DNA from: an uncultured Alphaproteobacteria bacterium
GTDB lineage: Bacteria; Pseudomonadota; Alphaproteobacteria; Micropepsales; Micropepsaceae
Reading direction: 5' to 3'
DNA length: 36,291 nucleotides
Assembly (NCBI GenBank): GCA_903837555.1
Contig: CAILUV010000021.1
Span: forward strand, 1 to 36,291
Every line of letters starts with the position of its first letter. The first letter of the stretch is position 1. Of this stretch, positions 1-36,291 are shown one piece after another. The position numbers and the translations under genes are program-made. A model generated the notes under the pieces. That model saw nothing but the letters and a program-made list of their open reading frames with translations. It was not told the DNA's origin and did not search any database.

Positions 1-342
1 GACATGGGCCTGTTCGACTATGTCGCCATGGTGGAAGAAACCCCTGTCGATACCCGCATCATCGAATATCGCGCGCCCGGCGGCGCGCTACTGGCCTGCG
101 CCCTCACCGACCGGCTGAAAGACGGGTTGTCGATGGTCTACAGCTTTTTCCATCCCGGCGAGGAAGCGCGAAGCCTCGGCACCTACATGATTTTGGATCA
201 TGTGCGCGCGGCGCGCGAAGCGGGACTGCCGTATGTCTATCTGGGCTATTGGGTGCGCGGCAGCCAAAAGATGGACTACAAAGTCCGCTTCGCGCCGCTG
301 GAAGCACTGGGCCAGAACGGCTGGGAGCCGCTGACCGTTTAA
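1..342 (+). CDS. bpt: Aspartate/glutamate leucyltransferase, C-terminal part (5' truncated by window edge)
   Basis: The reading frame is open from base 1 and ends with TAA at 340-342, so only the C-terminal ~113 residues are present. They carry the conserved core of the N-end-rule amino-acyl transferases: [19 protein letters not shown], then [11 protein letters not shown], then [12 protein letters not shown]. This GNAT-like domain transfers leucine from Leu-tRNA to proteins with N-terminal Asp or Glu and marks them for ClpS/ClpAP degradation in the cytoplasm. The N-terminal half, with its cysteine cluster, lies outside the window. The ATG at 4 is internal, not the start. The Bpt/Ate split is based on bacterial origin; the family assignment itself is very secure. 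Confidence 0.93.
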
Positions 343-388
343 TCCGGCCGCCTGCCCTCCGACGGGCAATCCGTATAGACTGCCGGCG

Positions 389-1015
389 ATGTCGCTGACT
401 CAAATTCTCACCCTGGCCGGTGTCGCCGTTTTCGCGGCCAGCGGCGCGCTGGCGGCCGGGCGGCGCTCGCTCGACCCCATCGGCGTGATGGTGCTGGCCA
501 TTGTCACCGCCACAGGCGGCGGCACGCTGCGCGATGTGCTGATGGACCGCCATCCGGTGTTCTGGATTTCCGATCCGTCTTTCATCGGCGCTTCCATCGC
601 GGCAGCGGCAGCGACCTGGCTGTGGGTGCGCCGCTTTCCGCCGCCCGACAAGGCGCTGCAATATGCCGACGCACTGGGCCTGGCCTTTTTCAGCATCGCG
701 GGCGCGCGCATCGCTGAAGCCGCGGGGCTGTCGCCCTTCATCTGCGTGATCATGGGCGCATTGACGGGCTGTGCCGGCGGTTTGATCCGCGATGTGCTGG
801 TGGCGGAAGTGCCGCTGATTTTCCGCCAGTCGGAATTGTATGTCACCGCCTGCCTGGCCGGCATCGGCGTTCATCTGCTGCTGGCCGCGTTTGGCATTCC
901 GCCAGAACTTTCCAGCATCACCGGGATCGCGACCATCGCGCTGATCCGCATCGCTTCGATCCGCCACCGGATCACCCTGCCGGTATTCCATATCCCGCCC
1001 CGGCCAGATCACTAG
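389..1015 (+). CDS. UPF0126/TRIC-like inner-membrane channel family protein
   Basis: This 208-residue, very hydrophobic protein has about six to seven predicted membrane helices. It contains the duplicated signature of the UPF0126 (YicG-like) family: TATGGGTLRDVLMDRHPVFW in the first half and TGCAGGLIRDVLVAEVPLIF in the second. These glycine-rich GG-x-(I/L)-RD segments come from the internal repeat of bacterial TRIC-type proteins, which form trimeric monovalent cation channels. Its physiological substrate cannot be read from the sequence. The ATG at 389 gives a normal family N-terminus. The gene starts 46 nt after bpt and ends 9 nt before the next gene, so co-transcription is likely. Confidence 0.88.
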   Translation: MSLTQILTLAGVAVFAASGALAAGRRSLDPIGVMVLAIVTATGGGTLRDVLMDRHPVFWISDPSFIGASIAAAAATWLWVRRFPPPDKALQYADALGLAFFSIAGARIAEAAGLSPFICVIMGALTGCAGGLIRDVLVAEVPLIFRQSELYVTACLAGIGVHLLLAAFGIPPELSSITGIATIALIRIASIRHRITLPVFHIPPRPDH

Positions 1016-1024
1016 GACAGTTGC

Positions 1025-1741
1025 ATGATTCCCTGGATACATCTGGATACCGCCGCCGTGCCGGGCGGTGGCGGCGAATTGAAGCTGATGCGGCGCGGCA
1101 CCGAGTTCGCGATCATGGCGGGCGCCACGCCGCTGATGAACAGCCGCATGAGCAGTTCCGAGATCGTGCTGGCGGAGGTGGCATGCGAGCGGTTGCGCGG
1201 CCGCCGCAATGCGCGCGTGCTGATCGGCGGATACGGCATGGGTTTCACGCTGCGGGCGGCACTGGCCGGGCTTGGCGGCGACGCGCAGGTGATCGTGGCG
1301 GAGCTGGTGCCCGCCGTGCTGACATGGGCGCGCGGACCGATGGCGGAACTGACCGGGGGCGGTCTCAGCGATCGCCGGGTCACGGTTCACGAGGCCGATG
1401 TCGGCAGCGTGATTGAATCCGGGCGCGGCAGTTTCGATGCGATCCTGCTGGACGTCGACAACGGCCCCGACGGTTTAAGCCGCGCGGAAAATGACAGGCT
1501 GTATGATTTTCGCGGGCTGAAAGCTGCGCGTCAGGCGCTGCGGCCAGGCGGGATGCTGGCGGTGTGGTCGGCAGCGCCGAGCAAGGCGTTCGTCAACCGC
1601 CTGGAACAGGCAGGGTTCGCCGTCGAGGAAGTGAAGGCCCGTGCCAACAAGGGACGCGGCGTCCGCCATATCATCTGGGTGGCGACGCGCCCGGCCGACA
1701 CAGGAAACCCCAAACGTTCAGGCTTTGCTCCAAAGCCCTGA
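1025..1741 (+). CDS. Spermidine-synthase-like class I methyltransferase
   Basis: The 238-residue product has a Rossmann-type AdoMet-binding core: VLIGGYGMGFTLRAAL (motif I, around residues 66-81), an acidic strand end VIVAELVPAVLTWA, and FDAILLDVDNGP, which matches the D-x-D region of spermidine synthases. It resembles the short spermidine-synthase-like proteins annotated beside transporters and hydrolases. It lacks the N-terminal beta-hairpin domain of true SpeE, so a polyamine product is uncertain and a generic methyltransferase is possible. It probably belongs to the bpt/UPF0126 transcript. Its last 24 nt overlap the 3' end of the convergent small gene at 1718-1897. Confidence 0.75.
   Translation: MIPWIHLDTAAVPGGGGELKLMRRGTEFAIMAGATPLMNSRMSSSEIVLAEVACERLRGRRNARVLIGGYGMGFTLRAALAGLGGDAQVIVAELVPAVLTWARGPMAELTGGGLSDRRVTVHEADVGSVIESGRGSFDAILLDVDNGPDGLSRAENDRLYDFRGLKAARQALRPGGMLAVWSAAPSKAFVNRLEQAGFAVEEVKARANKGRGVRHIIWVATRPADTGNPKRSGFAPKP
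1718..1741. terminator. Hairpin over overlapping stop codons of two convergent genes
   Basis: The 24-nt overlap between the methyltransferase gene (+) and the 59-codon gene (-) contains a perfect inverted repeat, GGCTTTG-CTC-CAAAGCC, at 1721-1737. The match extends to both stop codons (TCA/TGA) with one bulged base. It could act as a short bidirectional terminator or RNA-stabilising stem. There is no long T-run on either strand, so termination is an inference. Confidence 0.5.
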
Positions 1742-1897
1742 CTTGATGTCGAACTTCACTTTTCCGGCAGCACGCATGCGCATCAACTGGTCCTGCAAGG
1801 GATCGGTGCTCTTGCTGCTGGGCTCCAGCATCTTCAGCAGCGAATAGACCGCGCGCGGCTTGTCCAGCGCTGCCAGGATGTCGTCTTCCGTGGTCAT
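1718..1897 (-). CDS. Small conserved-looking protein of unknown function, metG-coupled
   Basis: I do not recognise a named family. The 59-residue protein begins MTTEDDILAALDKPRAVYSL and ends with a short basic segment around KVKFDIKSGLWSKA. The pattern of two or three short helices followed by a strand-like tail resembles a miniature winged-helix fold, but this is only an impression. The ATG (1895-1897) overlaps the metG stop as ATGA, which argues for translational coupling and a real gene rather than a chance ORF. Longer upstream starts would run through metG out of frame and were rejected. The 3' end overlaps the convergent methyltransferase gene by 24 nt. Confidence 0.6.
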   Translation of the reverse strand: MTTEDDILAALDKPRAVYSLLKMLEPSSKSTDPLQDQLMRMRAAGKVKFDIKSGLWSKA

Positions 1898-3612
1898 GAT
1901 GCGCCTCCAAAACGCGCTTTCCATTCTTCGATCTGCTCGTCGCTGATCTTGGCGATCAGCGCTTCGGGCGCCTTGATCGGCTGGCCCGGCGTCAGATCGT
2001 CCAGCTCTTCGGCCATGGGACCAGGGAACGGAATGATGCCGCCGCGATAGCCGACGGGCTGGATGCATTCATGGATGGTCTTGGCGAAGTCCGGCATCAC
2101 CGGCCACAGCAGGTGCGCGAACTGGTGGATCAGGTTCAGGCCCATGCGCACGCCCACCGCCGCCTTGGCGCGGTCGGTCTTGATGTGCGTCCAGGGCGCG
2201 GCGCGGGTCATGTACTCGTTGCCCGCCACCCAGATGGCGCGCATCTCGCCCATCGCCTTGCGGAAATCCGCATTCTCCATGTGCTCCGCATACTGTGCGA
2301 TGCGCCTGTCGAGTTCGGCGATCAGCGCCTTCTCGTCGTCGCCATACTCGCCCTCGCCCGGCATCTGGCCGTCGAACCGCGCGACGCAGAATTTCGTGAC
2401 GCGATTGACAAAGTTCCCCAGCACGTCGGCCAGGTCCTTGTTGATGACGCCGGCGAAATGTTCCCAGGTGAAATTGCTGTCGCTGCCTTCCGGCGCGTTG
2501 GCGATCAGATAATAGCGCCAATAGTCCGCCGGGGCGACATCCAGCGCCGCATCCATGAAGATGCCGCGCTTGCCGGAGGTGGAGAACTTGCCGCCGTCAT
2601 AATTGAGCCAGTTGAAGCCCTTCAGACGGTCGACCAGCTTCCAGGGTTCACCGGACGCCATGATGGTGACGGGAAAGCCCACCGTGTGGAAAGGCACATT
2701 GTCCTTGCCCATGAACTCCCAATAGGTGACATCCTTGGCCGCGTCGCCGTACCACCAGTCTTTCCAGGCATCGCCCTTGCCGTTCTTGTCGGCCCATTCC
2801 TTGGTGGCGGCGATATATTCGATGGGTGCATCGAACCAAACGTAGAAGACCTTGCCTTTCAATTCGCCGTTCGCGATGTCGTCAGGCACTGGAATGCCCC
2901 ATTCCAGATCGCGGGTGATGCCGCGATCCTGCAGGCCCTCGTCCAGCCACTTGTAGGCGATGGAGGTCACCAGCGACGGCCAGTCATTCTTGTGGCTGTC
3001 GATCCAGGCGCGCAGCTTATCGGCAAACTGCGACTGTTTCAGGAACAGGTGCGTGGAGTCGCGGATCTCGATATCGGCAACACCCGACACCGCCGAACGG
3101 GGATTGATCAGGTCGATAGGGTCCAGGACGCGGGTGCAGTTCTCGCACTGGTCGCCGCGCGCGCGGTTATAGCCGCAATGTGGACAGGTGCCGATCACGT
3201 ATCGGTCGGGCAGGAAGCGCTTGTCGGTCGGCGAATAGGCCTGCTTGGTGGTGCGCAGTTCCAGGAAGCCATTCTTCCAAAGCTGGCGCGCGAAGTGCAG
3301 CGTCAGCTCATGGTTCTGCGGCGACGAACTGCGGCCGAAATTGTCCCAGGCGAGGCCGAAACGGTCGCCCAGCGTCTTCTGCACGCCATGCCACTTGGCG
3401 GCATAGTCGGCGACGGGTGTGCCCTCTTCCAGCGCCGCAAGTTCCACCGGCGCGCCATGTTCGTCGGTCGCGCAGATCGCCAGCGTGTCATAGCCACGGC
3501 TGCGGCAGTAACGGGCGAAGATGTCGGCGGGCAGCATCGATCCAACCAGATTGCCCAGATGCTTGACCCCGGCGACGTAGGGAATAGCGGAGGTGATGAG
3601 GATGCTTTTCAT
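1894..3612 (-). CDS. metG: Methionyl-tRNA synthetase
   Basis: The 572-residue enzyme charges tRNA-Met in the cytoplasm. The N-terminus reads ITSAIPYVAGVKHLGNLVGS, with HLGN as the HIGH motif. A single zinc knuckle CPHCGYNRARGDQCENC sits at about residues 143-159. The second class-I signature is KFSTSGKRGIF (about residues 340-350) in place of the common KMSKS. The C-terminal alpha-helical anticodon domain is present, but there is no C-terminal EMAP-like dimerisation domain, which fits the short MetRS types. The start ATG at 3612 is 80 nt from the divergent gene at 3693. The 59-codon ORF follows with a 4-nt overlap. Identification is secure; only the atypical second signature is odd. Confidence 0.96.
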   Translation of the reverse strand: MKSILITSAIPYVAGVKHLGNLVGSMLPADIFARYCRSRGYDTLAICATDEHGAPVELAALEEGTPVADYAAKWHGVQKTLGDRFGLAWDNFGRSSSPQNHELTLHFARQLWKNGFLELRTTKQAYSPTDKRFLPDRYVIGTCPHCGYNRARGDQCENCTRVLDPIDLINPRSAVSGVADIEIRDSTHLFLKQSQFADKLRAWIDSHKNDWPSLVTSIAYKWLDEGLQDRGITRDLEWGIPVPDDIANGELKGKVFYVWFDAPIEYIAATKEWADKNGKGDAWKDWWYGDAAKDVTYWEFMGKDNVPFHTVGFPVTIMASGEPWKLVDRLKGFNWLNYDGGKFSTSGKRGIFMDAALDVAPADYWRYYLIANAPEGSDSNFTWEHFAGVINKDLADVLGNFVNRVTKFCVARFDGQMPGEGEYGDDEKALIAELDRRIAQYAEHMENADFRKAMGEMRAIWVAGNEYMTRAAPWTHIKTDRAKAAVGVRMGLNLIHQFAHLLWPVMPDFAKTIHECIQPVGYRGGIIPFPGPMAEELDDLTPGQPIKAPEALIAKISDEQIEEWKARFGGAS

Positions 3613-3648
3613 ATCTGCTATATAAGTGCCAATATCGGGAAAAGGGAC

Positions 3649-3670
3649 CAGTCCTCATACAAGGGGACTG
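3649..3670. promoter_or_regulatory. Inverted repeat in the metG/mutarotase divergent spacer
   Basis: CAGTCC (3649-3654) and GGACTG (3665-3670) form a perfect 6-bp inverted repeat with a 10-nt spacer, inside the 80-nt region between metG and the exported mutarotase operon. It ends 22 nt before the ATG at 3693 and upstream of its strong ribosome-binding site (GAGGGGG, 3681-3687). It could be an operator or a 5'-UTR stem; neither is proven. Confidence 0.3.
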
Positions 3671-3692
3671 CCGGGGAAGCGAGGGGGATAGA

Positions 3693-4766
3693 ATGACCAG
3701 AAAATTGCGGAATTTCACCATGGCGGCAATGGGATCGGCGGCCATCCTGACGGGAGCAGCCATGGCCCAGAATCGACCCGCCCCGCCGCCCGCCGCCAGC
3801 GTCATTCCGGCCAGCGTGCTGGATGCGACACCGCACCGCGACCTGTCCAACGGCATCATCACCGCTAAGGCCTATATCCCCGGTCCCGGTGCCCTGTATC
3901 GCGGCACCCGTTTCGACCGCGCCGGGGTGATCGCCCAGACGACCTACAAGGGCCACAACTTTGGCCAGTACTGGTTCTCCAGCTATTCGCCGCATGTGCG
4001 CGATTTCATCTGGCAGGATGGCCAGGTCACCGTGCATCCCGCCAGCGGCGCGCCGGGCCCGGTGGAGGAGTTCACCGCCATCGGCTTTGACGAAGCCGGC
4101 ATGGGCGGCAATTTCCTCAAGATCGGCACCGGCATCCTGAAGCGCGACACGCCCGCCTATGACTATGTGCACAACTATCCGGTGGTGAATGAAGGCAGGC
4201 GCGGCTTCACCTCGACCAAGACACAGGCGCGTTACACCCAGACCATTTCGGGCGATCCGTCGGGTTACGGCTATTCTTATGTGAAGACGGTCAAGCTAAC
4301 GCCCGGCAAGCCGCAGATGACCATCGAACATGTGCTGACCAACACCGGCAAGAAGAGCATTGATACCAAGGTCTATTGCCACAACTTCCTGACGCTGGGC
4401 ACCGGCAACGAGAACGTCACCATCACCGCGCCGTTTGATATCAAAGCCGAGAAAGCCTTCGCCAAAGACGCGGCGGTGGTCGAGGGCAAGACCTTCCGCT
4501 ACTTGCGCGCCGTCAAGGAAGGCGAAAGCGTCACTTCGCCCATCACGGGCTTTGGCGACAGCGCCAGCGATTATGATTTCACCATCACCAACACCAAGAC
4601 CGGTTTCGGCCAGCGCATCCGCGCCGACCAGCCGCTGGCCCAGATCAACTTTTGGTCGATCCGCACCAATGTGAGCTGGGAGCCCTATGTCGCCATCGCG
4701 CTCAAGCCCGGCGAAACCAAGCGCTGGACCTACACCTACGACTTCTTTGGTCCAGGAGAAAAGTGA
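3693..4766 (+). CDS. Exported mutarotase-fold protein, tandem copy 1
   Basis: The 357-residue protein has an N-terminal signal peptide, with a likely cut after AAMA near residue 25 and a Pro-rich stretch after it. It resembles the galactose-mutarotase beta-sandwich superfamily. KVYCHNFLTLG places His230 where aldose 1-epimerases have the catalytic N-H of TNHTYFNL. A C-terminal WEPYVAIAL (Glu330) followed by KPGETKRWTYTYDF matches the Glu region and final strand of that fold. Other conserved blocks shared with copies 2 and 3 are LYRGTRFDRAGV, GPVEEF and GDPSGYGYSYVKTV. The start has a strong GAGGGGG ribosome-binding site. The sugar substrate and the enzymatic activity are unknown. Confidence 0.78.
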   Translation: MTRKLRNFTMAAMGSAAILTGAAMAQNRPAPPPAASVIPASVLDATPHRDLSNGIITAKAYIPGPGALYRGTRFDRAGVIAQTTYKGHNFGQYWFSSYSPHVRDFIWQDGQVTVHPASGAPGPVEEFTAIGFDEAGMGGNFLKIGTGILKRDTPAYDYVHNYPVVNEGRRGFTSTKTQARYTQTISGDPSGYGYSYVKTVKLTPGKPQMTIEHVLTNTGKKSIDTKVYCHNFLTLGTGNENVTITAPFDIKAEKAFAKDAAVVEGKTFRYLRAVKEGESVTSPITGFGDSASDYDFTITNTKTGFGQRIRADQPLAQINFWSIRTNVSWEPYVAIALKPGETKRWTYTYDFFGPGEK

Positions 4767-5797
4767 TGCGCCGGGCAGCGCTTGCGGCTTTGCTGTGGGC
4801 GCTGACTTCGCCCGCTTTCGCGCAACCGGGCACCGCGCCTGCGCGCGAACTGGACAAGACACCCCATGTGGTGATCGGCAATGGCCTCATTTCGGCGCGG
4901 GTACATCCGCCGGGCGAAAAGTCGCTCTACAAGGGCACGCGCTTCGATCATTCCGGCGTGCTAGCGCATATTACCTATCGCGGCCAGAATTACACCGACT
5001 ACTGGTTCGATCGGTATGTCATCGACCCACGTGATACGAGCCGCCAGCCGGCGGGCACTGTCACTGCCTGCTGCGCCGTCAGCGGGCCGGTCGAGGAGTT
5101 CGCCATTGTCGGCTTTGAAGAGGCTGGCATGGGCGGGCGTATCTTCAAACCCGGCATCGGCATCTTCACACGCGACAGCGACAACCCGCTGCAATTCCCC
5201 ACCCTGCCCGCGCTGAACCAGGGCACGCGCAGCTTCACGTCCAGCAAGACCGGCGCCCGGTTCGTGCATGACCTGAACGACACGGCGTCGGGATATGGCT
5301 ATCACTATACCAAGACGGTGGAGCTGGTGGCGGGCAAGCCGCAGATGACCATGGCGCATGAGATGAAGAATACGGGCGCCAAGCCCATCGTCACCACGGT
5401 CTATAACCACAACTTCCTGACGCTCAGCCCCGGCAGCGAACATCTGGTGATTACCGCCCCCTTCAACTGGTCGGCGGAAAAGCCGTTGCAGCCCGATCTG
5501 GTGAAACTGGACGGCAAGACCATCCGCTATATCGCGCCGATCCCGCCGGGCGTCACCACCATGAGCCTGATGAATGGCTTCGGCAAAAGCGCGTCCGATT
5601 ACGACTTCACCGTCACCAACAGCAAGACGGGTTTTGGCCAGCGCATTCGCGGCGACCAACCCATCGCCAAGATCAACATGTGGTCGATCCATACCAATTA
5701 CAGCCTGGAGCCTTACATCGCCATTTCGCTCAAGCCGGGCGAGACCAAGCGCTGGACGTACACCTATGACTTTTATGGACCGGGGGAAAAGCCATGA
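4766..5797 (+). CDS. Exported mutarotase-fold protein, tandem copy 2
   Basis: The 343-residue paralogue of the preceding gene starts at an ATG that shares one base with the previous stop (TGATG), so the two are translationally coupled. It opens with a signal peptide, MRRAALAALLWALTSPAFAQ. It then repeats the family blocks: LYKGTRFDHSGVLA, GPVEEFAIVGFEEAGMGGR, TVYNHNFLTLSPGSE (candidate catalytic His) and SLEPYIAISLKPGETKRWTY. An insert around YVIDPRDTSRQPAGTVTACC has two adjacent cysteines absent from the other copies, a possible site of disulphide or metal chemistry. A mutarotase or sugar-binding role in the periplasm is inferred from fold-level similarity only. Confidence 0.77.
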   Translation: MRRAALAALLWALTSPAFAQPGTAPARELDKTPHVVIGNGLISARVHPPGEKSLYKGTRFDHSGVLAHITYRGQNYTDYWFDRYVIDPRDTSRQPAGTVTACCAVSGPVEEFAIVGFEEAGMGGRIFKPGIGIFTRDSDNPLQFPTLPALNQGTRSFTSSKTGARFVHDLNDTASGYGYHYTKTVELVAGKPQMTMAHEMKNTGAKPIVTTVYNHNFLTLSPGSEHLVITAPFNWSAEKPLQPDLVKLDGKTIRYIAPIPPGVTTMSLMNGFGKSASDYDFTVTNSKTGFGQRIRGDQPIAKINMWSIHTNYSLEPYIAISLKPGETKRWTYTYDFYGPGEKP

Positions 5798-6858
5798 AGA
5801 CATTTGCGATTGCGGGATTGATCCTGACCGGCACGGTTGCCGCCGTGTATGCGCAGGGCAGCGCGCCGTTCGACCTACCGCCGGCGAACAGCACCAGCCC
5901 GGCCACCGCTTTGGATGACCTGCCCTCGCGTACCATTTCCAACGGCATCGTCAGCGCCAAGGTCTATCTGCCGGGCAAGTTCGGTTTCTACCGCGCCACT
6001 CGGTTCGACCATGCCGGCATGATTACCCATGTCACCTATAAGGGGCATGACTATGGCCGCTACTGGTTCGCCAAGACCTCCCCCAATGTGCGCAACTTTA
6101 CCTATGACGCAGACGGAGTGGTGGCGCACAACAACAACAGCGCTGCCGGGCCGGTAGAGGAATTCGGCGAAAATGGCTTCGACTATGCGGGACGCGGCGG
6201 GCGATTCCTGAAGATCGGCGTCGGCATCCTTCAGCGCGACAACGATACCTACAACCGCTTCCACACCTATCCGATCCTGAACGAAGGCAGGCGCAGCACG
6301 CGGGTGACCGCAAACAGCATCCGCTTCACCCAGGATGTGTCGGGCGATCCGTCGGGCTACGGCTACAGCCACAGCAAGACCGTCACCATGGTGCCGGGCA
6401 AGCCGCAGATGACCATCGAAGTGCGGCTTAAGAACACCGGCAGGAAGCCCATCGACACAACGGTCTACAACCACCATTTCACGACCCTGAGCCCCGGCAA
6501 CGAGGCGATCGAGCTGGTGGCGCCCTTCAAGCTGGTCAACGCCCGGCCGATGCCCAATGACGTCATCAAGATCGACGGCGCGCGCATGACCTATCTGCGC
6601 GGCATGACGGGCCAGGAACAGATCGCCAGCGACCTCACCGGCTGGGGCGACAGCGCCAGCGACAATGACTTCCGCATCACCAACACCAAGACCGGTTATG
6701 GCCTGCGCCTGCGCGCCGACCTGCCGATCGCGCGGCTGTTGTGGTGGTCGATCCCCACCACACTAAGCCTGGAGCCCTATATGGCGATCAAGCTGGCGCC
6801 GGGCGAGGAAAAGCGCTGGACTCACACGCTGGATTATTACGGCCCTGGCGATAACTAA
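5794..6858 (+). CDS. Exported mutarotase-fold protein, tandem copy 3
   Basis: The third paralogue, 354 residues, overlaps copy 2 by 4 nt (ATGA). It has a signal peptide, MKTFAIAGLILTGTVAAVYA. It shares the blocks FYRATRFDHAGMITHVTYKG, GPVEEFGENGFDYAGRGGRF, GDPSGYGYSHSKTVTMVPGK, TVYNHHFTTLSPGNE and SLEPYMAIKLAPGEEKRWTH with the other two copies. Candidate catalytic His and Glu are kept, so the copy does not look decayed. It closes the operon and is followed by a small hairpin and then the tRNA-Thr promoter. Divergence among the three copies suggests old duplication and possibly different sugar specificities. Confidence 0.77.
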   Translation: MKTFAIAGLILTGTVAAVYAQGSAPFDLPPANSTSPATALDDLPSRTISNGIVSAKVYLPGKFGFYRATRFDHAGMITHVTYKGHDYGRYWFAKTSPNVRNFTYDADGVVAHNNNSAAGPVEEFGENGFDYAGRGGRFLKIGVGILQRDNDTYNRFHTYPILNEGRRSTRVTANSIRFTQDVSGDPSGYGYSHSKTVTMVPGKPQMTIEVRLKNTGRKPIDTTVYNHHFTTLSPGNEAIELVAPFKLVNARPMPNDVIKIDGARMTYLRGMTGQEQIASDLTGWGDSASDNDFRITNTKTGYGLRLRADLPIARLLWWSIPTTLSLEPYMAIKLAPGEEKRWTHTLDYYGPGDN

Positions 6859-6865
6859 AATCGCC
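6847..6865 (+). terminator. Short hairpin at the end of the mutarotase operon
   Basis: GGCGAT (6847-6852) and ATCGCC (6860-6865) form a perfect 6-bp stem around a 7-nt loop that contains the TAA stop codon. No T-run follows, so it is at best a weak terminator or an mRNA 3'-end stabiliser. Confidence 0.25.
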
Positions 6866-6882
6866 GTCACCGCAGCCGGAAC

Positions 6883-6911
6883 TTGCCATTAACGGGCGCT
6901 GTGGCTAATTG
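6883..6911 (+). promoter_or_regulatory. Sigma-70-type promoter of tRNA-Thr
   Basis: TTGCCA (6883-6888) and TAATTG (6906-6911) are separated by exactly 17 nt and end 12 nt before the first base of the tRNA. This is the geometry expected for a housekeeping promoter with a start site at or just before the mature 5' end. Confidence 0.6.
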
Positions 6912-6923
6912 CTTCGCAAGCGG

Positions 6924-6999
<76 letters not shown>

Positions 7000-7018
7000 T
7001 TTCCCGCAGATCCCGAAA

Positions 7019-7768
7019 CTATTTCGCGTCAGGGCCAGGCAACGCGACCGTCTGATGCTCGATATGCGCGATCAGGTCGGGAGGCAGCTGGAGCCGATGC
7101 GCCAACGCTTCCAGATAGGCCGTTTCCGCCGGGTGGTCGGGATCTATGGCGAGCCGCGCGGCAAGATAGATTTCCGCCGCCTGTTCCGGCCCTTTTGCGA
7201 AGGCGACAATCTCGCTCAGGGGAATGGTCCGCGCCAAGGCATCAAAGATGAAGGCCTTGCTTTCGGCATCCAGCGTCAACGCACCCATCTTCTCGAAGAT
7301 CGAGGCTTGCTCTTCGGGGCCGATGTGACCGTCGGCCTTCGCGGCCGCGATCATCGTCAGCACCAGTCCGAGCGTGAATGGCTTGCCATCAGCGCCGGGC
7401 GCCGCCAAGGATTGCGCGGCCTGTGTGACATCAGTCGGCGTGGCCATTGGCGCTTGAGACGCGGATTTTCCCTCCTGCCAGTTCTGATAAGCGCGGTGGG
7501 CCAAGGCGCCAAGCACGGCGGCGCCGCCATAGCCAACCACGCCGCCGGCCATTTTTCGCACCTTCTTGCTGCCGACCAGCAGGCCCAATAATCCACCCGC
7601 GGCCATGCCGCCCCCGAATCCACCCATGGGGCCGCTGGTGAGTGTTCCCGCGGCGCCGCGCAGTTTATCCAAGGGGCCTGCATCGCCTTGCGGCGCGGAG
7701 TTTTGTCCGCCGAGGGGCGACGGGCCACCGGCACCTAGAAACTGCTCAAGCAAACGCTGCGGGTCCAT
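7019..7768 (-). CDS. DUF533 / TerB-like protein (YebE family)
   Basis: The 249-residue protein has a low-complexity Gly/Pro N-terminus (MDPQRLLEQFLGAGGPSPLG). A glycine-zipper-like segment follows, including GGMAAGGLLGLLVGSKKVRK and a hydrophobic GYGGAAVLGALAHRAYQNWQ. The C-terminal helical domain from about residue 130 begins LGLVLTMIAAAKADGHIGPE, the typical opening of TerB/DUF533 domains with its acidic metal-binding-like D-G-x-I-x-x-E pattern. The family is linked to inner-membrane association and, in part, tellurite resistance, but its biochemical function is not known. The ATG at 7768 has a weak AGAGAG ribosome-binding site. Confidence 0.85.
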   Translation of the reverse strand: MDPQRLLEQFLGAGGPSPLGGQNSAPQGDAGPLDKLRGAAGTLTSGPMGGFGGGMAAGGLLGLLVGSKKVRKMAGGVVGYGGAAVLGALAHRAYQNWQEGKSASQAPMATPTDVTQAAQSLAAPGADGKPFTLGLVLTMIAAAKADGHIGPEEQASIFEKMGALTLDAESKAFIFDALARTIPLSEIVAFAKGPEQAAEIYLAARLAIDPDHPAETAYLEALAHRLQLPPDLIAHIEHQTVALPGPDAK

Positions 7769-7880
7769 TCAAACTCTCTAGTGGCTGGTTTCGCTCAAGG
7801 TCAGAAAACAGCCATGCGAAAACGGCGCAATCATGGCGAGAATCCAGTGCTGGAAGCCTGCAAGCGCGGCGCGGCGACCA

Positions 7881-10805
7881 TCACGCCAGATGCGCTGCCA
7901 GCAGGCTGGCGACGTGCACCGCCTTGCGGTCGGCGCCATCCTCGATCTGGTGGCGGCAGGACGTGCCATCGGCCACCAGCACCGTATCGGCATCGGCCTT
8001 GCGCGCGGCAGGAAGCAACGACAGCTCGCCCATCGCCAGGGACATGTCTGCGGTTTCCGACTGATAGCCGAAGGCCCCCGCCATGCCGCAACAACTCGAT
8101 TCGATCTTCTCCAGCGTCAGGCCGGGGATCAGCTTGAGGGCTTCTTCCACCGGCCCCATCGCCCCGAATGCCTTCTGGTGACAATGGCCGTGCAACATGG
8201 CTTTAGACTTCGCCGGTTGCAGGTTCGGCTTGAACCTTCCCGCCTTCGCCTCGCGGGCGATGAACTCCTCGAACAGCAGGGCATGGGCCGCAGCGCGTTT
8301 GCTGTCCGCGCCCGGCAACATGGCGATGGCCTCGTCGCGAAAGGAGAACAGGCAGCTCGGCTCCAGCCCCACCAGCGGCACGCCGCGCGCGAAGAACGGC
8401 GCCAGCGCGGCCAGTGTGCGTGTCATCTCGGCTTTCGCCGCCTCCACATTGCCGACCGCCAGATAGGTACGCCCGCAGCACAGTGAACGCGATGAGCCAT
8501 CCGCCGGCGCGGCCAGATGCACGCGGTAACCGGCACTGGTCAGAACCTTGATGGCGTCGCGCAGGATTTCCGGCTCGAAGGCCGCATTGAAGCTGTCGGC
8601 CCACAGCACGACTTCGTGACCAGTTTCGGGACCAAAGCTGGCGCCGCGCTCATCGAACCGGTCGCTGCGCCACAGCGGCAGATCGCGCTTGGCGCTGAAC
8701 CCCATCAGGACTTCGGACAGCCAGCGTAAAAATCCGCTGCGGTTGCGCAGGTTCAGCAGCGGCGCGGCCTTGGCGGCCAATGGCGCATAGCGCGGCAAAT
8801 GGGCGATCAGCCGGTCGCGCAGGCTGTAGCCGCGCTCCTTCGCCCGCGCCGACAGCACTTCGATCTTCATCCGCGCCATGTCCACGCCGGTGGGACATTC
8901 GCGCTTGCAGGCCTTGCAGGAGACGCAAAGCTGCATGGTCTCCATCATCTCGTCGGAGGTAAACGCCCCGGCCCCCAACTGGCCGGACACCGCCAGCCTG
9001 AGCGTGTTGGCGCGGCCGCGCGTGACATGCTGTTCGTCGCGCGTGACACGGTAAGACGGACACATTGCCCCGCCTTCGGATTTGCGGCAGGCGCCATTGT
9101 TGTTGCACTGCTCGGCCGCGCCCTGGAAGCCGCCGATCGCGCCGGGATATTCCGACCAGTCCAGCGCCGGCTTGAAATCCTGCACCTCGTAGTCAGGCGC
9201 ATAGCGAAACAGGCTGCGCTCATCAAATTTGGGACTGCGCACGATCTTGCCGGGATTCATCGTGCCTTGCGGATCGAATGTGTCCTTGACCTCTTCGAAC
9301 GCCGCAATCAGGCGCGGCCCGAACATGTCTTCGTGGAATTCGCTGCGCACCAGCCCGTCGCCATGCTCGCCCGAATGTGAGCCCTTGTACTGGCGCACCA
9401 GTTCGAAGGCTTCCTCGGCAATGGCGCGCATCGCCTTGACGTCTTTTTCCAGCCGCAGATTCAAAACCGGGCGCACATGCAGGCAACCTTCGCTGGCATG
9501 GGCATACCAGGTGCCGCGCGTGCCGTTGCGTTCGAAACATTCGGTCAGCTTGGCCGTATACTCCGCCAGGTGCGGCAGCGGCACGGCGCAGTCTTCCACG
9601 AAAGAGATCGGCTTGGCCTGCTCCTTCATCGACATCATGATGTTGAGGCCGGACTTGCGCAGCTCGGTGATGGCGTTCTGCAGCGCCGGGTCATAAACCT
9701 CGACCACCCCACCCCACTTGGCGCCGCCATGCGAGAAATCCACGCCCAGATCACCCATCATCTGGGAAAGCGCAGCCATGCGGCGATGGTTTTCTTCCTC
9801 GCCGGAATCGAACTCCACCAGCAGGATCGCACGGGGCTTGCCGCGCAACATCGCTTCCAGCGTGGCGTGGAACAGCGGTATCTCCGCCGCCAACCCCAGC
9901 ATGGTGTCATCGACCAACTCGACCGCGATGGGCTTGAGCGTCACCAGGTGCTGGGCGGCATCCATCGCGGCATGGAACGAACCGAAATGGCAGACGCCCA
10001 GCGCGCGCTTGCCCAGAACCGGCGACAGTTGCAGCTTGATGGCGGTGGAATAGGCCAGCGTGCCTTCCGATCCCACCAGCAGATGCGCCAGGTTGATGCG
10101 GTTGTGGCGCGGGTTCATCGCGTCGATGTTGTAGCCGCCGACCCGGCGATGCACCTTGGGGAAACGGGATTCCACCTCGCCCGCTTCGCGCGTGCCGATG
10201 GCCATCAGTTTCTGCGCCAGTGGCCGCAGCGCGGAGTCGACATCCGACAGGTCGGGTGCAACTTCGCCAAAATGGTGGGCGCTGCCATCGGCCAGCACCG
10301 CATCAATGGTCAGCACATTGGCGCGCATGGTGCCGTAGCGGATGGAACGGCCGCCGCAACTGTTGTTGGCGGTCATGCCACCAATGGTCGCGCGCGACGC
10401 CGTGGAAACGTCGACCGGAAACCACAGGCCATGCGGCTTCAACTGGCGATTGAGATCGTCCAGCACGATGCCGGGCTCCACCGTCACGGTGCGGCCTTCC
10501 ACATCCAGCGACAAGATGCGGTTGAGATGCTTGGAGCCGTCGATGATGAGGCCCGCATTGACAGTCTGTCCGCACTGGCTGGTGCCACCACCCCGCGCGG
10601 TGACGGCAAGCCCCTCTTCGCGCGCCAGCGCCAATGCGGTCACCGCGCTGTCCATGCTGCGCGGCACAACAACGCCCGCCGGCATGATCTGATAGTGAGA
10701 GGCATCCGTCGCGTAACGGCCGCGCGAAAAGGCGTCGAACAGCACGTCGCCGGAGACATGGGCTTTCAGCCGCCTTTCAAGGCCCGGATGCGCGGCAAAT
10801 GCCAT
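7881..10805 (-). CDS. FAD- and Fe-S-containing D-2-hydroxyacid dehydrogenase (YdiJ/GlcD-GlcF-like fusion)
   Basis: The 974-residue protein joins a GlcD-like flavin half to a GlcF-like iron-sulphur half. The PCMH-type FAD domain (about residues 40-200) includes VTARGGGTSQCGQTVNAGL and GGMTANNSCGGRSIRYGT. An FAD-oxidase C-terminal domain follows, with HSGEHGDGLVRSEF. The Fe-S region has CNNNGACRKSEGGAMCPSYR and CVSCKACKRECP. Two CCG-type repeats end the chain (LCCGRTYLAVG and ESSCCGMAGAFG, with HGHCHQKAFG between them). Such proteins oxidise D-2-hydroxyacids (lactate, 2-hydroxyglutarate, glycolate) and pass electrons to the respiratory chain. The divergent aminotransferase and carrier suggest a hydroxy-acid or glyoxylate pathway, but the substrate is not determined. 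The start ATG has only a weak ribosome-binding site. Confidence 0.9.
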   Translation of the reverse strand: MAFAAHPGLERRLKAHVSGDVLFDAFSRGRYATDASHYQIMPAGVVVPRSMDSAVTALALAREEGLAVTARGGGTSQCGQTVNAGLIIDGSKHLNRILSLDVEGRTVTVEPGIVLDDLNRQLKPHGLWFPVDVSTASRATIGGMTANNSCGGRSIRYGTMRANVLTIDAVLADGSAHHFGEVAPDLSDVDSALRPLAQKLMAIGTREAGEVESRFPKVHRRVGGYNIDAMNPRHNRINLAHLLVGSEGTLAYSTAIKLQLSPVLGKRALGVCHFGSFHAAMDAAQHLVTLKPIAVELVDDTMLGLAAEIPLFHATLEAMLRGKPRAILLVEFDSGEEENHRRMAALSQMMGDLGVDFSHGGAKWGGVVEVYDPALQNAITELRKSGLNIMMSMKEQAKPISFVEDCAVPLPHLAEYTAKLTECFERNGTRGTWYAHASEGCLHVRPVLNLRLEKDVKAMRAIAEEAFELVRQYKGSHSGEHGDGLVRSEFHEDMFGPRLIAAFEEVKDTFDPQGTMNPGKIVRSPKFDERSLFRYAPDYEVQDFKPALDWSEYPGAIGGFQGAAEQCNNNGACRKSEGGAMCPSYRVTRDEQHVTRGRANTLRLAVSGQLGAGAFTSDEMMETMQLCVSCKACKRECPTGVDMARMKIEVLSARAKERGYSLRDRLIAHLPRYAPLAAKAAPLLNLRNRSGFLRWLSEVLMGFSAKRDLPLWRSDRFDERGASFGPETGHEVVLWADSFNAAFEPEILRDAIKVLTSAGYRVHLAAPADGSSRSLCCGRTYLAVGNVEAAKAEMTRTLAALAPFFARGVPLVGLEPSCLFSFRDEAIAMLPGADSKRAAAHALLFEEFIAREAKAGRFKPNLQPAKSKAMLHGHCHQKAFGAMGPVEEALKLIPGLTLEKIESSCCGMAGAFGYQSETADMSLAMGELSLLPAARKADADTVLVADGTSCRHQIEDGADRKAVHVASLLAAHLA

Positions 10806-10906
10806 GAGAAATGGATCGTCCCTGATTGAATTTTGTTCGGACTTTTTGCCGGTTCCGGGCTAAAAGCAACGGTATTATGACAGCCTGCGGGGCCTGAAGG
10901 AACGCC
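10806..10906. promoter_or_regulatory. Divergent promoter region between dehydrogenase and aminotransferase genes
   Basis: This 101-nt spacer serves two head-to-head genes. On the + strand a TATTAT box (10873-10878) is a plausible -10 element, and AAGGA (10897-10901) is the ribosome-binding site of the aminotransferase gene. No convincing -35 at 17 nt was found, so an activator may be needed. Confidence 0.4.
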
Positions 10907-12091
10907 ATGACCTCTGGACAGCATTTTCTGCAAATTCCCGGCCCCAGCCCGGTGCCCGAGCGTATTCAACGCGCCATCGACCGCCAGGTAATTGACCATC
11001 GCGGACCGGAATTCCAGAAGCTGGGTCACGAGGTGCTGGAAAGTATCAAACCGTTGTTCGGCACCACTGGCCCGGTGATCATCTATCCGGCGTCGGGCAC
11101 CGGCGCGTGGGAGGCCGCCATCGTCAATACGCTGTCGCCCGGCGATCACGTGCTGATGGCCGAGACCGGCCAGTTCGCCACCCTTTGGCAGAAGCTGGCG
11201 TCGCGCTGGGGCATCGAGGTCGATTTCATTCCCGGTGACTGGCGCCACGGCGTGGATGCCGCCGCGATCGAAACCAGGCTGGCCGAAGACAAGGCGCACA
11301 AGATCACTGCCGTGATGGTGGTGCATAACGAAACCTCCACCGGCTGCCTGTCCGACATCGCCGCCGTGCGCAAGGCGATCGACAGCGCAAAGCATCCCGC
11401 CATGCTGATGGTCGACACCATCTCGTCGCTGGGTTCAACGCCGGTGACGCGCGATGCCTGGAATGCCGATGTGATCGTGTCGGGTTCGCAAAAGGGCCTG
11501 ATGCTGCCGCCGGGGCTTTCCTTTACCGCTGTCTCCGATCGCGCCATCGCCGCATCCAAGACCAACACGCTGCCGCGTTCCTATTGGGACTGGCAGGAAA
11601 TGATCGCCTTCAACGCCAAGGGCTTCTTCCCGTACACGCCAGCCAGCACCCTGCTTTACGGCCTGAAGGAAGCCATTGCCATGCTGAACGAAGAAGGCCT
11701 AGAAAATGTCTTTGCTCGCCATCTGCGCCTGGCCGCAGCCTGCCGCGCGGCGGTAAAGGGCTGGGGCCTGGACGTGCTTTGCGTCGACCCCAAGGTCTAT
11801 TCCCCCATCCTGACCGGCATTCTGATGCCCGCCGGTCATGACGCCGACAATTTCCGCAAAGTCGCGCTGGAGAATTTCAATATCTCCTATGGCGCGGGCC
11901 TAGGAAAAGTCGCGGGCAAGGTGTTCCGCATCGGCCATCTGGGCGACTGCAACGAGCTGACCCTGATGGCGGCGCTGTGCGCCACCGAAATGTCGCTCAA
12001 GCTCGCGGGCGTGCCGCACAAGGCTGGCGGCGTCGCAGCCGCCATGACAAGCTTCACGGACGGAAACGAAAAACAGCGCCTTTCGGCCTAA
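10907..12091 (+). CDS. PLP-dependent aminotransferase, serine/alanine-glyoxylate (class V) type
   Basis: The 394-residue class-V aminotransferase opens with FLQIPGPSPVPERIQRAI, the usual N-terminus of serine-glyoxylate/alanine-glyoxylate aminotransferases. YPASGTGAWEAA binds the cofactor phosphate, MVVHNETSTG and LMVDTISSLGSTPV line the active site, and VSGSQKGLMLPPGLSF carries the Schiff-base lysine (Lys196). Members include SgaA (serine-glyoxylate) and PucG (ureidoglycine-glyoxylate); the sequence alone does not separate them. A 40-nt gap separates it from the MFS gene, and it lies divergent to a 2-hydroxyacid dehydrogenase, supporting a role in interconverting hydroxy-, oxo- and amino acids. 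The ATG has an AAGGA site 5 nt upstream. Confidence 0.88.
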   Translation: MTSGQHFLQIPGPSPVPERIQRAIDRQVIDHRGPEFQKLGHEVLESIKPLFGTTGPVIIYPASGTGAWEAAIVNTLSPGDHVLMAETGQFATLWQKLASRWGIEVDFIPGDWRHGVDAAAIETRLAEDKAHKITAVMVVHNETSTGCLSDIAAVRKAIDSAKHPAMLMVDTISSLGSTPVTRDAWNADVIVSGSQKGLMLPPGLSFTAVSDRAIAASKTNTLPRSYWDWQEMIAFNAKGFFPYTPASTLLYGLKEAIAMLNEEGLENVFARHLRLAAACRAAVKGWGLDVLCVDPKVYSPILTGILMPAGHDADNFRKVALENFNISYGAGLGKVAGKVFRIGHLGDCNELTLMAALCATEMSLKLAGVPHKAGGVAAAMTSFTDGNEKQRLSA

Positions 12092-12131
12092 GAACGCATA
12101 AGCGCCAGGCCGGCGCACACAGGGGTTGGGG

Positions 12132-13388
12132 ATGAAGCAGCGATTGTTCAGCGCGCCGAACGTCGTTCTGGGGCTGCTGTGCCTGATGTACTTCATCACC
12201 TATGTCGACCGGGTCAATATCTCGACCGCCGCCAGCGAAATTCAGGGCGAGTTCGGCTTCAGCAACACCCAGCTTGGCCTGATCTTCTCTGCCTTCGCCT
12301 ATCCCTATCTGATCTTCCAGGTGATCGGCGGCTGGGTCGGCGACCGTTTCGGCGCCCGCAAGACGCTGTTCTGGTGCGGCATGGTCTGGGCGCTGGCCAC
12401 TGTGCTGACCGGCTTCGTAAATGGCCTGGTGGCGCTGTTCATGGTGCGCATGCTGGTGGGCCTGGGTGAAGGCGCCACCTTCCCCACCGCCACCCGCGCC
12501 ATGCAGAACTGGACATCGTCGGCCAAGCGTGGCTTCGCACAGGGCATCACCCATGCCTTCGCCCGCCTGGGCAATGCGATCACGCCGCCGCTGATTGCCT
12601 TCCTGATGGCGGCCTTCACCTGGCGCGGGGCGTTTTTCGTGCTGGGCGCGGTCAGCCTGCTTTGGGTATTCGCCTGGGTGGCCTACTTCCGCAATCACCC
12701 GACCGAGCATCCCCACATCACCCAGGAAGACCTGGACGAGATCAAGCCGCGCGCAATCTCCACCGAGCGTCCCAAGACGCCCTGGGGCCCGCTGGTAAAG
12801 CGGATGTGGCCGGTGACGCTGACCTACTTCTGTTACGGCTGGACCTTGTGGCTTTACCTCAACTGGCTGCCGCTGTTCTTCAAGACCAATTACGACATGG
12901 ATATCCGCAAGTCGGCGATCTTCGCCTCCGGCGCCTTCTTCGCGGGCGTGGTGGGCGACACGCTGGGCGGCGTGCTGTCGGATTATGTACTCAAGCGCAC
13001 CGGCAGCCTGCGCACCGCGCGCGTCGGCGTCACCGTGTTCGGCTTCTGCGGCGCCTTCCTGTCGCTGGTGCCGATCCTGTATGTCACGGACCCCGTCATC
13101 GTGGCGCTGTGCCTGTCGGGCGGATTCTTCTTCGCCGAGCTGGTGATCGGGCCGATGTGGGCGGTGCCGATGGACATCGCGCCGCGCTATGCCGGCACCG
13201 CCTCGGGCCTGATGAACACCGGCTCGGCCTTTGCCGCCATCGTCTCGCCGCTGGTCGCCGGTTACGTCATCGACGTCACCGGCAACTGGTATCTGCCGTT
13301 CCTGATGTCGATGGGCCTGCTGGCGCTGGGCGCCATCACGGCCTTCCTGATGCATCCCGAAAAACCGTTTGAAGAGGAAACCGCCTGA
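12132..13388 (+). CDS. MFS transporter, anion:cation symporter (ACS)-like
   Basis: The 418-residue carrier has about 12 membrane helices. Its first half shows the ACS-family marks: LMYFITYVDRVNISTAA in helix 1 and GGWVGDRFGARKTLFWCG in the loop 2-3 motif. MLVGLGEGATFPTATRAMQN matches the family signature around helix 4. These carriers import organic anions such as hexonates, hexuronates, tartrate or phthalate with protons. The ATG at 12132 has AGGGG at 12121-12125; the TTG two codons earlier was rejected because of its poor spacing. The stop shares one base with the start of the cupin gene (TGATG). Neighbours suggest a sugar-acid or hydroxy-acid substrate, which is inference. Confidence 0.88.
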   Translation: MKQRLFSAPNVVLGLLCLMYFITYVDRVNISTAASEIQGEFGFSNTQLGLIFSAFAYPYLIFQVIGGWVGDRFGARKTLFWCGMVWALATVLTGFVNGLVALFMVRMLVGLGEGATFPTATRAMQNWTSSAKRGFAQGITHAFARLGNAITPPLIAFLMAAFTWRGAFFVLGAVSLLWVFAWVAYFRNHPTEHPHITQEDLDEIKPRAISTERPKTPWGPLVKRMWPVTLTYFCYGWTLWLYLNWLPLFFKTNYDMDIRKSAIFASGAFFAGVVGDTLGGVLSDYVLKRTGSLRTARVGVTVFGFCGAFLSLVPILYVTDPVIVALCLSGGFFFAELVIGPMWAVPMDIAPRYAGTASGLMNTGSAFAAIVSPLVAGYVIDVTGNWYLPFLMSMGLLALGAITAFLMHPEKPFEEETA

Positions 13389-14254
13389 TGAAACGTCTTG
13401 CGCTCGTGACCGCCCTGCTGCTGGCCAGCACTGCCGCCCAGGCCCAGCTTGCTTCGAAGATCACCCATCACGATCCGGAGAAGACCCGCCTCCTCACCTC
13501 GGTGCACAAGGGCGCGGGCTCGATGCGCTATGCCGGATTGATGGATGCCAAGACGCTCTCGACCAATTTCATCTTCCTGCACCGCGGCGTTCTTCTGCCA
13601 GGCGGCGGCATCGGCCAGCATTTCCACAGTCACTGCGAAGAGATGTTCGTTATCCTGGACGGCGAAGCCGAGTTCACCATGAACGGCCGAACCTCCACCC
13701 TGAAGGGCCCGGCTGGCGCGCCCAACCGTATGGGCTCCTCGCATGGCATCTACAATGCCACCGACAAGCCGGTGGAGTGGATGAACATCAATGTCGGCAC
13801 GTCAAAGGTCTATGATGCCTTCGACCTGGGCGATGACCGGGTCGGCGCGCCCAAGGACGCCATTCCGCAATTCGTCACTATGAAGCTGGACAAGACACTG
13901 CTGAAGCCCGCCGCCACCGGCACCGGCGTCACCCGCCGCCGGGTGCTGGGCCCCAGCATCTTCTTCTCGCCCTGGGCTTATTACGACCATGTGATGATCG
14001 CGCCAAACGGCAGCACGGCGTCCACCACCGCCTCCGACATGAGCGAGGCTTATTACGTGATTTCTGGTGACGGCAGCGTGACCGTGAACGGCGAAACCGT
14101 CGCCATCAAGAAGGGCGATGCGATCCCGGTCGATGTCGGTCAGAGCAAAAGCTTTAAGGGCGGCAGCGCCCCGCTGGAGCTGATGGTGATCGGCGTCGCC
14201 AAGGACATGGAAGCCAAGAAGGCCTTCATGTCCGTGGCGGCCAACGCGCAGTAA
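13388..14254 (+). CDS. Exported two-domain cupin protein
   Basis: The 288-residue protein has a signal peptide (MKRLALVTALLLASTAAQAQ) and two cupin barrels. The first holds a full metal site pattern: GGIGQHFHSHCEEMFVILDG with H-x-H-x(3)-E, and a later His in MGSSHGIYN. The second (about residues 195-275, with EAYYVISGDGSVTVNGETV) keeps the fold but lacks the metal-binding histidines. Bicupins of this kind include dioxygenases, isomerases and sugar-acid binding proteins; export to the periplasm argues against the cytoplasmic ureidoglycine hydrolase. It is translationally coupled to the MFS carrier, so it may process or bind that carrier's substrate. Confidence 0.82.
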   Translation: MKRLALVTALLLASTAAQAQLASKITHHDPEKTRLLTSVHKGAGSMRYAGLMDAKTLSTNFIFLHRGVLLPGGGIGQHFHSHCEEMFVILDGEAEFTMNGRTSTLKGPAGAPNRMGSSHGIYNATDKPVEWMNINVGTSKVYDAFDLGDDRVGAPKDAIPQFVTMKLDKTLLKPAATGTGVTRRRVLGPSIFFSPWAYYDHVMIAPNGSTASTTASDMSEAYYVISGDGSVTVNGETVAIKKGDAIPVDVGQSKSFKGGSAPLELMVIGVAKDMEAKKAFMSVAANAQ

Positions 14255-14264
14255 CGGGTGAATC

Positions 14265-15272
14265 CTACCTGCGATGATACAGCGGCAACTGGCCCGGCAC
14301 CTGAATGCCGAGCTGGTACACGCTGCTGGTCGCGGTGAGATAGACCGTTTTACCGTCATCAGCGAAAGCCAGGTTGGCCACCACTTCCGGCAGCACGATC
14401 TTGCCGATCAGCTTGCCCTTGGGCGACAGGATCGACACCCCGCCGGCGCCGGTCGCCCAGATATTGCCCAGGCTGTCGATCTTCAGACCGTCCGGCACGC
14501 CGCCGTCGCCGCCCGTCTTGGGCCAGCGATAAAAGACGCGCATGTTTGAAAGCTTGCCGTCCGCGCCCACGTCATAGGCGCGCAGGTAAGCGTCCGGGAT
14601 CGAGTTGGCGACATAGAAGGTCTTCCCATCGGGCGAAAAACCCAGCCCGTTGGGCTGCGTCATGTCGGTGACCACCGCCGTCAGCTTGCCGCCGGCATAG
14701 CGATAGACGCCGTTGAACTTCATTTCCTTCTTGGGGTCGGCATCCATCTTGGGAAGCCCGAAAGACGGATCGGTGAACCACAGCGCGCCGTCACGCGAAA
14801 ACACCAGATCGTTGGGGCTGTTGAGACGCTTGCCCTCATACTTGGAGATGAAGGGCTTGACACCGCCCTTGTCATCCAGCCGCTCGATGGTGCCGATGCC
14901 CATGCGCGTCAGCAGAATGGTGCCGTCCTTGTCGGTCACCAGCCCGTTGGAGCCGGAGTTGGAGCCCTTGGGCGGATTGGTCAACCCGCCAGACGCCTTG
15001 AGCACCACCACCACATTGCCCATGCGGTCCAGGGCGCGGATATTGTTATGGGCGACGTCGGAAAAATACAGCCGCCCGTTTTTCCAAACCGGGCCTTCGA
15101 CAAAGCCGAAACCACCCGCCACGCGCCCCACCCGCGTGCCCGGCGCGATCACCGCATCCAGCGCCGGATCGAGGCGCTCGACCCGCATGGTGTCGACTTT
15201 CTTGGCGGTCTGCGCGAAAGCGGGCGCCACCAGCAAACACAAAGCCGGCACGGCATATCTCAGCATGGTCAT
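14265..15272 (-). CDS. Exported SMP-30/gluconolactonase/LRE-family protein
   Basis: The 335-residue protein has a signal peptide (LRYAVPALCLLVAPAFAQ) and a six-bladed beta-propeller of the SGL family. Metal-ligand segments are visible in order: GFVEGPVWKNGRLYFSD (Glu), RLNSPNDLVFSRDGALWF (Asn), QPNGLGFSPDGKTFYVANS (Asn) and GGVPDGLKIDSLGNIW (Asp). Family members hydrolyse sugar lactones such as gluconolactone, in line with a periplasmic step before uptake of a sugar acid by the nearby carrier. It converges on the cupin gene with a 10-nt gap. ATG 15272 has an AGGGAG ribosome-binding site that lies in the 3' arm of a hairpin. Confidence 0.88.
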   Translation of the reverse strand: MTMLRYAVPALCLLVAPAFAQTAKKVDTMRVERLDPALDAVIAPGTRVGRVAGGFGFVEGPVWKNGRLYFSDVAHNNIRALDRMGNVVVVLKASGGLTNPPKGSNSGSNGLVTDKDGTILLTRMGIGTIERLDDKGGVKPFISKYEGKRLNSPNDLVFSRDGALWFTDPSFGLPKMDADPKKEMKFNGVYRYAGGKLTAVVTDMTQPNGLGFSPDGKTFYVANSIPDAYLRAYDVGADGKLSNMRVFYRWPKTGGDGGVPDGLKIDSLGNIWATGAGGVSILSPKGKLIGKIVLPEVVANLAFADDGKTVYLTATSSVYQLGIQVPGQLPLYHRR

Positions 15273-15280
15273 TAAAAACT

Positions 15281-15310
15281 CCCTTTGTTTCGCAAAGGGC
15301 TGAAGCCCTT
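15281..15310 (-). promoter_or_regulatory. Two mutually exclusive hairpins before the gluconolactonase gene (attenuator-like)
   Basis: Read on the minus strand, AAGGGCT-TC-AGCCCTT (15310-15295) overlaps CCCTTTG-CGAAA-CAAAGGG (15299-15281), so the two stems cannot form together. The second is followed directly by AGTTTTT, as in an intrinsic terminator, and also buries the ribosome-binding site of the gene starting at 15272. It may simply terminate the LemA/TPM operon, or it may be a switch. Confidence 0.5.
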
Positions 15311-15326
15311 GGATTTGCGCGGGAGC

Positions 15327-16010
15327 TTAGGTCTCCAGAATGGTGTTGGGCAACCGGTTCTTTGGCGCGCCCGTGGGCGGGAAATGCTGCGCCAGCGCCG
15401 CGCCGCATATCTCGATGGCCTTGACGAAACCATCGGCGGGTTTACCCGCTGACATGGCGTCAGTCACCGCCGCGATGGCCGCGTTCCACGGCCCCTCGCC
15501 CACGATCTGGTGAATGTTGGAATGCGCCACCAGCTCAACCTTGCGGTCGCGGAAGGACGCGAAGATCAGCACATGGGGTTCGTCCTTGGAAAGCCGCGCG
15601 CCAGCCGAAGCAAAATGCCGTCGAGCCGCCTGCCGTACCCGGTAGCGCTTGAGCGCGGGCGGCGTCAGGGCGCTGCGCACGCCCGGCAACGCCACAATGA
15701 TCGCCACGATCAGGAAGACGCCCAGTTGCAGGATCGCATAGGTGGTCAGGCCGCGCAGGATCAGCTCCTGCATGGCGCGGGCGGAATCTTCCGTCCAGCT
15801 TGAAAAGATGCTGGCCAGCGCCAGCCGCTCCAGAAAAATCAGCACCAGGATAGGCGGCAGAACGAACGCGGCCAGCGCCGCCCACAACAGCGGCACCTCG
15901 CGGTAGCGCGATACCTGCCGCGTCAACACGCAGAAAATTTCACCGGCGGTTTTGCTTTCGGCCCCCGCAATCGCCGCCGCGATACGTTCTTGATCGGCTT
16001 TCGTCAGCAT
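15327..16010 (-). CDS. TPM-domain membrane protein
   Basis: The 227-residue protein begins MLTKADQERIAAAIAGAESK, followed by TAGEIFCVLTRQVSRYREV, the start of the TPM (TLP18.3/Psb32/MOLO-1) fold. Two membrane helices are visible, around PLLWAALAAFVLPPILVLIF and LQLGVFLIVAIIVALPGV. The domain resumes with DEPHVLIFASFRDRKVELVA and GPWNAAIAAVTDAM. TPM proteins often sit beside LemA and a YgcG-type TPM protein, as here; a common function in envelope maintenance is suspected, not shown. The ATG at 16010 lies 1 nt after the upstream stop. The frame stays open to 16187, but that extension is low-complexity Ala and a shadow of the Gly-rich tail of the upstream gene. Confidence 0.85.
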   Translation of the reverse strand: MLTKADQERIAAAIAGAESKTAGEIFCVLTRQVSRYREVPLLWAALAAFVLPPILVLIFLERLALASIFSSWTEDSARAMQELILRGLTTYAILQLGVFLIVAIIVALPGVRSALTPPALKRYRVRQAARRHFASAGARLSKDEPHVLIFASFRDRKVELVAHSNIHQIVGEGPWNAAIAAVTDAMSAGKPADGFVKAIEICGAALAQHFPPTGAPKNRLPNTILET

Positions 16011-16011
16011 C

Positions 16012-16764
16012 TCACCATCTCCCCGAAGCACCGCCGCCGCCAAAGCCGCCGCCGCCACCGCCAAAACCACCGCCACCAAAGCCGCCGCGACCACCGCCGC
16101 CGCCCCAGCCGCCACCGCCGTAATAGGGTCCGCCACCGCCGCCACGTCGTCCCGGATGGGCCCAGGACTGGTAGAACATGAAGCCAAACACCCCCAGGAT
16201 CAGGAGCATCGCCAGCCAGTCGGGTATTTCGTCCTGCTGGCTGCCGCGCTGCTTGGCCGCCGCAGCGGCGCGGGCCTCGGCTTCCGAGCGTTCCAGCGAC
16301 AGTTGCTGGATCAGCGCCGCCGTTCCGGCCTGCACACCGGCTTCCATATTTCCCTGCCGGAAGTTCGGCAGCACCTGGCTCTGGATGATCACCGAAGACA
16401 GTGCGTCGGTCAGGATCGGTTCCAGCCCATAGCCAACCTCGACGCGCACGGCGCGCTCCTGGGGCGCGATGATGAACAGCGCGCCATTGTTCAGCTTCTT
16501 CTGGCCGATGCCCCAGGCGCGGCCCAGCTGATAGCCATAGTCGGAAATCTCATAGCCCTGCAGCGATGCCAGCGTCACCACCACAAGCTGGCGCGAGGTG
16601 CCCGCCTCCAGCGCCGCCAGCTTCTGGGTCAGATCGGCTTCAACCGTCGGCGAAAGAATATTGGCCTGATCCACCACCCGCCCGGTCAGCGCCGGGAAAG
16701 TCGGCGCCGCCGCGACGGGTGTTATCAGAAGGAATAGCGCGGCAAGCGCCGCAAGAAACCGCAT
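16012..16764 (-). CDS. YgcG-family TPM-domain protein with Gly-rich tail
   Basis: The 250-residue protein has a signal peptide (FLAALAALFLLITPVAAAPT). A TPM domain follows with FPALTGRVVDQANILSP, RQLVVVTLASLQGYEISDYG and NGALFIIAPQERAVRVEVGY, the canonical blocks of YgcG-like proteins. A single C-terminal membrane helix (DWLAMLLILGVFGFMFYQSW) precedes a glycine-rich tail of about 45 residues with GGGG and GGFGGGG units. Most of the protein should face the periplasm with the tail on the cytoplasmic side. It follows lemA by 6 nt and precedes a second TPM gene by 1 nt, forming a lemA-TPM-TPM operon. Function is unknown. Confidence 0.9.
   Translation of the reverse strand: MRFLAALAALFLLITPVAAAPTFPALTGRVVDQANILSPTVEADLTQKLAALEAGTSRQLVVVTLASLQGYEISDYGYQLGRAWGIGQKKLNNGALFIIAPQERAVRVEVGYGLEPILTDALSSVIIQSQVLPNFRQGNMEAGVQAGTAALIQQLSLERSEAEARAAAAAKQRGSQQDEIPDWLAMLLILGVFGFMFYQSWAHPGRRGGGGGPYYGGGGWGGGGGRGGFGGGGFGGGGGGFGGGGASGRW
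16021..16150. repeat. GC-rich low-complexity tract encoding the Gly-rich tail
   Basis: Runs of CCGCCA/CCGCCG triplets on the + strand encode the Gly-rich C-terminus of the TPM protein on the minus strand. The tract opens an artificial long Ala-rich reading frame in another phase and is prone to length change by slippage. Confidence 0.7.
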
Positions 16765-16770
16765 CGGGCG

Positions 16771-17421
16771 TTACGGTTTCGCCGTGCCGGGTTGCGCCGC
16801 TTCGGGTGCGGGGGCCGCCGCGCCGGGGAAGCTGACCACCGGCGCATTCTGCGCGGCCGCGGATGCTGCAAACAGCATCGCCTGCTTGTAGGAGCGATAG
16901 AAGGTCGCCGCCCACAGCGAACCGGGGATGGTCACCAGCTCGGTGTTATAATCCTGCACCGCCGCATTATAGTCCCGGCGCGCAATCTCGATCCTGTTCT
17001 CGGTGCCTTCCAGTTGCGACTGCAACGCCAGAAAATTCTGGTTGGATTTCAGGTCGGGGTATCTTTCGCTGATCATCATCAGCCGGCCCAGAACGCCAGA
17101 AAGCTGGTCCTGCGCCTGCTGAAAACGCTCGAACGCGGCCGGATCGGTGATGGTGGACGCATCGATGGTGACACGGGTCGCATTGGCGCGCGCTTCGGTC
17201 ACCGCGATCAGCACGGATTTTTCCTGCGCGGCATAGCCCTGCACGGTGGCGACCAGATTGGGGATCAGATCGGCGCGGCGCTGATAGGTGCCCTGCACAT
17301 TCGCCCAAGAGGCCTTCACCGCCTGGTCCTTGGTGGGGATGTTGTTGACGCCGCAGCCGGCCAGAACCATGGCCACGCCGATGGCTGCCAGCAGCTTCGG
17401 CACCGTTCTCAAAATCGTCAT
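16771..17421 (-). CDS. lemA: LemA-family lipoprotein
   Basis: The 216-residue protein starts MTILRTVPKLLAAIGVAMVL and then LAGCGVNN, a lipobox with Cys as the likely lipidated residue. The LemA coiled-coil core follows: VKASWANVQGTYQRRADLIP, NLVATVQGYAAQEKSVLIAV, YPDLKSNQNFLALQSQLEGT and RRDYNAAVQDYNT. The tail is Ala/Pro-rich. LemA proteins are membrane-anchored helical bundles of unclear function. The ATG at 17421 is chosen for its signal sequence and a GAGGGTG ribosome-binding site; the frame is open 31 codons further, but that extension would bury the lipobox. It heads the lemA-TPM-TPM operon. Confidence 0.92.
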   Translation of the reverse strand: MTILRTVPKLLAAIGVAMVLAGCGVNNIPTKDQAVKASWANVQGTYQRRADLIPNLVATVQGYAAQEKSVLIAVTEARANATRVTIDASTITDPAAFERFQQAQDQLSGVLGRLMMISERYPDLKSNQNFLALQSQLEGTENRIEIARRDYNAAVQDYNTELVTIPGSLWAATFYRSYKQAMLFAASAAAQNAPVVSFPGAAAPAPEAAQPGTAKP

Positions 17422-17517
17422 GGGCGCACCCTCAAATATCCGGGGCGAAAGATGGGCTAAGCCCGTCCAACCGCAAGGGATAAATTGGACATGGCCGGAC
17501 TTGATTTTCGGCAACAG

Positions 17518-18969
17518 CTAATTACGCGGCGCCGGGGCGTTGCGGATCGCGGAGGTCTTGACCGGCGCCCCCTTGGCCTGGGCTTCGGCCAGCAGCGGGC
17601 GGCAATTGGCGTCTTCCGCCAGGCCGGGATCGATAAATGCGAAGATGGCAGCCAGCGGCGACAGGAATCCCAGCGCCGCCGCGATGCCGCCCTGCGCAAT
17701 GATCTCGCCTGCGTCCACGCCAATCACCGGCGCCTCCCAGCGCCCCTGCACCGTGATGGGCGCGCGCAGGCGCACGAGCTGGAAATTCTTGGGCTTGCCC
17801 TGGACGCGCAGGTTCAGCGTTTCCTGCCGCATGTTGATGAAGCCGCCGCCTTCGATGCGCACCGGATCGGTGTCGATCAGGAAGCGTTGCGAGGTCAAAA
17901 GGCCATTCTTGGCCGTGAAAGACGCCACGGCACAGCGCAACGGCACGTTGGAATTGTTGCCGCTGAGATTGAGGCTGAGCGCGGTCAGCGCATTCACCCC
18001 GGTCCATTGCGCCAGGCTGTGACGCATGCCGCCGGTCGGCACCACGGCAATGACGGTGCCATTGGCGGTAGACGCTGCTGCATGGGGCGAATTGCCGATG
18101 CCGGTCAGGACCGCGCGCGCCGCCGACACGCTCCAGCGATAGGCTGCGGCGGAATCTTCACCGATCGTCGCACCGCGCAGATAGGCCACCGCCAGCGCGG
18201 TCTGGGCACGCGCATCGCCCACATCGGCCAGTGCGATGGTGCGCGCCAAGCCCGCGGGCGCGAGCTTGCGCGGCGTCGTGCCGCTGCCGGCCAGATCGGC
18301 GGCGGTCGCGCGGGCGGTATCGCCCAGCATCAGCCCGGCGCACAGAAACAGCGCCGCCAGCGACAGAACCCCGATGGCCAGCCAGCGAAGCCGCGCATGG
18401 CCGCGCGGCGCGGCCTCTTCCGGCACAAACCGGGTTTTGCCCCGCGCGGCCTGAAGCACATCCGCCATTTCCGACCGCGACAGCAATGGCGCGCAAGGCT
18501 GCTTCAGTGGCGGCAACAGCGGCATGGCCTGGCGTGCCACGGCCGGCTCGACGGCCGCGACCGACTCGGACGGCGGTTCGGGCGCAGGCGGAGCCGGTTC
18601 GCTGGCATCATTTGCTTCGCGCGATCCCAGCGACGAACGTTTTTCTTCCAGCGCTGCAATCACGCCCGACTGATCACGGGCGCCCGCGTCAACCCGCGCC
18701 TCCAGCGCATTCAGGGCACGTTCGAACACCCGCAGCCGGCGTTCCAGCCAGGCATCGGGCGCCGCCACGACCGGCTCGGCGGGCTCAGGCGTCATCAGCG
18801 CCGCGAGCAGCGCCGCCTTGCCGCCGAAATGCGCGCGGAAGACATCGCGCGTCACCCCGGCTTCGGCGCACAGCAGGGCGATGGAGAATTTGTTGTCGCC
18901 CCGCGCCAGTATCGTCCGCGCGCTGGCCAGCAGCCTTGTCCTGTCGTCGGCCTGATCGTTTTCGCCCAT
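17518..18969 (-). CDS. Fusion protein: TetR-type HTH, membrane helix, Sel1-like repeat, AsmA C-terminal domain
   Basis: Four parts are visible in one uninterrupted 483-residue frame. Residues 9-60 form a TetR N-terminal DNA-binding domain (ARTILARGDNKFSIALLCAE, then AGVTRDVFRAHFGGKAALLA). A Pro/Ala-rich linker follows. One membrane helix spans about 194-215 (LRWLAIGVLSLAALFLCAGL) after a basic stretch, predicting cytoplasmic N-terminus and periplasmic C-terminus. Residues 248-286 resemble one Sel1 repeat (GDARAQTALAVAYLRG). Residues 298-458 match the C-terminal domain of AsmA proteins: LRCAVASFTAKNGLL, RIEGGGFINMRQETLNLRVQ, GKPKNFQLVRLRAPITVQGR and GLAEDANC. It may be a membrane-bound regulator sensing the envelope, or a deletion fusion of two genes. 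ATG 18969 (GGGAG site) is preferred over GTG 18990. Confidence 0.72.
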   Translation of the reverse strand: MGENDQADDRTRLLASARTILARGDNKFSIALLCAEAGVTRDVFRAHFGGKAALLAALMTPEPAEPVVAAPDAWLERRLRVFERALNALEARVDAGARDQSGVIAALEEKRSSLGSREANDASEPAPPAPEPPSESVAAVEPAVARQAMPLLPPLKQPCAPLLSRSEMADVLQAARGKTRFVPEEAAPRGHARLRWLAIGVLSLAALFLCAGLMLGDTARATAADLAGSGTTPRKLAPAGLARTIALADVGDARAQTALAVAYLRGATIGEDSAAAYRWSVSAARAVLTGIGNSPHAAASTANGTVIAVVPTGGMRHSLAQWTGVNALTALSLNLSGNNSNVPLRCAVASFTAKNGLLTSQRFLIDTDPVRIEGGGFINMRQETLNLRVQGKPKNFQLVRLRAPITVQGRWEAPVIGVDAGEIIAQGGIAAALGFLSPLAAIFAFIDPGLAEDANCRPLLAEAQAKGAPVKTSAIRNAPAPRN

Positions 18970-19086
18970 GTGCCCCACTCCCTGCGGCACAGGTTACGCA
19001 CAGCCCGTTACCATCGCGGTTCCGCAAAAGGCGCAATTCAAGGACAAATTTAAGCGACCTTTAGGCGCCAGCCCGCCCGTCAGGAT

Positions 19087-20580
19087 CTAGCCCTTGCCGC
19101 GCCGTCCGTACAGCAACGTCACGTTGATGCGGCGGTTTTCATAGCCGTCCTTGAACCGGATGGTGTCGGTTTCATGGAACAGGTCGGAATCGAAAATCAC
19201 CGCCCGGTTGGCGCGGTAGGGCACCGTGACCGAGGTGGCGCCGGCGTCTTTGAGGAATTTGCGCGGCGACTCCACATCGCCGTTATACTTGTCGAAATCC
19301 CAGTCCAGCGGCGCGGCCTTATCCCACACCACCAGTCCGCCATGCTCGGGATCGAGGTTGGCCTCGTCCGGCGTGATCCAGAAATTGACGTTCACCGCCG
19401 CCTCATCGGCGTGAATCTTGATGCCGCTCATGCTGGAGTCATACTTGAACGCCCACAGGTAGCGCAGCGGGTGGCCGCCAAAGATGGCCGGAAAAGTGTC
19501 GCGGAATTCATCCGCAATCTGGGCCAGCAGCGGCGCGGCGAAACCATGTTCGGGAAACGCGCCCAGGTAGCCGTCATTATAAGTCTGCCGCCAGACATTG
19601 GAGCCCAGGCAGAAGCGGCGTAGATTGGCCAGCGCCTCGGGCGTCAGCAGGTTATCGATCACCACGAGCTGGTTGTTGCTGGCGCGCCAGTCGGCGGTGA
19701 CTTTCTGCGTGTTGGCTGGATTGATCGCCGGGCCCGCCAGCTTGTCGCCCCCGTCCAGGAAAAGCGGGCCATCTATGCGGGCGCGGCTGCCCAGCCAAGC
19801 CTGTTGCTCGGTATCGTGGCGCAGGCGGTGCGGCGGGGCATCCGCCGGCGCGGCACTGCCCGCGCCGATCGCCTGCTCGGCCGACTGGCGGAACACGACA
19901 AAGCCTTCCACCACCCGATCGCTTTCACACAGCGCATGACCACGATAGTTCAGCAGTTCGGCATTGCCGGGGCGAAACATCAGCGCCCGGTCGAAACTGG
20001 CCAGCGCCTCGTCGAAGCGGCCTAGCACGCGCAAGGTGATGCCGCGGTTCTTCCAGGTTTCGGCATTGTTCGGATTGAGCGCCAGCGCCCGGTCGAAACT
20101 GGCCAGCGCCTCGACCTCGCGCCCCAGCTCATGCAGCGCATTGCCGCGATTGACGAGCGCGCCCTCGTGATCCGGACGCGCCGCCAAAACCTGATCGTAG
20201 CTGGCCACGGCTTCGCCCCCCCGCTTCATCTCGCGCAAGGCATTTGCGCGATTGAACAGCGCGTCCGGGAAACCGGGTCGGACTTTCAGCGCCCGATCAT
20301 AGCTGGCTAGCGCCTCGTCGAAGCGGCACATGTTTTTCAGCACGTTGCCGTAGTTGAGCAGAACTTCGGGCGTATCTGGACTGATCTGCAGGGCCTGGCC
20401 GATCAGGTCCAGCGCCTCGGCATTGCGGCCCTGCTGCGCCCGCACCACGCCCAGAAGATGCAAGGGCGCGAAGCTGCCGGGCGCCGCCGCCAGAAGCTGC
20501 AAGTAAAGCCGCTCAGCGTCCGCCAACTGGCCACGCTGATGCGCCGCCACGGCCTTGGCATGAAGGGAAGACAGGTCCAT
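19087..20580 (-). CDS. TPR protein with C-terminal 2OG-Fe(II) oxygenase domain
   Basis: About seven tetratricopeptide repeats fill residues 1-240, with near-identical units such as RFDEALASYDRALKVRPG and RFDEALASFDRALMFRPG. The C-terminal domain (about 290-497) is a prolyl-hydroxylase-like 2-oxoglutarate/Fe(II) dioxygenase. His390 and Asp392 lie in IKIHADEAAVNVNFWITPDE, distal His469 in FDSDLFHETDTIRF, and Arg483/484 in YENRRINVTLLYGRR binds 2-oxoglutarate. TPRs probably hold a protein or glycan-linked partner while the oxygenase hydroxylates it; the substrate is unknown. No signal peptide is seen. The start ATG at 20580 fits the first TPR. Confidence 0.88.
   Translation of the reverse strand: MDLSSLHAKAVAAHQRGQLADAERLYLQLLAAAPGSFAPLHLLGVVRAQQGRNAEALDLIGQALQISPDTPEVLLNYGNVLKNMCRFDEALASYDRALKVRPGFPDALFNRANALREMKRGGEAVASYDQVLAARPDHEGALVNRGNALHELGREVEALASFDRALALNPNNAETWKNRGITLRVLGRFDEALASFDRALMFRPGNAELLNYRGHALCESDRVVEGFVVFRQSAEQAIGAGSAAPADAPPHRLRHDTEQQAWLGSRARIDGPLFLDGGDKLAGPAINPANTQKVTADWRASNNQLVVIDNLLTPEALANLRRFCLGSNVWRQTYNDGYLGAFPEHGFAAPLLAQIADEFRDTFPAIFGGHPLRYLWAFKYDSSMSGIKIHADEAAVNVNFWITPDEANLDPEHGGLVVWDKAAPLDWDFDKYNGDVESPRKFLKDAGATSVTVPYRANRAVIFDSDLFHETDTIRFKDGYENRRINVTLLYGRRGKG
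19981..20113. repeat. Direct DNA repeats within the TPR region
   Basis: A block of about 30 nt beginning CAGCGCCCGGTCGAAACTGG occurs at 19981 and again at 20083, 102 nt apart, which is exactly one 34-residue TPR. A more diverged copy lies near 20288. Such repeats can gain or lose TPR units by recombination. Confidence 0.7.
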
Positions 20581-20631
20581 GCCCCGTTTTGGAATCTTGG
20601 CCGCCCGATGACAAGGGCGACAGGCCGGCGG

Positions 20632-21252
20632 TCAGTCCGGCTTCAGGGCGCGGGTCAGAAAGCGGGTGAGGTTTTCGACCAGCAGGGCGCGTGAGCGGCC
20701 CGTACGATGGGCTTCGCGGCTGGTCTGGTGCAGCGCGCCTACAATGGCCTGGCCGATAATGCCCGGATCATAGGATCGGCAGGCGCTGCCGTCGCGCGAG
20801 GCTTCGCGCACCATGTCGGCCCACTCCGCGCCCCATTGGGTGAGAAGCGAACGCACTTCGACGCCTTCGGCGTCGATCACCGCCTCATCCGTCATGGCGG
20901 CGCGCAGCACGCCGGGATGATGATCGGAATAATCGTAGATCGCATGCAGCGTGGCCGAAATACGCTGTTCCAGCGTCTGGCCCGGGCGGCGATGGGCGCT
21001 GACATGCGTGTCCAGTTCCACGCGCGCATCTTCGACGAAGGACAAAAAGCAGGCGCGCTTGTCGGGATAGTGCAGATAGAAAGTGCCATGTCCCAACCCC
21101 GCTTCGCGCGCAATGTCCTGCGGACGGGTGCCGTCATAGCCGCGCTCGACAAACAGTTTGCGCGCCGACTGCTTCAAACGGGCAAGGCTTTCCGGTTTCC
21201 GGCGATTGCTGGAAAGCGTTGTAGAATCGAGAATGATAGCGTTACCGGGCAT
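20632..21252 (-). CDS. TetR/AcrR-family transcriptional regulator
   Basis: The 206-residue protein has a standard TetR DNA-binding domain at about residues 22-70: ARLKQSARKLFVERGYDGTR, then PQDIAREAGLGHGTFYLHYP and DKRACFLSFVEDAR. The C-terminal helical ligand domain is variable and does not identify the inducer; RAAMTDEAVIDAEGVEVRSL and a region near GQAIVGALHQTSREA are its clearest helices. It is 51 nt upstream of the TPR-oxygenase gene on the same strand and 76 nt downstream of glpK, but neither spacing proves regulation of a neighbour. No clear operator palindrome was found upstream. Confidence 0.92.
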   Translation of the reverse strand: MPGNAIILDSTTLSSNRRKPESLARLKQSARKLFVERGYDGTRPQDIAREAGLGHGTFYLHYPDKRACFLSFVEDARVELDTHVSAHRRPGQTLEQRISATLHAIYDYSDHHPGVLRAAMTDEAVIDAEGVEVRSLLTQWGAEWADMVREASRDGSACRSYDPGIIGQAIVGALHQTSREAHRTGRSRALLVENLTRFLTRALKPD

Positions 21253-21328
21253 GGGCAGACTTCACGCGCGATGGCTGGGGAAGTCAACGCCTCTCATCGG
21301 GTAAATGTATACAGGGCCGCGGAAAAAC

Positions 21329-22798
21329 TTATTGCACCTGCGTAACGGCGCTTAGCCAACCCTCGTACAGCAGGTCTCGCTGCCCCCGCTTCATTGCGGG
21401 AACAAAGCGCCGGTCCAGCGCCCAGCGCGCGGCGATGTCGCGTTCGCTGCGAAACAGCCCCGCGCCCAAACCCGCCAGATAAGCCGCACCTAGCGCGGTG
21501 GTTTCCGTCACCACCGGGCGATCCACCGGCAGCCCTGTTAGGTCGGCCAGGCGCTGGCAGAACCAGTCATTGGCGACCATGCCGCCATCGACCTTGAGCG
21601 CTCGCAACCGTGAAAGCCCCGCCGCCGCCATGTCGCGGCGCATCGCTTCCAGCAGGTCGCGGGTCTGGTAGCAGACCGCATCCAGCGCGGCGCGGACGAT
21701 CTCCGGCCGGCCGATGTCGCGCGTCAGCCCCAGGATCGCGCCGCGCGCCTGCGGGTTCCAATAAGGCGCGCCCAACCCGGTAAAGGCGGGCACCACGTAA
21801 AGCCCCGGCGCCGGCTTGGCGCGTTTGGCGAGGCTTTCGCTTTCCGGCGCGGTCGCCAGAATGCCCAGCTCGTCGCGCAGCCATTGCACCACTGCACCCG
21901 CCACGAAGATCGAGCCTTCGATCGCATATTGCTTCTGCGCCAGGGCCGTCGCCAAAAGCCGGTTGCGAGAGCGCGGCACCGTCTTGCCGGTATTGACCAG
22001 CGCGAAACAGCCAGTGCCGTAGGTGGACTTCACATCGCCCGGCGCGAAACAAGCCTGGCCGAAACTGGCGGCCTGCTGATCGCCCGCCACCCCCAGGATG
22101 GGAATGGCCGCACCTAGCAGCATGGGATCGGTTTCTCCGAAATCGCCGCGACTCTCGCGCACATCCGGCAGGATGGCGCGCGGCACGCCGAACAGCTTGA
22201 GCAGCGCAGCGTCCCAGTCGCGCGTCTTCAAGTTCCACAACATCGTGCGCGACGCATTGGTGACGTCGGTGGCGTGCACCTGTCCGTGCGTCAAATTCCA
22301 GATCAGCCAACTGTCGATGGTACCAAAGCGAATATCTCGACCTTTAAGCCCCTTCACGTTCTTGAGCAGCCATTCCAGCTTGGTAGCGCTGAAATAGGGA
22401 TCGAGCAGCAAGCCGGTCTTGCGCGTGATCCCGGCTTCCAGTCCGCGTTTCTTCAGCGCCGCGCAGCGTCCTGCGCCGCGCCGGTCCTGCCAGACGATGG
22501 CGTTATAAAGCGGCGCCCCGGTTCGGGCGTCCCAGACCAGCGACGTTTCGCGCTGGTTGGTGATGCCGATGGCGGCCACCTCGCCGGCGTCCCTGCCCTT
22601 CAGCACTGCGTTGGCGCAGGCCAGCGCTGCTTGCCAGATTTCGCGCGGGTCATGCTCGACCCAGCCATTGGCCGGGTAAATCTGGCGCAGCGGCAGCGAA
22701 TGGCTGCGCACCGGACGCCCCTGGGCATCGAACAGGATTGCCCGGGTCGAGGTGGTGCCCTGGTCGAGGGCCAATATGAAGTTTTTGTGCCTACTCAT
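21329..22798 (-). CDS. glpK: Glycerol kinase
   Basis: The 489-residue FGGY-family kinase phosphorylates glycerol to sn-glycerol 3-phosphate. Visible landmarks are ILALDQGTTSTRAILFDAQG (phosphate loop), NGWVEHDPREIWQAALACAN, IGITNQRETSLVWD, NAIVWQDRR, KSTYGTGCFALVNTG and the second FGGY signature near LRALKVDGGMVANDWFCQRL. These match true glycerol kinases over other sugar kinases. ATG 22798 is chosen because MSRHKNFILALDQG fits family N-termini; the TTG at 22831 would add an odd 11-residue extension. Its ribosome-binding site is poor. No glpF or glpD lies nearby. It is divergent from the DUF2336 gene, with a CtrA-type box between them. Confidence 0.95.
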   Translation of the reverse strand: MSRHKNFILALDQGTTSTRAILFDAQGRPVRSHSLPLRQIYPANGWVEHDPREIWQAALACANAVLKGRDAGEVAAIGITNQRETSLVWDARTGAPLYNAIVWQDRRGAGRCAALKKRGLEAGITRKTGLLLDPYFSATKLEWLLKNVKGLKGRDIRFGTIDSWLIWNLTHGQVHATDVTNASRTMLWNLKTRDWDAALLKLFGVPRAILPDVRESRGDFGETDPMLLGAAIPILGVAGDQQAASFGQACFAPGDVKSTYGTGCFALVNTGKTVPRSRNRLLATALAQKQYAIEGSIFVAGAVVQWLRDELGILATAPESESLAKRAKPAPGLYVVPAFTGLGAPYWNPQARGAILGLTRDIGRPEIVRAALDAVCYQTRDLLEAMRRDMAAAGLSRLRALKVDGGMVANDWFCQRLADLTGLPVDRPVVTETTALGAAYLAGLGAGLFRSERDIAARWALDRRFVPAMKRGQRDLLYEGWLSAVTQVQ

Positions 22799-22841
22799 GG
22801 GACGAAAAGGCACACCAGTTCGATGCCCCAAGGCAAGAGAC

Positions 22842-22857
22842 TTAATCGGCTGTTAAC
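22842..22857 (+). promoter_or_regulatory. CtrA-type binding box
   Basis: TTAA (22842-22845), a 7-nt spacer and TTAAC (22853-22857) exactly match the full CtrA consensus TTAA-N7-TTAAC known from Caulobacter. It lies in the glpK/DUF2336 divergent spacer, 70 nt before the GTG start of the DUF2336 gene, a position suited to activating that gene. Confidence 0.6.
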
Positions 22858-22926
22858 AGTCACCCTGATAGAAAATTACCCGGAAAATGGCCGCAAAAAA
22901 ACGGCTAGAGGCATAGGGGCAATCAC

Positions 22927-24017
22927 GTGGGGCTTACCGCACACGACATGAGCGACATGGGCCGCCTGGCCCAGCTCGCCATGAATCCGCAGTCGGGCGC
23001 CAGCCGCGAGGAAATCTACCTCGCTGTTGCTTCGCTGTACCGCATTCAGGTCTCAGGGCTGAACAGCCGCGAGCGCGAACTGATGCGCGAAATCCTCAAG
23101 CGCCTCACCCGTGACGTGGAAATGGCGATCCGTATCGCCCTGGCCGAACGCCTGGCCGAAGACACCACCGCGCCGCACGACCTGATCCTACTGCTGGTGG
23201 ACGATTCCATCGAAGTCGCCCGCCCGCTGATCATCAACTCGCCGCTGCTGACCGAATCCGACGTGCTGAAGATGATCGCCGAAGCCGGCATCGGCCATCA
23301 GGTTGCCGTCGCGGGCCGCCCGAATATCGGCATTCCGGTCACCGACGCGCTGACCAAATGCGACGCGGAAGCGGTGCTGGTCGCGCTGGTGCGCAACGCC
23401 ACCGCCAAGATTTCCACCGCCGGTTGTGAAACGCTGGTGCAGAAGTCCCGCGGCATGTCCGGGCTGCAGGAACCCTTGATCTACCGCCCCGACCTGCCGC
23501 CACAGCTCGCCAACAACATGTGCGAATGGATATCGGACGCGCTGAAGACCTACATCAAGACCAACTACAATATCGATGCCAAGAATGTCGAAGCGTCCCT
23601 GTCCAAGGCCACGATGGTGCTCAGGAGCGAGCCGCCGGGACCAAAAGACCCGCCCGCCGACAGCGCCCAGAAGCTGATCGAAAAGATGGCCGCCAGCGGC
23701 CAGCTCAAGGCCGGCTTCCTGATGCGCGTGCTCAGCCAGGGCCAGCTCGACCTGTTCGATCTCGCGTTCGCCCGCCTGCTGGATGTCGATCTCAACCGCT
23801 TCCCCCCTGCTTTCTACCAAGGCGGCAGGTGGCGCTGTCCTGCCGCGCTGCGGGTATCGACCGCTCGGTGTTCCCTGCCGTCTTCAACCTGTCGCGCCAG
23901 GCGCGCGGGCTGAACGCCAACCTGACAGGCGCCGAACTGCAGACCGCCGATACGATCTTCTCCGGCTTCACCCGCCAGAGCGCGCTGGACGAGTTGCGCA
24001 CCGCGCTTCCGCAGTAA
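22927..24017 (+). pseudogene. DUF2336-domain protein gene, interrupted by a frameshift
   Basis: The first frame (22927-23913) gives a DUF2336 protein: REEIYLAVASLYRIQVSGLN, RDVEMAIRIALAERLAED, PLIINSPLLTESDVLKMIAE and GHQVAVAGRPNI are typical of this alphaproteobacterial alpha-helical repeat family. After LLDVDLNRF and AFYQGG, near 23821-23828, sense stops and the natural continuation lies in another frame, RQVALSCRAAGIDRSVFPAV, then FNLSRQARGLNANL, ending at TAA 24015-24017. A one-base loss in the G/C-rich AAGGCGGCAGG explains this. It may be a real mutation or a sequencing error. GTG 22927 is the start, with AGGGG at 22915-22919. DUF2336 proteins are of unknown function but often sit with signalling and motility genes. 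Confidence 0.82.
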
Positions 24018-24071
24018 TCGAAGCATTTCAGGCCCCTGCCCGCGCATGAGCTGGTGTGCTAGGTTGGCGCC

Positions 24072-24824
24072 ATGACCAAGCTGCATTTCACCGCCGCACG
24101 CGATGCCGCACAGGCACTGGCCGACATGCGCGCCCGCCATGACGATGTCGGCCCCGAAGCTGCCGACGTCATCGTGGCGCTGGGCGGCGACGGCTTAATG
24201 CTCCAGACGCTGCATGCCTTCACCGGCAAGGGCAAACCGATCTACGGCATGAACCTGGGTTCCGTCGGTTTCCTGATGAACGAATACCGGCAGGAAAACC
24301 TGCTGGAACGCCTGGCCGCCGCCGAAAAGGCCGAGATCCACCCCCTCAAGATGCAGGCCCATGGTGCAGCGGGCGTTACCGAGGCGCGGGCCTTCAACGA
24401 AGTATCGCTGCTGCGCGAAACCCGCCAGGCCGCCAAGATCCGCATCATGGTGGACGGCAAGCCCCGCATTTCCGAATTGATCTGCGACGGCGTGATGGTC
24501 GCCACCCCCGCGGGCTCGACCGCCTACAATCTTTCCGCCCATGGCCCGATCCTGCCGATCGACGCCGCGCTTCTGGCGCTGACGCCCATCTCGGCCTTCC
24601 GCCCCCGGCGCTGGCGCGGCGCGCTGCTGCCCCACCGCGCCAAGGTGCGGTTCGAAATCCTGGAAAGCGTCAAACGCCCGGTCAGCGCCGTGGCGGACGA
24701 CTTCGAGGTGCGCGACGTCAGCGCGGTCGACGTCGCCGAGGACCGGTCCATCTCCATGACCATGCTGTACGATGCCGGACATAACCTGGACGAACGCATC
24801 CTGTCCGAGCAGTTTTCGGACTGA
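24072..24824 (+). CDS. nadK: NAD kinase
   Basis: The 250-residue enzyme makes NADP from NAD and ATP in the cytoplasm. The GGDG motif is at residues 38-41 ([16 protein letters not shown]). Other landmarks are [33 protein letters not shown], and the glycine-rich [20 protein letters not shown]. The length fits the short bacterial type that lacks an N-terminal extension. It follows the DUF2336 gene by 54 nt and precedes the response-regulator gene by about 110 nt, so it may be part of the same cluster, though NAD kinase is a housekeeping gene and the linkage may be incidental. Confidence 0.95.
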
Positions 24825-24870
24825 AAAAAGTGCGGCCGCGCTCGCATAAAGCCCTTTATTTCACTAAGCC

Positions 24871-24884
24871 TTAACGCCCGTTAA
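24871..24884. promoter_or_regulatory. Inverted repeat TTAACG-N2-CGTTAA before the response-regulator gene
   Basis: TTAACGCCCGTTAA is symmetric except for its two central bases and lies about 50 nt before the likely start at 24936. It resembles a CtrA box but has a 6-nt rather than 7-nt spacer, so another dimeric regulator is equally possible. Confidence 0.35.
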
Positions 24885-24935
24885 TGTAATTAGCGCAAGC
24901 ACGCCCCTATGTCTGGGGCCGCATGGATTTGGGCA

Positions 24936-25445
24936 ATGAGCGGCTATCGGTTCGACCGGCTGAAAGTACTTGTCGTGGACGACAATGCGCACATGCGCAA
25001 ACTCGTCGTCACGATCCTTCAGGCGTTCGGCGTTTCGCAGATCCATGAAGCCGACAGCGGCAACCGCGCCTGGACGGTGCTGCGCGTGTCCAATCCCGAC
25101 GTGATTGTGGCCGACTGGGTGATGGAAGGCATGTCCGGCATCGAGCTGGTGCAGAAGATCCACACCGACCCTTCGACTCCCAATCCCTTCGTGCCCGTGA
25201 TCATGCTGACCGGCCACACCCATATCGACCATGTGCGCCAGGCGCGCGACGCCGGCGTCAACGAATTCATCGCCAAGCCCGTATCGGTCAAGACGATGAT
25301 GTCGCAGCTGGTGGCGGTGATCGAGCATCACCGCCCCTATGTGCGCACCAGCGCCTATTTCGGGCCATGCCGCCACCGGCGCGGCGTGGACGAATATCGC
25401 GGTCCCGAACGCCGCGCCGACACCAAGCAACAGGCAGCGGAGTAA
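24936..25445 (+). CDS. CheY-like single-domain response regulator with basic C-terminal tail
   Basis: The 169-residue protein is a receiver domain with all key residues: Asp15/Asp16 (VLVVDDN), phospho-acceptor Asp60 (VIVADWVMEGMSG), Thr92 (IMLTGHTH) and Lys114 (FIAKPVS). No output domain follows, only a tail of about 45 residues rich in Arg with DEYRGPERRADTK. Such tailed CheY-like proteins occur in alphaproteobacteria. The Hpt protein encoded 4 nt downstream is a likely phosphate donor or acceptor. ATG 24936 gives a start close to the first strand; ATG 24909 would add nine residues and has no ribosome-binding site, so the start is somewhat uncertain. Confidence 0.87.
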   Translation: MSGYRFDRLKVLVVDDNAHMRKLVVTILQAFGVSQIHEADSGNRAWTVLRVSNPDVIVADWVMEGMSGIELVQKIHTDPSTPNPFVPVIMLTGHTHIDHVRQARDAGVNEFIAKPVSVKTMMSQLVAVIEHHRPYVRTSAYFGPCRHRRGVDEYRGPERRADTKQQAAE

Positions 25446-25449
25446 ATCC

Positions 25450-25947
25450 ATGGCCGGCCGCCAGCAACCGATCGAACTCTTCATGCCGCCCAACATGCTC
25501 AAGGCCAAGGTAGGCGGCGGGCTTGGCGGCATCGACATGGCGGCGATGAAGCGCGCCGAAGGCGCGCTGGACACGCGGAAGTCCGAGTTCGCCGACTGGA
25601 TCGCTTCGGATGTGAAGACGCTGATCGACGTGCGCGCGCGTTACGCCAAGACGCCGGACGCGCCGTCACGCGATGCGCTGATGCGCGCCGCCCATGACAT
25701 CAAGGGCCAGGCCGCCACCTTCAATTTCCCGCTGATAGCCCGCGTCGCCGGATCGCTGTCGCGCCTGATCGGCGACCTGCCAGCCAGCCAGGCGCTGCCG
25801 CTGGGCCTGGTGGACGGCCATGTCAACGCGATCCAGGTGATCCACCGCCAGGGCATCCAGGACACCAACGACAAGATGGCCCAGACGCTGTGCGCCGAGC
25901 TGGATGCGCGGGTGGAAGAAACGCTGAACCCTAAGAAGAAGTCGTAG
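25450..25947 (+). CDS. Hpt (histidine phosphotransfer) domain protein
   Basis: The 165-residue protein has a four-helix Hpt core. The phosphorylatable residue should be His82 in LMRAAHDIKGQAATFNFPLI, the usual H-x-(L/I)-K-G pattern. About 45 residues precede the bundle (MAGRQQPIELFMPPNMLKAK), and the end is basic, NPKKKS. It begins 4 nt after the response-regulator stop, so the pair is almost certainly co-translated and likely works as one phosphorelay module. No histidine kinase is encoded in the window. The last 17 nt overlap the 3' end of the convergent transglycosylase gene. Confidence 0.83.
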   Translation: MAGRQQPIELFMPPNMLKAKVGGGLGGIDMAAMKRAEGALDTRKSEFADWIASDVKTLIDVRARYAKTPDAPSRDALMRAAHDIKGQAATFNFPLIARVAGSLSRLIGDLPASQALPLGLVDGHVNAIQVIHRQGIQDTNDKMAQTLCAELDARVEETLNPKKKS

Positions 25948-25955
25948 ACTTCTTC
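25931..25955. terminator. Perfect hairpin in the Hpt/transglycosylase convergent overlap
   Basis: GAAGAAGTC (25935-25943), loop GTA, GACTTCTTC (25947-25955) form a perfect 9-bp stem across the overlapping 3' ends and both stop codons (25931-25933 and 25945-25947). It may work as a bidirectional terminator, though no long T-run follows. Confidence 0.5.
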
Positions 25956-26764
25956 GCGTCGGAAAACAGGCTGAGCCGGCTGGAGCCGAAGGACAGCGTG
26001 GAGCTGGGCGTCGAACCGCTGCTGCCCAGGCCGAACAGCCTTTGACCACCGCGCGGCTGCCAGTTCATCACGCTCGCCAGCAGTATCTCGATTTCGTCAC
26101 TCTGCGTCGTCACCACATGTGGACGCGCCTTGTCGGGCGTGGGCGCCGCGGGCGTGATGTCCGGCAGCGTGGCGACGCGGATGGTGTCTTTGGCTCCCGG
26201 CTGGCGCAGCGCCCAGTCATAGACTTCGCGCGCCGACTTGGAGCGGCCATCGGCGTGATAGAATACCGAACGGTTGGCGCTGGCGGCCTGCGGGAAGTTC
26301 GCCGCCGCGCTGGCGCCGGGATCTTTTTCGGCCAGACGTATCAGCCTGGTGGCGGCGTCCGGCCCCAGAAAGTGCGCGGCATACAGTTCACCACCGCAGA
26401 TTTCACGACCCAGGCTGGCCTGCAGCTGGCCTTGCGTGGACTTGGCATGTTCGCCCGCCATCAAGGCGCAAAGCTGAGGGTATTTGCGCAATGCCAGAAT
26501 GTTCTGCTTCACCGAAGTATCGGCGCGGTAGCGGCCATTGGCATCGCGGGTGATGGCATTGGCGAGATTGCCCACGCCATGCTGCGCGCCATGCTCCTTC
26601 ACCAGTCCCAGCCAGGTCTGTTCGATGAACTGGAACAGGCCCGTGGCCGATGAGGTGGCGGACTGCGCGTTGGGCTTGAGGCTGGACTCGCGCATCGCGG
26701 TGCCCAGCAGATAATGGAAATCCGACCCCGTCCTGGCCGCCGCATGTTTCAGCGCTGCCAGCAC
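25931..26764 (-). CDS. Lytic transglycosylase (SLT domain), possibly N-terminally truncated
   Basis: The 277-residue frame begins LAALKHAAARTGSDFHYLLG and carries the catalytic Glu26 in TAMRESSLKPNAQSATSSAT, then GLFQFIEQTWLGLVKEHG, the core of SLT-type peptidoglycan lytic transglycosylases. The rest is a helical extension (CGGELYAAHFLGPDAATRLI) and a Ser-rich C-terminus. The only possible start in this frame is GTG 26764, which lacks a good ribosome-binding site and a signal peptide. Two codons upstream is a TAA (26768-26770). Beyond it the same frame opens from ATG 26824 with a strong AAGAAGG site. The gene may therefore be nonsense-interrupted, or translated by reinitiation. Homologues in alphaproteobacteria act on the cell wall, in some cases near motility genes. 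Confidence 0.8.
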   Translation of the reverse strand: MLAALKHAAARTGSDFHYLLGTAMRESSLKPNAQSATSSATGLFQFIEQTWLGLVKEHGAQHGVGNLANAITRDANGRYRADTSVKQNILALRKYPQLCALMAGEHAKSTQGQLQASLGREICGGELYAAHFLGPDAATRLIRLAEKDPGASAAANFPQAASANRSVFYHADGRSKSAREVYDWALRQPGAKDTIRVATLPDITPAAPTPDKARPHVVTTQSDEIEILLASVMNWQPRGGQRLFGLGSSGSTPSSTLSFGSSRLSLFSDAKKSTTSS

Positions 26765-26767
26765 GGA

Positions 26768-26824
26768 TTAACGGTCTGCTGCCCCTGCGGCTTCTGCCTG
26801 CATGGGGGCAATGTCGGGCTTCAT
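26768..26824 (-). CDS. 18-codon ORF directly upstream of the transglycosylase, same frame
   Basis: ATG 26824 is preceded by AAGAAGGG about 6 nt upstream, the best ribosome-binding site in this area. It opens a frame MKPDIAPMQAEAAGAADR ending at TAA 26768-26770. After one codon (TCC) the transglycosylase frame continues from GTG 26764 in the same phase. It is either the original N-terminus cut by a nonsense change or a leader peptide allowing reinitiation. A GTAA-N7-TTAACC sequence, one base off a CtrA box, overlaps the ribosome-binding site. Confidence 0.5.
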   Translation of the reverse strand: MKPDIAPMQAEAAGAADR

Positions 26825-26849
26825 GGTTAACCCTTCTTTACCGGGCAGG

Positions 26850-27248
26850 TTACTGCTTTAGGGCCAGCGCCAGGGGGGCCTCGGCGGGACGGGGCCAGGG
26901 CTGGGCCTCGCTATGGCCCCAGACCGGGCCGGACCAGGCGGGATCGCCCTTGCGGCGGCCGATGACATGCACATGAAGCTGCGGCACCATGTTGCCGAGA
27001 TTGCCGACATTCAGCTTCTCGACCCCCGGCAGGGTGCGGATGATCTTGGACAGCTTGACGATCTCGCTCATCAATTGCTGCTGGTCGGCGGGCTCCAGGT
27101 CGCACATCTCGATGACACCAGCGCGCCGCGGCACCAAAAGCCCCCACTGATACCGGGCGTCATTGTAGAGAAAGACGCGGCTGAGCGGCCAGTCGGCCAG
27201 TTGGTAGGTCAGCGACGCAATCACCGGATCGACCGTGAAATCAGTCAT
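26850..27248 (-). CDS. HIT-family nucleotide-binding protein
   Basis: The 132-residue protein is a small histidine-triad hydrolase/transferase. Its start MTDFTVDPVIASLTYQLADW and YNDARYQWGLLVPRRAGVIE fit the alphaproteobacterial HIT group. The triad region reads GNMVPQLHVHVIGRRKGDPA, i.e. Q-L-H-V-H in place of H-x-H-x-H: the first His is Gln while the central nucleophile His is kept. Such proteins split AMP from phosphoramidates or dinucleotides; the natural substrate is unknown. ATG 27248 has GAGGAG 8 nt upstream, located in the end of thiO, and the pair should be co-transcribed. Confidence 0.9.
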   Translation of the reverse strand: MTDFTVDPVIASLTYQLADWPLSRVFLYNDARYQWGLLVPRRAGVIEMCDLEPADQQQLMSEIVKLSKIIRTLPGVEKLNVGNLGNMVPQLHVHVIGRRKGDPAWSGPVWGHSEAQPWPRPAEAPLALALKQ

Positions 27249-27258
27249 GCAAATCTCC

Positions 27259-28317
27259 TCATCCAAAACGGCGGGGGTCGAAGGCCGGATTGATCTTGTT
27301 CTTGCCTAGCACCAGCCCGGCCATCGCATCGGCGATCACCGGCGCCAGCAGGATACCATTGCGGAACTGACCGCCCGCCACAAAAATATTGTCCCGGAGC
27401 ACGCCCAAGAGCGGCAGGCCGTCGGGGCTTTTGGGACGTAGGCCTGCCCAATGATCGGTCAGCGTCCAGTTTTTCAGGGTGGGTATCACCGCTTCGGCGC
27501 TGGCGCGCAGGCGGTCCTGCACCTCCGGGGACAACCGGGTGTCAAAACCCTTCTCTTCCATGCTGGCGCCCACCAGCAGGCGCCGTTCGCCATCCGTCTC
27601 GCGCGGCACCAGATAGACGCCGTTGCCCCAGATCACCGGACCCGGCAGGTCTTCGCCATCGGGCGGAGCCAGTGCGATCATCTCCCCCTTTACCGGCGCA
27701 ATGGGAATGTCGCCCAGCAGTCCGCTCCAAGCACCCGCCGCGATCACCACGGCGTCGGCATAATGGCGGGCATAGGGCGTCATCACCGAGGTGGCGCCAC
27801 TGTGACTTTCGATGGTCACCGCAGCTTCCTGCGTCAGGAGCGTGCCGCCCGCTTTCAGGAAGGCCGTGGTCAGCGCGTCGCCCAGCGCCCGGTTGTCGAC
27901 CCGCGCCTCATCCGCCACCCACAAGCCGCACGTGACGCCGGCGGCCAGCATCGGCGCCAGCGCCTGGGCCCCGGCGGCGTCGACCACCTGGCCGCGCCCG
28001 TCCAGCGCATCCAGCCGGGCAGCGTCATCCGACAGCAGCAGCGCGCCTCCCTGGACCAGGCCGATGCCAAGGCCTGACGCCTGTTCCAGTTCGGCGGCAA
28101 AGCCCGGCCACAGGTCGCTGGACTGGAGGGCCAGCTCGCGCTCGGCGGCGGGGGCCTCCTGCAGCTCGGCGATCAGCGCCAACATCCCCGCTGCGGCCCA
28201 GCTCGCCCCCTGCGCCGGAAGGCCCCGGTCGAGGATTGTGACCTGCGCGCCGGCCTGCAAAAGCCGCCAGCCGATCCCCAGACCGGCCACGCCGGCGCCA
28301 ATGATGACGACCTTCAC
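27259..28317 (-). CDS. thiO: Glycine oxidase ThiO-like FAD-dependent oxidoreductase
   Basis: The 352-residue D-amino-acid-oxidase-fold enzyme starts MKVVIIGAGVAGLGIGWRLL, the FAD-binding GxGxxG. ASWAAAGMLALIAE and WAGLRPKSPDGLPLLG follow, and the C-terminal FVAGGQFRNGILLAPVIADA is typical of ThiO. ThiO oxidises glycine to the imine used for the thiazole of thiamine. No thiS, thiG or thiE is in the window, so a related amino-acid oxidase role remains possible. The start is GTG 28317, overlapping the upstream membrane-protein stop (GTGA). It is co-transcribed with the HIT gene downstream. Confidence 0.83.
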   Translation of the reverse strand: MKVVIIGAGVAGLGIGWRLLQAGAQVTILDRGLPAQGASWAAAGMLALIAELQEAPAAERELALQSSDLWPGFAAELEQASGLGIGLVQGGALLLSDDAARLDALDGRGQVVDAAGAQALAPMLAAGVTCGLWVADEARVDNRALGDALTTAFLKAGGTLLTQEAAVTIESHSGATSVMTPYARHYADAVVIAAGAWSGLLGDIPIAPVKGEMIALAPPDGEDLPGPVIWGNGVYLVPRETDGERRLLVGASMEEKGFDTRLSPEVQDRLRASAEAVIPTLKNWTLTDHWAGLRPKSPDGLPLLGVLRDNIFVAGGQFRNGILLAPVIADAMAGLVLGKNKINPAFDPRRFG

Positions 28318-28802
28318 GCCCGCACCCTCGCCACGCCCTGCGCTGCCGCGATAAACACCATGACCCCAATGATATAGGCCAGAAGGCTAAAGTAACTTGG
28401 GAAGATGCAGACGAGCAGAAATGTCGCTGCGACTAGCCAGGTGACAAGAGAAACATACCCCCTGCCCAGCACGGTCAGGACGCTGAGCGCCAGCATCAGG
28501 AACATGGCTGCCAGGGCGCTCTCAGGCGCGGCGATGGCAAAGCCGAACGGGATCAGTAGCAGCACCAGCGGCAACACCGGAAGGGCCGCCAGCCCGGTCC
28601 GGCGGGCCAGCGCCTCGCCTGTCCCGGCGGCCAGCACGCCCGCCAGCAGAGCGACGGCCCCCACCCAAAAATGCCATAGGGCGATAGTCGCGGCGGCGGC
28701 GAGCAAGCCAATGCCTGCGCCCGCGCGCCAGCCCCAGACAGGCGCGCCCGGCAGGCGCGTTACCAGCCGGTCGAACAGATGGTCGGGGTGGGGAATAGGC
28801 AT
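28314..28802 (-). CDS. Small polytopic membrane protein of unknown function
   Basis: I do not recognise a named family. The 162-residue protein is mostly hydrophobic, with about five to six helices in close succession (for example GWRAGAGIGLLAAAATIALW and LLVCIFPSYFSLLAYIIGVM), after a hydrophilic start MPIPHPDHLFDRLVTRLPGA. No catalytic motif is visible. The stop overlaps the GTG start of thiO by 4 nt, so the two are translationally coupled, which suggests a shared transcript but not a shared function. ATG 28802 was chosen over longer in-frame options that run into the divergent msrA gene. Confidence 0.7.
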   Translation of the reverse strand: MPIPHPDHLFDRLVTRLPGAPVWGWRAGAGIGLLAAAATIALWHFWVGAVALLAGVLAAGTGEALARRTGLAALPVLPLVLLLIPFGFAIAAPESALAAMFLMLALSVLTVLGRGYVSLVTWLVAATFLLVCIFPSYFSLLAYIIGVMVFIAAAQGVARVRA

Positions 28803-28886
28803 GGGGCTACTATAGCGGTCCGGGATCACTATGTAACCGATGGGCCGCTCAGCCGTAGTATGAGGGCATAAAATCGGAGACCGGTG

Positions 28887-29378
28887 ATGGAAAAGGCTAT
28901 GTTCGGCGCGGGCTGCTTCTGGGGCGTGGAAGATTTCTTCCTGCAGGTGCCCGGCGTCAGCGACGCGGTCAGCGGCTATGCCGGGGGAAGCAGCGAAAAC
29001 CCGACCTACAAGCAGGTCTGCGGCGGCGACACCTATCACGCCGAGGTGGTGGAAGTGACCTTCGACCCCGCTCAGGTGACGTACGGCACGCTGGTCGACC
29101 TGTTCTTCCGCATGCACAACCCTACCACCCGCGACCGGCAGGGCCCGGATTTCGGCACCCAGTACCGGTCGGTGATCTTCACCCATGGCCCCGAACAGGC
29201 CCGCATCGCCGCCGAGAAGAAGGCAGCGGTGGACGCCTCAGGCAAATGGAAAAGCCCGGTGGTGACCCAGATCGAACCCGCCCCCACCTTCTGGAAGGCG
29301 GAAGAGCATCACCAGCGCTATTTCCGCAAACATGGCGGGCATTGCCATGTCAGCTACGCGGAACTGGCGGCGGAGTAG
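28887..29378 (+). CDS. msrA: Peptide methionine sulfoxide reductase A
   Basis: The 163-residue enzyme reduces methionine-S-sulfoxide in oxidised proteins. The catalytic Cys lies in AMFGAGCFWGVEDFF near the N-terminus, and the family blocks VSGYAGGSSENPTYKQVCGG, THAEVV-like YHAEVVEVTFDP and FFRMHNPTTRDRQGPDFGTQ follow. HGGHCHVSYAEL near the end supplies a candidate resolving Cys. No signal peptide is seen, so it acts in the cytoplasm. ATG 28887 has GGAGA 6 nt upstream and is preferred over the GTG just before it. It ends exactly one base before the stop of the convergent PCu(A)C gene. Confidence 0.96.
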   Translation: MEKAMFGAGCFWGVEDFFLQVPGVSDAVSGYAGGSSENPTYKQVCGGDTYHAEVVEVTFDPAQVTYGTLVDLFFRMHNPTTRDRQGPDFGTQYRSVIFTHGPEQARIAAEKKAAVDASGKWKSPVVTQIEPAPTFWKAEEHHQRYFRKHGGHCHVSYAELAAE

Positions 29379-29804
29379 CTATTTCCCGCTGGCGCCGCGC
29401 ACGGCAAAGGTTGCGGCCACGCGTGTGCCGTCAGACAGTTGCAGCACCACCGGCACCTTGCCGCCGATCTTCATAAGTGCGGTGGGCCGCATGCACATCA
29501 GGTGAAGGCCGCCCGGCGCGAAGCTGGCCTTTCCACCTGCGGGCACTTCGACCTTGTCCGCCATTTCCATTCGGCTCATGCCGCCGCTGGTGCTGGACTT
29601 GTGCATCATCACCGTGCTGCAGCCATCCGACTGCACGCCCAGTATGGCAACGCCGTTCTTGGTGGCGTTGTGGACATTGAAATAGCCGCCCGCGGGCAAC
29701 TTGCCCGGCAGGGCGCGGAACCAGCCATCGGTGACACTGACCGTGGCTGCCGCGGCCGGCGCGGTCAGGGCCAGCAGGATCGCAAGACTAAGCTTGAGCT
29801 TCAC
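29379..29804 (-). CDS. Periplasmic copper chaperone PCu(A)C
   Basis: The 141-residue protein has a signal peptide (LKLSLAILLALTAPAAAATV) and the PCu(A)C/DUF461 core. Copper ligands are visible in order: MMHKSSTSGGMSRMEM and, about 25 residues on, GGLHLMCM, matching the H-(M)-x10-M-x21-H-x-M pattern. It delivers Cu(I) to the CuA site of cytochrome c oxidase, often with SCO. GTG 29804 is the start with GAGGAG about 10 nt upstream; its first 17 nt lie inside the end of the CtaG-like gene, so the pair is co-transcribed. A SCO gene is divergent just beyond. Confidence 0.92.
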   Translation of the reverse strand: MKLKLSLAILLALTAPAAAATVSVTDGWFRALPGKLPAGGYFNVHNATKNGVAILGVQSDGCSTVMMHKSSTSGGMSRMEMADKVEVPAGGKASFAPGGLHLMCMRPTALMKIGGKVPVVLQLSDGTRVAATFAVRGASGK

Positions 29805-30693
29805 GTTCTGCTTTCTCCTCGTTCAGGCGCATGGTCACCAGCACCACGATCATGGCGGCGAAACTAGTGAGCGTGCCGGGCAGCCAGATGATCAGCCCGC
29901 CATAATGCTGATCGTTCAGCGCCGTCATGTCCATCACCCGGCCGCAGATTTCATAGACTGGATAGATATCGCGCTCGGTCAGGGACAGGATGGCGCCCAG
30001 CACCATCTGGGGCAGCTCGATCACCAAAATAAGCAGGGCCCGCATCAGATGCGACAGGCGCGCGGGCGGCTTGGCGCGGCTGTCCAGGATCAATGCCCAG
30101 AACATCACGCCGTTGATGGCCATGGTCCAGTTCATGAACTCGTAGATCCAGGCGTCCAGCATCACGCGGGTATGGATCTGCGGGATCATCCAGAAATACA
30201 GCAGCGCGATGAACAGGAAGGGCGCCATCACCGGATGCTGCAGGAAGGACATGGTGACCTGCACCGGGCGCGAGGCGACAACCGGTTTGAGGAAGTCAGG
30301 CATGCCCGCCAGCAGCACCGGCCCGCTCATGCCCAGCGCAATGAAGAAGGCGCCGAAATGATGCAGCACGAAATGCGCGGCGCGATGCACGAAGAACATG
30401 TGCTGGGCGTAATAGTCGACGCCGGTCTGCAGCACGACCCAGAAGCTGAACACGCCGAAAACAAAACACAGATTGCGCCACAGCGGCGGATGCTGGTCCT
30501 TGGGCAGGCGCTTGAGCCCGCGCGCGAACCAGCCCAGCGTCAGCCCTGTGGTCAGATAGATCGGCCAGGAAAATTCCCACGGCATCCAGAACGGCAGGTC
30601 GGCGGGATAGTGGTAGCAGACCCAATAGATGACGGCGCCCAGCGCGAGCAGCGCGCCGTACCACAGCCAGTCTTTGGAAAAGCGTCCAATCAT
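29788..30693 (-). CDS. CtaG-like (caa3-type) cytochrome c oxidase assembly membrane protein
   Basis: The 301-residue protein has about seven membrane helices and the His/Met-rich pattern of the CtaG_Cox family: QTGVDYYAQHMFFVHRAAHF, VLHHFGAFFIALGMSGPVLL, SFLQHPVMAPFLFIALLYFW and WIYEFMNWTMAINGVMFWAL. These proteins help assemble copper centres of terminal oxidases and are distinct from the single-helix Cox11/CtaG. The ATG at 30693 gives a plausible start before the first helix but has no good ribosome-binding site. Downstream PCu(A)C overlaps by 17 nt. No oxidase subunit genes are present in the window. Confidence 0.87.
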   Translation of the reverse strand: MIGRFSKDWLWYGALLALGAVIYWVCYHYPADLPFWMPWEFSWPIYLTTGLTLGWFARGLKRLPKDQHPPLWRNLCFVFGVFSFWVVLQTGVDYYAQHMFFVHRAAHFVLHHFGAFFIALGMSGPVLLAGMPDFLKPVVASRPVQVTMSFLQHPVMAPFLFIALLYFWMIPQIHTRVMLDAWIYEFMNWTMAINGVMFWALILDSRAKPPARLSHLMRALLILVIELPQMVLGAILSLTERDIYPVYEICGRVMDMTALNDQHYGGLIIWLPGTLTSFAAMIVVLVTMRLNEEKAEREAQA

Positions 30694-30750
30694 CGCGGGC
30701 GAACTTAGCCGCTGGGCGGCGCGCGCCAAAGCGTGATAAGGACGCGGACC

Positions 30751-31311
30751 ATGCGGATATTTCGCCTTTTTCCCGCCCTTTTTCTCGCGCTGGCGCTGAC
30801 CGGCTGCTCGGACGCAGCCCCCTGGCACATGACCGACATCACCGGCGGCATGCCCAAGCTGAAATTCCACATGACGTCCAGCGGCAAACCGGTCACGGCG
30901 GAGGATTTTCGCGGCAAGGTGGTGGCGCTCTATTTCGGCTTCACCTACTGCCCGGACATCTGCCCCGGCACGCTGGCCAACCTGACCGACGCGCTGGCCA
31001 GGGTGAACAGCCCGGACACGCGCATCCTGTTCGTCACGGTCGATCCCGACCGCGATACCGACCAGGTGATGAGCGATTATGCTGCCGCTTTCACGCCGCA
31101 GATGGTGGGCCTGCGCGGCGGGCGCAACGACCTGGCCAACCTCGCCCGCACCTACCGCATCGCTCATTCGGTGGACAAAGGTCCGCCCTATGAGGTCAAT
31201 CATTCCAACGCGGTCTATTTCTTCGACCGCGAGGGGCGCACGCGCCTGGTCACCACCGACACCAGCAACACGGCGGCGGTCGCGGAAGACGTGAGAAAGC
31301 TATTGCAATAA
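30751..31311 (+). CDS. SCO1/SenC-family copper chaperone lipoprotein
   Basis: The 186-residue thioredoxin-fold protein has an N-terminal lipobox (LALALTGCSDAAP). The copper/redox motif is FGFTYCPDICPGTLANLTDA (CPDIC), and the distal copper-ligand His lies in VNHSNAVYFFDREG. Also visible are VALYFGFTYC and FVTVDPDRDTDQVM. SCO proteins mature the CuA centre of cytochrome c oxidase together with PCu(A)C, here encoded on the opposite strand. ATG 30751 has AAGGA 8 nt upstream and is preferred over GTG 30733, which would add six residues before the signal. Confidence 0.94.
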   Translation: MRIFRLFPALFLALALTGCSDAAPWHMTDITGGMPKLKFHMTSSGKPVTAEDFRGKVVALYFGFTYCPDICPGTLANLTDALARVNSPDTRILFVTVDPDRDTDQVMSDYAAAFTPQMVGLRGGRNDLANLARTYRIAHSVDKGPPYEVNHSNAVYFFDREGRTRLVTTDTSNTAAVAEDVRKLLQ

Positions 31312-31317
31312 TACCGC

Positions 31318-31441
31318 TGTCATTCCCGGCGAGCCGCGCGATAGCGCGGCGAGGAAAGGGAAGCCATCGATCAGTCTGCGCATGCACGTGCATGGATCCC
31401 CTTCCCTTCGCGCCGCATGCGGCGCTCAGCCGGGGATGACA
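31318..31441. repeat. Nested palindromic intergenic element (124 nt)
   Basis: The ends are inverted: TGTCATTCCCGGC at the left and GCCGGGGATGACA at the right, one mismatch. Inside, three further hairpins nest: GCCGCGC-GATA-GCGCGGC (31333-31350), the 14-bp palindrome CATGCACGTGCATG (31381-31394) and the 16-bp palindrome at 31410-31425. AAGGGAAG (31356-31363) also pairs with CTTCCCTT (31401-31408). This cloverleaf-like design fits a REP/MITE-type small repeat. It lies between the convergent SCO and lpdA genes and could also end both transcripts. Confidence 0.75.
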
Positions 31442-31449
31442 ACCGGTTC

Positions 31450-32850
31450 TTAGATGTGCAACGCGCCGCCGTCGGCCGCCAGCACCGATTCGTGCATCAT
31501 TTCCGACAGCGTCGGATGCGGGAAGATGGTGTGCGCCAATTCCTGGTCGGTCAGCTCGCCGGTCTTGGCGATGACGTAGCCCTGGATCAGTTCGGTCACC
31601 TCGGCGCCGATCATGTGCGCGCCCAAGAGCTCGCCCGTGGTGGCGTCGAACACGGTCTTGACCAGACCTTCGGGTTCGCCCAGCGCGATTGCTTTGCCAT
31701 TGCCGATGAAGGGGAACTTGCCGACCTTGATCTCGCGGCCGGTTTCCTTGGCCTTGGCTTCGGTCAGGCCGACGCTGGCAACCTGCGGCCAGCAATAGGT
31801 GCAGCCCGGCACGTTCGATGTGTTGAGCGGGTGCACGCCCTTCACGCCCGCGATCTTCTCGGCGACGATCACGCCTTCGTGCATCGCCTTGTGCGCCAGC
31901 CAGGGCGCGCCCACCAGGTCGCCGATGGCCCACACGCCATCGACGCCGGTTTCGCCATACTTGCCGGCGACGACGTGGGTCTTTTCGACTTTGATGCCCG
32001 CGGCTTCCAGGCCGATATTCTCGACATTGCCGACAATGCCCATCGCCAGGATCACGCGGTCGACTGTGACGCTCTCGGTCTTGCCGGCCTTGTCTTTCAG
32101 CGTGCAGGTGACGTTGTTGGCGCCCTTTTTCAGTTCGGTGACCTGGGTGCCCAGCTTGAGCTTCATGCCCTGCTTGGTGAAGGCCTTGCCGGCCAGCGCG
32201 GAAATTTCCTCGTCTTCCACCGGCATGACGCGGTCCATGATTTCCACCACGGTCACCTCGGCGCCCAACGTGCGGTAGAAGCTGGCGAACTCGATGCCGA
32301 TGGCGCCTGAACCCACGACCAGCAGCGACTTGGGGAATTCTGTCGGCACCATCGCTTCACGGTAAGTCCAGATCAGCTTTCCGTCGGGCTCCAGCCCCGG
32401 CATGGTGCGGGCGCGCGCGCCCGTCGCCAGCACGATATTCTTGGCGGTGTAGTCGGCAGCCTTGCCATCCTTGGTGACGGAGAGCTTGCCCTTGCCGGCC
32501 AGCTTGGCTTCGCCAGCAATGACGGTGACCTTGTGCTTCTTCATCAGGAAGCCGACGCCGTCGGACAATTGCTTGGAGACGCCGCGGCTGCGGGCGACGA
32601 TCTTTTCAATGTCGAACTTGAAATTGTCGGCCGACATGCCGAATTCATTCAGCCGGTGCAGCAGGTGCCAGATTTCGCTGGAGCGCAGCAGCGCCTTGGT
32701 CGGAATGCAGCCCCAGTTCAGGCAGATGCCACCCATGCGGTCGCGTTCGACCACAGCCGTCTTCAGGCCAAGCTGCGCCGCACGGATGGCGCAGACATAG
32801 CCGCCCGGTCCACCGCCCACCACGATCACGTCGAAATTGTTGTCCGCCAT
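31450..32850 (-). CDS. lpdA: Dihydrolipoyl dehydrogenase (E3 of pyruvate dehydrogenase)
   Basis: The 466-residue flavoprotein reoxidises dihydrolipoyl groups with NAD+. FDVIVVGGGPGGYVCAIRAA binds FAD; the redox pair Cys43/Cys48 is in RMGGICLNWGCIPTKALL. The NAD fold reads LLVVGSGAIGIEFASFYRTL, and VDGVWAIGDLVG closes the FAD site. The C-terminal catalytic His445/Glu450 pair sits in HTIFPHPTLSEMMHESVL. It is the last gene of the pdhA-pdhB-pdhC-lpdA operon, 9 nt after pdhC. The palindromic element at 31318-31441 follows its stop. Confidence 0.96.
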   Translation of the reverse strand: MADNNFDVIVVGGGPGGYVCAIRAAQLGLKTAVVERDRMGGICLNWGCIPTKALLRSSEIWHLLHRLNEFGMSADNFKFDIEKIVARSRGVSKQLSDGVGFLMKKHKVTVIAGEAKLAGKGKLSVTKDGKAADYTAKNIVLATGARARTMPGLEPDGKLIWTYREAMVPTEFPKSLLVVGSGAIGIEFASFYRTLGAEVTVVEIMDRVMPVEDEEISALAGKAFTKQGMKLKLGTQVTELKKGANNVTCTLKDKAGKTESVTVDRVILAMGIVGNVENIGLEAAGIKVEKTHVVAGKYGETGVDGVWAIGDLVGAPWLAHKAMHEGVIVAEKIAGVKGVHPLNTSNVPGCTYCWPQVASVGLTEAKAKETGREIKVGKFPFIGNGKAIALGEPEGLVKTVFDATTGELLGAHMIGAEVTELIQGYVIAKTGELTDQELAHTIFPHPTLSEMMHESVLAADGGALHI

Positions 32851-32859
32851 GATGCGCCC

Positions 32860-34176
32860 CTACAGCAGCATCGAGGCTGGTTCCTCGATGAACTGCTTCA
32901 ACGTCGCCAGGAACTTGGCGCCGGTGCCGCCATCCACCACGCGGTGGTCGGCCGACATGGTCACGGTCATCACGGTGGCGACTTCGATTTTGCCATTCAC
33001 GACGATGGCGCGTTCTTTGCCCGCGCCGACCGCGATGATGCAGCTCTGCGGCGGGTTGATGATCGAAGTGAAGTTCTTGATGCCGTACATGCCCAAGTTG
33101 GAAACCGAGAAGCCGCCGCCTTCATATTGATTGGGCTTGAGCTTCTTGGCCTTGGCCAAGCCGGCAAGTTCTTTCACTTCGTTGCTGATCTCGACCAGGC
33201 CCTTGGTCTGGGCCTTAAAGATGATCGGCGTGATTAGGCCGAAGTCCAGCGCCACGGCGACGCCGACATCGGCATCCTTGTGCTTGAGGATCGCGGTGTC
33301 GGTCCAGGAGGCGTTGACGTCTGGATGCTTCATCAGCGCCATGGCCGACGCCTTCATGATGAAGTCGTTGACTGAGAGCTTGTAGGCCGGGACCTTGTCT
33401 TTTCCCTTCGGCGCGGCGGCGTTCATCTTTTCGCGCACCGCCATCAGGGCGTTCAGGTTGCAGTCCACCGTCAGGTAGTAATGCGGGATCAGCGTCTTGG
33501 CGCTGGTCAGGCGCTTGGCGATGGCCTTGCGCATGGAATCGTGCGGGATCTCTTCGTAACTGCCCGCCGGATACAGCAGACGCGCATCCGGGAGCGGCGC
33601 CACGCCGGGCACGCCGGCGCCACCAGCCGCGGCAGGTGCGCCAGCCACAGGCTTGGCTGCGCCGGGCTTGGCATTCTCCACGTCGGATTTGACGATACGG
33701 CCCCGCGGGCCCGTGCCGGTGACGCCGGACAGGTCGACGCCCTTTTCGGCAGCGATACGCTTGGCCAGCGGCGAGGCATAGATGCGAGCGCCATCATTTT
33801 TAGCGGCAGGCGCAGCAGCAGCCTTGGGCGCGTCGGCTTTGGGCGCGGGCGCAGACGATTTTTCCTCCGCCTTCACCGCCGCCTTGATATCTTTCATCGC
33901 GGCGTGAATATCGACCGCGGCGCCGGCCTTTTCGCCTTCGGCGAGCAGCACGGCGATGGGCGCATTCACCTTCACGCCTTCGCTGCCTTCGGCGACCAGA
34001 ATCTTGCCGATGGTGCCTTCATCCACCGCTTCGAATTCCATGGTGGCCTTGTCGGTTTCGATCTCGGCCAGGATGGTGCCGGACTTGATCACATCGCCTT
34101 CCTTGACCAGCCACTTGGCCAGCTTGCCCTCTTCCATGGTGGGCGACAGCGCGGGCATCAGAATGTTCGTCGCCAC
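32860..34176 (-). CDS. pdhC: Pyruvate dehydrogenase E2, dihydrolipoamide acetyltransferase
   Basis: The 438-residue protein carries one lipoyl domain ([20 protein letters not shown], lipoyl-Lys43 in [11 protein letters not shown]). An Ala/Pro/Lys-rich linker and a peripheral subunit-binding domain follow ([37 protein letters not shown]). The C-terminal acetyltransferase domain has its catalytic His411 in [17 protein letters not shown]. It transfers acetyl groups to CoA and forms the core of the complex. Start is GTG 34176 with AAGGA upstream, 4 nt after pdhB. Its lipoyl domain is nearly the same as the one fused to pdhB. Confidence 0.96.
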
Positions 34177-34180
34177 GGGT

Positions 34181-35557
34181 CTATTCCTTGTAGCTGACGG
34201 ATTTGACCGCCGCGATCAGGTCGTCGACCGTCGGCAAGGCCAGCTTTTCAAGATTGGCGGCATAGGGCATCGGCACGTCCTTGCCCGCGACCTTGGTCGG
34301 CGGCGCGTCGAGATAATCGAACACCTCCTGCGCCACCTGGGCGCAGATTTCCGAACCGATGGAGCAGACCGGCCAGCCCTGTTCGAACGTGACGATGCGG
34401 TTGGTCTTCTTCACCGACGCGATCACCGTATCCATGTCGAGCGGACGCAGGGTGCGTAGGTCGATCACTTCGGCATCGATACCCTCTTCCGCCAGCTTCT
34501 CAGCGGCTTCCAGCGCCTGGCCGACGGTGATGGAGTAAGCGACGATGGTGACGTCCTTGCCCGGGCGGCAGATGCGCGCCTTGCCGATCGGCAACACGAA
34601 GTCGTCCAGCTTGGGCACGGGGAAGCTGCGCCCATAGACGATTTCATTTTCCAGGAAGATGACCGGGCTGCCGTCGCGGATCGCGGCCTTGAGCAGACCC
34701 TTGGCGTCGGCGGCAAAATACGGCGCGATGACTTTCAGGCCGGGCACCGAGGCGTACCAGGCCGAATAGTCCTGGCTGTGCTGGGCGCCGACGCGGGCGG
34801 CGGCGCCGTTGGGGCCGCGGAACACGATCGGGCTGCTCATCTGGCCGCCCGACATGTAGCGCGTCTTGGCGGCGGAGTTGATGATCTGGTCCATCGCCTG
34901 CATCGCGAAGTTCCATGTCATGAATTCGACGATGGGCTTGAGGCCATCGAAAGCAGCGCCGATTCCAAGACCAGTAAAGCCATGCTCGGTGATGGGCGTA
35001 TCGATGACGCGGCGCTCACCGAACTCTTCCAGCAGGCCTTGGCTGATCTTGTAGGCGCCCTGATACTGGGCGACTTCCTCGCCCATCAGGAACACCAGTT
35101 CGTCGCGGCGCATTTCCTCGGCCATGGCGTCGCGCAGCGCGTCGCGCACGGTCTGGTTGACGAACTCGGTGCCTTCGGGGATTTCAGGGTCGGCGGCAAC
35201 TTCTGTCTTGGGCGCGGCAACCGGCGCGGCGCCCTTGTCGGCGACGGCCTTGTGATCTTCGCCGGCGGGAAGCGCGGCGTCTTTCTTTTTCTTCGGCGCG
35301 GCGCCGGCGCTTTCGCCGTCCGCCAGCAGCGTGGCGATGGGCGAATTGACCTTCACGCCTTCGGTGCCTTCGACCACCAGGATTTCGCCGATGGTGCCTT
35401 CATCGACGGCTTCGAATTCCATCGTCGCCTTGTCGGTTTCGATCTCGGCCAGGATGGTGCCGGATTTGATCGTGTCGCCGGCCTTGACCAGCCACTTTGA
35501 CAGCTTGCCCTCTTCCATCGTGGGCGAGAGCGCGGGCATCAGGATTTCGGTGCTCAT
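34181..35557 (-). CDS. pdhB: Pyruvate dehydrogenase E1 beta with N-terminal lipoyl domain
   Basis: The 458-residue protein begins with a complete lipoyl domain ([20 protein letters not shown], lipoyl-Lys43 in [11 protein letters not shown]) and an Ala/Lys-rich linker. The transketolase-like beta subunit starts near residue 135 with [20 protein letters not shown]. Later blocks are [40 protein letters not shown], and a C-terminal domain with [16 protein letters not shown] lipoyl domain on E1 beta is a known alphaproteobacterial trait. The ATG shares one base with the pdhA stop (TGATG), so pdhA and pdhB are translationally coupled. Confidence 0.96.
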
Positions 35558-36291
35558 CAGGCGTAAATGTCCGTGTAAAGTTCGTCCAGGCCCGGTTCCG
35601 GGCTCTCCGTGGCGAATTCCGCCGAAGCGATGACAACGGCTTTCACCGCCGCGTCCATCTGCTTCATGTCTTCTTCGCTCAGCACGCCGCGTTCCAGCAG
35701 CTTCTTGCCGAAGCTTTCGATCGGGTCACGCTTTTCGCGCATCTCGGTCACTTCTTCCTTGCTGCGATACTTGGCAGGATCGGACATGGAGTGGCCGCGA
35801 TAGCGGTAGGTCTTCATTTCCAGGATGATCGGGCCCTTGCCGGCGCGGCAATGGGCGAAGGCTTCTTCGCCCGCCTTCAGCACCGCCTCGACATCCATGC
35901 CGTCGACCTGCACGCCCGGAATGCCGAACGAGGCGCCGCGCTTGGAGAAGTCCGACACCGCCGAGGAGCGCGCGACGCTGGTGCCCATGGCGTACTGGTT
36001 GTTCTCGATCACATAGATGACCGGCAGCTTCCACAGCTCGGCCATGTTGAAGCTTTCATAGACCTGGCCCTGGTTGGCCGCGCCGTCGCCGAAATAGGTC
36101 AGGCAGACATTCTTGTTGCCGCGATACTTATTGGCGAAGGCCAGGCCCGTGCCCAGCGGCACCTGGGCGCCGACGATGCCGTGGCCGCCATAGAATTTCT
36201 TTTCGCTCGAGAACATGTGCATCGAGCCGCCCTTGCCGCGCGACAGGCCGGTGGAACGGCCCGTGAGTTCGGCCATCACCGCCTTGGGGTC
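35557..36291 (-). CDS. pdhA: Pyruvate dehydrogenase E1 alpha, C-terminal part (5' end beyond window)
   Basis: About 244 residues are visible; the frame is open to the window edge ([20 protein letters not shown]), so the N-terminus lies outside. Landmarks are [20 protein letters not shown], the thiamine-diphosphate motif [20 protein letters not shown] ending in [20 protein letters not shown], and the phosphorylation-loop region [20 protein letters not shown]. It decarboxylates pyruvate together with PdhB. The internal ATG/GTG near 36274-36279 is not the start. It is the first visible gene of the operon pdhA-pdhB-pdhC-lpdA; its promoter is not in the window. Confidence 0.95.

Follow-up and report, generated by a model that had tools for sequence, protein, structure and literature searches.

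The window (the whole 36,291-nucleotide stretch of DNA that was analyzed, from an uncultured alphaproteobacterium of the family Micropepsaceae) carries on its minus strand an open reading frame of 483 codons plus stop (17518..18969). The frame is uninterrupted, with no internal stop, as a preliminary description had stated, and an in-frame GTG at position 18990 offers a possible alternative start; a simple scan found no promoter. The parts of the frame and its neighbouring genes listed here also lie on the minus strand. Downstream are a LemA gene (16771..17514) and two TPM domain genes, TPM1 (16012..16764) and TPM2 (15327..16187). Upstream are a TPR-repeat gene (19087..20580) with a weak 2OG-oxygenase match under the cut-off, a soluble TetR regulator of ordinary type (20632..21252) and a gene that we take to encode glycerol kinase (glpK, 21329..22831). 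The window also contains a tRNA gene at 6924-6996 (Rfam RF00005).

Homology divides the frame into two halves. The front half (residues 1-284, 18118..18969) originates from a gene that we call T and contains a TetR helix-turn-helix (HTH), a WLERRLRVFERAL block, a linker, a membrane helix and the start of the first Sel1 repeat. The HTH (residues 15-58, 18796..18927) was recognized by a profile comparison with the PDB and by Pfam TetR_N, with 24 bits against a cut-off of 24 (E 3.2e-5), confirming the proposed TetR-type HTH just at the cut-off. The membrane helix (residues 197-215, 18325..18381), assigned by hydropathy only, is the most hydrophobic stretch of the chimera and is preceded by a basic stretch. 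Because a second, weaker hydrophobic stretch begins at residues 427-429, within the AsmA tail, the single helix of the preliminary description is likely, although short of certain. One truncated Sel1 repeat (residues 253-285, 18115..18213) was identified by homology to T; it scored 12.7 bits in Pfam against a cut-off of 30.7, and the window protein has no tandem Sel1 repeats above the cut-off. The back half (residues 284-483, 17521..18120) corresponds to the C-terminal 200 amino acids of an AsmA gene. Pfam AsmA (PF05170) did not match the window protein, YhdP matched it weakly (E 0.042), no NCBIfam family came close to its cut-off, and TetR_C families matched neither this protein nor 12 T relatives. 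Single-sequence structure prediction gave a mean pLDDT of 37. By Pfam alone, the Sel1-like repeat and the AsmA C-terminal segment proposed earlier lack a significant match, an outcome that the preliminary description had itself named as counting against it; homology confirms both segments.

The front and back of the chimera matched different places in related genomes (21 of 41 had matches, the window's own included). In the fetched loci the front half matched frames of 421-520 amino acids, one 421-residue frame being cut by a contig end, and more weakly frames of 554 and 217. The back half matched the C-terminal end of frames of 570-734 amino acids; it was divided between two frames at locus L048, and at locus L041 it matched a short frame of 62 residues. 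Over residues 5-272 the match is to a T protein that has four Sel1 repeats; residues 284-483 are 74.5% identical to the C-terminus of a protein of about 675 amino acids, encoded by a separate gene, in which Pfam detects AsmA at 5.3e-41. Both parents are present on L043, the alphaproteobacterial MAG contig CANKIV010000029.1 (judged by position, it is also contig G353:C29). There T (6235-7587; four Sel1 repeats with 95 bits, TetR_N with 25 bits) and the AsmA gene (8576-10603; Pfam AsmA 5.3e-41) occupy different reading frames and are separated by a gene on the other strand that we label YihY; its Pfam family is BrkB (PF03631). Identity to the front and back halves of the window protein is 61% and 74% for L043 and 63% and 76% for genome G347, so these two are roughly equally close to the window. 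The TPR-repeat gene is a neighbour of T in both. L043 has a gene between the two at 5576-6100, presumably VOC/glyoxalase-like, that is absent from the window (18990-19087) and from G347 (L099).

The order of these genes was compared across 69 genomes of the genus, with T defined by a match to the HTH-to-helix profile at E 1e-10 or better. T is present in 22 of them, the window's included; in G002 and G343 the match is limited to the profile's first half. Of the other 21 T carriers, 11 (G009, G016, G017, G164, G321, G322, G336, G343, G346, G352 and G353) have T, a convergent YihY and AsmA in one contiguous stretch. LemA and the first TPM gene come next in nine of these 11 stretches; the exceptions are G322, where the contig stops, and G343, where neither was found in the stretch taken. 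G012 and G347 have these neighbours too, divided by contig ends. The order is not universal, since in the remaining eight (G001, G002, G008, G263, G318, G320, G345 and G351) T is separate from AsmA, is close to a contig end or is not accompanied by an AsmA match; G001, G002 and G008 have no AsmA match at all. Second copies of T were seen in G346, G345 and G318.

The AsmA end is also found in 18 of the 21 other T genomes, always in another frame and place than T, and the AsmA C-terminal part occurs in 32 of the 69 genomes, with T in the same frame only in the window. The same domain order in related genomes had been named as a check on the preliminary description, and no second frame with both halves was found among the 69 genus genomes; conservation of the fusion among relatives was therefore rejected. 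The proposed assembly of TetR and AsmA parts into a one-component regulator is not supported by this comparison: the parts are in separate frames in the 18 genomes that have both, the convergent YihY stands between them in 11 of the 18, and the window is that region minus about 2.9 kb. The AsmA gene has an in-frame stop close to its start in G009 (L033:9472-11514), is split into two overlapping frames in G263 (C35:2502-3076), contains a TAG in G342 (C2:797118-797693) and occupies two frames in L048. The gene may be dispensable in these genomes, or the breaks may be sequencing errors.

The window has the same flanks as the intact stretches but lacks YihY, the rear part of T and, from AsmA, the N-terminal 477 amino acids. 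Amino-acid identity to L043 is 84.6-86.8% in the upstream flank (glpK, TetR and the TPR gene) and 78.9-87.3% in the downstream flank (LemA, TPM1 and TPM2), and the missing stretch, measured on L043 from 7114 to 10001, is about 2.9 kb. We consider it probable (roughly 0.8) that the chimera was born of a deletion of this size between T and the AsmA gene. Such a deletion would have ended inside T and inside the AsmA gene, two genes downstream, so that codons 1-284 of T run on in frame into the final 200 codons of AsmA, and two genes that occupy different frames in L043 come to share one. Lost with it would be three of T's Sel1 repeats, the convergent YihY gene and, from AsmA, the anchor together with the first 477 residues. 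The presence of the deletion in a living cell is what we infer from this comparison.

The missing parts were also sought elsewhere in the genome of the window, a draft of 2.46 Mb in 101 contigs that is 98.4% complete. Searches with the N-terminal part of AsmA and with YihY, run without a positive control of their own, gave no match in this genome; Pfam AsmA and BrkB had no match in it either, and matched in all four relatives searched. The back of T found other Sel1 proteins at 27-44% identity, plus the stump itself. Relocation of the missing parts within the genome was rejected, none having been detected. One YhdP-like gene (a frame of 1153 amino acids) is retained; TamB had no match in this genome, nor in G353 and G347, and did match in G016.

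An assembly artefact, in which places 2.9 kb apart were joined and the middle was lost in assembly or binning, would give the same picture. The genome is a draft in 101 contigs, and two contigs of G347 start within YihY (L099:1-448 and the start of L113), so the stretch may be hard to assemble. We nevertheless regard an artefact as unlikely: the window contains no N, the AsmA N-terminal part and YihY are unmatched elsewhere in the genome, the two parts meet in frame, a one-in-three outcome by chance, and the junction shares a few bases at most. A few shared bases are insufficient for a k-mer join. The junction (codons 284-285, 18115..18120) reads GCG CGC (Ala-Arg) and is compatible with both parents in the alignments. 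On the T side, L043 and G347 have GCGCG and the other five T genes shown lack it; on the AsmA side it occurs in five of seven distinct genomes, L043 and G347 not among them. Microhomology at the breakpoints is thus possible, although an identical short repeat at both breakpoints was found in no relative compared. The junction is provisional, being read from the assembly of a single draft genome.

Conservation was compared at columns that are otherwise invariant in T (20 sequences) and AsmA (17 sequences), after five loci (L040, L109, L110, L111 and L112) and all matches that covered less than 85% of the query were left out. The window deviates at one of 62 such columns in both halves together, and at none of the 20 in the front half. 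Window-only deviations in the control genes numbered one in LemA, four in TPM1 (joint highest of 12), none in TetR and nine in glpK (third of six); TPM2, with two sequences only, was uninformative. Third-position GC is 0.79 in the front half and 0.83 in the back half, like that of the neighbours. In a neutral simulation the probability of at most one of 62 columns being changed was 0.08 at 0.03 changes per site and 0.03 at 0.04, so that a history free of constraint could have covered no more than roughly 0.03-0.04 changes per site; by our estimate (half the corrected 4-fold divergence) the branch to L043 is about 0.17-0.31 changes per site. An old pseudogene is unlikely, with no stop and one of 62 invariant columns changed. 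The retention of conserved residues by both halves indicates that the fusion is either young or still in use.

An alternative is a selected domain swap, that is, a working membrane regulator with the AsmA tail in place of the Sel1 part. The frame is in phase and free of stops, the topology is plausible and both halves keep their conserved residues, but a recent fusion alone predicts these residues equally well, the arrangement occurs in a single genome, and the AsmA tail is without the first 477 residues. In relative-rate comparisons window-only amino-acid changes slightly exceeded L043-only changes, in the back half with nine of nine outgroups and in the front half with five of six plus one tie (p<0.05 in two each, the outgroups not being independent). 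The neighbours scatter similarly, with a window-only excess in five of seven comparisons for LemA (p<0.05 in one), five of seven for TPM1, none of five for TPM2 and three of three for TetR, and a tie with the single outgroup of glpK (outgroups again not independent). We consider a selected swap very improbable. Equally improbable is the fuller version in which T is a new membrane-anchored TetR regulator reading the periplasm by its Sel1 part, and the deletion in this lineage put the tail of a lipid-transport protein in the place of that part, leaving a working regulator with a new input domain. Nothing was found in support of envelope sensing through AsmA, as had been suggested. On the deletion reading, the whole chimera is most likely a young by-product of gene loss and not a selected sensor.

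The product of the deletion would be held in the inner membrane by the T helix, its HTH facing the cytoplasm and its AsmA stump the periplasm; the topology given in the preliminary description (HTH inside, AsmA part outside) holds as likely. Proteins of the AsmA family have an N-terminal membrane helix and a long periplasmic beta-rich tube (PMC10900882). The last 200 amino acids of the chimera are orthologous to the end of such a protein (the AsmA-like proteins include AsmA, YhdP and TamB), whereas the N-terminal anchor and the first 477 residues of the parent are absent, and with them the helix and tube. Since the anchor and most of the length are missing, AsmA function is most likely gone.

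The front half at best might still bind DNA at the membrane. It may be, as a tentative reading compatible with the deletion, that it retains the role of T with the AsmA tail as a passenger, and that T is itself a membrane-tethered DNA-binding scaffold and not a transcription regulator; SlmA is a TetR-fold protein that acts in division (PMC3573117). The window protein keeps the invariant residues of the HTH as well as the WLERRLRVFERAL block, with no deviation at the 20 invariant front-half columns. Against this, the Sel1 part is mostly lost.

Intact T, as at L043:6262-7584, consists of a TetR HTH, an invariant WLERRLRVFERAL block, a membrane helix and three to four Sel1 repeats. Pfam detected the repeats (83-119 bits) in all 12 T relatives scanned; TetR_N exceeded its cut-off in only four of these and scored 16-24 bits in the other eight, indicating that the HTH of T is of TetR type and diverged. 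Across nine aligned sequences the D-WLERRLRVFERAL--LE block is more conserved than the HTH. A profile of nine T sequences matched TetR proteins in the PDB (best E 1e-7), and those named, among the matches listed, are TetR-type regulators. In a sample of 289 genomes of the class, four of them of the same genus, with at most nine candidates scored per genome, the profile matched in 116. Among the matches listed from the 285 non-genus genomes none spans the helix; they begin in the HTH region, end at or before position 128 of 247 and are mostly frames of TetR length. T thus shares the TetR_N HTH with the TetR family, and its profile finds TetR-length proteins and TetR crystal structures, but T has the WLERRLRVFERAL block, the linker and the membrane helix, and the soluble helical C-terminal ligand-binding and dimerisation domain of that family was not seen.

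A structure model of T from three sequences (mean pLDDT 62, with the Sel1 part confident and the HTH part at 66-75) is a Sel1 solenoid whose top fold matches are LpnE and LceB. The likeness to the Sel1 proteins LpnE, LceB and HcpC is one of fold and applies to intact T, whereas the window retains about one repeat. PodJ, a membrane protein, has Sel1 repeats in the periplasm and is not known to carry a TetR HTH. In the literature searched, which left most subscription journals outside, no TetR-Sel1 or TetR-AsmA membrane protein was found.

Transmembrane transcription regulators such as ToxR, CadC and TcpP likewise carry, on a single polypeptide, a DNA-binding domain and one or more membrane helices (PMC10269533), and here the HTH differs in being of TetR type. 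TetR, Sel1 and AsmA are absent from the main text of that article, whose supplement of more than 100 DNA-binding domains may include TetR. With a DNA-binding domain and at least one membrane region, the helix by hydropathy only, the window protein fits the criteria in section 5 of PMC10269533; T qualifies under them as a putative transmembrane transcription regulator, and by its sequence looks like a new variety of these.

An eye-catching combination of domains, when seen in a single draft genome, may thus be the scar of a deletion, and gene order in relatives is a quick test for such architectures. The membrane-anchored TetR protein does exist, as intact T, with Sel1 repeats and not AsmA as its outer part. 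The T family is the more interesting item than the fusion and deserves following, as a candidate for membrane-bound TetR regulation that is often found beside the envelope genes YihY, AsmA, LemA and TPM.
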